Part shown: positions 1 to 58,280 of the stretch, piece by piece
How the letters are laid out: each line of letters begins with the position of its first letter
Position numbering within the stretch: the stretch's first letter is position 1
Source of the DNA: Gammaproteobacteria bacterium
Lineage (GTDB): Bacteria; Pseudomonadota; Gammaproteobacteria; Pseudomonadales; Azotimanducaceae
Length of the DNA: 58,280 nucleotides
Direction of reading: 5' to 3'
Assembly: GCA_026706385.1 (NCBI GenBank)
Contig: JAPOYV010000117.1
Location: 1-58,280 of the forward strand
Translations under genes and position numbers: made by a program
The notes under the pieces: model-generated
Databases searched by the model: none
Seen by the model: the letters and a program-made list of their open reading frames with translations, nothing else
What the model was told of the DNA's origin: nothing

Positions 1-1
1 C

Positions 2-94
2 GGGCGGCTGACCGAACTCAGGTGGGTCTGGTTCGGAACCGTCGAGGCGCCGCGGGACGATGTCCCGGGCCTCCGCTGGGAGGCTGCGCCGTAG
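2..94 (+). CDS. 3' end of a leucine-rich-repeat protein (partial, paralogue of the next gene)
   Basis: Only the last 30 codons are inside the window; the reading frame is open from the left edge and stops at TAG 92-94. The peptide (GRLTELRWVWFG... then VPGLRW) is nearly identical to the last 25 residues of the large sulfatase-LRR protein ending at 5015, and the DNA of 2-76 matches about 4939-5012. It runs six codons past the point where that gene stops, because the TAG there is TGG here. It is therefore the tail of a tandem paralogue whose body lies to the left. Function of the missing part cannot be seen. Confidence 0.75.
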   Translation, partial: GRLTELRWVWFGTVEAPRDDVPGLRWEAAP

Positions 95-182
95 AAGACG
101 GCGTGGGTGCCTAGCCGAAGTGGTGAGCGTAAAGCGAACCCCGGGCCAATCAGTTGCGAAGCAACTGCGGACCCGCCGATCT

Positions 183-414
183 CCAGGGAAGGCCCGGCTC
201 GAACGCGACTTTTGCGCGGCTGGTCAAGCGGAACGCTCGCGGTGGCGGCGCGGCCGTCCGCCGGGGCCGGCACGTGCGGCAGCACAAATGCGCACGTGGG
301 GTCGGCGGCGGTTCGCGGCTGCGCTGGCGGTGTTGGCGGCGTCGATGGGTGGAACCGCGGCGGCCGCGGCGCCGGACTCGGCACCGCGGCCCAACATCGT
401 GGTGTTCCTTTCCG
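183..414 (+). repeat. Direct repeat copy A: head of the sulfatase gene
   Basis: This segment covers the upstream region, start codon, signal peptide and first sulfatase residues. It is repeated with small indels at 5163-5373. Similarity begins at the GGGAAGGCCCGGCTCG stretch and ends after the codons for NIVVFLS. Together with the repeated gene tail at 2-94 it marks a tandem duplication. Confidence 0.85.
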
Positions 415-3400
415 ACGACATGGGCTGGGGACAGCCGGGCTTCAACGGCGGAACGGAGGTGGGGACGCCCAGCCTGGACCGGATCGCGAACGAGGGGGTC
501 AAGCTCACCCAGTTCTACGTGGTGCCTTCCTGCTGGCCGAGCCGGGCCTCCCTGATGTCCGGCCGCCATCACTGGAAGACGGGTGGAAAGGACCAGCGCT
601 CCACCGGCGACACCACCATGGGCATGCTGCCCGACGAGCGAACGATCGCCGAAGCGTTGCGCGACGCCGGCTACGCAACCTGGATGGTCGGCAAGTGGCA
701 TCTGGGCCAGTGGGAGTCCGAGCACCTCCCGCTGCAGCGCGGATTCGACCATCACTACGGGTTCTACTCCGGGACAACCGGCTACTACACCCACAGGGTC
801 CGCAACAAGCTGTCCTGGCACCGCAACGGGCGTCCCGTCGTCGAGCTCGGCTACACGACGTTCCTCATGGCCGAGGAAGCCGTGCAGTTGATCGAGCGTC
901 ACGACGGCAGCAACCCGTTCTTCCTCTACGTCGCGTTCAACGCCCCGCACCTCCCGAGGGGCGTGCCTCCGGAGTACAAGGCACGCTACGCCCATCTTCC
1001 CAATGCCGATCAGCGCGGCCAGGTCAAGGCCATGGACGATGCGATCGGCTGGGTCCTCGACGCCCTCGACCGGAGGGACATGTTCGACGACACCCTGGTC
1101 GTGTTCTTCAACGACAACGGAGGGAGACAGCGGGCGGGATGGAATCGGCCCTACAGGGGCGAGAAGGGAGACCTCCTTGAAGGCGGCATCCGCGTTCCCG
1201 CCGTCATGCGTTGGCCCGGCCACATTCCCGCGGGTTCCGAAACCGACGCGCTGCTCCACGTGGTGGACCTTTTCCCCACTTTGGCCGGCTTGGCCGGAGC
1301 GGAAGCGGAGACGGTGCTGCCACTCGACGGTCTCGATGCCTGGCAGGCGATTTCCGCGGGAGCGGCGAGTCCGCGCGAGGAAGTGGCGCATTCGCTCGAT
1401 GTGATCCGGGTCGGCGACTGGAAGCTGATCGAAGAGGACGGGTTGCGCTGGTACGGTGGCAACTCCACGCTGAAGCTCTACAACATTGGCGAGGATCCCT
1501 ACGAGACCACGAACCTCGCCTCCAGCGAGCCGGCCAAGGTCGCCGAACTGCGAGGGCGCCTGGACTATCACCGGCAGTTTACCCGCGAGCAAGCTCCCGC
1601 CCGCCGGATTCCCGCTTCGGCCGTTGTCTACGGAAAGGAGGAGAACGCCGCCTACGGCGCTGCGGTCGAACGAGCGATCGCGGCGCTCGAGACGGGCAAC
1701 AAAGGACCGGTGCTCGAGCGGCTGGAGGCGGTCGACGACAGGGTCCGGCTGGACTTCGACGAACCGGTGGACGCGGACTTCGTGCCGCCGGCGAGCGCGT
1801 TCCGCGTGGTGGCGCCGCCCAGCTACGCCGCGGTCGAGGTCGCGGACGTCGAAGCGAACGGCACCGAGGTCGTGCTCACGCTGGCGTCGCCGCGCCGTCC
1901 CGGCACGACGGTCGGCATCACCTACGACGTGCCGGACAGCGGCGCGATTCGGAACGTTGGCGGCCTAGAGGCGGTGGGGATCACGTGGCGCACGGCCAGG
2001 GTGACGTCCGCCGACCCCGTCTGGCAGTCGACGGTGACGGTGGAGGCGCGGGACGGGTACCGGGGGTATTCGTCGATCGCCCACCCGGACCAGGGTGCCG
2101 TTGCCGATCACACATTCGACTACGGAGAGGGCGCGGCCTACCAGGTTCAGATCGTCCTGGCGTACTCCGGCGGCGTCGTGTTCCAGGTACGCAACCGCAG
2201 CGACGCGGTCTCCGACCTGGTGCTGGAATGGGTGGGTGAGACGCTGCCGCTGGCGGAGGCCAGGTGGGACCCGAGCTGGGACCGCTACACTTGGGACGAG
2301 GCGTGGCTTCAAGCCAATGCGCCGTCGCTGACTGCGTCGGCGCATGCGAGGACCCTGCGCGACGGCAGCACAGCCGCAGTCTGCCTGCGCTTTGCGGAGG
2401 GGGCGTGCCCGGAAACTTCCCCGGCGGACGGTTCCGGCACCGCGTCCGACGACGCCACGCTGTCGTCGCTGGCGCTGTCCGGCATCGACATCGGCACGTT
2501 CGCGCCGGGCACGGCAACCTACACGGCAGCGGTCGGGCACGACGTCTCGAGCACGCAGGTGACGGCGACGGCGAACCATGCGAGCGCGAACGTGACCATC
2601 ACGGACGCGGACGGCAGCACGACCGGCACGTCGCGCATGGTGGCGCTGGCCGAGGGATCGAACGCGATCACGGTCACGGTGACCGCCGAGGACGGCACGA
2701 CGACGGCGGTCTACACGGTGACGGTGACGCGGGCGGCGGCACCGGCGTCGCCGATCCTCTCCGTTGCCGACGCGCGGACGGTCGAGGGTGGGGACGCGGT
2801 GCTCTCCTTCGCCGTGCGCCTGTCTTTCACGGCGTCCACCGCGGTGACGGTGGAGTACGCCACCCGGGACGTCACGGCGACCGCGGGGGACGACTACACG
2901 GCGGCGTCCGGGACGCTCGCTCTCGCCGCGGGGGAGACTGCGGGGACGGTATCGGTTGCGGTGCTGGACGACGCCGAGGACGAGGACGACGAGACGCTGA
3001 CGCTGATCCTCTCGGATGCCGTCGGTGCGTCTGTCGAAGACGGCTCGGCGACGGGTACGGTGGTCGACGACGACCCTTCGGCCGACGCCACGCTGTCGTC
3101 GCTGGCGCTGTCCGGCATCGACATCGGCACGTTCGCGCCGGGCACGGCAACCTACACGGCAGCGGTCGGGCACGACGTCTCGAGCACGCAGGTGACGGCG
3201 ACGGCGAACCATGCGAGCGCGAACGTGACCATCACGGACGCGGACGGCAGCACGACCGGCACGTCGCGCACGGTGGCGCTGGCCGAGGGACTGAACGCGA
3301 TCACGGTCACGGTGACCGCCGAGGACGGCGTGACGACGGCGGTCTACACGGTGACGGTAACGCGCGAAGTGGCGGCGCCGGCAACGCCGCTGACGGCATC

Positions 3401-5015
3401 GTTCAGCTCGGCGCCGGCGTCGCACGACGGGTCGAAGGCGTTCAGGGTCCGCCTCAGCTTCAGCGCGGCGCTGCTGAAGGGCTCAGAGCTCCAGATCCGG
3501 CGGGCGCTGTGGGTGACCCGAGGCGCGGCGAAGACGATCCTGCAGGTGGAGAGCCGTCTGGACCTCTGGGAGGTGGAGATCAAACCCGCTGGGACCGACG
3601 CCGTGACGATGTCGCTGGCTTCAACGGGATCCTGCGGGGACAGGGCGGCGATCTGCACCGCCGACGGCCGCGCACTGTCGAACGAGCCGAGCGTCACGGT
3701 GGACGGGCCGCCGGATGCGGCGCTGACCGCGTCGTTCCAGTCGGTGCCGGCGGAGCACGACGGGTCGAGCACCTTCATCGTGCACCTGAAATTCTCCGAC
3801 GACATCACGACCAGCTATCGGCCCCTGCGCGACCAGGCGCTATCGGCGACGAACGGGACGGTCCGCCGGGCGCGCCGCATCGACCACCGGAACGATCTCT
3901 GGGAGGTCCACGTCGAGCCGTCGGGCAACGACGACGTGACGGTGACGCTGGACCCGGCCACGGACGACTGCACTGAGACCGGCTCGGTGTGCACATCCGA
4001 CGGCCGGGCGCTGTCGAACACGCCGAGCGTGACGGTGAACGGCCCGTCAACGGCGGCCGCCATCGTGAACGGACCTCTCGTGACGCTCAAGTGGGGGAGC
4101 CCGCGGGACGACTTCGGCTCGCCGTCCGGCACGGACTACGGGGTGCGCGTGAACGGCAGCGCCCGCGCCGTCGTGTCGGCGGAACTGGCCGGAACCACGG
4201 CGTGGCTCACGTTGGCATCCCCGGTCGCGCCCGGGGATTCGGTGACCGTGGCTTACCTGGGCTCCGCGATGCACCCGCTCGCGGACGCCACGGGGTTGGT
4301 GCGCTCGGGGCCGTGGGACGGACTCGCGGCGGAGAACCTCACCGGAACCGGGCGGTTCAGGGCGTCCGCGCCCATGGCCAACTCTCGGCCCGCCGACCCG
4401 CTCGCGGCTGCGGCCGAGGACACGTTGCGCCTGGACGCCTCCGGTCTCGGCCTGGCAGATCTGTGGGGCGTGGCGCGCTTGACGGCGCTCGAGCGCGTCG
4501 ACCTGTCCGACAACGCCGTGTCCGACCTGTCGCCGCTGGCCGGGCTCGCGAACCTCCGGGATCTCGACCTGTCGGGCAATCGCGTAACCGACCTGTGGCC
4601 GCTGTCCGGAATGTACGCCCTGGAGCGGCTGAACCTGTCGGCGAACGCCGTCGCCGACGTGCAGGCGCTGGCCGCGCTGCCGAACCTGAAGGTGGTGCTG
4701 CTGGACGGCAACGCCGTGTCGGACATCGGCCCGCTGACGCACCTGACGGCACTGGAGAACCTGGGCCTCGCCGGCAACCCGGTCGCCGACCTGACGGCGC
4801 TGCAGGACCTGCCGCGCCTCCGGCGGCTGGACCTGACCGGCAACCCGGCGGCCGACATGTCCCCGCTCGGCGACGTGGGCTCGCTGGTGTGGCTGACGCT
4901 CCCGGGACACCGCGTGGGCGCTTCGGCAGGGACGCTCGGGCGGCTGACCGAACTCAGGTGGGTCTGGTTCGGAACCGTCGAGGCGCCGCGGAACGATGTC
5001 CCGGGCCTCCGCTAG
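288..5015 (+). CDS. Secreted sulfatase fused to Calx-beta, cadherin-like and LRR domains
   Basis: A 1575-residue exported protein. ATG 288 is chosen because it begins a signal peptide (MRTWGRRRF, then an Ala/Val/Leu core ending near AAAAAPDS); the frame is open further upstream but reads as Arg-rich noise. Residues about 35-470 are an alkaline-phosphatase-fold sulfatase: NIVVFLSDDMGWG supplies metal Asp residues, CWPSR is the C-x-P-x-R motif whose Cys becomes formylglycine, and GKWHLG and NDNGG are further active-site motifs. Then come a beta-rich region, cadherin-like domain 1 (about 720-815), a Calx-beta domain (about 820-930), cadherin-like domain 2 (about 932-1026), two related modules with a Cys pair (about 1035-1255), a SwmB-like beta domain and five or so LRRs of the LxxLxxLxLxxN type (about 1380-1560). 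Substrate is unknown; the tail suggests surface or polysaccharide attachment. Usual sulfatases are about 450-550 residues, so the tail is about twice the enzyme. Confidence 0.88.
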   Translation: MRTWGRRRFAAALAVLAASMGGTAAAAAPDSAPRPNIVVFLSDDMGWGQPGFNGGTEVGTPSLDRIANEGVKLTQFYVVPSCWPSRASLMSGRHHWKTGGKDQRSTGDTTMGMLPDERTIAEALRDAGYATWMVGKWHLGQWESEHLPLQRGFDHHYGFYSGTTGYYTHRVRNKLSWHRNGRPVVELGYTTFLMAEEAVQLIERHDGSNPFFLYVAFNAPHLPRGVPPEYKARYAHLPNADQRGQVKAMDDAIGWVLDALDRRDMFDDTLVVFFNDNGGRQRAGWNRPYRGEKGDLLEGGIRVPAVMRWPGHIPAGSETDALLHVVDLFPTLAGLAGAEAETVLPLDGLDAWQAISAGAASPREEVAHSLDVIRVGDWKLIEEDGLRWYGGNSTLKLYNIGEDPYETTNLASSEPAKVAELRGRLDYHRQFTREQAPARRIPASAVVYGKEENAAYGAAVERAIAALETGNKGPVLERLEAVDDRVRLDFDEPVDADFVPPASAFRVVAPPSYAAVEVADVEANGTEVVLTLASPRRPGTTVGITYDVPDSGAIRNVGGLEAVGITWRTARVTSADPVWQSTVTVEARDGYRGYSSIAHPDQGAVADHTFDYGEGAAYQVQIVLAYSGGVVFQVRNRSDAVSDLVLEWVGETLPLAEARWDPSWDRYTWDEAWLQANAPSLTASAHARTLRDGSTAAVCLRFAEGACPETSPADGSGTASDDATLSSLALSGIDIGTFAPGTATYTAAVGHDVSSTQVTATANHASANVTITDADGSTTGTSRMVALAEGSNAITVTVTAEDGTTTAVYTVTVTRAAAPASPILSVADARTVEGGDAVLSFAVRLSFTASTAVTVEYATRDVTATAGDDYTAASGTLALAAGETAGTVSVAVLDDAEDEDDETLTLILSDAVGASVEDGSATGTVVDDDPSADATLSSLALSGIDIGTFAPGTATYTAAVGHDVSSTQVTATANHASANVTITDADGSTTGTSRTVALAEGLNAITVTVTAEDGVTTAVYTVTVTREVAAPATPLTASFSSAPASHDGSKAFRVRLSFSAALLKGSELQIRRALWVTRGAAKTILQVESRLDLWEVEIKPAGTDAVTMSLASTGSCGDRAAICTADGRALSNEPSVTVDGPPDAALTASFQSVPAEHDGSSTFIVHLKFSDDITTSYRPLRDQALSATNGTVRRARRIDHRNDLWEVHVEPSGNDDVTVTLDPATDDCTETGSVCTSDGRALSNTPSVTVNGPSTAAAIVNGPLVTLKWGSPRDDFGSPSGTDYGVRVNGSARAVVSAELAGTTAWLTLASPVAPGDSVTVAYLGSAMHPLADATGLVRSGPWDGLAAENLTGTGRFRASAPMANSRPADPLAAAAEDTLRLDASGLGLADLWGVARLTALERVDLSDNAVSDLSPLAGLANLRDLDLSGNRVTDLWPLSGMYALERLNLSANAVADVQALAALPNLKVVLLDGNAVSDIGPLTHLTALENLGLAGNPVADLTALQDLPRLRRLDLTGNPAADMSPLGDVGSLVWLTLPGHRVGASAGTLGRLTELRWVWFGTVEAPRNDVPGLR
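2451..2731 (+). repeat. Intragenic repeat copy 1 (cadherin-like domain)
   Basis: About 281 bp encoding the first cadherin-like beta-sandwich (DATLSSLALSG... to VYTVTVTR). It is almost identical at the DNA level to 3084-3364, a 633-bp offset, with only a handful of substitutions. That implies recent duplication or gene conversion; the Calx-beta domain sits between the copies. Confidence 0.9.
3084..3364 (+). repeat. Intragenic repeat copy 2 (cadherin-like domain)
   Basis: Second copy of the 281-bp unit at 2451-2731, in the same frame and 211 codons downstream. Differences include Met to Thr, Ser to Leu and Thr to Val codons. Recombination between the copies would cleanly delete one cadherin-like plus the Calx-beta domain. 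Confidence 0.9.
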
Positions 5016-5162
5016 CGGCACCAGACCTTGTCGAACATGGCGCGGACCGGCAACTGCACCTTGCGCGATGGCATCGCAAGCCGGGCGACTGCCGGGGCTG
5101 TCCGTTGGCGTGGCGATGGGCAACGACTGGATAAAGTGTCTCGGCACCGGATGCGTCGACTT

Positions 5163-5373
5163 CCGGGGAAGGCCCGGCTCGAACGCGACCATCGAGCGGA
5201 ACGCTCCCGGTGGCGGCGCGACCGTCCGCCGGGGCCAGCCCGTGCGGCAGCACAAATGCACACGTGGGGTCGGAGGCGGTTCGCGGCTGCGCTGGCGGCG
5301 TTGACGGCGGCGATGGGTGGAGCCGCGATGCTGGACTCGGCACCCCGGCCCAACATCGTGGTGTTCCTTTCCG
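5163..5373 (+). repeat. Direct repeat copy B: head of a second sulfatase gene
   Basis: Matches 183-414 with several small indels, including the signal peptide start at ATG 5256 and the codons for PRPNIVVFLS. Similarity stops abruptly at 5373, just before the first metal-binding Asp pair of the sulfatase, which marks a rearrangement breakpoint. Confidence 0.85.
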
Positions 5374-5592
5374 CCCGTCGAACGGGTCGAGGTCGTGGGC
5401 TGGCGGCTGACGCTTGCCGTGGCGCCGCCGGTCGAAGCGGAGGCGCCCGTGTGGGCGAGCTACCTGCGTCCCGCGCGGCACCCGCTCAGCGGGGCGCACG
5501 GCGGACTCGAGGCGGCGGACAACCGGCTGGTGCCGGGCGGGGAGGTCGGATTGCCGGCGGGGGTCCGATTCGACTTGGGCACGGAACCCTAG
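5256..5592 (+). pseudogene. Decapitated sulfatase paralogue joined to an unrelated C-terminal fragment
   Basis: ATG 5256 begins MHTWGRRRF, the same signal peptide as the intact sulfatase, and continues to NIVVFLS at 5373. There the sulfatase homology ends; the Asp-Asp metal motif, the formylglycine motif and everything after are gone. Beyond the joint, a different frame carries a coherent-looking peptide (PVERVEVVGWRL ... GVRFDLGTEP, stop TAG 5590-5592) that resembles the C-terminus of a beta-rich protein I do not recognise. The frames do not match across the joint, so no functional product is expected. It records deletion inside a tandem sulfatase array. Confidence 0.7.
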
Positions 5593-5660
5593 TGCGGCGC
5601 GGTTCGCGCGCGGTGCGCGTGGGTGCCGATGGCGATCCGGTCGGCTAGGGCGCGTGCCCG

Positions 5661-5876
5661 GCGGAACAGCGAAGCGGACGGCGGTGCACTACGGTCCGGA
5701 GACTTTCGCGATGCGCATGCCCGACGACAGCATGCGGCCGCTATTCGCGCGCGGCGACCACCTGTTCGTGGACCCGGACTCGCCGGCCGAGCCGGGCGCT
5801 TCATCGGCATCGACGATCCGGAGACGGGCGAGCGGACGGCGCGGCCGATGGCGTTGCGCGGCGGCACCGGCCGCGG
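5661..5876 (+). pseudogene. Frameshifted remnant of a LexA/S24-like peptidase domain
   Basis: One frame reads YGPETFAMRMPDDSMRP then GDHLFVDP, which fits the S24 (LexA and phage-repressor) pattern of an S-M nucleophile followed by GDxxxVD. After about 5798 the sequence RFIGIDDPETGER continues in the next frame, showing a single-base frameshift. The catalytic Ser is kept in this copy. No helix-turn-helix region is recognisable before it. A second, related copy lies at 7390-7689. Identification rests on motif spacing only. Confidence 0.5.
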
Positions 5877-5879
5877 CGG

Positions 5880-7118
5880 TCGACCTGGACGACCCGGATG
5901 CGACGCCGCTGCGTTTCGCGGCGGAGACGCTGTCGGCGGACGCGGTGACCGCGGGCGCCGGCGGGGACGCGGTCTACCACGACGTCCGGGCGCCGGCCGG
6001 CGCGGCGCTCGCGAGCACGATGAAGGTGCCGCTGGGGGCGCGGGACAGGTGGTACCTGCGGGTGGATCTCGACGGCATGGTGTTCAGCGCCACGCCGATG
6101 CTCTCCACCGTCGGCGACGCGGTCGACCGCGAGGATGCGCTGACACGGACTCGGGGTTCGGCGGCGAGGCGACGGCGGTGGTGGTGACCTCGGGCGTGGC
6201 GGTCGGCATCGAGTCGGGCTTCGCGGTCGCGGACTTCCGGGACGACTTCGAGGGGTTCGTGCCGGAGTCGGCGTCGGGTTCGTCGACGGATCCGGACAAC
6301 CCGTCGGCGCCGGCCGTGCTCGGCAGTGTCGCGGTGGGCGCGGTCGGGCCGGTGCCGCCCGTCTACTCGGCCGGCCCGCACGGGCGCGCAGGTTGGGGCG
6401 GCGGACGTGATCGAGTCGGTGGGGGTGGCGGTCGAGGGCGACATGACGTTCGGCACGCTGGACTTCCGGACCGGGACGGCGCGCGACCGCTGCCTGCGCA
6501 CGGGCGCGGACGGCGGCGTGCTGCCGCTGTCGCCGCCCGTGGGCGAGGAGAAGGTGACGGACCATGGCACGGCGGCGGCGCGCCACGCGGACGAGCCCCG
6601 GGGGACGCGCCACCTCTGCGTATGGCTGCCCGAGCCGCCGCGGGCGCGCATCCCGATCGTGTATCTACCAGGCGACCGTCACCGTGACGGTGCCGTTCGG
6701 CGACCCGGTCGTTCGCGAGGACACGGTGGGGGTGATCGGCCGCCTCGGGGCGCGCCTCGACATCGCGCACGTGACGACGTCCCCGCAACACGACAAGGTC
6801 ATCGTCAACCGCGGGCGCAGCCCCGTGCGCTACGTCTCCGACCGGTTCCTGCCGGCCGCGGGGGTGGGCGTCGCGCTGCGTCCGGCGGCCGCGACCGGGG
6901 CGGACGCGGTCGTCGCCGCGGAGTCGATGACCGTGCTGTCGGTGGCCGAGACGCTGGAGGTGACGGGGCCCGACGACGGGACCGCGGCGACGCTGTGGTT
7001 CAACGCCGCGGCGCGGAACATCGGGGTGGCGGTGGTGGCGACCAACCGCGGCGACGGCAGCACCGACACGACGGTCTACGAGGTGGTTCCGTCCGTGCGG
7101 CCGCAGGGCGCGCGGTGA
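5880..7118 (+). pseudogene. Beta-rich protein gene broken by about three frameshifts
   Basis: A coherent low-complexity Val/Ala/Thr-rich protein can be followed only by changing frame: VDLDDPDATPLRF to DREDALT (5880-6145), DTDSGFGGEATAVV to VPPVYSAG (6140-6385), AADVIESVGVAVEG to RIPIVYLP (6380-6665) and TVTVTVPFGDPV to VRPQGAR, stop 7116-7118 (6660-7118). The composition resembles secreted beta-sandwich proteins, but I do not recognise the family. Either it is a decayed gene or the assembly has several indels here; surrounding genes show no comparable defects, which favours decay. GC content is visibly higher than in neighbours. Confidence 0.45.
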
Positions 7119-7128
7119 GGCGGGCCCG

Positions 7129-7689
7129 ATGACGCCCACCTGCGAGGACCTCTGCGCCGCGATCGAGAAACCGGTCGCGGAGCGGGCGCCGGAGCGGCGG
7201 GTGCGGCACGACGACTGGCGGTGCGCGCGGATCCGGCGGGAGAGGTCGTCGTGCGGCGGCTGGACTGCCGGGGGCGGCGCCGTACGGCCCGGAGGCGTTT
7301 TTCGATCCCGACGAGTCGGCGGCGAGCGGCCGGTTCGCAGCGGTGCGGGCGGACCGTCCGGGGTCGGGGACGCGGTGGTCTGGTAGGCGGTGGCGACGTA
7401 CGGCGGCCCGGAGACGTACGCGGTGCGGGTGGCGGACGACGCGATGGCCCCGCGCCTGCGCGCAGGGGACTACGTGTACGTCGACCCGGAGCAGTCGGCG
7501 GTGGACGGCGTCCTGGTGGCGGTGCGCGGCGCGGATCCGGCGGCGGGGAGCGCGGTGCGGCGGCTGGTGGTCGAGAACGGCAGGCGCGTGCTGCGCGCGG
7601 CGAACGCCGGGTGGCCGGACATCGAGATCACGCGCGACAACGAGACCATGATTCTCGGTACGGCCGTCATGCGCGGCGAGACGATCTGA
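7129..7689 (+). pseudogene. S24-like repressor C-terminal domain with broken N-terminal part
   Basis: The last 99 codons (GTG 7390 to TGA 7689) form a clear S24-like domain: ETYAVRVADDAMAPRL, GDYVYVDP, then a VRRL strand and an Asn-Ala-Gly-Trp-Pro turn as in LexA-type C-terminal domains. The usual nucleophile Ser of the S-M pair is Ala, and the usual Lys of the VKRL strand is Arg, so self-cleavage is not expected. Upstream, YGPEAFFDPDESAASG and GVGDAVVW look like the preceding part of the same protein but are in different frames, and an in-frame TAG at 7384-7386 separates them from the domain. The domain alone could still be translated from GTG 7390. Confidence 0.5.
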
Positions 7690-7890
7690 AGCTCGGGCGG
7701 CGACGTCTTTTGCAGGCTGCTGGACGACCGTGGGATCGGGATGCGGTTGCGTGGGGAGACGCCGGGAGACGGTGTGGGGCGAGAGAGGCGGTCGGAAGGC
7801 GGGTGTCGTCGCAGGGCTGTGGGATCAATCGGGGGATTATCGACAATGGGAAAAAATAGTCCAATAAAAACAATTACTTATTTTGTATTG

Positions 7891-7981
7891 TGGCGGAGAG
7901 GGAGGGATTCGAACCCTCGATGGGCTTTTGACCCATACTCCCTTAGCAGGGGAGCGCCTTCAGCCGCTCGGCCACCTCTCC
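7891..7981 (-). tRNA. tRNA-Ser(GCT)
   Basis: The reverse strand folds into a class II tRNA: acceptor GGAGAGG pairing with CCTCTCC, an anticodon loop CTGCTAA (anticodon GCT), a long variable arm, the T-loop GTTCGAATC and an encoded 3' CCA. Its layout closely follows the Escherichia coli serine tRNA for AGC/AGU. An AT-rich stretch follows its 3' side at 7838-7890. Confidence 0.97.
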
Positions 7982-7994
7982 GGCTGGCGAGATC

Positions 7995-8071
7995 TGGCGC
8001 TCCGAGCAGGATTCGAACCTGCAATCCCCGGCTTCGTAGGCCGGTGCCTTATCCAGTTTGGCCATCGGAGC
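7995..8071 (-). tRNA. tRNA-Arg(ACG)
   Basis: The reverse strand has acceptor GCTCCGA/TCGGAGC, an anticodon stem CCGGC/GCCGG with loop CTACGAA (anticodon ACG, normally edited to inosine), GGTTCGAATCC in the T-arm and an encoded CCA. It lies 13 bp upstream of tRNA-Ser on the same strand and is probably co-transcribed with it. Confidence 0.97.
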
Positions 8072-8248
8072 GCTTGAGGCGGCGTATCTTAGCGTCAATC
8101 GACGTAGCCGTGAACCGCTTGTCACCCCGCCGATGCCGCGCGGACAAAGGCCGAATGGTGACGCCGACCGGCTCGGAAACGGTTGATTCGCGGCCACAAT
8201 CGACGCCAACAGGTGTATAGTTCCGCTTTTGACGCTCGGGAAGTTGTC

Positions 8249-10747
8249 TTGAGTCGCCCGCCCGGCCGCGCACCGGTCGTTCCCACCCTCCTTCTCGCGG
8301 CGCTTGCCGCCATCTTCGCCGCCCCCGCCTTCGCCGACCTCGATCGAGACGCAGCGGAAGACGTGGCCACGCGGCAGCCGATGAAAGTTGCCGTGGAACT
8401 CAAGGAGCGGACCTTCGTACCTTACGACCGCCACGAAGGCACCGGCCATGTCCTGCTCGCCCGGCGTGACGATGTCGAGATGCGCCTCGACGGACGCCTG
8501 GACGAGGCGGCCTGGCAAGGCCTCGAAGTCCACGAGGACTTCCGCTTGATCGACCCGGATACGCTCGAACCGGGTTCGCTGCCGACGCGCGTGCGCATGT
8601 TCTACACCGAACGCGGGTTCTACCTCGGCGTGGACATGGTGCAGGATCCCGAGACATTGGTTGAGCACCTGAGCGGTCGCGACCAAGGCATGCTGAACCG
8701 GGACTACTTCTCGTTCACCTTGGATACATCCGGCGAGGGGCGATACGGGTTCTGGTTCCAGTTGTGCCTCGGCAACAGCGTCGCGGACGGCACGATCCTG
8801 CCGGAGCGCAACTACAGCACCAGTTGGGACGGCGCGTGGCGCGGCGGCACGGCGCGCACCGTGGAAGGCTGGAGCGCCGAGTACTTCGTGCCGTGGGCCC
8901 TGGTGAACATGCCGAAGACAGAAGGGCTGCGCACGATCGGCATTTTCGCGCAGCGCAACGTCGCCTATGTCGATGAGCGCTACGCGTGGCCGCCGCTGCC
9001 CTGGACGCGCCCGAAGTTCTTGTCCGAGTTCCAGGCACTGGGCCTGGAGGGTGTTAGCCCCCGTCAGCAATACAGCGTCACCCCTTACGTGGCAGCGGCC
9101 TACGACCGATTCGCGCAGGGCGACCCTGAACCGAAGGCTGGCGTGGACCTCTTCTGGCGGCCGTCCAGCAACTTCCAGTTGACCTCTACGCTGAACCCGG
9201 ACTTCGGCAACGTCGAGGCGGACGACGTGGTCGTCAACCTGTCCGCCTACGAGACCTTCTTCCCGGAGAAGCGGCTGTTCTTCCAGGAGGGCCAGGAGGT
9301 GTTCACCACGAACGGCCGCATGTGGGGTGGCGCCTCGGTACTGCATACGCGACGCATGGGTGCGCCGGCCGTGCGTCCCGACGCCCCGGCGGGCTACGCG
9401 ATTTCGCGAGCCGACCTCCGCCGGCCGGCGGACCTGCTTGGCGCGGTCAAGGCGACCGGGCAGAGCGGAGCGCTCCGCTATGGTTTCCTGGGCGTCGCCG
9501 AGGACGACGCCATGTTCGACGCGTGGCACGCGGACGGCTCCCACCTGGCCTTGAACCAGGCCGGCCGCGACTTCGGTGCGCTGCGCATGCTCTACGAGCA
9601 TGCCAACGGCGGCTACAAGTCGCTCGGATTCATCTCCACGGCCATGCAGCATCCGACGCGCTCGGCGAACGTGACGGCCGTCGACGGCCAGTACATCAGC
9701 GCGAGCGGGCGGCTGCGCGCCGCGTCGCAAGTCATTGCCTCGGACGTGACGGGGGCCGAGGAAGACGGCGTCGGCGGGTTCGTCGATCTCGTCTACACGC
9801 CGAAACAAGGCATTTCCCACTACCTGTCGCTCGATACCTTCGACGACAAGATCCAGATCAACGACATGGGGTACCAGCGCCGCAACGACTACCGGGAAGT
9901 GAAGTACCGGATGCGCTTGTCGAACCCGAATTTCCGCCACTTCCGGAATACGCGCACGTACATCCGCGTGGATCGGATGTGGAATACGGCGGGACAGGTC
10001 GTCGACTCGGAGATCTCCGTGGACCAGCGGCTGGTTCTGCACAACCTGTCGCAGATCCGTTTCAGCGGCGGCGTGAAGCCGTCGCACTACGACGATCGCA
10101 GCAGCTTCGGCCACGGCGTGTACCGGCTCGACGACGCTTGGGAAGCCGAAGTGCGCTACTACTCGGACTCCTCAAGGCGGCTCGCCTACTCGGTTCGTCA
10201 GCAGTGGCAGCAGGAACCGGCGGACGGCGGCGTCTATCGGCGCACCCAGTGCATGGTGCAGTGGCGACCATCGGATCGCATGACCATGGGGCTCGGGCTG
10301 CGCTACGTCGACCGCGAGGCGTGGCTGCTGCACCAGTCGGACGGGGCGTTCACGGCCTTCGCTTCGGACGAGTTGATGCCGAATTTCGATTTGAGCTACT
10401 TCTTTTCCGCCCGCCAGCAGTTGCGCATGGCCTTCCAGTGGGTGGCGGTCAAGGCCGAGGAACGCAGCTTCTACCAGATGCCGGATGCGCCCGGTTTCCT
10501 GGTCCCGCGGGTCAAGGACCCGGGCGAGGGCGCGGATGACTTCGCGATCTCGCGCATGAATCTGCAAGTGCGCTACCGGTGGGAAATCGCGCCGCTTTCC
10601 GATCTCTTCCTGGTGTACACGAACAACGCCGGCCTGCCGTATTCGGAGACGACCGGCAAGGACTTCGGCCAGCTATTCACCGAGACCTTCGAGCAGACCA
10701 CGGGTGAGAACCTGGTGCTGAAGTTCCGGTACCGATTCGGGAGCTAA
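8249..10747 (+). CDS. DUF5916 outer-membrane protein with N-terminal CBM9-like domain
   Basis: An 832-residue exported protein. Start TTG 8249 is preferred because it gives a compact signal peptide (SRPPGRAPVV, hydrophobic core, cleavage at APAFA-D) with a GGGA ribosome-binding stretch just upstream; an earlier TTG at 8183 adds 22 hydrophilic residues. Residues about 60-230 have the carbohydrate-binding-module-9-like pattern (LDGRLDEAAWQG, then YLGVDM) seen at the start of DUF5916 proteins. The rest alternates aromatic beta strands and ends in LKFRYRFGS, as in outer-membrane barrels. DUF5916 proteins are found beside hydrolases and TonB-type systems but have no established function. The stop overlaps the next start by one base. 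Confidence 0.8.
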   Translation: MSRPPGRAPVVPTLLLAALAAIFAAPAFADLDRDAAEDVATRQPMKVAVELKERTFVPYDRHEGTGHVLLARRDDVEMRLDGRLDEAAWQGLEVHEDFRLIDPDTLEPGSLPTRVRMFYTERGFYLGVDMVQDPETLVEHLSGRDQGMLNRDYFSFTLDTSGEGRYGFWFQLCLGNSVADGTILPERNYSTSWDGAWRGGTARTVEGWSAEYFVPWALVNMPKTEGLRTIGIFAQRNVAYVDERYAWPPLPWTRPKFLSEFQALGLEGVSPRQQYSVTPYVAAAYDRFAQGDPEPKAGVDLFWRPSSNFQLTSTLNPDFGNVEADDVVVNLSAYETFFPEKRLFFQEGQEVFTTNGRMWGGASVLHTRRMGAPAVRPDAPAGYAISRADLRRPADLLGAVKATGQSGALRYGFLGVAEDDAMFDAWHADGSHLALNQAGRDFGALRMLYEHANGGYKSLGFISTAMQHPTRSANVTAVDGQYISASGRLRAASQVIASDVTGAEEDGVGGFVDLVYTPKQGISHYLSLDTFDDKIQINDMGYQRRNDYREVKYRMRLSNPNFRHFRNTRTYIRVDRMWNTAGQVVDSEISVDQRLVLHNLSQIRFSGGVKPSHYDDRSSFGHGVYRLDDAWEAEVRYYSDSSRRLAYSVRQQWQQEPADGGVYRRTQCMVQWRPSDRMTMGLGLRYVDREAWLLHQSDGAFTAFASDELMPNFDLSYFFSARQQLRMAFQWVAVKAEERSFYQMPDAPGFLVPRVKDPGEGADDFAISRMNLQVRYRWEIAPLSDLFLVYTNNAGLPYSETTGKDFGQLFTETFEQTTGENLVLKFRYRFGS

Positions 10748-11169
10748 TGTCCATGTCGTTGTCTTTCGACCACATCCACCTCATCAGCGAGAGTCCGGAG
10801 GAGGCGGCGGCCTGGTACGAGCGGATTCTCGGCGGCAAGATCGTCGCCGACTACGAACTGCGCGGCGCGCCGCAGATCAACGTCCAGTTGGGCGGCATGC
10901 AGGTCATCATCCGCGGGCGTCGGCCCGGAGAGAGCCCGGTGTCGACGCGCCCCATGCGAGACTTCGCCGACTACTCGAGCCACGACGAGTGGGGCACGGA
11001 CCACTTCGGCTACACGTACCACGGCGACCTCAAGGCGTTCTGCGAGGAGATCCGCCGCAAGGGCGCGACCCTGGCGGTGGAGCCCTGGGAGTTCTCGCCG
11101 GGTTCGCTGATCTGCTACGTGGCGGCACCGGACGGCGTTAGCATCGAACTCGTTCAAGCGCGCTCTTAA
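10747..11169 (+). CDS. VOC (glyoxalase/dioxygenase-fold) family protein
   Basis: A 140-residue protein beginning FDHIHLISESPEEAAAWYERILGG, the typical beta-alpha-beta opening of the vicinal-oxygen-chelate fold with a metal-binding His, and ending with APDGVSIELVQ, which supplies the usual Glu ligand. Two beta-alpha-beta-beta-beta modules fit this length. Substrate is unknown: glyoxalase, antibiotic-binding or dioxygenase roles are all possible. Its ATG overlaps the stop of the DUF5916 gene (TAATG), so the two are translationally coupled. Confidence 0.85.
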   Translation: MSMSLSFDHIHLISESPEEAAAWYERILGGKIVADYELRGAPQINVQLGGMQVIIRGRRPGESPVSTRPMRDFADYSSHDEWGTDHFGYTYHGDLKAFCEEIRRKGATLAVEPWEFSPGSLICYVAAPDGVSIELVQARS

Positions 11170-11199
11170 GGGCGCGGCCTCTCCTTAACGACCGGTACG

Positions 11200-11706
11200 A
11201 TGATCCTCGAACCGGGGAAGTGGCAGGGCCGCGGCTCCTACCGTCCGACGGACGAGTCCTTGGGCTTGAGGTTCCAAGCCACGGTCGAAGTCGACGATGA
11301 CCGGCGTACCGAGGGCCTGATCATCAACGCCACGTTGCAGGTCGACGGTGGATCGCCCCGGTCGATCCTGGTCTACGTCGTTCCGGATGATGTCGGCACG
11401 TACGCCGTGACGGTAAGGGGTGACGGCATCGATGTGCAAGGTACGGCAAAGCTCGACAGCGAGCCGCACCTGGGGCTGCTGTGGTCGGAGGACGGCGCCA
11501 TGCATGTGACGTGCGCGGTGTTCGCGCTGCCCGACACGCACGGGGTGCGCGGGTACGCCAAAGTACGCGGTGACGTCTGGACTTGGGAGTTGGCGCTACA
11601 GCCGCAGCACCGTCTTCGCCGCGGTCGCCCGCGCCTGCAGACCAAGGACGGCAAGAAGGAGGGACGCGGGAACGTCGTGTCCTTGTTCGACCGCTTGAAG
11701 CGCTAG
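11200..11706 (+). CDS. Hypothetical protein, 168 aa
   Basis: A reading frame from ATG 11200, 30 bp after the VOC gene. There is no signal peptide or membrane segment and no clear ribosome-binding site. The N-terminal 130 residues look like a small beta-barrel or lipocalin-like fold (EPGKWQGRGSY, then alternating hydrophobic strands), followed by a basic tail (RLRRGRPRLQTKDGKKEGRG). Codon use matches neighbouring genes and the opposite-strand reading is poorer, so it is taken as real. I do not recognise a family. Confidence 0.6.
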   Translation: MILEPGKWQGRGSYRPTDESLGLRFQATVEVDDDRRTEGLIINATLQVDGGSPRSILVYVVPDDVGTYAVTVRGDGIDVQGTAKLDSEPHLGLLWSEDGAMHVTCAVFALPDTHGVRGYAKVRGDVWTWELALQPQHRLRRGRPRLQTKDGKKEGRGNVVSLFDRLKR

Positions 11707-11716
11707 CGCGTCGCGA

Positions 11717-11751
11717 GGTGCGCGGGCATCCCTGGTGGACGACCGCGCACC
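11717..11751. terminator. Hairpin between convergent genes
   Basis: A perfect 9-bp inverted repeat (GGTGCGCGG / CCGCGCACC) with a 17-nt loop lies in the 63-bp gap between the convergent genes ending at 11706 and 11770. There is no U-run on either side, so it is at best a weak or factor-dependent terminator. Confidence 0.3.
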
Positions 11752-11769
11752 GTCAACGATCCATGGGAC

Positions 11770-12825
11770 TTACTCCTCTCCCGCCGCCTCGTCAGCCCGG
11801 CGTTCGAGTTCTTCCCGTTCAAGCCGCCTGGCCCCGCGCAGGATATTGCCCATCGAGTAGTTGCCTTCGTGGCACGCGTACTCGTAGACCGGCTTGTCGG
11901 TCTGCTTCCACACGTAACTGCCGCTCCAAGGCCCGGTCCAGGCCGTCGGGTCGTCCACGGTGAAGTCGTAGAGCAGGTTGCCGTCTTCGAGCTTGGTGAA
12001 GCGCTCGACGAGGTGCAGGTTCTCGTCGCCGCCGTATAGGCCGGTTTCCTCGCGGAAGTTCGTCGTATCGACGACTAGGGTGTCGCCCTCCCAGTGGCCG
12101 ACCGAGTCGCCGAGCCAGCGCCGAACGTTCGGCGGGGCGTGTTCGGCGTTCATGCGCACGATGCGCGCGTCGTGGACCATCTCGACGAGGATCATCACGT
12201 TGTCCTCGCTCTGCACGATGCGCTTGAAGTTGTTGTAGAGGCCGGGAAGCATCGGCGGCCCGGCGCTGAAGCCCAGCAGGCAGCGCTCGGCCAGGGCCAG
12301 TTCTTCCGGCGCATCGAAAGGCCCCGGTCCGTCCTGGTCCAGCCAGGACGCGGTGCCGTCGTTGTCATGGGAGAACGAACTGAAGTTGTCGGCCATCTTC
12401 ATCATGGCTTTCGGCGTCATCGGCGGCCGCCGGCCGTTCGGTGGGTCGTAGACGATGGATGTGCGGAACTTGCCGTCGATTGCGACCACGCCGCTACCGG
12501 GGTCGACCCAGAACGCGTTGTAGCCGCCCACGTTGCCCGCACCGAAGTCGTTGACCCCGTCGCCGCCCTTCTTCGGCGGCGGTCGGTTCGGGTCGTTCGA
12601 TCGGCCGTCGTTCAGGAACTCCGTTCCGGTGGATAGGGCTGCTGCCTCCTCGGGTGTCAGGTACTCCTTTTCGCCGAGGTCGCGGGGGCGTTCCAGCGGC
12701 GTCAACGAGCCGCCGTCGTAGTATCCGGACAGGTCGGGCTTGCCGGATTCGGTGCGCGGGATGTCCGCTGTCGCGCTCGTTGCCACCATCGCGGCGAGAA
12801 CGCACAGCGCTTGAATGAGTCGCAT
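11770..12825 (-). CDS. Exported hypothetical protein, 351 aa
   Basis: ATG 12825 begins a signal peptide (MRLIQALCVLAAMVATSATA). The mature part starts IPRTESGKPDLSGYYDGG and contains GHWEGDTLVVDTTNF and a late CHEGNYSM. This pattern (tidy signal peptide, a 'PDLSG' opening, a GxWEGDTLVV core) is a widespread secreted family in Proteobacteria and Acidobacteria whose function is not established. It is transcribed divergently from the nitroreductase at 12916. No metal-site motif is obvious. Confidence 0.72.
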   Translation of the reverse strand: MRLIQALCVLAAMVATSATADIPRTESGKPDLSGYYDGGSLTPLERPRDLGEKEYLTPEEAAALSTGTEFLNDGRSNDPNRPPPKKGGDGVNDFGAGNVGGYNAFWVDPGSGVVAIDGKFRTSIVYDPPNGRRPPMTPKAMMKMADNFSSFSHDNDGTASWLDQDGPGPFDAPEELALAERCLLGFSAGPPMLPGLYNNFKRIVQSEDNVMILVEMVHDARIVRMNAEHAPPNVRRWLGDSVGHWEGDTLVVDTTNFREETGLYGGDENLHLVERFTKLEDGNLLYDFTVDDPTAWTGPWSGSYVWKQTDKPVYEYACHEGNYSMGNILRGARRLEREELERRADEAAGEE

Positions 12826-12915
12826 GGTCGGTCTCCGAACCCTCCAATTGGGCTATCTTGCGCCACCACGCTGCCGCTGTCGACCTTGCCGGCGGGGAAT
12901 AGGAGAACTGACGAG

Positions 12916-13560
12916 ATGCACGACGACCCGGGTCTCTTTGAATGCATGTACTCCATGCGCGCGATGCGGCGCTTGAGGCCGGATCCTGTGCCCGAGGCGA
13001 TGGTGGAGAGAATCCTCGAGGCGGCGACGCGGGCGCCGAGCGGCCAGAATACGCAGCCGTGGGCGTTCGTCGTGGTGACCGAGGAGGCGGGCCGGCGCTT
13101 CTTCGGCGAGCAGTACCGGTACTGGATGCGCAAACTGTCGGGCGGACGCGCGCCGGCGCCGGATGACCGCAGCAAGCGAGCCCGCGAGATCCGCGCGGCC
13201 CGGCACCTCGGCGATCACATGCCCGATGTGCCGCTACTGATTCTGGCTTGTGGCAAGCGAGACTGGCCGTTCGCCGTGCCGGAGGAGAGGCGGGTGGGCC
13301 ACGCGCCGCCGTCCTACGGTTCGGTCTACCCGGCCGTGCAGAATCTGCTCCTGGCATGCCGTGGACTCGGCTTGGGCGCGAGCCTCACGACGCTGCACCA
13401 GATGTTCGAGTCGGAGTTGCACGACTACTTCGGCATCCCGGACGACTATGGTGTGGTGGCGTCCATCCCGATTGGTTTTCCTCAAGGGAACTTCGGCCCG
13501 GTGCGACGCCATCCGGTCGCCAGCAAGGCACATTACGAGCGTTGGGCGAGTGCCCAGTAG
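12916..13560 (+). CDS. Nitroreductase family flavoprotein
   Basis: A 214-residue protein. ATG 12916 follows an AGGAG site at 12901-12905, so the longer frame starting upstream is rejected. The opening SMRAMRRLRPDPVPE and the APSGQNTQPWAFVVV segment are the FMN-binding signatures of the nitroreductase fold; the closing region SIPIGFPQGNFGPVRR matches the family's C-terminal FMN contact. These enzymes use NAD(P)H to reduce nitro groups, quinones or related compounds; the substrate cannot be read from sequence. It ends 3 bp before the convergent sulfatase gene. Confidence 0.88.
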   Translation: MHDDPGLFECMYSMRAMRRLRPDPVPEAMVERILEAATRAPSGQNTQPWAFVVVTEEAGRRFFGEQYRYWMRKLSGGRAPAPDDRSKRAREIRAARHLGDHMPDVPLLILACGKRDWPFAVPEERRVGHAPPSYGSVYPAVQNLLLACRGLGLGASLTTLHQMFESELHDYFGIPDDYGVVASIPIGFPQGNFGPVRRHPVASKAHYERWASAQ

Positions 13561-13563
13561 AGT

Positions 13564-14997
13564 TCAGGAATGCGTGCGGCCGGCCACGCCGGGCGGAATC
13601 GGCTCGGGGAAGTTCCAGCGCACCCAAAGCCACTGGAACATGTCGTTGGTGGCGTCGTTCCAGCCGAGCAGCCTCGCCTTCATCTCCTCGCGAACCGTCT
13701 CGCAGGTTGGGTCGGCAATGCGATTGACGAGTTCGCCCGGGTCGTTCGCAAGGTCATAAAGCTCATCGATGGAGTGCGGGTCGAACACGTACTTCCAGCG
13801 GCTCGTGCGCACCATCCGCTGCGACTGGTAGCCCCAAACTTCGCCGTGATGCTCGCAATACACCGCATCGGGCCAGTCCGCGACCGCTTCGCCGCGCGCC
13901 AGGGCTGCGAGACTCCTCCCGTCGATGCCTTCGGGAGGCTGCGCGCCACCCCACTCGACGAAGGTCGGCATCAGGTCCAGTGAGCGCACGAACTCCGAGC
14001 CGCGGTGTTGTTCGACCCAAGGTCCCGGGCCCGTCATCAAAAGCGGCACGCGGAAGATCTCGTCGTACATCGTGCCGGCCTTCTCGAAGTGGCCGTGGCT
14101 GCCCATGGCATCGCCGTGGTCGGTGCAGAAGACGAAGATCGTCTCGTCGGCGATGCCGAGTTCGTCGAGGGCCTTGAGGACCTCGCCCACGCAGTCGTCG
14201 ATCTGGGTGACCACGCCGTAGTACTTCGCGACCACGCGACTCCACCAAGCCCAATCCTTGTCGGCGAGGTTCCACTCGTGCAGTTTCCTCAGGTGGCCGG
14301 GCGGCTTGCCTGCGAAGTCGTCCTCGAAGTTGTCCCAGGGCGGGATGTCTCCCGGGTCGTACATCGAGGCGTACGGTTCCGGCGGCAGGCAGGGGAAGTG
14401 GGGCTCGGGCATGTCCATCCGCACCATGAACGGCTGCGACCCCACGGCGCGTTCCCGAATCAGCTCGATGCCAGTCCGCGTCCGCTGCATGAGTCGGGTC
14501 TCCTCGGCAGTCGCGCGGGCGGCGCCCGCGATCAGTTGGCGTGCGCCGTAGGCGAAGTCGACTGCGATTTGGGAGCCGGCGACCAACTCGGGTCTGGGGC
14601 CGCCGCCCAACCCGTCCGCGAGGGCACGTGCGAATCCGAAGTGCTCGGGCTGCAACTCCTTGTGCACATGCCACTTTCCGACGTAGTCCAGCGCATAGCC
14701 CGCGTCAGCGAGGATGCGGCTGAACGTCGGCAGCTCGGGCGAGAGTCCGGGGCTCCAGGCGGGCGCGATGTGGGTGTTCAGCATCACGCCGTGATTGTGC
14801 GGATAGAGGCCGGTGAGCAGGGATGCGCGGGCCGGCGAACACACCGGGGAGACCGTGAACGCGTTCTCGAAGCAGACGCCCGTAGCGGCGACACGGTCGA
14901 GGTTGGGCGTCTTGCACAGAGCGTTTCCGTAGCATCCGAGGGCATCCCGACGCAGTTGGTCGGTCATGAAGAAGACGATGTTGGGTTGTCGCGCCAC
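13564..14997 (-). CDS. Cytoplasmic-type sulfatase (choline-sulfatase / arylsulfatase-like)
   Basis: A 477-residue alkaline-phosphatase-fold enzyme from GTG 14997. NIVFFMTDQLRRDALGCYG gives the metal Asp region, VCSPARASLLTG holds the C-x-P-x-R formylglycine site, GKWHVH and DHGDAMGSHG supply the remaining His, Lys and Asp ligands. No signal peptide is seen, so it acts in the cytoplasm on an imported sulfate ester, as choline-sulfatases do. It is the last gene of a tight operon: yghU, GST and this gene are separated by 8 and 3 bp. It needs a formylglycine-generating enzyme encoded elsewhere. Confidence 0.9.
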   Translation of the reverse strand: MARQPNIVFFMTDQLRRDALGCYGNALCKTPNLDRVAATGVCFENAFTVSPVCSPARASLLTGLYPHNHGVMLNTHIAPAWSPGLSPELPTFSRILADAGYALDYVGKWHVHKELQPEHFGFARALADGLGGGPRPELVAGSQIAVDFAYGARQLIAGAARATAEETRLMQRTRTGIELIRERAVGSQPFMVRMDMPEPHFPCLPPEPYASMYDPGDIPPWDNFEDDFAGKPPGHLRKLHEWNLADKDWAWWSRVVAKYYGVVTQIDDCVGEVLKALDELGIADETIFVFCTDHGDAMGSHGHFEKAGTMYDEIFRVPLLMTGPGPWVEQHRGSEFVRSLDLMPTFVEWGGAQPPEGIDGRSLAALARGEAVADWPDAVYCEHHGEVWGYQSQRMVRTSRWKYVFDPHSIDELYDLANDPGELVNRIADPTCETVREEMKARLLGWNDATNDMFQWLWVRWNFPEPIPPGVAGRTHS

Positions 14998-15000
14998 GGC

Positions 15001-15693
15001 TCAGGACAGGTCCAGTGGCTCCGGAACGAACCGGCCCAGGACTTCGCGGCAGGCGGCCAGGTTCTCGGCGAAGCCGATGCGCTCTTTCATTGCGAGTGTG
15101 TGACTGACCAAGGCGGGCCAGCGACCGCTGTCCGGCACGCCAGCCACGAGGTCGAGCTGCGTCATCTGTGCGCCGACCGCGATGTCTGCAACCGAGAAGC
15201 GACCGCCTACGAAATACGCGTTTCCGTCCAATGCACTTTCCAGGTAGTCGAAGTGCCTCGGCAGCGTTTCCTGCCAGGTCTTCCTCGCGGTGTCGATGTC
15301 GGACTCCGCGCCGGCGATGCGCGGGAACACGATGGGCCTGAACAACTGCATGCCGGTCGGCTGAGCCAATTCGGTATCGGCATATTCCTCGAGCCAAACT
15401 GCGCGACCGGTGTCGAACGCAGTGTCCCCATAGAGTCCGGCATCGAACTTGGCATCGAGATAGGCGCAGATCGCGGAGGAGTCCGCGATGGTGCCCGCCC
15501 GGCCCTCGGTGCCGACGGAGCGGTCCCGGAGCACGGGAATGCGCCGCGCCGGACTGATCTCGAGGAACCAGTCCGGCATGGCCATGTTGTTGATGCGCGT
15601 GAGGTCGTAGTCGACACCTTGAGAGGTGAGCACCACCTCGACCTTACGCACGAAGGGCGAGACGGGATTCCCGTAGACGACTAGGTCGGCCAT
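15001..15693 (-). CDS. Glutathione S-transferase
   Basis: A 230-residue GST. The thioredoxin-like N-terminal domain has GNPVSPFVRKVEVVL and the cis-Pro segment RRIPVLRD, then an Asp-Ser pair (TIADSSAICAYLD) for the glutathione gamma-glutamyl group; the all-helical C-terminal domain includes GRFSVADIAVGAQ with the N-capping box. The class cannot be fixed by eye. It sits between yghU and the sulfatase in one operon. Confidence 0.9.
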   Translation of the reverse strand: MADLVVYGNPVSPFVRKVEVVLTSQGVDYDLTRINNMAMPDWFLEISPARRIPVLRDRSVGTEGRAGTIADSSAICAYLDAKFDAGLYGDTAFDTGRAVWLEEYADTELAQPTGMQLFRPIVFPRIAGAESDIDTARKTWQETLPRHFDYLESALDGNAYFVGGRFSVADIAVGAQMTQLDLVAGVPDSGRWPALVSHTLAMKERIGFAENLAACREVLGRFVPEPLDLS

Positions 15694-15701
15694 GGCGCCG
15701 C

Positions 15702-16547
15702 CTACTTAGGATCGAAGTCGCTGGCGCTGTGGCGCTCGACGACGCGCGTCTCCGGGTTTCCGCCGGCGCGGTTCACGCGCCGACCGCGCTGCACGGCGGG
15801 ACGCGCTTCGATCGCCTCCGCCCAGCGCACCACGTTGGTGTACGAGGCGACGTCCAAGAACTCCGCCGCCCCGTAGATGTTGTGCAGCACCAGCGCGCCG
15901 GACCACGCGTAGTTGGCGATGTCGGCGATGGTGTACTCGTCGCCGCACAGGAAGGCGTTGTCGGCGAGGCGCTGGTCGAGGACGTCCGTTTGGCGTTTGA
16001 CTTCCATGGCGTAGCGGTTGATGGGGTACTCGAATTTTTCGGGCGCGTAGGCGTAGAAGTGGCCGAAGCCGCCGCCGAGGTAGGGTGCGCTGCCCATCTG
16101 CCAGAAGAGCCACGACAGGCATTCCGCGCGCAGTGACTCATCCGTGGGAAGGAACTTGCCGAACTTCTCGGCCAAGTACAGGAGGATTGCGCCGGACTCG
16201 AAGACGCGGGTCGGCGTCGGCGTGCTGCGGTCGACGAGCGCTGGGATCTTCGAGTTCGGGTTGATCGCCACGAAGCCACTGCCGAACTGGTCGCCCTGGC
16301 CGATGTTGATCAGGTAGGCGTCGTACTCGGCCTCCACGACACCGGCTTCGAGCAACTCCTCGAGCAGCACGGTCACCTTCACCCCGTTCGGCGTCGCCAG
16401 GGAATAGAGCTGCAGGGGATGCTCGCCCACCGGCAGTTCGGCATCGTGCGTCGCCCCGGCTATGGGGCGGTTGATGCTCGCGAATCGCCCGCCGCTTTCC
16501 TTGTCCCACGTCCAGACCTTGGGCGGCGTGTAGGTCGTCTCTGCCAT
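15702..16547 (-). CDS. yghU: YghU-type glutathione transferase / disulfide-bond reductase
   Basis: A 281-residue protein that follows E. coli YghU along its length: YTPPKVWTWDKESGG at the start, LPVGEHPLQLYSL, NPNSKIPAL, VFESGAILLYLAEKFG, GGGFGHFYAYAPEKFEY and the end ERHSASDF. YghU binds two glutathiones and has disulfide-bond reductase activity on small disulfides; it belongs to the nu-class GSTs. Start ATG 16547. It heads an operon with a second GST and a sulfatase. Confidence 0.95.
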   Translation of the reverse strand: MAETTYTPPKVWTWDKESGGRFASINRPIAGATHDAELPVGEHPLQLYSLATPNGVKVTVLLEELLEAGVVEAEYDAYLINIGQGDQFGSGFVAINPNSKIPALVDRSTPTPTRVFESGAILLYLAEKFGKFLPTDESLRAECLSWLFWQMGSAPYLGGGFGHFYAYAPEKFEYPINRYAMEVKRQTDVLDQRLADNAFLCGDEYTIADIANYAWSGALVLHNIYGAAEFLDVASYTNVVRWAEAIEARPAVQRGRRVNRAGGNPETRVVERHSASDFDPK

Positions 16548-16887
16548 GTCTTTCGTTCTCCTTCGTCTCGATCGGGGCCACAGTCGTTCGCCACTCTATC
16601 CGAAGTGGCTGCGGCCCTGCATTGGGCGGATTACGCCTGAACACGCTTCTCGTGCGGAGATGGCTAAGAGCCAAACGGCAGCTTGGTGTCCATCGGACGG
16701 AACAGCCATGCTCGCGTCACCGCCAGCATGGCGATGACGATGATGACTCCATGCTGCTCAATCGTCCCCCGGCATGGCACAGCCGCTCTCGGAGCAGGCC
16801 TCGATGCGCTGGCTGCGCGGGCGCAACGCTGGCGTCGAACTGCCGGGCGTGGACTTCGACGCGATGGGGACGATGCAGCCCAATCGG
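16548..16887. other. No recognisable gene
   Basis: This 340-bp stretch lies upstream of yghU. Short reading frames exist on the + strand but have no family resemblance, ribosome-binding site or consistent codon bias. It presumably carries the yghU promoter; I could not pick out a convincing one. Confidence 0.5.
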
Positions 16888-17769
16888 TTATTCAAGCGAA
16901 GGAGGCGAGCAACTGGTCCTACCTGGTTCAGGTGCGCACCACGACCAGTCGTAGGAACACGCGGCCGGTGTACTGCGCTCGATTCTCATGTTGACGTCGA
17001 AAAAGTGGCGGTCCCCATCGGCTCGCGCGCAGGTCGCGACGCATTGTGACTTAAACCGATCGGCGAGTTCGTCGAGTTCGTCTAGCGCCACCAAGTGTTC
17101 AGGCGGGCGGCCGGCGTTGCAGTCCCGAAGCGCGCGAGCCCAAAAACCGCATTCTTGGTCGCATTGTCGCGGGATCTCTGCTTGCGAGGACTGGCCCGCC
17201 GCACGAAGCGTAGGCTCAGGGAATGCGGCGATGGCTTGCGCGGTGGGGATAGTGGGACAGTCCCATCGAACTGTGCAGTATGTCGAACGCAGGGACCTAT
17301 TCCGCCGGATACGAGTGCCGCACTCGCAGCCGCACATCGAGCGATCATGGCGGAAGGCATTGCGTTCGAACGGTAGCGGAAAGCTGCACCCTTCAACCTG
17401 CAACCACTGCCAGGGCCACTTGTGGGTAGGGTGTTCCTCCCATGTCGCGGGGCAGTTCTGCTGCATCTCGTGGTTCGCGCGGCGCTTTGCGTACCTGCAT
17501 GCGGTTTCCTGAGCGTCACCGCTTGTCCGAGAGATCCACGAAGTGGACTGGTACTCGGCTGTCCGGGCAGCCCAGGAGAATGCGAGCAGTAGCGACAGGA
17601 GACCGACCTGAATGGCCCGGTTGGCAGCGTGACAGCCACGCGGCGAGCGTAGCCGCGTAGAGCTTGTCGTGTTTCGATACCTCGTGATCCTGATGTGCTC
17701 AGAGGCGCAGGGCAACCGGTCCGCCCTTCCCGCTGGGATGGGTCGGAGTGTTAGCGTTCGCTCAGGCAT
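16888..17769 (-). CDS. Possible Cys-rich secreted protein
   Basis: A 293-codon frame from ATG 17769. About 50 residues in is a good signal-peptide core (AIQVGLLSLLLAFSWAARTA) followed by a mature part with roughly 17 cysteines, including a C-G-C-E-C cluster and several WDC, QNC and EGC motifs. Spaced Cys and acidic and Trp-containing segments argue against random frame. The 50 residues before the core are Arg-rich and unlikely to be translated, so the true start is probably internal and non-ATG. Base composition is less GC-rich than neighbours. No family recognised; a spurious frame cannot be excluded. Confidence 0.4.
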   Translation of the reverse strand: MPERTLTLRPIPAGRADRLPCASEHIRITRYRNTTSSTRLRSPRGCHAANRAIQVGLLSLLLAFSWAARTAEYQSTSWISRTSGDAQETACRYAKRRANHEMQQNCPATWEEHPTHKWPWQWLQVEGCSFPLPFERNAFRHDRSMCGCECGTRIRRNRSLRSTYCTVRWDCPTIPTAQAIAAFPEPTLRAAGQSSQAEIPRQCDQECGFWARALRDCNAGRPPEHLVALDELDELADRFKSQCVATCARADGDRHFFDVNMRIERSTPAACSYDWSWCAPEPGRTSCSPPSLE

Positions 17770-18176
17770 GGTTGCCCAGTACTCAAGATTGCCACACTCG
17801 CCGCGATGATCGCGCTAGTGGTTGATTTGCCCATGGTTTCTCGTTCCCCATTTTGGTTCTCAACGACAGGCCACGGAGGCGGCTGGTCGCCCAAGCCACT
17901 CAACGTCCACTAGATCGTGGTGAGCCCTCCGTTCCAGCAAAGCAACTGAACCACAGGAGTCCATGGCTTTTCGGTAGGCGAAAAAGAAAAAATGGTAGTG
18001 CACACTCAGGCTCACCCTACCGTCCGTCTCCCCACCACCCCCCGCCAAGACCCTTCACGAGCCGCTGTCGCGTCTGCCGGGGACTGCCTGCCGATCTAAC
18101 TGGCGCACCGGCGAGCGGCGCCACTGCCTCCGGGAGCGGCTTCTTTCTGCATCGGGCGCGCTCTCCCGCCGGATGC
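17770..18176. other. Intergenic stretch without a recognised gene
   Basis: About 400 bp between two minus-strand genes. It has a purine-rich patch with A-runs near 17980-17992 but no RNA gene, no consistent reading frame and no terminator with a T-run that I could identify. Confidence 0.5.
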
Positions 18177-19040
18177 CTAGAAACCGAACCGAAACTTGGC
18201 GAGCAGGGTGTGGGTTCTGAGTTCGGCCGACGTCTCGTTGATCGGCACCTGGATCTCCCTCTTGGTTCCGTTCTCGCGGTACCGCACGATGGCGATGTCG
18301 CCGACCGCGGTACTGATCTCCCCCGCATCGCCATAGCGGTAGGTCAGGTCGAGGTGGACGCGTTCGCGGATCGGGATCGCAATGCCCGCCGTCAGCATCG
18401 CACTGAGGTTCCGTCCTCGTCCCTCCGGCAGCGCCGTGAAGGGGGCTTCGCCGCCAGGACCCCGGCGGAGATAGCCGTTCGGGTCGTCCGGATCGGGAAA
18501 GCGTTGCACGTAGCCGGTCAGGCGGTAACCGGTGAGTCCTACACCGACACCGACAAAGGGTCGCAAGGCGCGGCCCGGGGCGAGCTCCCACCCCGGAAAG
18601 TCATACACCCCGGAAAGGAATAGCTGACAGACGTTCAGATCCGCACCAGCCGGCTGACGCGTCCCCGAGTTTCGATAGTTCGTGTTGCCTCGATAGTCGA
18701 GAGAACGGGCCAGACCGACCTCCAGTTGAACGCGCACTCCCGATGGCGTGCGCACACCCGCTGCAAGATGAACCTGCGGGCCGTTGTCGACTGCGCCGGC
18801 ATCGAACCTGTCGTCGCTTCCGTACAGCGCGGCATGGCCGGCATCGTCGCCATCGACGAACCGGGTGTCTGCGGAGCGGATCACGCCCATTCCCAGGCTC
18901 AGATAGGGCACGTACTCGACCGCAGGCTCGTTGGACGTGTCCGAGCCGGCGGAAGCCTTGCTTGTCACGACCAAACCGCACAGCAACGCCAGAATCGGCA
19001 GTGTTCCCCGTCGTAGGCTCAGGCCGTTGAGTCGGTACAT
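18177..19040 (-). CDS. Outer-membrane beta-barrel protein (OmpW/OmpA-like)
   Basis: A 287-residue protein from ATG 19040 (a GTG six bases upstream is also possible). A signal peptide (RRGTLPILALLCGLVVTSKASA) is followed by alternating amphipathic strands: YVPYLSLGMGVI, VHLAAGVRTPSGVRVQLEVGLA, LRPFVGVGVGLTGYRLTGYV, AGIAIPIRERVHLDLTYRYG. It ends LLAKFRFGF with the C-terminal Phe recognised by the Bam machinery. An eight-stranded barrel is likely. Role unknown; porin or adhesion functions are typical of the fold. It lies just downstream of tRNA-Pro on the same strand. Confidence 0.78.
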   Translation of the reverse strand: MYRLNGLSLRRGTLPILALLCGLVVTSKASAGSDTSNEPAVEYVPYLSLGMGVIRSADTRFVDGDDAGHAALYGSDDRFDAGAVDNGPQVHLAAGVRTPSGVRVQLEVGLARSLDYRGNTNYRNSGTRQPAGADLNVCQLFLSGVYDFPGWELAPGRALRPFVGVGVGLTGYRLTGYVQRFPDPDDPNGYLRRGPGGEAPFTALPEGRGRNLSAMLTAGIAIPIRERVHLDLTYRYGDAGEISTAVGDIAIVRYRENGTKREIQVPINETSAELRTHTLLAKFRFGF

Positions 19041-19105
19041 GGCCACATTCTGCGTGTTCGGTGAGAGGCGAGGCGCTCACAAGTCGCCTACAGTCTTGAT
19101 TTGAT

Positions 19106-19182
19106 TGGTCGGAGTGGCCGGACTTGAACCGGCGGCCCCCGCCTCCCGAAGACGGTGCTCTACCAGGCTGAGCTACACTCCG
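19106..19182 (-). tRNA. tRNA-Pro(CGG)
   Basis: The reverse strand folds with acceptor CGGAGTG/CACTCCG, D-arm AGCTCAGCCTGGTAGAGC, anticodon loop TTCGGGA (anticodon CGG), T-loop GTTCAAGTC and encoded CCA. The discriminator base is A, as in proline tRNAs. Confidence 0.97.
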
Positions 19183-19348
19183 AAGAATCCGATGGCAGTG
19201 CGTCGGGGCTGCGCATTCTACTGCTCGGATGGGCCGTGCGCCACAGATGCCGCGCGCCGGTGTGGGTCCGTTTGTCAGCGCATGGGGTGTTGACGAACCC
19301 ATGCCAGACTTGCATCGTTCCCTTCAATCCTCGCGGAGAGTCAACCAA

Positions 19349-19624
19349 ATGCGGAAACGTCTGATGCTCGTCCCTGTCGCTCTAGTCCTCGCCGGATGCG
19401 CGTCCGACCCGCTCCAACCGAGTCCGATTCCCCCCGAGTCGGAAAGGCCGCAGCGCCTTCCCGTCGGCGCAAACGGGACATGGGAGTACCCGGCGGACGC
19501 GGTGGCAACTCGTCGGGAAGTGCAGGAGCGAGACGTGCTCACGGAGACCCCTCGGAGGAAGAACGACCGGGACGAGAGAAGGAGCTATAGATCGAAGCTG
19601 GTACGTTCAGGCTCGGGACGCTGA
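19349..19624 (+). CDS. Small lipoprotein, 91 aa
   Basis: ATG 19349 follows a CGGAGAG site. The first 19 residues (MRKRLMLVPVALVLAGC) form a lipoprotein signal with lipobox LAGC. The mature part starts ASDPLQPSPIPPESERP and then becomes charged (VQERDVLTETPRRKNDRDERR). A Pro-rich linker followed by a charged tail is common in small periplasmic lipoproteins. No family recognised. Downstream, 140 bp separate it from the convergent ispB. Confidence 0.65.
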   Translation: MRKRLMLVPVALVLAGCASDPLQPSPIPPESERPQRLPVGANGTWEYPADAVATRREVQERDVLTETPRRKNDRDERRSYRSKLVRSGSGR

Positions 19625-19763
19625 GGCGCGCGCCCCAGCGAGACTATAAGGGGCCCATCCCCAACGATTCGGCCCAATAGCCCATCATCATTCGGCCCTA
19701 GAAACGTCCGCGCGGCCGGTTTTCAGACTGACCCACTACGCCCCCCGGCATCCGGTGCGCCTG

Positions 19764-20786
19764 TCACGCCATTCGGGAGACGGCGAACGTCGCGAGTGCC
19801 TCGAGCGCGTCCCGGTAGCGGCTGGGTGGCAGCGACAGCAATTCCTCCATGGCCAACCCGGCTTCCTCCTCGGCGCATGCCTTCGTGTAGTCCAGGCCGC
19901 CGCTCTTGTGAACGGCGCTGGCGACGGCACAGAAGTCGTCGGCCGAACGCCGGTTGATGGCGTCGCGCACCATGCAGGCGTCGGCGCGGTTGCCGTGGAC
20001 CATGGTGTGGATCAGCGGCAGCGTGACCTTGCCCTCGGCAAGGTCGTCGCCGGCGTCCTTGCCCATGGCTAGGCTGTCGCCCGCGTAGTCGAGCCAGTCG
20101 TCGACGAGTTGGTAGGCCATGCCGAAGCGCAGGCCGTAGCGGCGCAGCGCGTCGATGGCGTCGGCGTCCTCCGTGCCGAGCACCGCGCCGGTGTGCGCGG
20201 CGGCTTGGAACAGCATCGCGGTCTTGCGGCGGGCCACCTCGCGGTAATCGGCTTCGGTCATGTCGACCTTGCCGATGTTGGCCAACTGCATCACTTCGCC
20301 TTCGGCTATGAGGTTGGTGGCGTCGCTGACGATGGCCATGACGTCCATGCTGTCGATTTCCACCATGAGCTGGAAACCGCGGGAGTAGAGAAAATCCCCC
20401 ACCAGTACGCTCGGCGCGTTGCCCCAGAGCATATTGGCCGTGGCCCGGCCGCGGCGGCGGGCGCTCTTGTCCACGACGTCGTCGTGCAGAAGTGTCGCGG
20501 TGTGCAGGAACTCGATGACCGTCGCCAGGCGAATGGGATTGCTGCCGGTGCCGTCGAAGCCGCAAGCGCGCGCCGCGAGCAGCACGATCAGCGGGCGCAG
20601 CCGCTTGCCGCCGGCGTTGACGATGTACTGGCCGATCTCCTCGACCAGCGCGATGCCGGACGAGAGTTGCCGCGGGATGAGCCGGTTGACCCGGCTGAAG
20701 TCGTCGCGCACCAGATCGAATATTTCGGACAGCTCGGGTTGGGTGCGGATAGGGGCGACGGCCAGGGCGGCGGAACTAGGAGCCAT
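19764..20786 (-). CDS. ispB: Octaprenyl (all-trans polyprenyl) diphosphate synthase
   Basis: A 340-residue trans-isoprenyl synthase. Both Asp-rich motifs are present: DDVVD at residues 102-106 and DDWLD at 229-233; GGKRLRPL near 59-66 binds isopentenyl diphosphate. It condenses farnesyl diphosphate with isopentenyl units to make the ubiquinone side chain. Divergent transcription from rplU-rpmA is the arrangement known in E. coli and Pseudomonas, which supports the ispB name over other chain-length variants. ATG 20786 is 174 bp from the rplU start. Confidence 0.95.
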   Translation of the reverse strand: MAPSSAALAVAPIRTQPELSEIFDLVRDDFSRVNRLIPRQLSSGIALVEEIGQYIVNAGGKRLRPLIVLLAARACGFDGTGSNPIRLATVIEFLHTATLLHDDVVDKSARRRGRATANMLWGNAPSVLVGDFLYSRGFQLMVEIDSMDVMAIVSDATNLIAEGEVMQLANIGKVDMTEADYREVARRKTAMLFQAAAHTGAVLGTEDADAIDALRRYGLRFGMAYQLVDDWLDYAGDSLAMGKDAGDDLAEGKVTLPLIHTMVHGNRADACMVRDAINRRSADDFCAVASAVHKSGGLDYTKACAEEEAGLAMEELLSLPPSRYRDALEALATFAVSRMA

Positions 20787-20893
20787 GGGGCTTAACGGGC
20801 ACTCCGAAACAGAGGGTTATGAGGTGTTGGGCGCGTTGTATTCGCCTTGCACGGGCCGTAGAATGTCGCGCCTTTTACTACGACCGGCCGAGT

Positions 20894-20921
20894 TTGTCGT
20901 GCGTCGGTCGCGCATTGTAAT
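20894..20921 (+). promoter_or_regulatory. Probable promoter of rplU-rpmA
   Basis: TTGTCG (20894-20899, four of six matches to the -35 consensus), 16 bp, then TGTAAT (20916-20921, five of six matches to -10). It would start transcription about 30 bases before the rplU ATG. Assignment is by inspection only. Confidence 0.45.
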
Positions 20922-20960
20922 ACACGTTGGGTGATCGACGTTGGACTAGGAGCCCGTGCG

Positions 20961-21272
20961 ATGTTCGCGGTATTCGAAAGCGGCGGCAAGCAACACCGGG
21001 TCGTGGAAGGCGAGGTGGTGCGTTTGGAGCGACTCGACGGGGAACCCGGCGACGAGGTGGTGTTCGACCGCGTGCTCATGGTCGCCAACGGCGACGACGT
21101 GTCCATCGGGGCGCCGTTGGTTGACGGTGGCCGGGTCACCGGCGAGGTTGTCGAGCAAGGCCGGGGCCGCAAGATCCGCGTCATCAAGTTCAAGCGCCGC
21201 AAGAACTACCTGCGCAAGAAGGGTCACCGGCAGCACTTCACCGACGTCAAGATCACCGCGATCTCGGCATAG
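20961..21272 (+). CDS. rplU: 50S ribosomal protein L21
   Basis: 103 residues beginning [14 protein letters not shown], with [21 protein letters not shown] near the end, the rRNA-binding signature of bL21. ATG 20961 follows TAGGAG. First gene of rplU-rpmA-obgE-proB; rpmA starts 11 bp after its stop. Confidence 0.98.
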
Positions 21273-21282
21273 GAGTAGAACC

Positions 21283-21537
21283 ATGGCACACAAGAAGGCA
21301 GGCGGCAGCACGCGCAACGGTCGCGATTCGGAGTCGAAGCGGCTCGGCGTCAAGAAGTTCGGCGGCCAGCACGTGGTTGCCGGGAACATCCTCGTCCGCC
21401 AGCGCGGCACCAAGTTCCATCCCGGCGTGAATGTCGGCTGCGGTCGCGACCACACGCTGTTCGCGACGGCGGACGGTGTCGTGAAGTTCGAGCAGCGCGG
21501 GCCGTTGAATCGCAAGATCGTCAGCGTCGTGGCGTAG
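21283..21537 (+). CDS. rpmA: 50S ribosomal protein L27
   Basis: 84 residues beginning [20 protein letters not shown], the flexible N-terminus that reaches the peptidyl-transferase centre, then [16 protein letters not shown]. The start is preceded by AGGAGTAG. No extra N-terminal cleavage sequence (as in Firmicutes) is present. Confidence 0.98.
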
Positions 21538-21588
21538 CGTCGCCAACTCGACACGTCGGAGCCACTGTGCATCGCGCACGCCAATCCG

Positions 21589-22740
21589 ATGAAATTCGTC
21601 GATGAAGCGGTCATCGAGGTACACGCCGGCAAGGGCGGCGACGGCGCGCTGAGCTTCCTGCGCAGCCGCAACCTGCCGCGTGGCGGGCCGGACGGTGGCA
21701 ACGGCGGCAACGGCGGTGCGGTCAACCTGATCGGCGATGCAGCGCTCAATACGCTCGTGGACTTCCGCTTCATGCCCCGCTATCGGGCCGCCAACGGCGA
21801 CAGCGGCGGGGGCCGCGACAAGACGGGGGCCAACGGCGAGACGCTGAACATCCGCGTGCCGGTCGGCACCACGATCATCGATGAGGAAACGCGCACCACG
21901 ATCGGCGATGTCGCCAGCGCAGGCGAATTGGTTCTCGTCGCCAAAGGCGGCGACCGCGGGTTCGGCAACGCCCATTTCAAGTCGAGCACCAACCGCGCCC
22001 CGCGCCACACGACCCCGGGCCGGCCAGGCGAACACCGCCGCTTGCGCCTCACCCTGAAGGTGGTTGCCGACGCGGGTCTCCTCGGGATGCCCAATGCGGG
22101 CAAGTCGACGCTCATTTCCCGGGTGTCGGCGTCGCGGCCGAAGGTGGCGGACTATCCGTTCACGACGTTGACGCCGAACCTCGGCGTTGTCCGCATCGAC
22201 GACGACGCGAGCTTCGTGCTCGCGGACCTGCCCGGCCTCATCGCTGGCGCATCGCAGGGCGTGGGGCTGGGTTTCCGGTTCCTCAAGCACTTGTCGCGGG
22301 CGCGGGTGCTACTGCACCTCGTGGATGCCGCGCCGATGGACGCCTCGGATCCGGTCGCCAATGCGCGCGCGATCGAAGCGGAACTCTTCGCCTACAGCGA
22401 TGTGTTCCGGGAGCGGGAGATCTGGATCGTGGCCAACAAGCTGGATCTCTCCGGTGCCGACGCCGGCTACGCCGCATTGCAGTCGGCTTTTCCCGATCGT
22501 CCCTGCTTCGCGGTGTCCGCCGTCTCCGGTGCCGGTCTCGATGAACTCACGCGCGCCGTGATGGCCCATGTTGCAGGCGACCGGCAGCGGCTGGAGTCGG
22601 ACGAAGGCTTCGCCGATGCTCGACGCGACATCGATGAGCGACTGGGCGATGCCGTCCTCGCGCGGGCGTTCGCAGGCGACCGGCAGCGGCAGGCCGATGA
22701 CCCGCGCGACGAGCCCGAAGTGATCTACCGTCGTGATTGA
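21589..22740 (+). CDS. obgE: GTPase ObgE/CgtA
   Basis: 383 residues. The Gly-rich Obg domain occupies about 1-158 (RGGPDGGNGGNGG); the G domain follows with GMPNAGKST (P-loop), DLPGLIAGA (switch II), NKLDL and the SAVSG loop. It associates with the large ribosomal subunit and links ribosome assembly to growth. Length matches E. coli ObgE (390). Its stop overlaps the proB GTG start by 8 bases. Confidence 0.97.
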   Translation: MKFVDEAVIEVHAGKGGDGALSFLRSRNLPRGGPDGGNGGNGGAVNLIGDAALNTLVDFRFMPRYRAANGDSGGGRDKTGANGETLNIRVPVGTTIIDEETRTTIGDVASAGELVLVAKGGDRGFGNAHFKSSTNRAPRHTTPGRPGEHRRLRLTLKVVADAGLLGMPNAGKSTLISRVSASRPKVADYPFTTLTPNLGVVRIDDDASFVLADLPGLIAGASQGVGLGFRFLKHLSRARVLLHLVDAAPMDASDPVANARAIEAELFAYSDVFREREIWIVANKLDLSGADAGYAALQSAFPDRPCFAVSAVSGAGLDELTRAVMAHVAGDRQRLESDEGFADARRDIDERLGDAVLARAFAGDRQRQADDPRDEPEVIYRRD

Positions 22741-23854
22741 CGCTGACGCGCGCAATTGGGTCGTCAAGGTGGGCAGCGCCCTGCTGACCGACCACGGCAC
22801 CGGCATTTCGGCCGATGCCCTGGACGAATGGTGCCGGCAGATCGCCACGCTCAGCACCGCCGGCAAGCGCGTCGTGATGGTCTCGAGCGGCGCGGTGGCC
22901 GAGGGATGCCGGCGGCTCGGTTTCGACGTTCGCCCGCGCACGATCCACGAGTTGCAGGCGGCGGCCGCGGTCGGCCAGTCAGGCCTGATCGAAGCCTACG
23001 AGCAGGCGTTCAGGCGCTATGAGCGGCGGATCGCCCTGGTATTGCTCACCCACGACGACTTGGCTGACCGCGAGCGCTACCTCAACGCCCGGACGACGCT
23101 GAATACGCTCTTGGACTTCGGCGTCGTGCCGATCGTCAACGAGAACGATTCCGTGGCGACCGACGAGATCAAGCTCGGCGACAACGACACCCTGGCCGGG
23201 ATGGTGACGAGCCTCCTCTCCGCGGACGTGCTCGTGTTGCTGACTGATCGCGAGGGCTTCCACGAAGCCGACCCGCGCACCCATCCCGATGCGCCGGTTG
23301 TTGGCGTGGCGCCCGCTGCCGACAAGCGGCTCGATGCGATGGCGGGCGCGGTTGCGGGCAGCCTGGGTCGTGGCGGCATGGTGACCAAGCTCGCCGCGGC
23401 GCGCAGCGCGGCCCGCTCCGGGGCGCACACTGTCATCGCCCACGGGCGTTCGAAAGACGTGCTCCTGAGACTGGCCCGCGGGGAGAGTGCCGGCACGTTG
23501 CTGACGGCGGATTTGGCGCCGCTCGATGCGCGCAAGCGCTGGATCGCCGGGCAACTGCGGGCCAAGGGCGAACTCCGCGTGGACGCCGGCGCGAGCCACG
23601 CGATCATCCACCGGGGCGTCAGCCTCCTGCCGGCGGGCGTGACCGACGCGAGCGGGGCGTTTCGCCGCGGCGACATGGTTCGCGTGCTCGACCCGGACGG
23701 GGTCGTAATCGCAAAGGGGCTAGCGAACTACGATGCGGTGGAAACACGCAAGCTCATCGGTCGCAAGTCGGCGGACATCGAGTCCGTACTCGGCTATGTC
23801 GACGAGCCGGAAATCGTCCACCGGGACAATCTGGTCGTAGACGCCAGCCGATAG
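22733..23854 (+). CDS. proB: Glutamate 5-kinase
   Basis: 373 residues: an amino-acid-kinase domain (WVVKVGSALLT, then NENDSVATDEI and GDNDTLAG for glutamate and ATP-Mg binding) and a C-terminal PUA domain (about 275-355, with RRGDMVRVLDPDG). It catalyses the first step of proline synthesis and is normally feedback-inhibited by proline. Start GTG 22733 lies within the end of obgE, giving translational coupling. proA is not adjacent. Confidence 0.96.
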   Translation: MIDADARNWVVKVGSALLTDHGTGISADALDEWCRQIATLSTAGKRVVMVSSGAVAEGCRRLGFDVRPRTIHELQAAAAVGQSGLIEAYEQAFRRYERRIALVLLTHDDLADRERYLNARTTLNTLLDFGVVPIVNENDSVATDEIKLGDNDTLAGMVTSLLSADVLVLLTDREGFHEADPRTHPDAPVVGVAPAADKRLDAMAGAVAGSLGRGGMVTKLAAARSAARSGAHTVIAHGRSKDVLLRLARGESAGTLLTADLAPLDARKRWIAGQLRAKGELRVDAGASHAIIHRGVSLLPAGVTDASGAFRRGDMVRVLDPDGVVIAKGLANYDAVETRKLIGRKSADIESVLGYVDEPEIVHRDNLVVDASR

Positions 23855-23883
23855 CGGCTGGTGCTGGTGCGTAGCGACGCGCC

Positions 23884-24153
23884 TTAAGCTTGCGCCATGC
23901 TGCGGATTCTGGCCGCCAGCCGCGACTTGTGCCGCGCCGCCTTGTTCCTGTGCAGGATGCCCTTGCCGACCATCTTGTCGATCACCGGCTGTGCGTTCGC
24001 GAGCGCGCTGGCCGCAGCCGCCTGGTCGCCGGACTCGATGGCCGCGTCGACCTTCTTGATGTAGGTGCGCACCGTCGATCGGTGAGCGACGTTGCGCAGG
24101 CGGTGGGATTCCGCCTGGCGGGCACGCTTGCGTGCTTGGGCACTGTTGGCCAA
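23884..24153 (-). CDS. rpsT: 30S ribosomal protein S20
   Basis: 89 residues: (M)ANSAQARKRARQAESHR at the start, then HRSTVRTYIKKV and HRNKAARHKSRLAARI, the basic helices of bS20. The longer upstream frame is not credible. The start is TTG at 24151-24153 with a strong GAGGAG site 4 bases before it. E. coli rpsT likewise uses a UUG start, linked there to its autoregulation, so the rare start may have the same role here. It converges on proB with 29 bp between stops. Confidence 0.97.
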   Translation of the reverse strand: MANSAQARKRARQAESHRLRNVAHRSTVRTYIKKVDAAIESGDQAAAASALANAQPVIDKMVGKGILHRNKAARHKSRLAARIRSMAQA

Positions 24154-24361
24154 GATGCTCCTCGTGTTCGACGTGGGTCTGAACCGGCGGCGTAATATGC
24201 CGCCGGGCATGCCCAGTGTCAATCGCCCGCAGCGCCCGTAGGGGGGCGGTCCGCTCGATCTGGGGATTCGGACAGACCCTGCAGATGCGCCTGTTCGGCC
24301 ACAGGCTGTCCTGGCAAGGGAGCACTGCAAAGTGCGGTTCATACAGTCGAAGGGTAGAGCC

Positions 24362-25852
24362 ATGGTCCGGCTGCTGTTCCTCTTGCACCGCTACCTCGGC
24401 ATCGCCGTTGGGCTGGTGGTCACCCTGTGGTGTCTCTCGGGGTTCGTGATGATGTACGTGCAGTACCCCGAGTTGACGCGGGCCGATCGCGTGGCCTGGC
24501 TTGAGCCGCTGGATTTGCGCGAGTGCTGCCTGCTGCCGAACCACTTCGGCAACATTGCCGTGGACCGGTTCGCCGTCGAAATGCTCACCGGACGGCCCGT
24601 ACTGCGGGCGTTCGCCGGTCCGCGGCAGTACGTGATGGACATGGCCGGGGGGCAGATCGTCGGCGGCCTCGACGAAACGGCGGCGCGATCCATCGCGACC
24701 AGCGCGGCGCGCACGTTCGGCTTGGCGGGCCAGCCCGTCCTGCGCGGCCGGATCGAACGCGACCAGTGGACCGTGTACGCGTCCTACCACCCGCACCGCC
24801 CGCTCTATCACTTCGCGATGGACAATGCGCCGGGCACGGAGTTCTACGTCTCCAGCACGGCCGGAGAGATCGTACAGACGACGACCTCGCACGTGCGGTT
24901 CTGGAACTGGCTCGGGGCAGTCGTGCATTGGCTCTATCCGACCGTGCTCCGCCAGCACACCGCCGTCTGGCTGCAGGTGGTCATCTGGCTCACCATCGTG
25001 AGCCTCTTCCTCACCGTGATCGGTGCCTATGTCGGCATTCGGCAGTTCCGCTTCCGACTACGCCGGCGCCGTTCGCCGTATCGCGGCTGGGGCCTGTGGC
25101 ACCACTACGCAGGCCTGGTGTTCGGTCTCTTCACGCTCACCTGGCTGGTGAGCGGCTTGTTCTCCGTCAACCCGTGGGGTGCCCTCGAGGGGCGGAGCTT
25201 CGGCAACGAAGCGGAGCGGCTCGGTGGGTTACGCCTCGGCTTCGCCGACGTGCGCGAGGCCGTGCGGTCGCTTGGAGGCACCGTCGTGCCGGGGGGCACC
25301 GTGCGTCTCGAGGGCTTCGCGGCGGGAGGTGAGCTGGGTTATGTGGCGACCGATGCCAAGGGCCAGCGGCAACGGCTCGATCCCGATGCATTCCGTGCCG
25401 CACCATTGCCGGAGAGCTATTTTGAACGTGCCTTCGCGACGCTGCGCCCGGATGCGGCGGTCCGCGACGCGGGCTGGATCGGCACCGGCGATGCCTACTA
25501 CTACACGCATCACGAGGCGCGGTCCTTTCCCGTCTATCGCATCCGGTACGAAGACGGCGAGCGGCTCTATCTCGATCGCGTCAGCGGTCAACTGGTCTAC
25601 GCGGTGGACCGGGAACGCCGCTGGCTGCGCTGGGTGTTCCACGCCTTGCACCGGGGCGACTTACATGCCGTGGTGCGCGCCCGGCCGCTTTGGGATCTGA
25701 TGATGTGGTTGTTGCTGCTCGGCGTCACGGCGGGAACGGTCACCGGCACCTGGATGGGTGCGCGACGGATCGTCCGCTGGTCTGCCAACCGGACGCGTCA
25801 TCCCTTCAACGCCACGCCCGAGATCGACGCCGACCGTTCAGTCGCTGGGTAG
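24362..25852 (+). CDS. PepSY-associated transmembrane protein
   Basis: About 496 residues from ATG 24362; a GTG at 24332 behind an AAGGGAG site would add ten. The N-terminus LLFLLHRYLGIAVGLVVTLW is the typical first helix of PepSY_TM proteins. Further helices lie near residues 205-235 (VVHWLYPTVLRQ then a hydrophobic span), 250-275 and at the C-terminus (LWDLMMWLLLLGVTAGTVTG). The long extracytoplasmic segments contain PepSY-like folds. Family members are inner-membrane proteins often linked to siderophore/iron reduction or peptidase inhibition; no direct context supports either here. Its 3' end overlaps the convergent FG-GAP gene by 15 bp. Confidence 0.8.
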   Translation: MVRLLFLLHRYLGIAVGLVVTLWCLSGFVMMYVQYPELTRADRVAWLEPLDLRECCLLPNHFGNIAVDRFAVEMLTGRPVLRAFAGPRQYVMDMAGGQIVGGLDETAARSIATSAARTFGLAGQPVLRGRIERDQWTVYASYHPHRPLYHFAMDNAPGTEFYVSSTAGEIVQTTTSHVRFWNWLGAVVHWLYPTVLRQHTAVWLQVVIWLTIVSLFLTVIGAYVGIRQFRFRLRRRRSPYRGWGLWHHYAGLVFGLFTLTWLVSGLFSVNPWGALEGRSFGNEAERLGGLRLGFADVREAVRSLGGTVVPGGTVRLEGFAAGGELGYVATDAKGQRQRLDPDAFRAAPLPESYFERAFATLRPDAAVRDAGWIGTGDAYYYTHHEARSFPVYRIRYEDGERLYLDRVSGQLVYAVDRERRWLRWVFHALHRGDLHAVVRARPLWDLMMWLLLLGVTAGTVTGTWMGARRIVRWSANRTRHPFNATPEIDADRSVAG

Positions 25853-27277
25853 CGGCATTTCCTGGCTGTCCTCGGCGCGGGCGCGACGAAACGCCGGGCC
25901 GGGCACGGTCGTGCGCACCTGTTCGAGCCAGAACACGCCGTCGTAGGGCGCACTGTTGCCGCGTGTTCCGACCAGGTCGAGGTTGCCGTCGTGGTCGAGG
26001 TCGCGTGCCAGGAACTTGTCGAACATGCCGCGCTTGCGCCGGCTGATGTCGTGACGCCGCCAGGCTTCACGCGACGTTCCCGGGTTCGCGAACCAGCCGA
26101 TGCGCCCGAGGGGATCGTCGGCGGTGACGTCGCCGTCGCGATCGCGCGCGCCGCGGCTGTAGCTGCCGACGACGACGTCCTGGTCGCCGTCCGCATCGAT
26201 GTCGGCGATCTCGATGGCCGTCATGGTGTCGGGTCCGAAGTCGCCGATGCGGTGTGCTTGCCACGCCTCGGCGAGGTCGGCCGGTTGCTCGAGCCACGCG
26301 AGGCCGATGGAGGTCGCGGCGACGATGTCGAGGCGTCCGTCACCGTTGAAGTCGGCGTAGTCGAGGTTGAAGCCGCCGGTCTGGGCGCCCGCGATCGTGA
26401 TCGCCTGTTCGCGGAAACCGAGGTCGGGCGCGGAGACATTCTCGAAGAACACGAGCCGCGCCTCGCCGCGGCTGCCGCCAACGATGTCCAAGTCCCCATC
26501 GCCGTCGAGGTCGACGGGTTCGGCGTTTTGCGGAACGCTGTAGGAGCCGAGCACGGTCTCCCGCCAGCCCTCCGGGTGCAGCGGGTCGCCCACGACGGAG
26601 AACAGCGAGATGGGCGTCTTGCGGGCGTAGTCGCGGGAGCCAGGGTTCTGGGCGCCCTTGTTCGGCGCTACGGCCTCTGGTGTACCGTCGTTGTCGAAGT
26701 CGGCGAAGAAGACGCGGATGTAGGAACCGCGCCCCTGGGTCATCGGCAGAATCAGGCGCGGCCACGGTGCCGAGCGCGGAGCGTCCCGGGGATTCTGCAG
26801 GTAGATCAGGTGCGCGAGTTCGGCGGCGACGATGAGATCGGGGGCGCCGTCGCCGTTGACGTCGGCGATGGCCGCATCTTCCGGCGCGGCCGCATCCGTA
26901 CCCTCGGCGAGCGTCACGTTGTGCCAGCGGTCGGGATCGTCGCTGGCGAAGGCGATGCGCACGTGCCCCTCGGGCGTGCCGGCGTACTCGGTGTCGGATT
27001 CGTGCACGGAGACGATGTCCTCGAGACCGTCTCCGTCGAGGTCGCCCATCACCAGGCCGTCGCTGCCGGAGAACGGAACGCCACTCAAGGTCGGATCGTC
27101 GATCAGGTGCTCGTGCCAACTGATGAACTGCCCGTCGGGGGTCTTTGCCGACGTCGGCGTGTCGCCCACGGGCAGTTCGTCTGCGGCGGCGCTGAGACCG
27201 GCTGCCGTCACGAGCGCCAGCAAGGGTTGGGCGATGTTGGCGCGCCCGGCACCGTGCTTTGATGCGAAATTGCACAT
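25838..27277 (-). CDS. Secreted FG-GAP / VCBS-type beta-propeller protein
   Basis: About 479 residues. ATG 27277 precedes a hydrophobic signal segment (IAQPLLALVTAAGLSAAA). Seven calcium-loop motifs follow at regular spacing: DLDGDGLEDIV, DVNGDGAPDLIV, DFDNDGTPEAV, DLDGDGDLDIVG, DFNGDGRLDIVA, DIDADGDQDVVVG, DLDHDGNLDLVG. This is the integrin-like seven-bladed propeller of FG-GAP proteins, extracellular and calcium-stabilised. Ligand unknown. Frame extends far upstream into murJ antisense, which is rejected. It is inserted, antisense, in an otherwise conserved rpsT-murJ neighbourhood. Confidence 0.85.
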   Translation of the reverse strand: MCNFASKHGAGRANIAQPLLALVTAAGLSAAADELPVGDTPTSAKTPDGQFISWHEHLIDDPTLSGVPFSGSDGLVMGDLDGDGLEDIVSVHESDTEYAGTPEGHVRIAFASDDPDRWHNVTLAEGTDAAAPEDAAIADVNGDGAPDLIVAAELAHLIYLQNPRDAPRSAPWPRLILPMTQGRGSYIRVFFADFDNDGTPEAVAPNKGAQNPGSRDYARKTPISLFSVVGDPLHPEGWRETVLGSYSVPQNAEPVDLDGDGDLDIVGGSRGEARLVFFENVSAPDLGFREQAITIAGAQTGGFNLDYADFNGDGRLDIVAATSIGLAWLEQPADLAEAWQAHRIGDFGPDTMTAIEIADIDADGDQDVVVGSYSRGARDRDGDVTADDPLGRIGWFANPGTSREAWRRHDISRRKRGMFDKFLARDLDHDGNLDLVGTRGNSAPYDGVFWLEQVRTTVPGPAFRRARAEDSQEMPLPSD

Positions 27278-27334
27278 CGGGACGTGGGATAGAGTCCAAG
27301 CTTTGGAGCCTAGCATGCGGGTGAGTCGGATCCT

Positions 27335-28924
27335 GTGAGCGCGAGCGAGGGCGAAGAGACGCGCGACGTTGCCGCCCAAGGCGGTGTCGTCGGCGGGATG
27401 ACGGTGCTGTCGCGCATCTCCGGCCTCGCCCGGGACGTGGCGCTCTCGCACATCCTCGGCGCGGGGGTCGCCGCGGACGTGTTCTTCCTCGCCTTCCGGA
27501 TTCCGAACTTCTTCCGCCGCCTGTTCGCCGAAGGCGCGTTCTCCCAAGCCTTCGTCCCGGTGCTCGCCGAGTATCGGGAGCAACGCGAGTCCGGCATCCC
27601 GGGTGGCGAAGCCGCGTTGCGTGCGTTCGTGGCGGCGATGGGCGGAAACCTCGGCGCGGCGCTGTTGGTGACGGTGGTCGTCGGTGTTGCTGGCGCCTGG
27701 GGCCTGGTGGCGCTCTTCATGCCCGGCTACTTCGACGACCCCGCCGAGTTCGCCCTGGCCGTGGACTTGACGCGGATCATGTTCCCCTACATCGCGTTCA
27801 TCTCGCTGGTCGCGTTCGCGGGCGCGCTGTTGAACAGCGCGCATCGCTACGCCGTGCCGGCGTTCACGCCCGTGCTGTTGAACGTAGCGCTGATCGCGGC
27901 GGCGCTGGTGGCGGCCTCGCAGGCCAGCCCCAGTCCGACCGGTGCCGCGTACGCGCTAGCCTGGGGCGTGCTGGCAGCAGGGGTGGCCCAGTTGCTGTTC
28001 CAGGGCCCGTCGCTTGCGGTTGCGGGGCTCCTGGTTCGGCCCAAGCCGAATTGGCGCCACGACGGTGCGCGCAAGGTCGGCGTGCTGTTGCTGCCGGCGG
28101 TCGTCGCGGCGTCGGCGGGACAGATCAACGTCCTGGTGAGTACGGTGTTGGCGTCGACCCTCGAGCCCGGAAGCGTGTCGTGGCTGTTCTACGCCGACCG
28201 GCTGATGGAACTGCCCATCGGCGTCGTGGCCGTGGCCCTCGGCACGGTGCTGATCACGAACCTGTCGCGTCTGCGTCGCCGCGGCGCGGACGAGCAATTC
28301 AGCGCGATGCTGGATTGGGGTTTGCGCCTCGGACTCTTGCTCGGCGTGCCCGCCGCGGCGGCATTGGTGGTACTCGGCCTTCCCCTGGTGACCACCATCT
28401 TCCAGCACGGCGAGTTCAGCGCCCGGGATGCGGACCGGACAACGATCGCCCTAGCCGCCTACGCGATCGGCCTGGTGCCCCTCGTGCTCGTCAAGATCGC
28501 CCAGCCCGGCTATTTCGCCCACCAGGACACGCGGACGCCGCTCAAGTACACCGTGGCGTCCATTGTCGTGAACATCGGCGTGAGCCTCGCGACGTTCCGT
28601 TGGCTCGGCTTCCTCGGCTTGGCGCTCGCCAACAGCGCCGCGGCCTTCGTCAACGCCGGCCTTTTGCTGCGCGGCCTGTTCATCCTCCGGCGTTGTCGAT
28701 GGACGGCGCGGTTGGGGCGCACCGTGTTCGCCACGTCCGCCGCGACGGTGGCCATGGTCGTCGCGCTGATGTTCGCAACACCCGGTCGCGAGGAGTGGCT
28801 CGCAATGGGCCTCGCGTTGCACATAGGCTGGCTCGGCGCGCTGGTGGTGGGCGGCTTTGTGGTTTTCGTCTTGCTCGTGCTCTCCTTCGGCGTCAGGCCG
28901 CGGGATCTTCGCCATCGCGCCTGA
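27335..28924 (+). CDS. murJ: Lipid II flippase MurJ
   Basis: 529 residues of the MviN/MurJ family, 14 predicted membrane helices. The N-terminus (MTVLSRISGLARDVALSHILG) and FFLAFRIPNFFRRLFAEGAFSQAFVPV hold the essential Arg residues lining the cavity. It moves lipid II across the inner membrane for peptidoglycan synthesis. Start GTG 27335; an ATG further in (MTVLSR) is less likely because the conserved part begins just there. First gene of murJ-ribF-lspA-fkpB. Confidence 0.96.
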   Translation: MSASEGEETRDVAAQGGVVGGMTVLSRISGLARDVALSHILGAGVAADVFFLAFRIPNFFRRLFAEGAFSQAFVPVLAEYREQRESGIPGGEAALRAFVAAMGGNLGAALLVTVVVGVAGAWGLVALFMPGYFDDPAEFALAVDLTRIMFPYIAFISLVAFAGALLNSAHRYAVPAFTPVLLNVALIAAALVAASQASPSPTGAAYALAWGVLAAGVAQLLFQGPSLAVAGLLVRPKPNWRHDGARKVGVLLLPAVVAASAGQINVLVSTVLASTLEPGSVSWLFYADRLMELPIGVVAVALGTVLITNLSRLRRRGADEQFSAMLDWGLRLGLLLGVPAAAALVVLGLPLVTTIFQHGEFSARDADRTTIALAAYAIGLVPLVLVKIAQPGYFAHQDTRTPLKYTVASIVVNIGVSLATFRWLGFLGLALANSAAAFVNAGLLLRGLFILRRCRWTARLGRTVFATSAATVAMVVALMFATPGREEWLAMGLALHIGWLGALVVGGFVVFVLLVLSFGVRPRDLRHRA

Positions 28925-28965
28925 GGCGGACCTTTTTTGACCGCGCACCCGTAAACTTCGCGGCC

Positions 28966-29931
28966 ATGGAGATCATCCGCGGCCTGCACAATATCCGGCC
29001 CCGTCACAAGGGCTGCGTGGCGACGATCGGCACGTTCGACGGCGTCCACCACGGCCACCAGATGCTCCTGGCGCACCTCAAGGCCAAGAGCGAGGAACTC
29101 GGCGCCCCGAGCCTCCTGGTCACGTTCGAGCCGCAACCGCGCGAGTACTTCCAGCGCACGCCGGTTCCGGCGCGGCTCACCCGTTTCCGCGAGAAGATCC
29201 ACATCCTGCGCGCCACCGGCATCGACCGCGTGTTGTGCATCCCGTTCAACGAGCGTACCCGGCTGATCTCTGCCGCGGAAGTCATCGAGACATTCCTGGT
29301 CGATCTCCTCGGCGTGCGCTACCTGGTCGTCGGCGACGATTTCCAGTTCGGCAAGGATCGCGAGGGCGACTACGCGATGCTCAAGGACGCGGGGGATCGT
29401 TTCGGATTCGGCGTCAGCCACATGGGCACGCTGACCTTCGACCACGAGCGGATCAGCAGTACGCGTATCCGCGACGCCCTCTCGACCGGCGATTTCGCGC
29501 TTGCGGAGAAACTGCTCGGTCGTCCGTATTTCATGATGGGCCGCGTGGTCTACGGTCGCCGGATCGGCCGCACGATCGGCATACCCACGGTGAACATCCG
29601 GCTGCAACGTTACAAGGCCGCGTTGTCCGGCGTTTTCGCGGTGACTGTCGACGGGCTCGGCGCCACGCGTCTCGGTGCCGCCAACATCGGCGTTCGCCCG
29701 ACCGTCGCGGTCGACGGGCGGCCCGCGAAGGAGCCGCTGCTCGAGGTCCACATCTTCGACTTCGACGAGGATGTCTACGGGCGCCTCTTGACCGTCACGT
29801 TGAAGTGGAAGATCCGCGACGAGCGCTGGTTTCCCTCGCTGCAGGCGATGAAAGTCGAGATCGACCGCGACGTGGCCAAGACGCGGGCGTACTTCGCCGA
29901 GCACCCGCCGGCGCCGGGGAGCGCATTGTGA
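28966..29931 (+). CDS. ribF: Bifunctional riboflavin kinase / FAD synthetase
   Basis: 321 residues. The N-terminal nucleotidyltransferase domain has ATIGTFDGVHHGHQ and ISSTRIRDAL; the C-terminal kinase domain has GRTIGIPTVNI and the late RDERWFPSLQAM. It converts riboflavin to FMN and FAD. Start ATG 28966, 41 bp after murJ. Its TGA overlaps the lspA GTG (GTGA), so lspA follows directly and ileS, usually between them, is absent. Confidence 0.97.
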   Translation: MEIIRGLHNIRPRHKGCVATIGTFDGVHHGHQMLLAHLKAKSEELGAPSLLVTFEPQPREYFQRTPVPARLTRFREKIHILRATGIDRVLCIPFNERTRLISAAEVIETFLVDLLGVRYLVVGDDFQFGKDREGDYAMLKDAGDRFGFGVSHMGTLTFDHERISSTRIRDALSTGDFALAEKLLGRPYFMMGRVVYGRRIGRTIGIPTVNIRLQRYKAALSGVFAVTVDGLGATRLGAANIGVRPTVAVDGRPAKEPLLEVHIFDFDEDVYGRLLTVTLKWKIRDERWFPSLQAMKVEIDRDVAKTRAYFAEHPPAPGSAL

Positions 29932-30413
29932 AGCGTTGGTACCTGCTTGCGGCGGGCGTTCTCGCCCTGGATCAGGCGACCAAGGAGATCGCGATGCGTC
30001 TGCTCGTCGAGGGTTTACCCGTCGATGTGCTGCCGTTCCTGTCCTGGACGCTGACCTTCAACACCGGTGCGGCATTCAGCTTATTCGAGGGGCTTGGCGT
30101 CGTCATAGGCGTTGTCGCCGCAGCGGTATCTGTCTATCTCATCATCGAGATCTGGCGCTTGCGGGAGGGGTGGCTGGAAGGTGCGGCGTACGGCCTGATC
30201 CTGGCTGGAGCCCTTGGGAACCTCACGGATCGCGTGCGCCACGGCCAGGTGGTGGACTTCGTGCACGTCCACTACGACTGGTTCAACTTTCCCGTGTTCA
30301 ACGTGGCGGACAGCGCGATCACCGTGGGTGCGGCGGCGTGGATCTGGCTCTTGGTCATGGACGCCACGCGCGGCTCCGGGCGGTCGCGCAGCGGGCCTCC
30401 AGACCCGCGGTGA
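29928..30413 (+). CDS. lspA: Lipoprotein signal peptidase (signal peptidase II)
   Basis: 161 residues with four membrane helices. The catalytic Asp pair is in GNLTDRVRHG and FNVADSAIT; NTGAAFSLF is the family's conserved periplasmic motif. It cleaves prolipoproteins before the lipidated Cys, serving lipoproteins such as BamD in this window. GTG 29928 overlaps the ribF stop by four bases. The final 15 residues (RGSGRSRSGPPDPR) are a polar extension. Confidence 0.97.
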   Translation: MKRWYLLAAGVLALDQATKEIAMRLLVEGLPVDVLPFLSWTLTFNTGAAFSLFEGLGVVIGVVAAAVSVYLIIEIWRLREGWLEGAAYGLILAGALGNLTDRVRHGQVVDFVHVHYDWFNFPVFNVADSAITVGAAAWIWLLVMDATRGSGRSRSGPPDPR

Positions 30414-30871
30414 TGAACGACGGCCTGATCGCCCGCCAGGGCGACCTGGCGATTGGGCCGGGCACCACCGTCACGCTGCATTTCTCCATCCACCTAGACA
30501 ACGGCGAAGAGTTGGACACGACCCGGCGGGGCAAACCGGCCACGTTCCGGGTCGGCGACGGCAACCTGGGACCGGGGTTCGAGGCCGCACTGTTCGGGCT
30601 GCGCGCTGGAGACGACGAGCGCCTTCGGATTACACCGGAGCAGGGCTTCGGCCTACGCAAAAACGAGAACATTCGCACGATTCGTCGGGCGGATTTCCCT
30701 AACGCTGCCGATTTGGAACCCGGGATGATGATGGTTTTCGACGCGGCGGGCGGCGAGTTGCCCGGCGTCGTGCGGACCGTCGGCGAGGACACCGTGGAGG
30801 TCGACTTCAACCATCCCCTGGCGGGCCGCTACCTGTCGTTCGACGTGACCATCCTGCGCGTCGAAGCCTGA
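30413..30871 (+). CDS. fkpB: FKBP-type peptidyl-prolyl isomerase (SlpA/FkpB)
   Basis: 152 residues: VTLHFSIHLDNGEELD, GDGNLGPGFEAALFGL and the flap insertion (FGLRKNENIRTIRRADF) are those of SlpA-type FKBPs, which combine isomerase and chaperone activity. ATG 30413 shares a base with the lspA stop (TGATG). In Pseudomonas and E. coli ispH follows; here a pilin operon follows instead. Confidence 0.93.
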   Translation: MNDGLIARQGDLAIGPGTTVTLHFSIHLDNGEELDTTRRGKPATFRVGDGNLGPGFEAALFGLRAGDDERLRITPEQGFGLRKNENIRTIRRADFPNAADLEPGMMMVFDAAGGELPGVVRTVGEDTVEVDFNHPLAGRYLSFDVTILRVEA

Positions 30872-30912
30872 CTGCCTGACGACTCGCCGCCCGCGTGATC
30901 CGGGAGGTCCCG

Positions 30913-31365
30913 ATGCGCGGGTTTTCGCTGATTGAACTGCTCCTTGCGCTGGCGATCCTGACGATCGCCTCGGCGATCGCGCTGCCCATCTACAACGCGT
31001 ACAGCGTCCGCGCCGAGCGGACCGGCATCCAGGCCGATCTCATGCGCTGCGTCCAGGGCATGGAACGGCACGCCAACGTCGCGATGAGCTACGAGGGAGC
31101 GGTCGATACGGACGGCGACGGTGCGGGCGACGCGTCGACGGGCTTGGTGTCCGCCAATATCTGCCGGGTCGAAGCGACGGCCTACACCGTCACCGTGCAA
31201 GAGGCCGAACCAACCCGGTTCGTCCTTCGCGCCCGCGCTGTCGAGTCCGACAGCCTGGTCGGCCGGGACGGCATGCTGGAGCTCGACAGCGCGGGTGGTC
31301 GGCGGTGGGACCGCAACAACGACGGTGATTTCGACGACGACGGCGAGACCGGGTGGCGACCATGA
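30913..31365 (+). CDS. pilE: Type IV minor pilin, PilE-like
   Basis: 150 residues. ATG 30913 follows GGGAGG by five bases and gives a three-residue leader, MRG, then FSLIELLLALAILTIASAIA, the class III signal cut by PilD between Gly and Phe with the Glu at +5. The globular part has two Cys and a D-rich loop (DRNNDGDFDDDG). It is the first of four overlapping pilin genes; in P. aeruginosa pilE lies at the ispH end of the same cluster. A leader this short is normal for pilins. Confidence 0.85.
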   Translation: MRGFSLIELLLALAILTIASAIALPIYNAYSVRAERTGIQADLMRCVQGMERHANVAMSYEGAVDTDGDGAGDASTGLVSANICRVEATAYTVTVQEAEPTRFVLRARAVESDSLVGRDGMLELDSAGGRRWDRNNDGDFDDDGETGWRP

Positions 31366-31829
31366 CCCCGGGCTTTTCGTTGCTGGAGTTGCTCGTCGCC
31401 GTTTTGGTCGTCGCCGTGGGTGCCCTCGGCATCGCCGGACTGCAATTGGCGAACATCCAGAACAACCGGGGTGCGCTGCAGTACAGCGTGACGACCTCGC
31501 TTGCGAACGACCTCGTCGAGCGCGTGCGAGCCAATCCGGGCGCGGACTATCGCACCGATCTCGGCACAGCGCCGCCGCCGTTCCGCGACTGCCTGGCGAA
31601 CGACTGCACGTCCGCCCAATTGGCGGAGTTTGACTTGGCGGTCTGGAAGTGCGCGCTCGGCAAGTGGCAAGAGGACACGACATGTAGGGATCTGCCGGAG
31701 GCGATCCGGGCGATGGCCGTGCTCCCGGACGCCGATGGCAAGGTGGAGGATGACGCGGGGCTGGTCACGGTGACCGTGGTCTGGGGCCGCGAGGGCCGAG
31801 ACACGTTCGAGATCGCGGTGCGGCGATGA
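31362..31829 (+). CDS. pilV: Type IV pilus minor pilin PilV
   Basis: 155 residues beginning MTPGFSLLELLVAVLVVAVG; the Gly-Phe cleavage site and Glu+5 are in place. LANDLVERVRANPGADYR is the typical PilV segment after the N-terminal helix. PilV joins PilW and PilX in the pilus-tip priming complex. ATG overlaps the previous stop (ATGA). Confidence 0.9.
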   Translation: MTPGFSLLELLVAVLVVAVGALGIAGLQLANIQNNRGALQYSVTTSLANDLVERVRANPGADYRTDLGTAPPPFRDCLANDCTSAQLAEFDLAVWKCALGKWQEDTTCRDLPEAIRAMAVLPDADGKVEDDAGLVTVTVVWGREGRDTFEIAVRR

Positions 31830-32827
31830 GGCGTTGGGCAGGGAGGGCTGCACGCGCACGACCGGCCGGGTTTTCGCTGTTGGAACTCCTGCTCGCAGCC
31901 GCGTTGGGCGTTTTGACGACCGCCGCGCTGGCCCAGCTTTTCGTGAGCAATGCGCGCGCGACCGCCTTGCAGACCGGCCAGGCGCGGCTGCAGGAGTCGG
32001 CGCGGCTGGCCCTGCACTTCCTCGCCGATTCGGCGCGTTCGGCCGGCTACTTCGGTTGCGGCCCCGCCAATCTCGCCGACGGCCTCGGCGGCACGTGGCG
32101 TGGCGATCCGCTCCACGATCTCACCATGCCCGTTGCCGGTGCGGACGACGCCGGCCACGCGGACGAGGCTCGCTCGTGGGGACTGGGGAACCGCGAACTC
32201 AAACCCGGCAGCGACATCGTGCTGCTCCGCCGCATCGAGGGCCTCGGCCACGACCTCGCGCAGCCGTATCACGCCGCTGGCGACCTCGTTCTCGCCAGCT
32301 CCTTTGCGCCGGAGCCTGGGCAGTTGACCGTGTTGTCGGCATGCGGCCAACTCGGCGTGCTTGGCATCGAGACCATTGCCAGGCCCAGTGGTCGGGTGAC
32401 CTTGGCGGGGTCCGTGGACATCGATGCGCTCGCCCCCGCTGGGTTCGCCTACGGGGACTCGGCGGGGCCGGCGGCGACCGTCCTCGCAACGGTGGTCAGC
32501 GAGGTCTACTTCGTGGCCCGGGGCCGGTTCGTCAACAATCGAGGCGATCCGACTTGGTCGCTGTGGCGCAAGGCCGGCCGCGCCGACGAGGTGGTCTCGG
32601 GCATCGACGATCTCCAGGTCCTGTACGGAATCGACCCGACGCCGAACGATGCGGATTTGGCACCGCGACGTTACGTGACCGGCGACGGCATCGGCGCGGG
32701 TATCGTGCGCGCGGTCTACTTCCGCGTTACCGCGTCCAGTGTCGACGCCGTTGGCGAGGAAGACCGGCCCCTCGCGCAGACGGTTTCCCAGACCGTCGCG
32801 TTGCGCAATCCACGGGTGCCGATTTGA
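31826..32827 (+). CDS. pilW: Type IV pilus minor pilin PilW
   Basis: 333 residues. Leader MRRWAGRAARARPAG, then FSLLELLLAAALGVLTTAAL. QESARLALHFLADSARSAGYFGCG is characteristic of PilW, as is the late Cys. ATG overlaps the pilV stop by four bases. It connects PilV to PilX in the minor-pilin complex. Confidence 0.92.
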   Translation: MRRWAGRAARARPAGFSLLELLLAAALGVLTTAALAQLFVSNARATALQTGQARLQESARLALHFLADSARSAGYFGCGPANLADGLGGTWRGDPLHDLTMPVAGADDAGHADEARSWGLGNRELKPGSDIVLLRRIEGLGHDLAQPYHAAGDLVLASSFAPEPGQLTVLSACGQLGVLGIETIARPSGRVTLAGSVDIDALAPAGFAYGDSAGPAATVLATVVSEVYFVARGRFVNNRGDPTWSLWRKAGRADEVVSGIDDLQVLYGIDPTPNDADLAPRRYVTGDGIGAGIVRAVYFRVTASSVDAVGEEDRPLAQTVSQTVALRNPRVPI

Positions 32828-33306
32828 CCGCCTGGCCTGGAGCCCAGCGCGGCCTGGTACTGCTGGTCAGCTTGGGCCTCCTGCTGTCCCTGACGCTGGC
32901 GGCTGTCAGCGCCGCACAGACGACCGTTCTGGAACTGCGCATGGCGCGCAACGGCCGCGATGCGGCGCTGGCTTTCCATGCCGCCGAAGCGGCGCTCGCC
33001 GACGCCGAGTATGCGATCCGGACCGGCGCCGCTGCCGCGTTGCCGGCGCGTGCCTACGGTGAGGCGCGACGCTGGGAGCTCCATCACTGGCCGGATACGC
33101 AATCGGCCTACCTCGTCGAGGCCGTTGCGACCGTCGGGGGGCCGCCGCCCGGCGCGGTTGCGGTGTTCCGCATTACCGCGCGGGGCCGAGGGCCGGGCGG
33201 TGCCGTGGCGTGGCTGCAGACCACGTACGGTCGCGCCAACGCGCCGGGAGCCGACCCCCGAATGACTGGACGGTTGTCCTGGGTGGCCTTGCCGTGGACC
33301 TGGTAG
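32824..33306 (+). CDS. pilX: Type IV pilus minor pilin PilX
   Basis: 160 residues from TTG 32824, which overlaps the pilW stop (TTGA). The start of the protein (AQRGLVLLVSLGLLLSLTLAAVSA) shows the PilX type of N-terminus, which lacks the usual FTLIE and keeps a Gly before the helix; ELRMARNGRDAALAFHAAEAAL is the conserved PilX stretch. In known clusters pilY1 follows; here the strand changes after 19 bp. Confidence 0.87.
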   Translation: MTAWPGAQRGLVLLVSLGLLLSLTLAAVSAAQTTVLELRMARNGRDAALAFHAAEAALADAEYAIRTGAAAALPARAYGEARRWELHHWPDTQSAYLVEAVATVGGPPPGAVAVFRITARGRGPGGAVAWLQTTYGRANAPGADPRMTGRLSWVALPWTW

Positions 33307-33325
33307 AGCCGGGCCCCCGTAGCGG

Positions 33326-33859
33326 CTAGCAGTCCACGGTTCGGCGATCGATGCCGTCGAATCTGCCATCGCCGTCGCGGTCGCGTTCCTGGTACAGGCG
33401 CCCCTGGTTGTTGACGACGATGCGGCGGGCGTGACGCGGATCGCCGTCGGGCGCACAGACGAGCAGACTGCCCGCTTGCGTGATCGAGCCGTCGGGGCGA
33501 AACGTGATGCCCGCTGCGGAGCGGTTCCACGTGACGCGGTAGCCCTCGGGGAGGCGCGGCAGCGTGAGCGCGACATCGCCGTTGACGGCGATGTTTGCCC
33601 CGGTATCCCAGCTGTTGCGCGATCCGCATGCGGGCCCTTGACCCGGACACAGCACGGCCAGCCGACCGCGCGATACCGCGAGGTGCCGGGTGAAGCGCAC
33701 CGCGCCGACCATCGTCTCGACGGCTGTATCGACGCGGCTGCGTGCGGCCAGCGTCATCAGACTGGGTGCGGCGGCGCTGAAAAGCAAGGCGGCGATGGCG
33801 AGAACGACGAGCAGTTCGGGAACCGTGTGGCCCGTTGCGGGTCTTGATCCTGAAGGCAT
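33326..33859 (-). CDS. fimT: Pseudopilin FimT/GspH family
   Basis: 177 residues from ATG 33859; a GTG at 33880 would add seven. Leader MPSGSRPATG then HTVPELLVVLAIAALLFSAA, with Glu+5. SRVDTAVETMVGAVRFTRHLAVSRG and the beta-rich end (RIVVNNQGRLYQERDRDGDGRFDG) match FimT/FimU-GspH, minor pilins at the pilus tip and, for FimT, DNA binding. It converges on pilX rather than leading the pilV-pilX operon as fimU does in P. aeruginosa, so it was displaced or inverted. Confidence 0.85.
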   Translation of the reverse strand: MPSGSRPATGHTVPELLVVLAIAALLFSAAAPSLMTLAARSRVDTAVETMVGAVRFTRHLAVSRGRLAVLCPGQGPACGSRNSWDTGANIAVNGDVALTLPRLPEGYRVTWNRSAAGITFRPDGSITQAGSLLVCAPDGDPRHARRIVVNNQGRLYQERDRDGDGRFDGIDRRTVDC

Positions 33860-33964
33860 CGGCTTGTTGCGCAAAAGCACAACTGTGGCAGGTGACCCAG
33901 GGTCCTGTCCGTGGCCGATGTCTCGTCTTCGTGTAGGAAATTCGCTCGGTCGCGAGCGCGTCGG

Positions 33965-34879
33965 TCAGGACGCCTCGCCGTCGTCGCGTGGGAACTTCAG
34001 CGGCGGGGGCACCTCGGGCCGGTCGAGAAGCCCGAAGGAGACCATGTTGAGCCACGACCGCTGCCGGTTCTCGATCACGTTCTTGAGAACAAGCTGACCG
34101 TCCTCGTCGAAGCCGTGGTAGTCGGGGAAGTTGAGGGCCAGCACGCTGAGCGCGTCTTCCGCAGCGTCAGCAAGGCCCAGTTTCCAGTTGGCTTCCACGA
34201 GCACGGCCAGGGCGTCGGCGACAGCCGGCGTTTGCGCATAGTTCTCGATCACGTAGCGGGCTCGGTTCGCCGCGGCGACATTGGCACCGCGGCCGATGTA
34301 GAAGGTGGCGACATTGACCTCCGCTTCGGCCAGGGCGTTGCGCAGGAAGACCATGCGCTGGCGCGCGTCCCTGGCGTATTCGCTCGACGGGAAGCGCGTC
34401 ACGAGTTGGTTGAAGTCGGAGAACGCCTGTTGCAGGTGCGTAACGTCGCGGCGGGAGATGTCCGTGGTCATGAAGCGTGCGAACGCGGCGCGATCCCTGG
34501 CCAGCGCGGTGAGGCCGCGCATGTAGTAGGCGTAGTCCACGTTGGCATGCTGCGGGTGCAGGCGGATGAACCGCTCGGCAGCGTCCTTGGCGGCGTCGAG
34601 GTCGCGCGCCATGTGCTGCGCATAGATCAGTTCCAGTTGCGCTTGTTCGGCATAGCGTCCGAATGGAAACCGGGCTTCGAGCCTTTGCAGCCGGGTGATG
34701 CCTTGCGTGTAGTTGCCGGCGCTCAAGCCCGATTGGGCGCGCCGGTACAGCAACTGCTCGCTGGTTTCCTCCTCGTCGTCGAACTCGTCGTCGTCGCCGA
34801 TGAACGGCATCCACGCGCAGCCCGACGTCGCCAAGAGGGCGATTGTCACGGCCAGGAGCGTTGGGCGGTCTAGGGACAT
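33965..34879 (-). CDS. bamD: Outer-membrane assembly lipoprotein BamD
   Basis: 304 residues. Lipobox LLATSGC (Cys 21), an acidic linker (DDDEFDDEEE), then five TPR-like repeats starting YRRAQSGLSAGNYTQGI and including AERFIRLHPQHANVDYAYYMRGL, the BamD signature. It docks on BamA and is essential for inserting barrels such as the 18177-19040 protein. E. coli BamD has 245 residues; the extra length is mostly the acidic linker and C-terminal tail. Divergent from rluD, as is usual. Confidence 0.95.
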   Translation of the reverse strand: MSLDRPTLLAVTIALLATSGCAWMPFIGDDDEFDDEEETSEQLLYRRAQSGLSAGNYTQGITRLQRLEARFPFGRYAEQAQLELIYAQHMARDLDAAKDAAERFIRLHPQHANVDYAYYMRGLTALARDRAAFARFMTTDISRRDVTHLQQAFSDFNQLVTRFPSSEYARDARQRMVFLRNALAEAEVNVATFYIGRGANVAAANRARYVIENYAQTPAVADALAVLVEANWKLGLADAAEDALSVLALNFPDYHGFDEDGQLVLKNVIENRQRSWLNMVSFGLLDRPEVPPPLKFPRDDGEAS

Positions 34880-34902
34880 CGCGACCGGTTGACTGGGCGA
34901 GC

Positions 34903-34922
34903 CCTTATGCTAGGGCATAAGG
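34903..34922. promoter_or_regulatory. 8-bp inverted repeat between bamD and rluD
   Basis: CCTTATGC-TAGG-GCATAAGG, a perfect palindrome with a 4-nt centre in the divergent bamD/rluD gap. Its left arm includes TATGC, usable as a -10. It could be an operator or a small hairpin in the rluD leader; no regulator is identified. Confidence 0.4.
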
Positions 34923-34935
34923 TGCGCCATTGCAC

Positions 34936-34951
34936 CGCCACCGTGGTGGCG
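34936..34951. promoter_or_regulatory. 7-bp inverted repeat abutting the rluD ATG
   Basis: CGCCACC-GT-GGTGGCG ends exactly one base before ATG 34952. In RNA the 2-nt loop would force a few inner pairs open, but a GC-rich hairpin here would hinder initiation at 34952 and favour GTG 34979, which has AGAGGG upstream. Confidence 0.35.
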
Positions 34952-35974
34952 ATGCCGTGGATCCAGGCAGAGGGCAACGTGGCGACGGGCGACCACATAG
35001 GACGGCAGGCCGATTCCGGAATCGTCGAGTTAGACGCCGTCGTTCCCGCGGAGTTCAGCGGCATTCGCGTCGACCGCGCCGCGACCATGCTGTTCGCCGA
35101 GCGCCGGCAGTCCGGCGTGTCGCGGGCGGAGATCGCGCGTTGGCTGCGCGACGGTTCGCTGACCGTCGACGGCCGGACGGTCAAGCCGAAGACCCCCGTG
35201 CGCGGCGGCGAACGGCTTCGGGTGCGCGCCGTTCGGCCGGCACGCTTCGACTGGATCGCGGCGCAGGACGTGGCTTTCAAGGTGGTCTACGAGGACGAGA
35301 GCCTCATCGTGGTCGACAAGCCCCCTGGCCTGGTCGTCCACCCAGGCGCCGGCAATGCTGACGGCACGCTGGTGAACGGCCTGCTGCGGCGTCGGCCAGA
35401 ACTTGCCAAGCTGCCGCGCGCGGGGCTCGTGCACCGCCTGGACAAGGACACGAGCGGCCTGCTGGTCGTCGCCGCGCAGCCCGCAAGCCGCGCCGCGTTG
35501 ACGTCGGCCATGGCCGAGCGCCGGATCGAGCGCGAATACTCAGGCGTCGTCGAGGGCCAGTTGATCGCGGACCGGCGCATCGAAGCGAACATCGGCCGCG
35601 ACCCAAACAACCGGTTGCGACATCGCGTTCGCAGCGACGGCCGCCCCGCGGTGACGCATATCGCGGTCCGCCAACGCTTCTACGCGCACACGTTCGTCGC
35701 CGCGCGGCTGGAAACCGGCCGCACGCACCAGATCCGCGTGCACTTGGCGAGCATCGGGCATCCCTTGGTCGGCGACCGCCGGTATGGCGCGCGTGGTGTC
35801 GTACCGCCTGGTGCCGACCCGGACGCGATCACCATCATCCGGGGCTTCCGCCGCCAGGCCTTGCACGCTGCGAGGCTTGCCTTCGAACATCCGGACAGCG
35901 GCGAGCCGATGCGCTTCGAGTCGACCCTCCCGGATGACATGACGGGGCTGCTCGCCGCCTTTCGAGGCCCGTAG
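34952..35974 (+). CDS. rluD: 23S rRNA pseudouridine synthase RluD
   Basis: About 340 residues from ATG 34952; GTG 34979 is an alternative with a better ribosome-binding site. An S4 RNA-binding domain (about 20-85, GVSRAEIARWLRDGSLTVDG) precedes the synthase domain with HRLDKDTSGLLV, whose Asp is catalytic, and TGRTHQIRVH. RluD modifies U1911, U1915 and U1917 of helix 69. The divergent bamD neighbour is the standard context. Confidence 0.93.
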   Translation: MPWIQAEGNVATGDHIGRQADSGIVELDAVVPAEFSGIRVDRAATMLFAERRQSGVSRAEIARWLRDGSLTVDGRTVKPKTPVRGGERLRVRAVRPARFDWIAAQDVAFKVVYEDESLIVVDKPPGLVVHPGAGNADGTLVNGLLRRRPELAKLPRAGLVHRLDKDTSGLLVVAAQPASRAALTSAMAERRIEREYSGVVEGQLIADRRIEANIGRDPNNRLRHRVRSDGRPAVTHIAVRQRFYAHTFVAARLETGRTHQIRVHLASIGHPLVGDRRYGARGVVPPGADPDAITIIRGFRRQALHAARLAFEHPDSGEPMRFESTLPDDMTGLLAAFRGP

Positions 35975-36041
35975 GCCGCTCTGTCGGTGCGCGGGCAGAC
36001 CCGATAGAATGCCGGGTTTCGCTTTTCGAGTTGAGCGGCCG

Positions 36042-37820
36042 ATGACCGAGCGCCTCTCCGGCGGGGAAATGCTCATCCGCGCGCTGCAGGACGAGGGGGT
36101 CGAGTACGTATTCGGCTACCCGGGCGGCGCGGCGCTGCACATCTACGATGCCGTCTTCAAGCAGCAGCGCATCGAGCACATCCTCGTTCGCCACGAGCAG
36201 GCCGCCACGCACATGGCGGACGGCTACGCACGTTCGACCGGCAAGCCGGGCGTGGTGCTGGTGACGTCGGGTCCGGGTGCGACGAACGCCATCACCGGCC
36301 TCGCCACCGCGTTCATGGACTCGACGCCGATCATCGTGATCTCGGCACAGGTGCCGAACGAAGTGATCGGCACGGACGCGTTCCAGGAAACCGACATGGT
36401 GGGCGTGTCGCGGCCGGTCGTGAAGCACAGCTATATGGTCAAGAGCGCGGACGAGATCCCTCGCATCGTCAAGGAGGCGTTCTACATCGCGAGCTCGGGT
36501 CGCCCCGGTCCGATCGTCATCGACATCCCGAAAGACACGACCGACCCCAACGAGACCTTCGACTACGACTACCCCGAGACGGTTTCGTTGCGCTCCTACT
36601 CGCCGGCGACCCGCGGCCACGGTGGCCAGATACGCAAGGCGGTCGCCGCGCTGATGAAGGCGAAGCGACCGGTGATCTACACCGGAGGTGGCATCGTCCA
36701 GGGTGAAGCCGGGGACATGCTCACGGCCATCGCCCGCAAGCTCGGCTTCCCGGTGACGAATACGCTGATGGGGCTCGGCGGCTATCCCGGCACGGACCGG
36801 CAGTTCCTCGGCATGCTCGGCATGCACGGGACCTTCGAGGCCAACATGGCCATGCACCAGGCCGACCTCATCTTCGCGGCCGGTGCGCGTTTCGACGACC
36901 GGGTGACCAACAACCCGACCAAGTTCGCCCCGGATGCCAAGGTGATCCACGTCGACATCGACCCCGCGGCGATCTCGAAGATCGTCAACGCCGACATCCC
37001 CATCGTCGGCCCGGTCAGCGAGGTGCTGACCGAGATGGCGCGGCTGATCGACGCGGCGCTGGACGAGGATCCGGAGCGCCTCGACCGGGCGGCGATCGAC
37101 GCGTGGTGGCAGCGTATCGACGGCTGGCGACTCAAGCACGGGTTGGACCACGACCAGCGGCATCGTGCCGGCACCAACGGGGCCATGCTGCCGCAGCACG
37201 TCATCCAGGCGGTCTATCGCGCCACCGAGGGCAAGGCCTACGTCACCAGCGATGTCGGCCAGCACCAAATGTTCGCCGCGCAGTACTACAAGTTCGACGC
37301 GCCCCGGCGCTGGATCAACAGCGGCGGCCTCGGCACCATGGGCTTTGGCCTGCCGGCGGCCATGGGCGTGCAGTTCGCCCACCCGCACGACACGGTGGCC
37401 TGCATCACGGGCGAGGGCAGCTTCATGATGAACATGCAGGAACTGTCCACCTGCATGCAGTACGCGCTGCCCATCAAGGTCGTCAACCTCAACAACCAGG
37501 CCCTCGGCATGGTCAAGCAGTGGCAGGACATGCAGTACGGCGGCCGTCACTCGCACAGCACCTACCGGGATGCGCTGCCCGATTTCAAGGCGCTTGCCGA
37601 GTCGTTCGGCCATGTCGCCTACCGCGTCGACGACCTGGCCGAACTCGACGGCGTTATGGCCGACACGTTCGGTCCCAAGCACAAGGACGACCTGGTGTTC
37701 ATCGACGCCCACATCGACCCGGACGAGCACGTCTACCCGATGGCGATCAAGGGCGGGTCGATGGCGGACATGGTGCTCGAACGCGAACCTGGCCGGGACG
37801 ATATCCGGGAAGACGTCTGA
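36042..37820 (+). CDS. ilvI: Acetolactate synthase, large subunit
   Basis: 592 residues, ThDP-dependent. ATG 36042 (MTERLSGGEMLIRAL) matches family starts. VFGYPGGAALHIYD and RHEQAATHMADGYAR (catalytic Glu) form the ThDP site; the diphosphate motif reads GEGSF...NLNN, with Glu where many families have Asp. It condenses pyruvate to acetolactate, or with 2-ketobutyrate, for Val, Leu and Ile synthesis. A TAGAAT -10-like element lies at 36005-36010, without a good -35. Confidence 0.97.
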   Translation: MTERLSGGEMLIRALQDEGVEYVFGYPGGAALHIYDAVFKQQRIEHILVRHEQAATHMADGYARSTGKPGVVLVTSGPGATNAITGLATAFMDSTPIIVISAQVPNEVIGTDAFQETDMVGVSRPVVKHSYMVKSADEIPRIVKEAFYIASSGRPGPIVIDIPKDTTDPNETFDYDYPETVSLRSYSPATRGHGGQIRKAVAALMKAKRPVIYTGGGIVQGEAGDMLTAIARKLGFPVTNTLMGLGGYPGTDRQFLGMLGMHGTFEANMAMHQADLIFAAGARFDDRVTNNPTKFAPDAKVIHVDIDPAAISKIVNADIPIVGPVSEVLTEMARLIDAALDEDPERLDRAAIDAWWQRIDGWRLKHGLDHDQRHRAGTNGAMLPQHVIQAVYRATEGKAYVTSDVGQHQMFAAQYYKFDAPRRWINSGGLGTMGFGLPAAMGVQFAHPHDTVACITGEGSFMMNMQELSTCMQYALPIKVVNLNNQALGMVKQWQDMQYGGRHSHSTYRDALPDFKALAESFGHVAYRVDDLAELDGVMADTFGPKHKDDLVFIDAHIDPDEHVYPMAIKGGSMADMVLEREPGRDDIREDV

Positions 37821-37980
37821 TGTGCCCATTCCGGACTAGCGTGGCGATGGCGTCGTCGTCGCGAACGGCTCCGACGCCAGGCGAATCGAGGATGCGCTGC
37901 CTTGGCAACAGGAACGAGAGCGTGGTCTATCCCGGCGTGTCGTTTGAAACGCGACGCCGCTTCTCGGGAGCAGCGCACTG

Positions 37981-39508
<1,528 letters not shown>

Positions 39509-39525
39509 GGCGACAGGAGCTGTAG

Positions 39526-40566
39526 ATGTCCAAGCTATCGGAAGACCCGCGCATCGATCCGCGCATCAAGGCGCTCTTCGCCGCCATGCCGGAGATGCAG
39601 AATCCGGGCGACGCGGCAAGCCGGGAGGAGCTTGTCGAAGAGGCCAACTCCGAACAAGCCAAGGCGGCCGCGGCCGGCACGGAGCAGTTCCTCGCCATGT
39701 GCGACACCGAGGAGGTTGCGCCGTCGGCGGGTCTGTCGACCGACACCAAGACGTTCACCTCCGCGCCGGACGGCAACACCATCAAGGTCCAGTACATTCG
39801 CCCGGACAACGGCGAGGTGGTGCCGTGCGTCTACTACATCCACGGCGGCGGCATGCAGTCGATGTCGTGCTTCATGGGCAACTACCGCGCTTGGGGCCGC
39901 ATCATCGCGGCCCAAGGCGTGGCAGTCGCCATGGTCGACTTCCGCAATGCGCTCACGCCTTCCTCGGCACCTGAGGTCCTGCCGTATCCGGCCGGCCTCA
40001 ACGACTGCGTCTCCGGCGTCAAGTGGCTGACCGCAAATGCTGATGCTCTCGGCGTGGATGCGGACCGGGTCGTGATCGCCGGCGAGAGCGGCGGCGGAAA
40101 CCTCACCCTGGCGACAGGCTTGCGGCTGCTGAAGGACGGCGACATCGGCCTGATTCACGGCCTATATGCCCTGTGCCCGTACATCGCCGGTCGCTGGCCG
40201 CTGCCTGAGAATCCGTCTTCGACCGAGAACAACGGCATCCTGCTCGACCTGCACAACAACCGCGGTGCGTTGGCGTACGGTATCGACGAGTTGCATGCCG
40301 AGAACCCGCTTGCTTGGCCCGGCTTCGCCACCGAGGACGACGTGCGCGGTCTGCCGCCCGTGGTGATCAGCGTCAACGAGTGCGACCCGTTGCGCGACGA
40401 AGGCGTCAACTTCTACCGGTTGCTGCTCCGGGCAGGCGTCTCTGCGCAGTGCCGCCAGGTGATGGGGACGATCCACGGCACCGAGATCTTCCCGATGACG
40501 TGCCCGGAGATCAGCCGCGAGACCGCGCGCAGCCTCGCCGACTTCTGCCGCGGCACTACGCGATAG
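39526..40566 (+). CDS. Alpha/beta hydrolase, hormone-sensitive-lipase type
   Basis: 346 residues. YIHGGGMQS is the oxyanion-hole HGGG motif, VIAGESGGGN holds the nucleophile Ser, VISVNECDPLRDEG the Asp, and GTIHGTEIF the His. The N-terminal 80 residues are a helical cap. Such enzymes hydrolyse short-chain esters or amides; substrate unknown. It starts 17 bp after ilvC and may be carried on the same transcript. Confidence 0.9.
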   Translation: MSKLSEDPRIDPRIKALFAAMPEMQNPGDAASREELVEEANSEQAKAAAAGTEQFLAMCDTEEVAPSAGLSTDTKTFTSAPDGNTIKVQYIRPDNGEVVPCVYYIHGGGMQSMSCFMGNYRAWGRIIAAQGVAVAMVDFRNALTPSSAPEVLPYPAGLNDCVSGVKWLTANADALGVDADRVVIAGESGGGNLTLATGLRLLKDGDIGLIHGLYALCPYIAGRWPLPENPSSTENNGILLDLHNNRGALAYGIDELHAENPLAWPGFATEDDVRGLPPVVISVNECDPLRDEGVNFYRLLLRAGVSAQCRQVMGTIHGTEIFPMTCPEISRETARSLADFCRGTTR

Positions 40567-40594
40567 GGTTGCGCGCGACCGCCGGGAGGCACCG

Positions 40595-42318
40595 ATGTCG
40601 GTCAGGGAACGCCTTGCCGACCTAGGGCTCGAACTGCCGGCCCCTATGCACATTCCGGGGCAGCGCTTCGAGCTTGTCCACGTCTCGGGTGACCGCGCCA
40701 CCATCGCCGGGCACTTGCCCTTGGCCCCGGACGGCTCGATCGCCAGACCGCTGGGCAAGGTTGGCGCGGATGTCACCGCTGAGGAGGCCAATCAGTCCGC
40801 GCGCTTGGTTGCGCTCGCGATGCTCGCGAGCCTCGAAGCGGCGGGAATCGACCTCGAGCGCGTGGTCTGGCGCAAGGTCTTCGGGATGGTCAATGCCGCG
40901 CCCGGTTTCAACGCGCTGCCCGGGGTGATCAACGGGTTCTCGGACGTTCTGCTCGAGGTCTTCGGCGAGCGGGGGCGGCACTCGCGATCCGCGATCGGCG
41001 TCGCCGAACTGCCGTTCGGCGCACCTGTGGAGGTGGAGGCCGAGATCACGCTGATGCCCGAGGCCGACACCGCGGTCGATGTCGAGCCGCCGGTGTCGCC
41101 GCCCGCGGTTCGCCATGTTGCGGCTCCGGTCGTGCGCTCGGCGGATGACCCGGGCCTGCGTACCCAGGACTATGCAGGCACCCAGGCGCTGTCCATTCCG
41201 GCCCAGGCGATCGTACGGTCCATCGACTCGCTGTCGTACCTGTTCTGGATCTCCATCGTGGGCACGTTGGTGGCGATCTTCCTGGCGGCACTCGCCAACC
41301 TCGAGGGACCGGCGACGGGGTCCGTACAGTTCGGCGAATACCTCATTCCGTCGCAAGTGCTGCCCGTCGCCTGCCTGGTGTTCGCGATGTTCGTGCTCTG
41401 GCTGACCGCGAATCGACTGCGGATGCTCGACGACGCCTTGGCGGACGACGACCTCACCTCGGGCATGGCGCGTGACATCTTTCGTCTCGACCCGCCGGTG
41501 CTGAACGTCTTCGACGCCAGGAGTTTGAGGCCGTTTGCCTTACTGTCCGGGACGTCGGTACTGCTTTGGATCTGGAGCCTGTTCCTGGGCAGCAGCCTGG
41601 GTCTCATCTTCTCCGCGACCGTCGCCCAGGGCGCCGCTCTGTCCGTGGACATGTTTGCCGAGTTCCTGGCGTACGCCGCCTTCGCGCTCGTAATCATGGT
41701 CTATGGCGTTCGGCAAGTCCTTCCCGCGTTGCGACGCATAATGGAGAGGCTCTACGGCGAGCGCTTGCGGATCGGCATCGTGAGGATCCTCGCGGCGGCG
41801 GCGATGGTCGTGGCTGGAGTTTTCGCGACCAATCCGGATCTCGCCCAGATCTTCATGCAGGACGAGTGGCGACCCGTTGGCCCGACCCGCGCCAACGCGA
41901 TCGACGGCGAAACCTTGCTCCTCGAGGACGGCGAGGTGGTCGTCGTGGCCGGGATCGATGCCCTGCGGCCGGGGCAGACCTGCCTCGACGCTCGTGGCGA
42001 GGAGTACGCGTGTGGCCGTCAGGCGACGCGATACCTGCAGGCGCTGGTGCAGGACAAGGCCGTGCACTGCCTGGTGGCCTACCCGAACATGGGCTGTGTG
42101 TGCCGGTGGACCAGGCCGATCTGCCGCCGAGGGGGCTGCGGAGCTACTTCGTCGAACACAGCCTGGCAGCGCGCATGGTCTCGTCCGGCTTTGCGCTGGC
42201 GGAAGGCGATGGTCAGGAACTGCTCCACGACCTGCAAAACGAGGCGCAACGCAAGCGGGTCGGGGCCTGGCAGGGGGCGTTCGAGCCGCCGAGTCGGTGG
42301 GCGGCGGGACAACGCTGA
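40595..42318 (+). pseudogene. RidA - five-helix membrane - SNase-like fusion, frameshifted near the end
   Basis: Residues about 1-155 are a Rid (YjgF/UK114) domain: QRFELVHVSGDRATIAGHLP, then RSAIGVAELPFGAPVEVEAEI with the carboxylate-binding Arg. After a linker come about five membrane helices (roughly 213-236, 245-270, 310-338, 345-370, 385-408). From about 425 a Staphylococcal-nuclease-like domain follows: NAIDGETLLLEDG, AGIDALRPGQTC, CGRQATRYLQALV. The usual Arg before the GID is Val, so nuclease activity is doubtful. At 42095-42102 a (TG)4 tract shifts the frame; removing one TG restores GCVPVDQADLPP and the rest of the SNase fold (RKRVGAWQGAFEPP) to stop 42318. As written, the frame runs on to 42409 with nonsense. 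Either a recent slip, a phase-variable switch or a sequencing error. Confidence 0.72.
42095..42102 (+). repeat. (TG)4 tract at the frameshift
   Basis: Four TG units in the SNase-like region of the fusion gene. Three units would keep the domain in frame through to TGA 42316-42318; four put it out of frame. It is a candidate slippage site. Confidence 0.75.
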
Positions 42319-42510
42319 CGCGATGGCTTTTTCGGGACGCGTTCGAGCCGCCACGCCTCGGCGTTGGTTTCGGGGATCTCGGCGTCGGTGGTTTCGCGCG
42401 CTTCGGTGACGGCGCCTTCACGTCTCGGTGCCTGGCGAACCCATAGGAGCGTGACGGCCTGTCTGCGCGGACGCTGCCAACCAATAACCCTAGTGACAAG
42501 AGGAGGCAGG

Positions 42511-44259
42511 ATGACGCGAGGTCGAGCCGTTTCCCGCAGGCGAACCCTGACGATCGTTCTGGCGGCGACTGTGCTTGCGGCCTGTGGTCCGGACAAGGCG
42601 GCGCCGAACGAGTCCCTCGCCTCCGAAGTCGAGAACCGGCACGTCAACGTCCTGTACTGGCAGGCGGTGTCGACCATGAACCCGTACCTATCGGGCGGGA
42701 CGAAGGACGTCGAGGCGGCATCGCTCGTGATCGAGCCGTTAGCGAACTACGACGACAAAGGCGAGATGGTCCCGGTTCTGGCTGCCGAGATCCCGACAAG
42801 GGAAAACGGCGGTGTGGCCGACGACATGACGAGCATCACCTGGACGCTGAAGCGGGATGTCGTCTGGGCCGATGGCACGCCGTTCACGGCGCGTGACGTC
42901 GTGTTCACGGGCGAGTACTGCCTCCATGAAGAGATCGGCTGCAGCGCCGATGCGTCGTTCACCGACGTACAAATCCTCGAAGCCCTCGACGACCATAGGG
43001 TGCGGTTGACGTTCAGCGTGGCCAAACCGGTCCCGTACGGTCCTTTCGTGGGCGCCATCACGCCGATAATCCAGTACGAGCAGTTCAAGGACTGCACCGG
43101 CATCAGGGCGCCCGAATGCACCGCGGAGAACTTCGGCCCGGTTGGCACTGGGCCGTTCAAGGTGGATGAGTTCCGCGCCAACGACGTGATCAGTTTCTCG
43201 GCCAACGAGCTCTTCCGCGAGTCGGGCAAGCCGTGGATGAAGACGGTGACTTTGAAAGGCGGCGGCGACGCGGCGTCGTCCGCGAGGGCGGTGCTCGAGA
43301 CCGGCGAGTACGACTATGCGTGGAACCTGCAGGTCGAGCCGGAGATTCTCGACCAGATGGCGACCGCCGGAAAGGGCGAAGTCGTCATGGCGTTCGGCAC
43401 CAACGTGGAGCGCTTGGTGGTCAACCAGACGAATGCGGATGCCGGCTTTGGGCCGGAGCGGCGTTCACTGCTCCTCGAAGGCACCAATCCGCATCCATTC
43501 CTCGCAGACCCGGTGGTCCGCCGCGCGCTGTCGCTCGCTATCGACCGGCGCTTGCTGGTCGAGGCCGGCTACGGGCCTTCCGGCCGCGTAACCTGCAACA
43601 TCGTCCCGGCGCCGCCGAGCTACGCGTCAACAGCCAACGAGCGTTGCCGAAAGCCAGACGCCGACGAGGCCAACCGGATCCTCGACGAGGCGGGTTGGAT
43701 TCCGGGTGCCGACGGCGTACGGTCGAAGGGCGGGATACGGCTGTCGATCCTCTACCAGACCTCGACCAATTCGGTCCGCCAAGGCACCCAAGCACTCGTC
43801 AAGCAGATGTGGCAGCAGATCGGCGTCGAAACCGAACTGCGCAACATCGACGGGGGCGTCTTCTTCGGCTCCGATCCGGCGAGTCCAGACACGTTTCAGA
43901 AGTTCTACGCTGATGTTCAGATGTACACCAGCAACTTCCAAGGCGCCGACCCCGAGTTCTACATGGCTGCGTGGGTCTGCGAGGAGGCCCCGGATCCGGG
44001 CAACCAGTGGCTCGGGACCAACGTGGCGCGGGGCTGCTCCGCCGAATTCGACGGTCTGGCGGAACGCTTGGCGGCGACCCCCTACGGCGACGAACGGTTC
44101 GAGATCGCGAAGCGAATGAATGACATCGTGGTCCAGAACCACTTCCTGATCCCCTTGGTCTGGCGGGCTTCGACTTCCGCGCGTTCCATGTCCTTGAAGG
44201 GCGTGCGCATGAATCCCTGGGACTCGGAGCTCTGGAACATCGAGGATTGGCATCGCTAG
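42511..44259 (+). CDS. Peptide-type ABC transporter substrate-binding lipoprotein
   Basis: 582 residues of the SBP family 5 (DppA/OppA). ATG 42511 follows AGGAGG. Lipobox VLAAC. The protein has WTLKRDVVWADGTPFTARDVVFT, NFGPVGTGPFKV, DPVVRRALSLAIDR and ANRILDEAGWIPGADGV, all family signatures. It would capture a peptide, opine or other organic ligand for the two permeases that follow. 168 bp separate it from the first permease. Substrate unknown. Confidence 0.93.
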   Translation: MTRGRAVSRRRTLTIVLAATVLAACGPDKAAPNESLASEVENRHVNVLYWQAVSTMNPYLSGGTKDVEAASLVIEPLANYDDKGEMVPVLAAEIPTRENGGVADDMTSITWTLKRDVVWADGTPFTARDVVFTGEYCLHEEIGCSADASFTDVQILEALDDHRVRLTFSVAKPVPYGPFVGAITPIIQYEQFKDCTGIRAPECTAENFGPVGTGPFKVDEFRANDVISFSANELFRESGKPWMKTVTLKGGGDAASSARAVLETGEYDYAWNLQVEPEILDQMATAGKGEVVMAFGTNVERLVVNQTNADAGFGPERRSLLLEGTNPHPFLADPVVRRALSLAIDRRLLVEAGYGPSGRVTCNIVPAPPSYASTANERCRKPDADEANRILDEAGWIPGADGVRSKGGIRLSILYQTSTNSVRQGTQALVKQMWQQIGVETELRNIDGGVFFGSDPASPDTFQKFYADVQMYTSNFQGADPEFYMAAWVCEEAPDPGNQWLGTNVARGCSAEFDGLAERLAATPYGDERFEIAKRMNDIVVQNHFLIPLVWRASTSARSMSLKGVRMNPWDSELWNIEDWHR

Positions 44260-44427
44260 ATGCCTTGAGAGCGCTGACCGTTGAAACGAGGGTCAAGTTC
44301 CAACGACGCCGGTGGGAGAACGCGGAGCGTCGAAATGCGGTTCGCATCGATCGCGCCCGCAGGGCGGGCCGTGGCCGCAGCGACGCGCGTAGTCCATGCG
44401 TGCCGGTGAGACACCCGAGGTAGAGCC

Positions 44428-45441
44428 GTGATCCGCTATATCACGCGGCGCCTTGTGTTTGCGGTGCCGACGCTCATCGCGATCAGTTTCACGATCTTCG
44501 CCTTGCTCGACCTGGCACCCAGCGACCCGACGGGACAGTTGCCGCTCACCATTCCCCCCGAAGTCCGGGCGCAGATCCGCGAATCGTTGGGACTCGACGA
44601 ACCATTCCCCGTCCGCTACGCGAAGTGGATGAGGCAGTTCTTTGTGAACGAGCCGTTGAACCTGATCGAGCGGGCATTCGATGTCGAGATCGGCGACTCC
44701 GATTCACGCACCCGTGTGATCTCGTACGCGACGCGGAGTCCCGTCGTCGACATCATCGCCGAGCGGATCCCACAGACGTTGTGGGTGATTGGCCTGTCGT
44801 ACGTCGTGGGCATCTTGATCGCGCTGCCCATTGGCATCGTGTCGGCCTACCGACAGTACTCGTGGTTCGACCAGGTCGGCACGTTCGTGTCCATGGTGGG
44901 CTTTTCCGTGCCGACCTTCTTCACCGGCCTGCTTGCGATCATCCTGTTCAGCGTGATGCTGGAATGGCTGCCGTCGATCTACGACACCACCCACCGGGTC
45001 ACCGATCTCGGGAGCTTCTGGGTTCAGATCAAGCAGATCTTCATGCCCGTAATGGTGCTCGCCTTCTATAACGCGGCGCAGCTCGCCCGCTTCATGCGAT
45101 CGTCGGTGCTCGACAACCTGGGTCTGGACTACGTACGCACGGCGCGCGCCAAGGGGATGCGGGAGCGGACCGTGCTGTTCGTGCACGTCCTGCGCAACAG
45201 CATGATCCCAGTGGTGACGATGATCGCCCTTGGTGTCCCAGCTATCTTCGGCGGCGCGATCATCACCGAGCAGATCTTTCGCGTGAACGGCTTGGGGCAA
45301 TTGCTGATCGTCGCCATCCAGGGGGCTGACATCCCGATGGTGCAGACACTTACGTTCCTGTTCGCCGTGCTGATCGTCGGCTTCAACCTCGTCGCCGACG
45401 TGCTCTACGGCATCCTCGACCCGCGCATCCGGTACGACTAG
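44428..45441 (+). CDS. ABC transporter permease, DppB type
   Basis: 337 residues from GTG 44428. MIRYITRRLVFAVPTLIAISF is the typical DppB first helix; DYVRTARAKGMRERTVLFVHVLRNSMIPV is the EAA loop that contacts the ATPase. Six helices are expected. The stop abuts the next start directly. Confidence 0.94.
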   Translation: MIRYITRRLVFAVPTLIAISFTIFALLDLAPSDPTGQLPLTIPPEVRAQIRESLGLDEPFPVRYAKWMRQFFVNEPLNLIERAFDVEIGDSDSRTRVISYATRSPVVDIIAERIPQTLWVIGLSYVVGILIALPIGIVSAYRQYSWFDQVGTFVSMVGFSVPTFFTGLLAIILFSVMLEWLPSIYDTTHRVTDLGSFWVQIKQIFMPVMVLAFYNAAQLARFMRSSVLDNLGLDYVRTARAKGMRERTVLFVHVLRNSMIPVVTMIALGVPAIFGGAIITEQIFRVNGLGQLLIVAIQGADIPMVQTLTFLFAVLIVGFNLVADVLYGILDPRIRYD

Positions 45442-46350
45442 ATGGCCGAGCACTACGACGCGCCGCCGCAGGAGCACCGGTCGCCTTGGATGGATGTGTG
45501 GCTGGCGTTCCGCAACCATACCGGTGCCTTGGTCGGTGTCGGCGTTTTCTCGTTCATGGTGCTGGCCGTGCTCGTCGGCCCGTTCCTGCACGGGGTCGAT
45601 CCCCAGTACCTCGACATCCTGACCCGAAATGCCGGCGTGTCGTGGACACATCCCCTTGGCACCGACAACCTAGGGCGCGACGTGCTCGCCCAGATGCTGG
45701 CGGGAGGACGCGTTTCGCTCGCCGTTGGCTTCACTGCGATGTTGCTGTCGCTGGTGTTCGGCACTGCGGTCGGCGTTCTAGCTGGCTACTTCAAGCGCGT
45801 GGACGGTCTCCTGATGCGCACCACCGACCTGTTTCTCGCGCTGCCCCTGCTGCCCCTGCTGCTGGTCATCATCATGCTTTTCCGTGACACGCTGCGCCTC
45901 GCGTTCGGACCCGAGACGGGCATCTTCCTGCTCATCGTCTTCGTGATCGGCATCACCAGTTGGATGCAGACCGCCCGGATCGTGCGCGGCGAGGTGTTGG
46001 CCATCAAGGAGCGCGAGTTCGTCACCGCGGCGCGCGGCATCGGTACGCGCGAACGGCGGATCGTCGTCCGGCATGTGCTGCCGAACGTCATGAGTCCGAT
46101 CATGGTGTCCGCGACACTGGGCATCGCCAACGCAATCATCACGGAGTCGGCGTTATCGTTCCTCGGCCTCGGATTCCCGCCGGATTTCCCGACCTGGGGC
46201 CGTCTGCTTTTCGACGGCGCGAACTTCATTTCCATAACGCCGGCGCGGGTCATCTGGCCGGGTCTGGCGATCTCGCTCACGGTGCTGTCGGTCAACTACA
46301 TCGGCGACGGCCTGCGGGACGCTCTGGATCCCCGGCTGCGGGGAACCTGA
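45442..46350 (+). CDS. ABC transporter permease, DppC type
   Basis: 302 residues. N-terminal cytoplasmic helix WMDVWLAFRNHTGALVG, HPLGTDNLGRDVLAQML, and the EAA loop EFVTAARGIGTRERRIVVRHVLPN. It pairs with the DppB-type permease. No ATPase gene follows; the next gene is on the other strand, so DppD/DppF-type ATPases must be supplied from elsewhere. Confidence 0.94.
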   Translation: MAEHYDAPPQEHRSPWMDVWLAFRNHTGALVGVGVFSFMVLAVLVGPFLHGVDPQYLDILTRNAGVSWTHPLGTDNLGRDVLAQMLAGGRVSLAVGFTAMLLSLVFGTAVGVLAGYFKRVDGLLMRTTDLFLALPLLPLLLVIIMLFRDTLRLAFGPETGIFLLIVFVIGITSWMQTARIVRGEVLAIKEREFVTAARGIGTRERRIVVRHVLPNVMSPIMVSATLGIANAIITESALSFLGLGFPPDFPTWGRLLFDGANFISITPARVIWPGLAISLTVLSVNYIGDGLRDALDPRLRGT

Positions 46351-46405
46351 TGACGGCCGAGGTGCCAACGAGGGCGGTCGACCGCGTCGGGGAGATGCGA
46401 CGCGC

Positions 46406-47404
46406 CTAGACCGCCCAGTTGTGCCAGATGTTGTCCTCGGTCGCCGGCACATCTTCGCGGAAGTTGCGCGTGTCGACCCACCACTGGAACTTCTCGCCGG
46501 GGCCGTATTCGTCGTCGTCGAAATATGTGAGGCCCGCGCGCTCGAAGTCGCAAGGCACGATCAGGCGCACGCGGGGCTCGTCCTGCTCGGCCGAGTAGTT
46601 CACGCCGGCCGAGTGCAGCGTGCGCGGGTGCCAGAACACCACGTCGCCCGCATCGCCCGGAAACTCGACCGGGGTGATGTCGCGCAGCACGGCATCTCGG
46701 GCGATCCTGAAGCCTTCGCCCTTGTCGGCTGACATCGTGCCGCCGTGCAGGGTGTCCCAATGCGGATGCAGGCGCAGGTGCGAGCCGGGCCAGAGCGTGA
46801 ACGCCCCGCACCGGGGTGGCACTTCGTGGACCAGCACCATGGCGGACAACTGCGCGGCCATGTAGTCCGCATGGGGGCCGAGTCGGCCGGGCGCCGCAGG
46901 AGGCTTCGGGAACACGGCGTAGATGCCGCGAACGCGGCGCGGCGGCTTGATCGGTGCGCCGAGAAACGCGCGTGCCACGGCCAGCACGTTCGGATGGTTG
47001 GCGATGCTCTCGACGAGGAAGGGCTCCGTGCCAATGCCTGATCGGCCCGGCGAGCGCATCTTCCAGTTGGTGTGGATGAGCCGGCCGACACGTTCCACGT
47101 CGTCGTCGGTCCACTGTTCCTCAGGGCCATCCGTCCAGCTTGCCGGCTCGTCGCGGCGGAGGATGTTGCGCGGCACGTGGTCCCAGAGATGATCGGCGAT
47201 CTGCCGGAACGCCTGACTGTCGTCGATGAGGCCGCGTTTGACGATGAACCCCTGGCTCTTGAAGTGCTCGATTTCGCCGCCGCTCAAGGCCGTGCCCGGC
47301 GTGAAGCAATCCGGGTCTTCGAACGGGACCGGTTCCCGAACCACCACGTCGTCCGCGGTGGGCTGTCCGGTCAGGTGGCCTTTGGCGTACTCGGTGTATT
47401 CCAT
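46406..47404 (-). CDS. Phytanoyl-CoA dioxygenase family oxygenase
   Basis: 332 residues, Fe(II)/2-oxoglutarate-dependent fold. GPHADYMAAQ gives the H-x-D pair, VVFWHPRTLHSAGVN the distal His, and RVRLIV the Arg for 2-oxoglutarate. Substrate unknown: family members hydroxylate acyl-CoAs, ectoine and others. ATG 47404 has an AGGAGGG site inside the end of tesB; the two genes overlap by 34 bp, so they are one transcription unit and coupled. Confidence 0.87.
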   Translation of the reverse strand: MEYTEYAKGHLTGQPTADDVVVREPVPFEDPDCFTPGTALSGGEIEHFKSQGFIVKRGLIDDSQAFRQIADHLWDHVPRNILRRDEPASWTDGPEEQWTDDDVERVGRLIHTNWKMRSPGRSGIGTEPFLVESIANHPNVLAVARAFLGAPIKPPRRVRGIYAVFPKPPAAPGRLGPHADYMAAQLSAMVLVHEVPPRCGAFTLWPGSHLRLHPHWDTLHGGTMSADKGEGFRIARDAVLRDITPVEFPGDAGDVVFWHPRTLHSAGVNYSAEQDEPRVRLIVPCDFERAGLTYFDDDEYGPGEKFQWWVDTRNFREDVPATEDNIWHNWAV

Positions 47405-48225
47405 CGCATCAATCCCTCCTGCAGGCAGGTCGCGACCAGCCCACCGTCGCGAGTATAAATCCGCCCGCTCGCCAAGCCGCGTCCGCCGCCCGTCGCTTCG
47501 ACGTCCAGCACGAAGAGCAGCCACTGGTCGGCGCGCGCGGCGCGGTGGAACCACATGGCGTGGTCCAGGCTCGTACCCTCGAAGTCCCCATCCTGCCAGC
47601 GCATGCCGAGCGGCAGGAGGATCGGGTCGACCAGCGTGCTGTCGGACAGGTAGGCGATGCCCACCTGGTGCAGGTTCGGCGCGTCGGGCAGCGTCTCGTT
47701 GATGCGCATCCACATCAATTGCGTTTCCGTCACGGGCTCGCCGCGCGGGGCACGCGGCGGGTTGATGTAGCGAATGTCGATGGCCCGGAACGCGTTGTTG
47801 AAGACCTCATCGCCGGTCTCGGCGCTTGAGAACTCGTCGTAGGTATACGACACGGACTCCGGTGGCGGGACTTCGGGCATGGGCGAACGGGTGTACTCCG
47901 GGGTCGCATCGGGCACCTGGAACGAGGCGATGAGCCGGAAAAGCTCCTTGCCCCGCTGCGCCGCGGTGACCTCGCGCCAAGAGAACGACCGGCCGTCGCG
48001 GATCGGCGTGACCTCAAGGTGCACATCGAGATCGACATCGCCGGGACGCAGGAAGTAGCCGTGCAGGGAGTGCAGGGCGCGGTCCGCGGTGACACTCAAC
48101 TGCGCGGCCGCCAGGCACTGCCCGAGAAACTGGCCCCCGAACACCCGCTCGCCCTTTTCGAGCGCAGGGGGTGCTGTGAAATGCCCATCGCCAACGGGTT
48201 CGAGCGTGACGAGGTCGGCAAACAT
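47371..48225 (-). CDS. tesB: Acyl-CoA thioesterase II
   Basis: 284 residues forming a double hot-dog. GERVFGGQFLGQCLAAA and LHSLHGYFLRPGDVD are the TesB N-terminal signatures; TSLDHAMWFHR carries the catalytic Asp and CLQEGLMR the catalytic Gln. It hydrolyses acyl-CoA. ATG 48225 is chosen over an upstream frame that crosses a repeat. First gene of tesB-phyH. Confidence 0.93.
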   Translation of the reverse strand: MFADLVTLEPVGDGHFTAPPALEKGERVFGGQFLGQCLAAAQLSVTADRALHSLHGYFLRPGDVDLDVHLEVTPIRDGRSFSWREVTAAQRGKELFRLIASFQVPDATPEYTRSPMPEVPPPESVSYTYDEFSSAETGDEVFNNAFRAIDIRYINPPRAPRGEPVTETQLMWMRINETLPDAPNLHQVGIAYLSDSTLVDPILLPLGMRWQDGDFEGTSLDHAMWFHRAARADQWLLFVLDVEATGGGRGLASGRIYTRDGGLVATCLQEGLMRWNTPSTPKAT

Positions 48226-48233
48226 GCATGCTT

Positions 48234-48261
48234 CCAAGGTCAAAGGTCGCGAGTTTGCGTG
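48234..48261. repeat. 28-bp direct repeat, left copy
   Basis: CCAAGGTCAAAGGTCGCGAG then TTTGCGTG. It recurs at 48896-48924 with one extra G and one substitution. The two copies flank the orphan coiled-coil gene (48438-48881). Confidence 0.8.
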
Positions 48262-48312
48262 CCCGCCGGTGTGCAAGCAAGCGTCCGGAGGCGTCGGCAC
48301 ACATTGCACTCG

Positions 48313-48328
48313 CGTACACAGGTGTACG
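48313..48328. promoter_or_regulatory. 16-bp palindrome, probable operator
   Basis: CGTACAC-AG-GTGTACG, a perfect palindrome about 88 bp upstream of tesB, beside an AT-rich patch (48329-48353) likely to contain promoters. Its form is that of TetR/FadR-type operators; no regulator gene is nearby. Confidence 0.45.
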
Positions 48329-48437
48329 AACTAATTGATTTTAAATAAAAAAATGGAGAAAGTCGTTTGCAGGTCGCCGCGCCTCCTGCTACTGTCATGC
48401 AGATCAGCCAGTCGCGTCGCCGAGCAGTTGTAGGACC

Positions 48438-48881
48438 ATGGCTACCGAGTTAGAACGCATCGCTTCTCTTGAGACACACTACGAGCACGTCGCCAGAACG
48501 CTGACCGCGATCGGTCTTACGCTCGAAGCGATCCGCGCCGAGATCGGTGAGCTTCGCACGGAGCTTCGCACGGAGATGGCGGATGTTCGGGAGTCGTTGC
48601 GGACGGAGATCGAGGGCGTCCGTCAGATGGTCCACAGCGAAATCGGGCGGGTGCGTACGGACCTGGGCGGCAGACTCGACGACATCGTGCTGCGCATGGC
48701 CGAGGACAAGGCCGCAGGCAGCGAGACGAAGCTCAGGGTGGCGCTCAAGGTCATCGGCTGGCTGGTCGGCGTGGTGACCACCGTGCTCGGCACCGTGATC
48801 GGCGGCCTCTTCCTGTTCGCCCGTTACCTGCTGCCGAAGCTGGCGAGCGCGCTGCAGGATGCGGCGCCCGCCATCACCTAG
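48438..48881 (+). CDS. Coiled-coil protein with C-terminal membrane helix
   Basis: 147 residues. Residues about 1-95 are a heptad-rich coiled coil (IRAEIGELRTELRTEMADVRESLRTEIEGV) with a small duplicated RTEL/RTEM unit; residues about 105-135 form one membrane span (VIGWLVGVVTTVLGTVIGGLFLFARYLL). The plan resembles DUF1640-type proteins, which are scaffolds or mitochondrial-regulator relatives, but I cannot assign it. ATG 48438 follows TAGGA. It is single, with its own AT-rich upstream region, and is flanked by 28-bp direct repeats. Confidence 0.72.
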   Translation: MATELERIASLETHYEHVARTLTAIGLTLEAIRAEIGELRTELRTEMADVRESLRTEIEGVRQMVHSEIGRVRTDLGGRLDDIVLRMAEDKAAGSETKLRVALKVIGWLVGVVTTVLGTVIGGLFLFARYLLPKLASALQDAAPAIT

Positions 48882-48895
48882 CCTCGAGTGGCGTG

Positions 48896-48924
48896 CCAAG
48901 GGTCAAAGGGCGCGAGTTTGCGTG
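48896..48924. repeat. 28-bp direct repeat, right copy
   Basis: CCAAGGGTCAAAGGGCGCGA then GTTTGCGTG. It matches 48234-48261 apart from one inserted G and one substitution, and overlaps the 3' end of the amidohydrolase gene on the other strand. Confidence 0.8.
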
Positions 48925-50288
48925 GCGCGGGGTGCGCAAAGCCGGCTTCCGGATAGGGTCGCTCGGACATCGGACCGGTCGAGGGACAGCCGTGCCTGCG
49001 CCCAGGGCCGCCGCAGCACGCAGAGGTCGGCGGATGCGCCCACCACGACGCGCCTCGGCTGGCCGCCGGGGTCGGCAAGCGGCGTGGTGAACAGGGCGAG
49101 TGCGCGCTCCGGGGTCAGGCGTTCGGCCGCACCCAGAACGCGTCCGTCCGCGGTCCGCCGGTTGACGGCGGCGTTCATGGCGGCCCAGGGATCCGGGTCG
49201 CCGAACGGCGCGTCGGTGCCGCCGCCCAAGGGAATGCCGGCGTCGATGAAGCCGCGGCAACGGTACAGGTTGTCGTGATCGGCGGCGGGGACGTCGGCAA
49301 CGTACGCGTCGCCGCGCTCGGCGATGAAGTTCGGCTGGGTGACGACGGTCAAATCGTTCGGATTCCGGGGCGCATCGCGAAACAGGGCCATCGTGGCCGC
49401 GTCGGTCACCGAAGCGTGCTCGATGCGGTCGCCCGGGACGGTTCCCGCGTCGCACAAGGCCGACAGCGCGAAGACGAGTTCGGTGCGCGTGACGCAATGA
49501 AAGGCGACGGGCCGGTCTCGCTCGTGCGCCTGGTCGATCCGCGCCACCAACGCGTCGAGGTCGGGCAGAGCGGAGTCGTCGAGCATTATCTTGAGCGACC
49601 CCGCGGCCAAGGACTCGTCGCCCATGAGGTTCACCCGCTGGCACAGGTCCAAGTCCGCGTAGAACCGGGCGGTGGCCGTGTCGTTGGTTGGCGTGGCGTC
49701 GGTGATACCGGTCACGCCGTAGGCGGCGAGTCGCCGGGATGTGGCCTCGACGGTGCTGCGGAAGTCCTCGTCGGCGGCGAGGCGCTCGCGCAGCAGCGCA
49801 TCGCCACGGAACAGTTGACCGTCCGGGACGGTGAGGCCCAGTTCGCGTTCTGCTGCCGAGTTGAGGAACCACATCTTGCCCGAGCGGTGCTGGATGCGGA
49901 TGGGGCGGTCGCCGCCAAGCCGGTCGAGCACGTCCCGGGTCAGGATGCCGGCCACGGACTCGTGGTAGCCGACGCCGCGGATCCAGCCGGTGCCGTGCGC
50001 CTCTGCCAAGACTTCTCGGAGTTGCCCGGCATCGCGCACACCAGGCGGCCCGCAAGGTATCGACCGGGAAGCGGCCGCCAGTGCGAAAAGGTGGATGTGA
50101 TGGTCGTTCAGGCCCGGAATGACGGCACCGCCCTCGGCGTCGAGCCGAAACTCATCCTGGGTGGTCAGTGCCGGGGCGATGTCCGCGATCCGACCGTCCC
50201 GGCAGCGGATGTCCAATGGTGCGACGCCGTCGATCTCGGCGTTGACGATCAGCAACCGGTCGTGCAGTGAAATCGAGGCGTCGGTCAT
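48903..50288 (-). CDS. Amidohydrolase family protein (YtcJ-like)
   Basis: 461 residues from ATG 50288. GLNDHHIHLFALAA gives the metal H-x-H, AFHCVTRTEL and RIEHASVT further His ligands, and GGGTDAPFGDPDPWAAM the Asp. YtcJ-like proteins deacylate N-acyl amines and formamides; the substrate is unknown. The C-terminal end (SRLCAPRATQTRAL) is encoded by the repeat at 48896-48924, which replaced or extended the original terminus. Confidence 0.86.
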   Translation of the reverse strand: MTDASISLHDRLLIVNAEIDGVAPLDIRCRDGRIADIAPALTTQDEFRLDAEGGAVIPGLNDHHIHLFALAAASRSIPCGPPGVRDAGQLREVLAEAHGTGWIRGVGYHESVAGILTRDVLDRLGGDRPIRIQHRSGKMWFLNSAAERELGLTVPDGQLFRGDALLRERLAADEDFRSTVEATSRRLAAYGVTGITDATPTNDTATARFYADLDLCQRVNLMGDESLAAGSLKIMLDDSALPDLDALVARIDQAHERDRPVAFHCVTRTELVFALSALCDAGTVPGDRIEHASVTDAATMALFRDAPRNPNDLTVVTQPNFIAERGDAYVADVPAADHDNLYRCRGFIDAGIPLGGGTDAPFGDPDPWAAMNAAVNRRTADGRVLGAAERLTPERALALFTTPLADPGGQPRRVVVGASADLCVLRRPWAQARLSLDRSDVRATLSGSRLCAPRATQTRAL

Positions 50289-50370
50289 GCCGCGGGCACC
50301 GAACGGCGAGGCCTTGCAGTTTACCGCGCCGATCCGACCCGCCCCGCGCGGTGAGTGATATGGTCGGCCC

Positions 50371-51354
50371 ATGGCAGAGGCGGATGCGGCCAGGCCCATG
50401 ACCTTGGCCGAGTTGGCGATCTGGCTCGCGTCGCCCACGCGGGCCGAGGAACTGTGTGCCTTGGCCGGGACGCCCTGCATTTTCGTGGAGCTGGACGGGG
50501 CGCCTTGGCCTTCGATTGCCGGCAACCCCAATTGTCCGGTCGTGGCCATCACCGACCGCACGGACGTTCCGGACGTGGTTGACGTCGTGGTGGCGGACGC
50601 CGACGCGGGGATGCAGGTGGCGGAAGCGGTCCGGTCCAATCCAATCGCGGCCATGGTCCTGGTCCGGCTGCTCCGGCACAACCAAGGCGTCGGTGTCGGC
50701 GATCGCCTCTACGCCGAGTCCCTGGCGTACTCGGCCCTGCAACACGGGGCCGAGTTCAGGGCGTGGCTTCAGGCGCGAACTAGGCGCGAACCGCGCCCGG
50801 AACCCGACGTGCCGGCCGTTCTGCTGACGCGCGACGGGGACGAGTTGCGGATCACCCTCAACCGTCCGCACAAGCGCAACGCCTACTCGAGCGGCTTGCG
50901 CGACGCGCTTTGCGAAGCGTTGGCGTATGCCGTGGACGATCCGAGCGTCGCCCGGATCGTGCTCGACGGTGCCGGCGCATCGTTCAGTGCCGGCGGCGAC
51001 CTCGATGAATTCGGGGAGGCGACCGATGCGGGTGTCGCCCACGCGTCGCGCATGGCGCGCAGTGCCGCGGTGCTGATCGACCGGCTCCGGGACAAGGTCG
51101 AAGCCCGCGTGCACGGTGCGTGCATTGGCGCCGGCATCGAGTTGCCGGCGTTCGCGGGGCGGGTCATGGCCCGCGACGACGCCTTCTTCCAGCTTCCGGA
51201 AGTGGGCATGGGACTGATTCCCGGAGCCGGCGGTACGGCAAGCATCCTGCCGAGGATCGGTCGGCGGCGGCTGGCGTTGATGGCCCTGACCGGAATGCGC
51301 GTGGACGCATCCACGGCGTTGGAATGGGGTCTGGTGGATGCCATCGAGAATTGA
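50371..51354 (+). CDS. Enoyl-CoA hydratase/isomerase with N-terminal extension
   Basis: 327 residues. Residues about 150-320 are a crotonase fold: RITLNRPHKRNAYSSGLRDAL, GASFSAGGDLDEFG (oxyanion site), HGACIGAGIELPAFAG and GMGLIPGAGGTASILPR. The 145-residue N-terminal part contains LAYSALQHGAEFRAWLQAR, which resembles the helix late in other crotonases, so it may be a degenerate copy. Role: hydration or isomerisation of an acyl-CoA. Its stop overlaps the GNAT gene by 17 bp. Confidence 0.87.
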   Translation: MAEADAARPMTLAELAIWLASPTRAEELCALAGTPCIFVELDGAPWPSIAGNPNCPVVAITDRTDVPDVVDVVVADADAGMQVAEAVRSNPIAAMVLVRLLRHNQGVGVGDRLYAESLAYSALQHGAEFRAWLQARTRREPRPEPDVPAVLLTRDGDELRITLNRPHKRNAYSSGLRDALCEALAYAVDDPSVARIVLDGAGASFSAGGDLDEFGEATDAGVAHASRMARSAAVLIDRLRDKVEARVHGACIGAGIELPAFAGRVMARDDAFFQLPEVGMGLIPGAGGTASILPRIGRRRLALMALTGMRVDASTALEWGLVDAIEN

Positions 51355-51970
51355 CCGGCGCGGGACGTTCGCCGGTCATGACGTCCACTTGGCGACACCG
51401 CGTCTGAAGCTACGCCCGTTCGAGGAGACGGATCTCGACAGCGCCTTGGTGTACTACCAAGACCGCGAGTTTCTCGAGGGCATGGAAGGCGAGCCGCCCT
51501 CGCTACCCGTGACGCGCGATTACCTCGAGCGCTCGGCGCGCGCGATGACCGCGAACGGCTTCTACTTCGCGATCGTGCAACGCCCGACCGGCCGAACGAT
51601 CGGGGAGGTATGCCTGCAGTGGATGAACCTGGAGCGCGGCAAGGTGCCGGGGCAGAAGGTCGTGCGGCTACCCATCGGCATATGGGACAAGGCGCTGTGG
51701 GGGCGCGGCTATGCGAAGGAGGTGGTGGAGCGCCTGATGGCGCACGCGTTCGAGAGCGAGCACGTCGACCGCTTCTGCGCCATGGATGTGGACACGACGA
51801 ATGTCCGCTCACAGCGCCTTTGGCAAGCGTGCGGACTGCGTCAAGCCCGCGTCACCGGCCGCAAGATCGACTTCGAACTCGATCGGGCGGGCTACGCGGC
51901 GCTGACCGGGTGTTCGAAGCAGAGCTCGCGACCATCGGGGTCGCGCACCGACAGTTGCCGCATGCCGTAG
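51338..51970 (+). CDS. GNAT family N-acetyltransferase (RimJ-like)
   Basis: 210 residues. RLKLRPFEETDLDSAL at the start and GIWDKALWGRGYAKEVVERLM with the acetyl-CoA pyrophosphate loop, then NVRSQRLWQACGLRQA, are the GNAT motifs. Acceptor unknown. It begins inside the crotonase gene and its last 26 codons (from 51892) are antisense to the acyl-CoA ligase gene, so the C-terminal tail is probably a read-through extension. Confidence 0.83.
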   Translation: MPSRIDRRGTFAGHDVHLATPRLKLRPFEETDLDSALVYYQDREFLEGMEGEPPSLPVTRDYLERSARAMTANGFYFAIVQRPTGRTIGEVCLQWMNLERGKVPGQKVVRLPIGIWDKALWGRGYAKEVVERLMAHAFESEHVDRFCAMDVDTTNVRSQRLWQACGLRQARVTGRKIDFELDRAGYAALTGCSKQSSRPSGSRTDSCRMP

Positions 51971-53790
51971 AACGCGACGGTCGGCGGTGGCGCGTCCACG
52001 CCGCGGCCGGTGAATTGCTCGTGGAGGTCGTCGACGTTCTCGCAGAGGAAGAACAAGGCGATGTCGCCGTGGCCGTTGCGCAAGCCGCCGAGATCGTCCG
52101 GTTCCGCCGACTGCAGCATGATCGTCGCCCCCTCCATCTCGAGCTGGCACCAGTTCAACCGACCATCGGCATCCCAGCGGTTGGTCAGCGTGAAGCCGAG
52201 CTGGTCGCAGTAGAAGGCGCGCGAGCGTTCGATGTCGGCGACGTAGAGCAGCGGCATGGCCGCGCGCACGTTCTGCGCGGGCGCCGTCAGCTTCGCCTTG
52301 ACGACGCGGCGGAGCAGCTTGCCGGTTTCGTTGTAAGGCAGTTCGGGCCAGAAGACGATGCGCTCCGGAACCCGCGAGGAGCGCATGTGGCCGCGCACCC
52401 AGTCCTGAAGGTCGGCGATCAGATCGTCGTTGGCGGGCGTGTCGCTGTTGACGACGACCGCGCCGGCCACGGCCTCGCCCCACTCTTCGCTGGGCACGCC
52501 GACGATGGCGGCGTCGCGAACCGCGTCGTGCGCAAGCAGCACGTCCTCGATCTCGCCCGGCGACATGTTCTCGCCGCCGCGCACGATGACGTCGTCGGCG
52601 CGGCCGTCGAGGAACAGGTAGCCCTCCGCGTCCAGGAAGCCGGCGTCGCGGGTGGGGAACCAGCCTTCGGTGTCGACGGTGCTGCCGCGGTCTTCGTACT
52701 CGCCGGAGACCTGTTCGCCGCGGACGTAGATCTCGCCGCGTTGGTCGGTGCCCAAGGCGTTGCCGTCTTCGTCGCGGATTTCGAGCTCGATCCCGGGTAA
52801 GGGAATTCCGACGGAGACCAGGCGCCGGCGAACCGCTTCGTCCTCGCTGGTCGCGGCGGCCCGGTGTTCGTCGGGCCCAAGCACGGTAATCGTCGAACTC
52901 GTCTCGGTGAGCCCGTAGGCGTTGGTGAAGTCCGTGTCCGGGAACAGCGCCATGGCCTTCTCGATCACTGAGAGGGGCATCTTGCCGCCGCCGTAGGACA
53001 GCGATTGCAGGTGCGACATGCCGGCGGTTTTTTCTCCCTCCAGCGCGTCGACGATCCTCGACAGCATGGTCGGCACCACGAAGGCCGTGGTGATGTGCTC
53101 GTGGCGGGCCGTCTCGATCCAGGCATCGGCGCTGAAGTTGGCGAGTTGGACGACCCGACGCCCTGCGTAGACGGAACTCAAGGTCGAGGCGATGCCGGCA
53201 ACGTGGTAGGGCGGTACGCATACGAGCGCCGCCTCGTCCTCGGCGGCGGACATGAACTCCACCGAACTCACGATGTACGAGACCAAGTGCTTATGGCGCA
53301 GCACCGCGGCCTTGGGAATGCCCGTCGTGCCACTGGTGAAGAGCAGCACGCCGATGTCCTCGGGATCCATGGAGCGTTGCTCGGCATGGCCGTCGCCGCC
53401 TCGTGCCACACCCAGGAAGGTCCCGCGCGAGCGTGGGTCGACACCGTCGCGATCTTGGAAATGGGGGAGTCGCTCGTCGTCCGTCACCAGGTAGGCGGGC
53501 GTCACGCGGGCGAGAAGCGCGTCGATCTCCTCACCCGTCAGGCGGTAGTTGATCGGTACGTAGGGGACGCCGGCCCAGCCGCTTGCGAACAGCGCGACGG
53601 GAACGGCAATATTGCTGACATCGAGCATGGCGACCCGGCTCGCGCCGGACTCGCGGATGTCGTGGGCGGCCGCGCCGGCGGCGTCGTAGAGTTCCTGGTA
53701 GGTGATCGAGCCGCCGTCTGCGGGGTCGGTGAACGCCACGCGATCGCCGAAGCCGGACATCGCCATTTCCAGCAGCATCATGGTGTTCAC
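51892..53790 (-). CDS. Acyl-CoA synthetase fused to a VOC (glyoxalase-like) domain
   Basis: 632 residues. Residues 1-500 are an AMP-forming ligase: LLFTSGTTGIPKAA (P-loop), AYGLTETSST, DGRADDVIVRGGENMSPGEIE and PYNETGKLLRR with the catalytic Lys. The last 120 residues (AAMPLLYVADIERSRAFYCDQLGF ... VRDPDGRELCFEHP) form a complete VOC domain. The combination suggests a product or cofactor interaction between the two. Acyl substrate unknown. The C-terminus is antisense to the end of the GNAT gene (79-bp overlap). Confidence 0.9.
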   Translation of the reverse strand: MNTMMLLEMAMSGFGDRVAFTDPADGGSITYQELYDAAGAAAHDIRESGASRVAMLDVSNIAVPVALFASGWAGVPYVPINYRLTGEEIDALLARVTPAYLVTDDERLPHFQDRDGVDPRSRGTFLGVARGGDGHAEQRSMDPEDIGVLLFTSGTTGIPKAAVLRHKHLVSYIVSSVEFMSAAEDEAALVCVPPYHVAGIASTLSSVYAGRRVVQLANFSADAWIETARHEHITTAFVVPTMLSRIVDALEGEKTAGMSHLQSLSYGGGKMPLSVIEKAMALFPDTDFTNAYGLTETSSTITVLGPDEHRAAATSEDEAVRRRLVSVGIPLPGIELEIRDEDGNALGTDQRGEIYVRGEQVSGEYEDRGSTVDTEGWFPTRDAGFLDAEGYLFLDGRADDVIVRGGENMSPGEIEDVLLAHDAVRDAAIVGVPSEEWGEAVAGAVVVNSDTPANDDLIADLQDWVRGHMRSSRVPERIVFWPELPYNETGKLLRRVVKAKLTAPAQNVRAAMPLLYVADIERSRAFYCDQLGFTLTNRWDADGRLNWCQLEMEGATIMLQSAEPDDLGGLRNGHGDIALFFLCENVDDLHEQFTGRGVDAPPPTVAFYGMRQLSVRDPDGRELCFEHPVSAA

Positions 53791-53886
53791 GGGGTGATCC
53801 TCGAATCTCGGTCTTTACTTGCTGGGGAGAATGCGTAGCGTTCTCCAACGCGCTAGCGCGCCGCGCCCGCCAGGGGGCGCATTCAC

Positions 53887-54189
53887 TCAGTCGGTCTTGG
53901 GGAGCTTCTTGGCGTCTTTGACGTTGAGGGCGGCACCACCGACGCTTAAGGAACCTTCGCCTGCCTTCACGCAGAGCACTTCGAGGGAACCGTCCTCGTT
54001 GACGTAGCGCTTGCCGATCGCCGTGCCGCCAGCATGGTCGGCGTCGACCGCGCCGCCGTTGGATTCCCCGTCGCCCATCGCTGTACCGCCGCAGCACAGA
54101 TCCACGTCGCCGTCGGGTGCCGCGATGACCATGATCTCCGTTGCGCAGACCGCGCTCTTCAAGCGCTTGCCGGCTGACAAGGTCGTCAT
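53887..54189 (-). CDS. Small conserved hypothetical protein, 100 aa
   Basis: ATG 54189 follows GGGGGAG. The protein has a CATEIMVIAAPDGDVDLCCGG segment, GKRYVNEDGSLEVLCVKAGEGSL and a KKLPKTD end. This small family recurs near acyl-CoA ligases in Proteobacteria and Actinobacteria; function unknown. Four Cys near the N-terminal half could bind metal. It precedes the ligase-VOC gene on the same strand with 96 bp between, and a TACAAT -10-like element lies upstream (54231-54236). Confidence 0.65.
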   Translation of the reverse strand: MTTLSAGKRLKSAVCATEIMVIAAPDGDVDLCCGGTAMGDGESNGGAVDADHAGGTAIGKRYVNEDGSLEVLCVKAGEGSLSVGGAALNVKDAKKLPKTD

Positions 54190-54276
54190 AGTTCTCCCCC
54201 GGGTTTCCCCTGTTTCGTGAAAAGCGCAGCATTGTACCCAATCGGCTCACAGGGCGGGGTGTATGATTCGTCGCCG

Positions 54277-55143
54277 ATGAGTGGTCAGCCCGTCTCCTAC
54301 ATGGCCCGAACCCGGCGTTACTACGAAGCGCAGGGGTTCGAGAGCGCCTATGTGTGGGCGCACTTCGAGGACGTCCCGTTCACGCCGCTTGCCAAGCCGC
54401 TCGCGGAGTCGAAGCTGGCCGTGGTGAGTACGTCGGCGCTCTACGACCGGGAAGCCACGGATCCGCGCTACGTCGCCTCCGGTTCGATGCTTGAGCCTCC
54501 GGCGCGGCTTTACGCCAACGATCTCGCGTGGGCCAAGAACGTGACCCACATGGACGACCGTGGCAGCTACTTCCCCGTGGAGCCGTTGAAGGCCATGGTG
54601 GACGATGGCCGCTTGGGCGCTTTGAGCGAGCGGTTCCATTGCGCACCGACCGAATACAGCCAGCGGCGCACGCGGGACGGCGACGCGCCGGAGATCCTCC
54701 AACGCCTCGGGGAGGATGGTGCCGACATCGCGCTGCTCGTGCCGTTGTGACCGGTGTGCCATCAGACCGTGAGTCTGATCGCCCGCCACTTGGAGGCCAA
54801 CGGCGTTCCCACCGTCATTCTGGGGTCCGCCTTGGACGTGGTCGAGCACTGTGGTGTGCCGCGATTCGCATTTGTCGACTTCCCCCTCGGCAATCCTTGC
54901 GGCAAGCCCTGGGATCGGCCGATGCAGACTGCGATCGTGACCGCTGCGGTCGGGCTCTTCGACAGCGCGCCCGCGCCCCGAACGACGCTACGCCTGCCGC
55001 AGCGCTGGGGCGAAGACGAAGGCTGGCGGGACGATTACTTGGCGGTGCGCGAGGATGACTTGGTAGCGCTCCGACGCAAGGGCGAGGAACGCCGCGCGCT
55101 GCGGGCGCAATTGCGCACGGAAGGGCGCGTCCGCCAAGGTTAG
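54277..55143 (+). CDS. Selenoprotein of the GrdB-like reductase family (in-frame TGA as Sec)
   Basis: 288 residues if TGA 54748-54750 is read as Sec158. Both parts are in the same frame and both belong to one family: before, AHFEDVPFTPLAKPLAESKLAVVSTSALY and YFPVEPLKAMVDDGRLG; after, PVCHQTVSLIARHLEANGVPTV, VEHCGVPRFAFVDFPLGNPCGKPWDR. This is the architecture of the glycine/sarcosine/betaine reductase selenoprotein B-related proteins found in Proteobacteria, whose redox motif reads C-P-V-C; here it is U-P-V-C. Sec158 and Cys161 would form a selenenylsulfide. A hairpin suited to SelB lies at 54761-54779. A TATGAT element at 54262-54267 sits very close to ATG 54277, so the message may be nearly leaderless. 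Substrate unknown. Confidence 0.82.
54761..54779 (+). promoter_or_regulatory. Putative bacterial SECIS element
   Basis: ATCAGAC-CGTGA-GTCTGAT: a perfect 7-bp stem with a 5-nt loop whose second base is G followed by U. The loop starts 17 nt after the TGA, inside the usual spacing for bacterial SECIS hairpins read by SelB. It lies in coding sequence, as bacterial SECIS elements do. Confidence 0.72.
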
Positions 55144-55237
55144 CGCGCGCACTTCGAGACAGCGCGGCGCGCATGCCTGTGTCTCGGTCATTTGCGCCCA
55201 GAGGCTGGCCAAGCGTCCCGCGGCTCGGGCATGTCGG

Positions 55238-55441
55238 TCACTTCCTTGATCGGAGTCGGCGACGGATGTCGCGCCAGTAACTCCACGGAAACAGCATGAC
55301 CAGAGCAGCAAGAACGATGATTGCGGGGTGCCAGCCGATCTGCCATCCCACGACGGACGTCGTCGCCGCGAGGAGCGTGTTCCATGCCATCACGCGCCAC
55401 GTCAGGACGCGGTCTTTGAACGGGTGGACTGGCTGGCCCAC
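55238..55441 (-). CDS. Small inner-membrane protein, 67 aa
   Basis: GTG 55441 follows TAGGAGAAG. Two hydrophobic spans (MAWNTLLAATTSVVGWQIGW, then IIVLAALVMLFPWSYW) and a basic C-terminus (RDIRRRLRSRK) on the cytoplasmic side. No family recognised. It lies alone, downstream of and opposite to the selenoprotein gene. Confidence 0.6.
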   Translation of the reverse strand: MGQPVHPFKDRVLTWRVMAWNTLLAATTSVVGWQIGWHPAIIVLAALVMLFPWSYWRDIRRRLRSRK

Positions 55442-55904
55442 GGGCTTCTCCTAGTTGAGAAGACGCAGACTACCGCGTTTGGAAGTGGCGCATTGGTAGG
55501 CTGGATGTTGAGAGCCCGACGCGCGTGCCCTTGCGGCTACCTGGGGCTAGTCGGGAAGGGCTCCGGCAGGCCCCGGGGGGGGTACGTTGCCCTCGATGGT
55601 CGTCTCGGTCGTCCTGTCAAACGGCCGGGTGGCAGATGCGGACACGGGCATCGCGGCGCGCCGGTTTCGACCCCACTGTCCGCATGCGGCGGGCCGACTG
55701 TCCCCGTGCGCTGGGATTACAGGACGTGAATCGATCGACCCCTGACGTTTCGGGCGCCCGGCTCCAGACTGAGCCTCCATCTACTGTTCACTGCTTGTCA
55801 TAACGCGGATATGGTGGAACACTTGACCGTTGGGGCTATTGCGGCATCAACCAGTTAGTGGCGGTCGGTGTTGCACCTATCGTTGGGAATTGGGGAGACA
55901 CGTT
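55442..55904. other. Gap without a recognised gene
   Basis: About 460 bp. It contains a G-run (55576-55583) but no reading frame with family resemblance. Near its right end TTGACC (55823-55828) is a -35-like box about 80 bp before the next gene, with only a poor -10 (CATCAA). Confidence 0.45.
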
Positions 55905-57545
55905 GTGGCACACGACATTGTGATTCGCGGCGGCGAACTGGTTGACGGAACGGGTGCGGAGCCCGTCCAGGGCGACCTCGCCATCGACGACGGATCGATC
56001 ACCGCCGTCGGCACGGTCGACGGCAAGGGCAAGCAGGAAATCGACGCACGGGGCCTTGCGGTAACGCCCGGTTTCGTGGATCTGCACACGCACCTCGACG
56101 CGCAGATCGGCTGGGATCCGCAGATGACCCCGGTGAGCTGGCATGGCGTTACGACCGCGTTGCTCGGCAACTGCGGGGTCACCTTCGCGCCGTGCAAGCC
56201 AAAGGACGTCGAACTCCTTGCAGCGATGATGGAGACCGTCGAGGACATCCCGAAGAACGCCATCCTGACCGGTCTGCCGTGGGACTGGGAGGACTACGGT
56301 GGCTATCTCGACGCCATCGAAAGGCTGGAGCCGGCGCTCAACGTGGCCGGCATGGTCGGCCACTGCGCGGTGCGGTTCTACGTCATGGGCGAGCGCGCCG
56401 TGGAAGAGCAGGCGACAGCGGAAGAGCGCAAGCAGATGGCCGACATCGTCGCGCAGTCCATCGACCGCGGCGCCGTCGGCTTCTCGACCAATCGCTATCC
56501 GCCGCACAAGCTGCCCGACGGCCGCTCCATTCCGGGCACGTTCGCCGATCCGATCGAGTTGGTGGAGATCGCCAAGGCGGTGGGGCCGCGGAACGCGCTC
56601 ATGCAGGCCGTGGGGGCTAATTTCGAGGTCCTGAAGGCCATGGCCGAGACCACCAAGGGGCGGATCCTCTTCAGCTATGGGACTGGGCCGCAGGAAGGGT
56701 CCGGCCAAGCGCAAGCGGACAACCTCGCGAAACTCGCCAAATTCGGTGACCTGACCGCGATTACCCAGGTTCGCGGTTCCGGCTTCATGTTCGGTCTGCA
56801 GTCGAACCTGCCCGTTCAGGGCGAGACGTGGGATGCGTTGCGCAAGATGGACCTTGCCGGACGCCTGAAGGCGATCCGCGATCCCGAGACGCGCGCCAAG
56901 CTGGCCACCGAAGGGAAGGACATGAAGCGCCGCTTCCCGATGACGAACGTGTTCTACCTCGGCGACGACGAGACGCCGAACTACACGTCGCCCTCGACGG
57001 AGAACCTTGAGGCCCAGGCCGCGGCAGCGGGCGAGCACTGGGTGGAGACTTTCCTGCGCCTGTCGGACCAGACCGACGGCCGGGCCCTCTTCAACCTGCG
57101 CATGTTCAACCAGAGCCTGAAGGAGCTGGGCGACCTCTTCCGCAGCGAGCACATTTTCCCGAGCCTCGGCGATGCCGGGGCCCACGTCTCGCAGATCATG
57201 GACGCAGGCTGGCCGAGTTTCATCCTGTCGTACTGGATTCGCGAGGCGGGCCTCTACAGCCTCGCGGAAGGGGTCCGGCGGCTGACCTCGGGACCGGCGC
57301 GCGTTCTGGGACTCAAGGACCGCGGCACGCTGGCACCGGGAATGCGGGCCGACGTCAACGTTCTGGATCCGTCCAAGGTCGCCGAGCGGCAGCCGGAGCT
57401 GGTCCACGACTTCCCCGGCGGTGCGCCGCGCTACATCCAGAAGTCGCTGGGCTACAAGACGACCATCGTCAACGGCGCGGTGACGCTCGTGGACGGCGAG
57501 CACACCGGTGCCCGCGCTGGGAAGGTGCTGCGCCACGCGGGGTAA
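55905..57545 (+). CDS. Amidohydrolase, D-aminoacylase-like
   Basis: 546 residues from GTG 55905, seven bases after GGGGAG. IRGGELVDGTGAEP and GFVDLHTHLDAQIGWDP (H-x-H), TALLGNCGVTFAPC, VGHCAVRF, SLGDAGAHVSQ and a closing GTLAPGMRADVNVLDP are the signatures of N-acyl-D-amino-acid deacylases and relatives. It hydrolyses an N-acyl amide; the exact substrate is unknown. It ends at a strong terminator. Confidence 0.9.
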   Translation: MAHDIVIRGGELVDGTGAEPVQGDLAIDDGSITAVGTVDGKGKQEIDARGLAVTPGFVDLHTHLDAQIGWDPQMTPVSWHGVTTALLGNCGVTFAPCKPKDVELLAAMMETVEDIPKNAILTGLPWDWEDYGGYLDAIERLEPALNVAGMVGHCAVRFYVMGERAVEEQATAEERKQMADIVAQSIDRGAVGFSTNRYPPHKLPDGRSIPGTFADPIELVEIAKAVGPRNALMQAVGANFEVLKAMAETTKGRILFSYGTGPQEGSGQAQADNLAKLAKFGDLTAITQVRGSGFMFGLQSNLPVQGETWDALRKMDLAGRLKAIRDPETRAKLATEGKDMKRRFPMTNVFYLGDDETPNYTSPSTENLEAQAAAAGEHWVETFLRLSDQTDGRALFNLRMFNQSLKELGDLFRSEHIFPSLGDAGAHVSQIMDAGWPSFILSYWIREAGLYSLAEGVRRLTSGPARVLGLKDRGTLAPGMRADVNVLDPSKVAERQPELVHDFPGGAPRYIQKSLGYKTTIVNGAVTLVDGEHTGARAGKVLRHAG

Positions 57546-57563
57546 GCACCGCGGCCTTAAACC

Positions 57564-57591
57564 AAAACCGGCGCCATTCGGCGCCGGTTTT
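57564..57591. terminator. Bidirectional intrinsic terminator
   Basis: AAAACCGGCGCC-ATTC-GGCGCCGGTTTT: a perfect 12-bp stem with a 4-nt loop and a T-run on each strand. It sits between the convergent amidohydrolase and nrdB genes and serves both. Confidence 0.92.
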
Positions 57592-57614
57592 GCATTCGCG
57601 ACTGGGCGAGTTGG

Positions 57615-58280
57615 TCAGTCCCAACTCAACGCTCCCCCCGTCTGATACTCGGTCACCCGCGTCTCGAAGAAGTTCTTCTCCTTCTTCAGGTCCATGATCT
57701 CGGACATCCACGGGAACGGGTTCTTGGCGCTTGGGAACTGCTCGGGCAGGCCGATCTGGGCCAGCCGCCGGTTGGCGATGAACTGGAGGTATTCCGCCAT
57801 CGTGTTGGCGTTCATGCCGAGCACGCCGCGCGGCATGGTGTCGCGCGCGTAGCGGGTCTCGAGTTCCGCCCCTTCGAGGATCATCCGCGTGGCGAGAGCG
57901 CGCATGTCGTCGTCCCACAGGCGCGCGTTCTCCAGCTTGATCTGGTTGATGACGTCGATGCCGAAGTTCACGTGCATGGACTCGTCGCGCAGGATGTACT
58001 GGAACTGCTCGGAGGTACCCGTCATCTTGTTGCGGCGTCCCATGGAGAGGATCTGCGTGAAGCCGCAGTAGAAGAAGATGCCTTCCATGACGCAGTAGTA
58101 GGCGATCAGGTTCTTGAGCAGCGCCTTGTCCGCCTCAACGGTACCGGTCTGGAAGGTGGGGTCGGCGAGTTCGCGCGTGTACTTGAGCGCCCAGGATGCC
58201 TTGTGGGCGACCGAGGGGATCTCGTGGTACATGTTGAAGATCTCGCCCTCGTCCATGCCCAGCGACTCGATGCAGTACTG
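57615..58280 (-). CDS. nrdB: Ribonucleotide reductase class I, beta subunit (5' end outside window)
   Basis: The C-terminal 221 residues; the frame is open to the right edge. [16 protein letters not shown] and [15 protein letters not shown] carry the Glu and Glu-x-x-His iron ligands, and the end ([18 protein letters not shown]) is the tail that docks on NrdA. It supplies the radical for deoxynucleotide synthesis. The radical Tyr lies in the missing part. Confidence 0.95.

What the first reader, a model, noticed from the sequence alone, without database searches (positions are those of the whole stretch)
54277..55143. Probable selenoprotein: UGA replaces the first Cys of a CPVC-type motif in a GrdB-like reductase
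Seen: one frame is homologous to a single family on both sides of TGA 54748-54750, with no shift and no other stop, and the next residues are PVCHQ. Known: related proteobacterial proteins carry Cys-Pro-Val-Cys at this point; the anaerobic GrdB proteins are selenoproteins. Inference: Sec158-Cys161 forms a redox motif in an aerobic-type bacterium, beside an acyl-CoA ligase-VOC gene. The TGA is the usual Cys-to-Sec exchange and would be miscalled as two genes by automated annotation.
Basis: partly seen in the sequence, partly recalled or inferred. Interest (0 to 1): 0.9.

Follow-up and report, generated by a model that had tools for sequence, protein, structure and literature searches.

The report
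Real selenoprotein, PrdB-like, one of five
A gene that looks broken by a stop codon almost certainly makes a selenium-containing, redox-type protein related to clostridial D-proline reductase subunit PrdB, and its genome holds four more of the same kind without the usual partner subunit, so their job is still unknown.

Summary
TGA 54748-54750 is the only in-frame stop in a 288-codon gene (54277-55143). It is very probably selenocysteine (Sec158, motif U-P-V-C).

Evidence:
- The genome has tRNA-Sec (UCA), SelA, SelB and SelD.
- The TGA column is TGA in 18 and Cys in 62 of 80 homologous loci.
- Both halves are under purifying selection.
- A hairpin at a fixed distance after the TGA has all five core pairs in 24 of 24 distinct TGA sequences first examined (39 of 44 in the larger set), with compensatory changes; 4 of 54 distinct Cys homologues have it.

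The nearest characterised relative is D-proline reductase PrdB, not GrdB. It is not PrdB proper: 77 bits against a 300-bit cut-off, and the PrdA/GrdE-type partner was found in none of 19 Sec genomes.

The window gene is one of five PrdB-like genes in this genome, all with TGA in the same column; three UGSC-family genes also carry TGA. The tree, read with PrdB as outgroup, favours Sec as ancestral with three replacements by Cys.

PrdB-type UxxC selenoproteins have been reported from marine metagenomes since 2005, so this is a new member of a known kind. Its reaction is unknown; my best guess is a stand-alone Sec/Cys reductase.

The parts
54277..55143 (+). PrdB-like selenoprotein gene, 288 codons plus TAG stop; ATG start at 54277
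   Evidence: start agrees with homologues
54748..54750 (+). in-frame TGA read as selenocysteine (Sec158)
   Evidence: column TGA in 18 and Cys in 62 of 80 loci
54757..54759 (+). codon TGC for Cys161 of the U-P-V-C motif
   Evidence: invariant in the 42-sequence alignment
54753..54787 (+). SECIS-like hairpin: upper stem 54761-54767 with 54773-54779, loop 54768-54772 (CGUGA), lower pairs reaching to 54753 and 54787
51892..53790 (-). neighbour: acyl-CoA ligase (AMP-binding) fused to a VOC/glyoxalase domain
   Evidence: same gene cluster near 8 of 19 TGA loci, the window included
53887..54189 (-). neighbour: 100-aa protein without a Pfam family, found beside the ligase-VOC gene in the same 8 loci
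   Evidence: cluster c20

Best explanation
The gene encodes a selenoprotein of the PrdB/GrdB superfamily. During translation, SelB with tRNA-Sec(UCA) reads UGA 54748-54750 as selenocysteine because a hairpin starts right after it (shown: the genes and the conserved structure; not shown: insertion itself). Sec158 sits between a beta strand (151-155) and a helix (159-174), with Cys161 in the first turn of that helix (predicted model). Inferred mechanism: Sec attacks an electrophilic substrate (a disulfide-like or oxidised group, or an alpha-substituted carbonyl carbon as in PrdB and GrdB); Cys161 resolves the intermediate as a Se-S bridge; a thioredoxin-like donor reduces it again. Unlike PrdB it works without a PrdA-type partner. 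A role in small-molecule or acyl-CoA catabolism is a weak guess from neighbours. The confidence given is for 'translated as a Sec protein with a Sec/Cys redox-type site', not for a substrate.
For: tRNA-Sec 68.8 bits, anticodon TCA; SelB 374 bits and SelA 537 bits on the same contig, SelD 250 bits. Column TGA 18 of 80, Cys 62 of 80; 29 of 29 TGA-bearing matches in the order at the same column. Hairpin with all five core pairs in 24 of 24 distinct TGA sequences versus 4 of 54 distinct Cys sequences, Fisher p 2.6e-16, not corrected for kinship; 39 of 44 in the larger TGA set against a per-pair shuffle maximum of 19 and a whole-arm-swap maximum of 23 in 2000 each. SelB over cut-off in 16 of 18 TGA genomes and 8 of 32 Cys genomes examined, two of the 8 partial. 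Two clostridial PrdB genes have TGA at the aligned position. No PF09338 (PrdA/GrdE) in 19 of 19 Sec genomes, with the positive control record ringing. Purifying selection on both sides.
Against: No protein or selenium measurement. Two of 18 TGA genomes (L032, L033) show no SelB over cut-off. Of 7 TGA genomes searched for tRNA-Sec, L033's and L031's do not reach the cut-off and L035's only just does (48.2 bits against 47); incomplete assemblies may explain this but that was not tested. Overall folding energy after the TGA is not lower than in synonymous recodings for most TGA sequences (mean z -0.46 for 30 TGA, -0.25 for 62 Cys; z below -1.5 in 4 of 30 and 3 of 62; the window itself z -2.40), and the 61-base fold of the window has z -1.25, so the case rests on the specific pairs. 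The two clostridial PrdB sequences lack the hairpin at this offset. Neighbours differ between the five paralogues and do not name a substrate.
Confidence: 0.95

Rival explanations
1. It is a true D-proline reductase subunit PrdB, used for Stickland-type reduction of D-proline.
For: Best family model is TIGR04483; profile match over 212 columns to Terrisporobacter PrdB with the Sec columns aligned.
Against: 77 bits against a cut-off of 300; no PrdA-type partner in 19 of 19 Sec genomes with a working control; motif U-P-V-C instead of U-G-T-C; no prd genes among the neighbours annotated.
Confidence: 0.03
2. A sub-reading of the best explanation: a stand-alone thiol/selenol oxidoreductase (disulfide or peroxide reduction) rather than a carbon-heteroatom reductase.
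For: U-P-V-C resembles CXXC redox motifs; positions 158 (Sec or Cys), 159 and 161 are invariant in 42 sequences; no constant partner gene.
Against: The PDB fold search lists no thioredoxin-type match among the 50 shown and nothing at E 0.001 or better; other invariant residues (D94, P100, E173, R196, L204, G205, G209, Q217) suggest a substrate pocket.
Confidence: 0.35
3. Pseudogene or sequencing error: TGA is a stop and the two halves are decaying or separate genes.
For: A TGA in frame is formally a stop; GTG 54754 could start the downstream half.
Against: Same TGA in separate assemblies, purifying selection on both halves, conserved hairpin, Sec machinery present.
Confidence: 0.02
4. UGA is reassigned genome-wide or read through as Trp or Cys.
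For: None beyond an open frame.
Against: TGA ends three of seven window reading frames checked (53887-54189, 57615-58256, 50371-51354) and is in frame only in this gene; tRNA-Sec and SelB are present.
Confidence: 0.01

Closest known systems
D-proline reductase subunit PrdB (TIGR04483), e.g. Terrisporobacter and Peptoclostridium
   Same: Homologous over about 210 residues, Sec encoded by TGA in the same column, UxxC motif.
   Different: UPVC versus UGTC, about 50 residues longer, 77 bits versus cut-off 300, no PrdA-type partner in the genome.
GrdB / selenoprotein B of glycine, sarcosine and betaine reductase (PF07355, TIGR01918)
   Same: Aligned to its C-terminal part including the UxxC region.
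   Different: Lacks the first half of GrdB; Pfam and TIGR cut-offs not met; no GrdE-type partner.
Marine metagenome 'PrdB' selenoproteins (UxxC, pfam07355), PMC1088965 and PMC2398784
   Same: UxxC Sec motif, marine setting, many copies: 42 in Sargasso data and 235 in GOS (passages and tables seen).
   Different: Their sequences were not compared here, so identity with this family is likely but untested; the passages I saw do not mention a missing PrdA or several paralogues in one genome.
NCBI 'glycine/sarcosine/betaine reductase selenoprotein B family protein' of Roseomonas and Haematobacter plasmids
   Same: 45.9% and 44.2% identical over 88% and 87% of the window protein.
   Different: Annotated as uninterrupted genes, so presumably Cys at the column (not checked); the name implies a reaction that is not shown.
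UGSC-family selenoproteins (NF041046)
   Same: Very weak similarity of two members of our family (E 0.16 and 0.056); the same genome has three with TGA.
   Different: Half the length, motif UGSC, no match listed for the window protein itself.

Membership tests
bacterial selenoproteins | in-frame TGA at a column that is Cys in homologues | tested here: met
   18 TGA and 62 Cys of 80 loci
bacterial selenoproteins | Sec machinery (tRNA-Sec, SelA, SelB, SelD) in the genome | tested here: met
bacterial selenoproteins | SECIS-like hairpin just after the UGA with G among the first two loop bases (rule recalled, not from a call) | tested here: met
   every loop listed has G at position 1 or 2
bacterial selenoproteins | selenium in the purified protein | not testable with these tools
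   needs 75Se labelling or mass spectrometry
PrdB (TIGR04483) | score above the equivalog cut-off of 300 bits | tested here: not met
   77.4 bits
PrdB (TIGR04483) | PrdA proprotein (PF09338) in the genome | tested here: not met
   0 of 19 Sec genomes; control plasmid record positive
PrdB (TIGR04483) | Sec in the homologous column of a UxxC motif | tested here: met
GrdB (PF07355 / TIGR01918) | family cut-off score | tested here: not met
   12.6 bits against 22; 24.1 against 65.45
GrdB (PF07355 / TIGR01918) | GrdE-type partner (PF09338) | tested here: not met
GrdB (PF07355 / TIGR01918) | GrdA selenoprotein partner | not tested
   no search with PF04723 was made

The most novel reading that the evidence does not exclude
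A superfamily of stand-alone, PrdA-independent Sec enzymes has expanded in this lineage: at least eight genes in one genome, five PrdB-like (two architectures, about 290-300 and 380-440 aa) and three UGSC. They would carry out a selenium-dependent reductive step on different small molecules, a chemistry so far assigned to anaerobic Stickland reductases.
Probability: 0.35. Interest if true: 0.7.

Novelty: new member of a known kind. Interest (0 to 1): 0.5.

Why it matters
PrdB-type UxxC selenoproteins are among the most abundant selenoprotein families in GOS ocean data (PMC2398784, passages), yet they carry the name of an anaerobic amino-acid reductase. The data here indicate that the name is probably wrong for this branch, because the catalytic partner is missing. 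They also give assembled genomes, five paralogues with SECIS-like hairpins and natural Cys homologues in cultured Bradyrhizobium, so the function can be tested. Automated annotation may cut such genes in two or name them by the wrong reaction (inference; the annotation of these assemblies was not seen).

Tried and rejected
True PrdB and true GrdB membership were tested and rejected. alone could not show absence of the partner because no control rang; one search repeated it with a positive control. Pseudogene and code reassignment were rejected. Folding energy as a general SECIS test led nowhere. Fold searches against PDB and viral models gave no match at E 0.001 or better, and sequence searches of PDB gave none or three with E 0.15 to 1.2. 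Gene neighbourhood was examined for a shared pathway: acyl-CoA genes (ligase-VOC, acyl-CoA dehydrogenase or CoA-transferase) lie within 5 kb of 15 of 19 TGA loci, but these are few clades with shared synteny, and the four own paralogues have other neighbours. For 35 of the 80 fetched loci (L064-L099, all Cys at the column) plus one more the neighbour table was not printed. A '1 TGA' flag alone is not proof: in G530 the column is Cys. An earlier count said 28 of 30 order matches carry TGA; the right count is 29 of 30, the exception being a partial match (query residues 4-121) that does not reach the column. The tRNA-Sec model also reaches its cut-off in three Cys-only Bradyrhizobium genomes (48.6-49.7 bits) and in 5 of 14 control genomes, so only high scores were trusted. 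Paper searches on a GrdB-like metagenome selenoprotein and on sponge-symbiont selenoproteins found no paper; I make no wider claim about what is in print.

Full report
Observation. The frame 54277-55143 (+) is open except for TGA 54748-54750 (codon 158), followed by PVCHQ, and ends in TAG. A scan of genome contigs confirmed 140 relatives and kept 80 loci. The column holds TGA in 18 of 80, TGC in 51 and TGT in 11; the 18 TGA loci show no further stop over the match. One Cys locus, L080, has a stop elsewhere. In the window's order, 30 matches were found in 18 of 293 genomes: 29 carry a TGA, and all 29 were checked to be at the UxxC column (own five, seven, seventeen; one of the seventeen, L143, is GrdB-type UGTC). 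The remaining one is a partial match that does not reach the column. In the class, 13 matches in 8 of 369 genomes, the own five included, have TGA at the column in 9 and Cys in 4.

Decoding. The genome (5.1 Mb, 98.11% complete, 2.65% contamination) has tRNA-Sec (68.8 bits; ARAGORN anticodon TCA), SelB (374 bits) and SelA (537 bits) together on contig C84, and SelD (250 bits), which is fused to a pyridine-nucleotide oxidoreductase domain. Of 50 genomes searched (18 TGA, 32 Cys, of 80 loci), SelB reaches its cut-off in 16 of 18 TGA and 8 of 32 Cys genomes, two of these 8 with partial matches. The two TGA genomes without it are those of L032 and L033. Ten genomes were searched for tRNA-Sec: of the 7 TGA genomes among them, L032's has a strong one (73.8 bits), L036's, L039's and L043's 68.2-70.4 bits, L035's just passes (48.2), and L031's and L033's do not reach the cut-off.

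Hairpin. After the TGA, a stem of five core pairs with a 5-base loop lies at a fixed distance. All five pairs form in 24 of 24 distinct TGA sequences (30 loci) and in 4 of 54 distinct Cys sequences (62 loci), although both encode nearly the same peptide. Codon 166 (Ser in the window) is AGT in 23 of 30 TGA loci and AGC in 48 of 62 Cys loci. The stem changes with compensation (CAGAC/GTCTG, CAGTC/GACTG, CGTAC/GTACG, GGCGC/GCGCC, CGTTG/CAACG). In the larger set 39 of 44 distinct TGA sequences have all five pairs; 2000 shuffles gave at most 19, and 2000 whole-arm swaps at most 23. The two clostridial PrdB sequences do not have the hairpin at this offset. Against this, general folding energy does not separate TGA from Cys sequences, and the sequences are related, so the Fisher p (2.6e-16) overstates independence.

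Selection. Against L020, dN/dS is about 0.13 before and 0.11 after the TGA; L021, L022 and L025 give dN well below dS on both sides.

Family. The best model is PrdB (TIGR04483, 77.4 bits, cut-off 300), then GrdB-type models, all below cut-off; Pfam GRDB is below cut-off. Two clostridial PrdB genes from plasmid records have TGA at the aligned position with UGTC, and profile comparison aligns 212 columns with probability 99.9. The partner family PF09338 (covers PrdA and, by recall, GrdE) is absent from 19 of 19 Sec genomes while the control record rings. So the protein is PrdB-related but not PrdB.

Paralogues. The genome carries five such genes, each with one TGA at the same column: window (UPVC), C96 (UPVC), C112 (UPLC), C84 (UPLC, about 5 kb from the tRNA-Sec gene) and C77 (UPNC). 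The last three have a C-terminal extension. Three UGSC-family genes with TGA are also present, two over the family cut-off.

Evolution. In a tree of 42 proteins with two clostridial PrdB sequences, at least three changes between Sec and Cys are needed. The tree was drawn with a midpoint root; read with PrdB as outgroup, PrdB, the long paralogues and the deepest short branches are all Sec, so three Sec-to-Cys replacements (the large Cys clade; L034/L038; L080) are the simplest reading. A 92-row tree also needs three changes. Long branches, the unusual make-up of the PrdB rows and uneven sampling make this moderate evidence. [quoted passage not shown]

Structure and mechanism. The model is confident (pLDDT 94.3, pTM 0.93; strand 151-155, helix 159-174) but has no PDB match at E 0.001 or better. 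Position 158 (Sec or Cys), Pro159 and Cys161 are invariant in the 42 sequences aligned, of 92 at hand. I infer a nucleophilic Sec with Cys161 resolving. GrdB-type chemistry has been proposed for C-F cleavage of monofluoroacetate in Synergistota (PMC10838667, abstract and passages), which suggests the chemistry can be adapted, but nothing here points to that substrate.

Context. Ligase-VOC, acyl-CoA dehydrogenase or CoA-transferase genes lie within 5 kb of 15 of 19 TGA loci, the window included, in few clades; L032, L033, L035 and L036 lack them. The own paralogues lie by a TonB receptor and a pterin dehydratase domain, by MFS and PhyH genes, by nucleoside permease, GDPD and amidase genes, and by PhyH, VOC and GST genes. 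The window also holds a ribonucleotide reductase small chain, which fits an oxygen-using life but does not prove it.

Literature. UxxC 'PrdB' selenoproteins: 42 in Sargasso Sea data (PMC1088965) and 235 in GOS with 110 Cys homologues (PMC2398784); [quoted passage not shown] Of these papers I saw passages and tables only. Hence a real selenoprotein, of a known kind, with an unassigned reaction.

Noticed in passing
L144, L145, L146 (G000 C84:69648-70079, C7:23031-23453, C65:14284-14718): Three UGSC-family genes, each with TGA at the UGSC position, in the same genome; with the five PrdB-like genes at least eight UGA-containing genes of these two families.
   Followed up: partly
L112:6410-8662 (G000 C3): SelD is fused to an N-terminal pyridine nucleotide-disulphide oxidoreductase domain and has no in-frame TGA.
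   Followed up: partly
L109, L110, L111, L124, L126, L139-L142: A longer PrdB-like subfamily (UP[LNAI]C motif, open frames of about 380-470 codons); nine of nine examined have TGA at the column.
   Followed up: partly
L080, L055, L083, L086: Four Cys homologues still have the five hairpin pairs, perhaps remains of a former SECIS.
   Followed up: no
L113:5977-6690: Peptoclostridium acidaminophilum plasmid prdB has no annotated prdA within about 6 kb (the plasmid gene table is incomplete).
   Followed up: no
L143 (G276 C1): A GrdB-type frame with UGTCTRCG in a member of the same order.
   Followed up: no
window 60-5012: 1651-aa protein with sulfatase, cadherin-like, Calx-beta and leucine-rich repeat domains.
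   Followed up: no
window 51892-53790: Acyl-CoA ligase fused to a VOC/glyoxalase domain; the gene cluster recurs near 8 of 19 TGA loci.
   Followed up: partly
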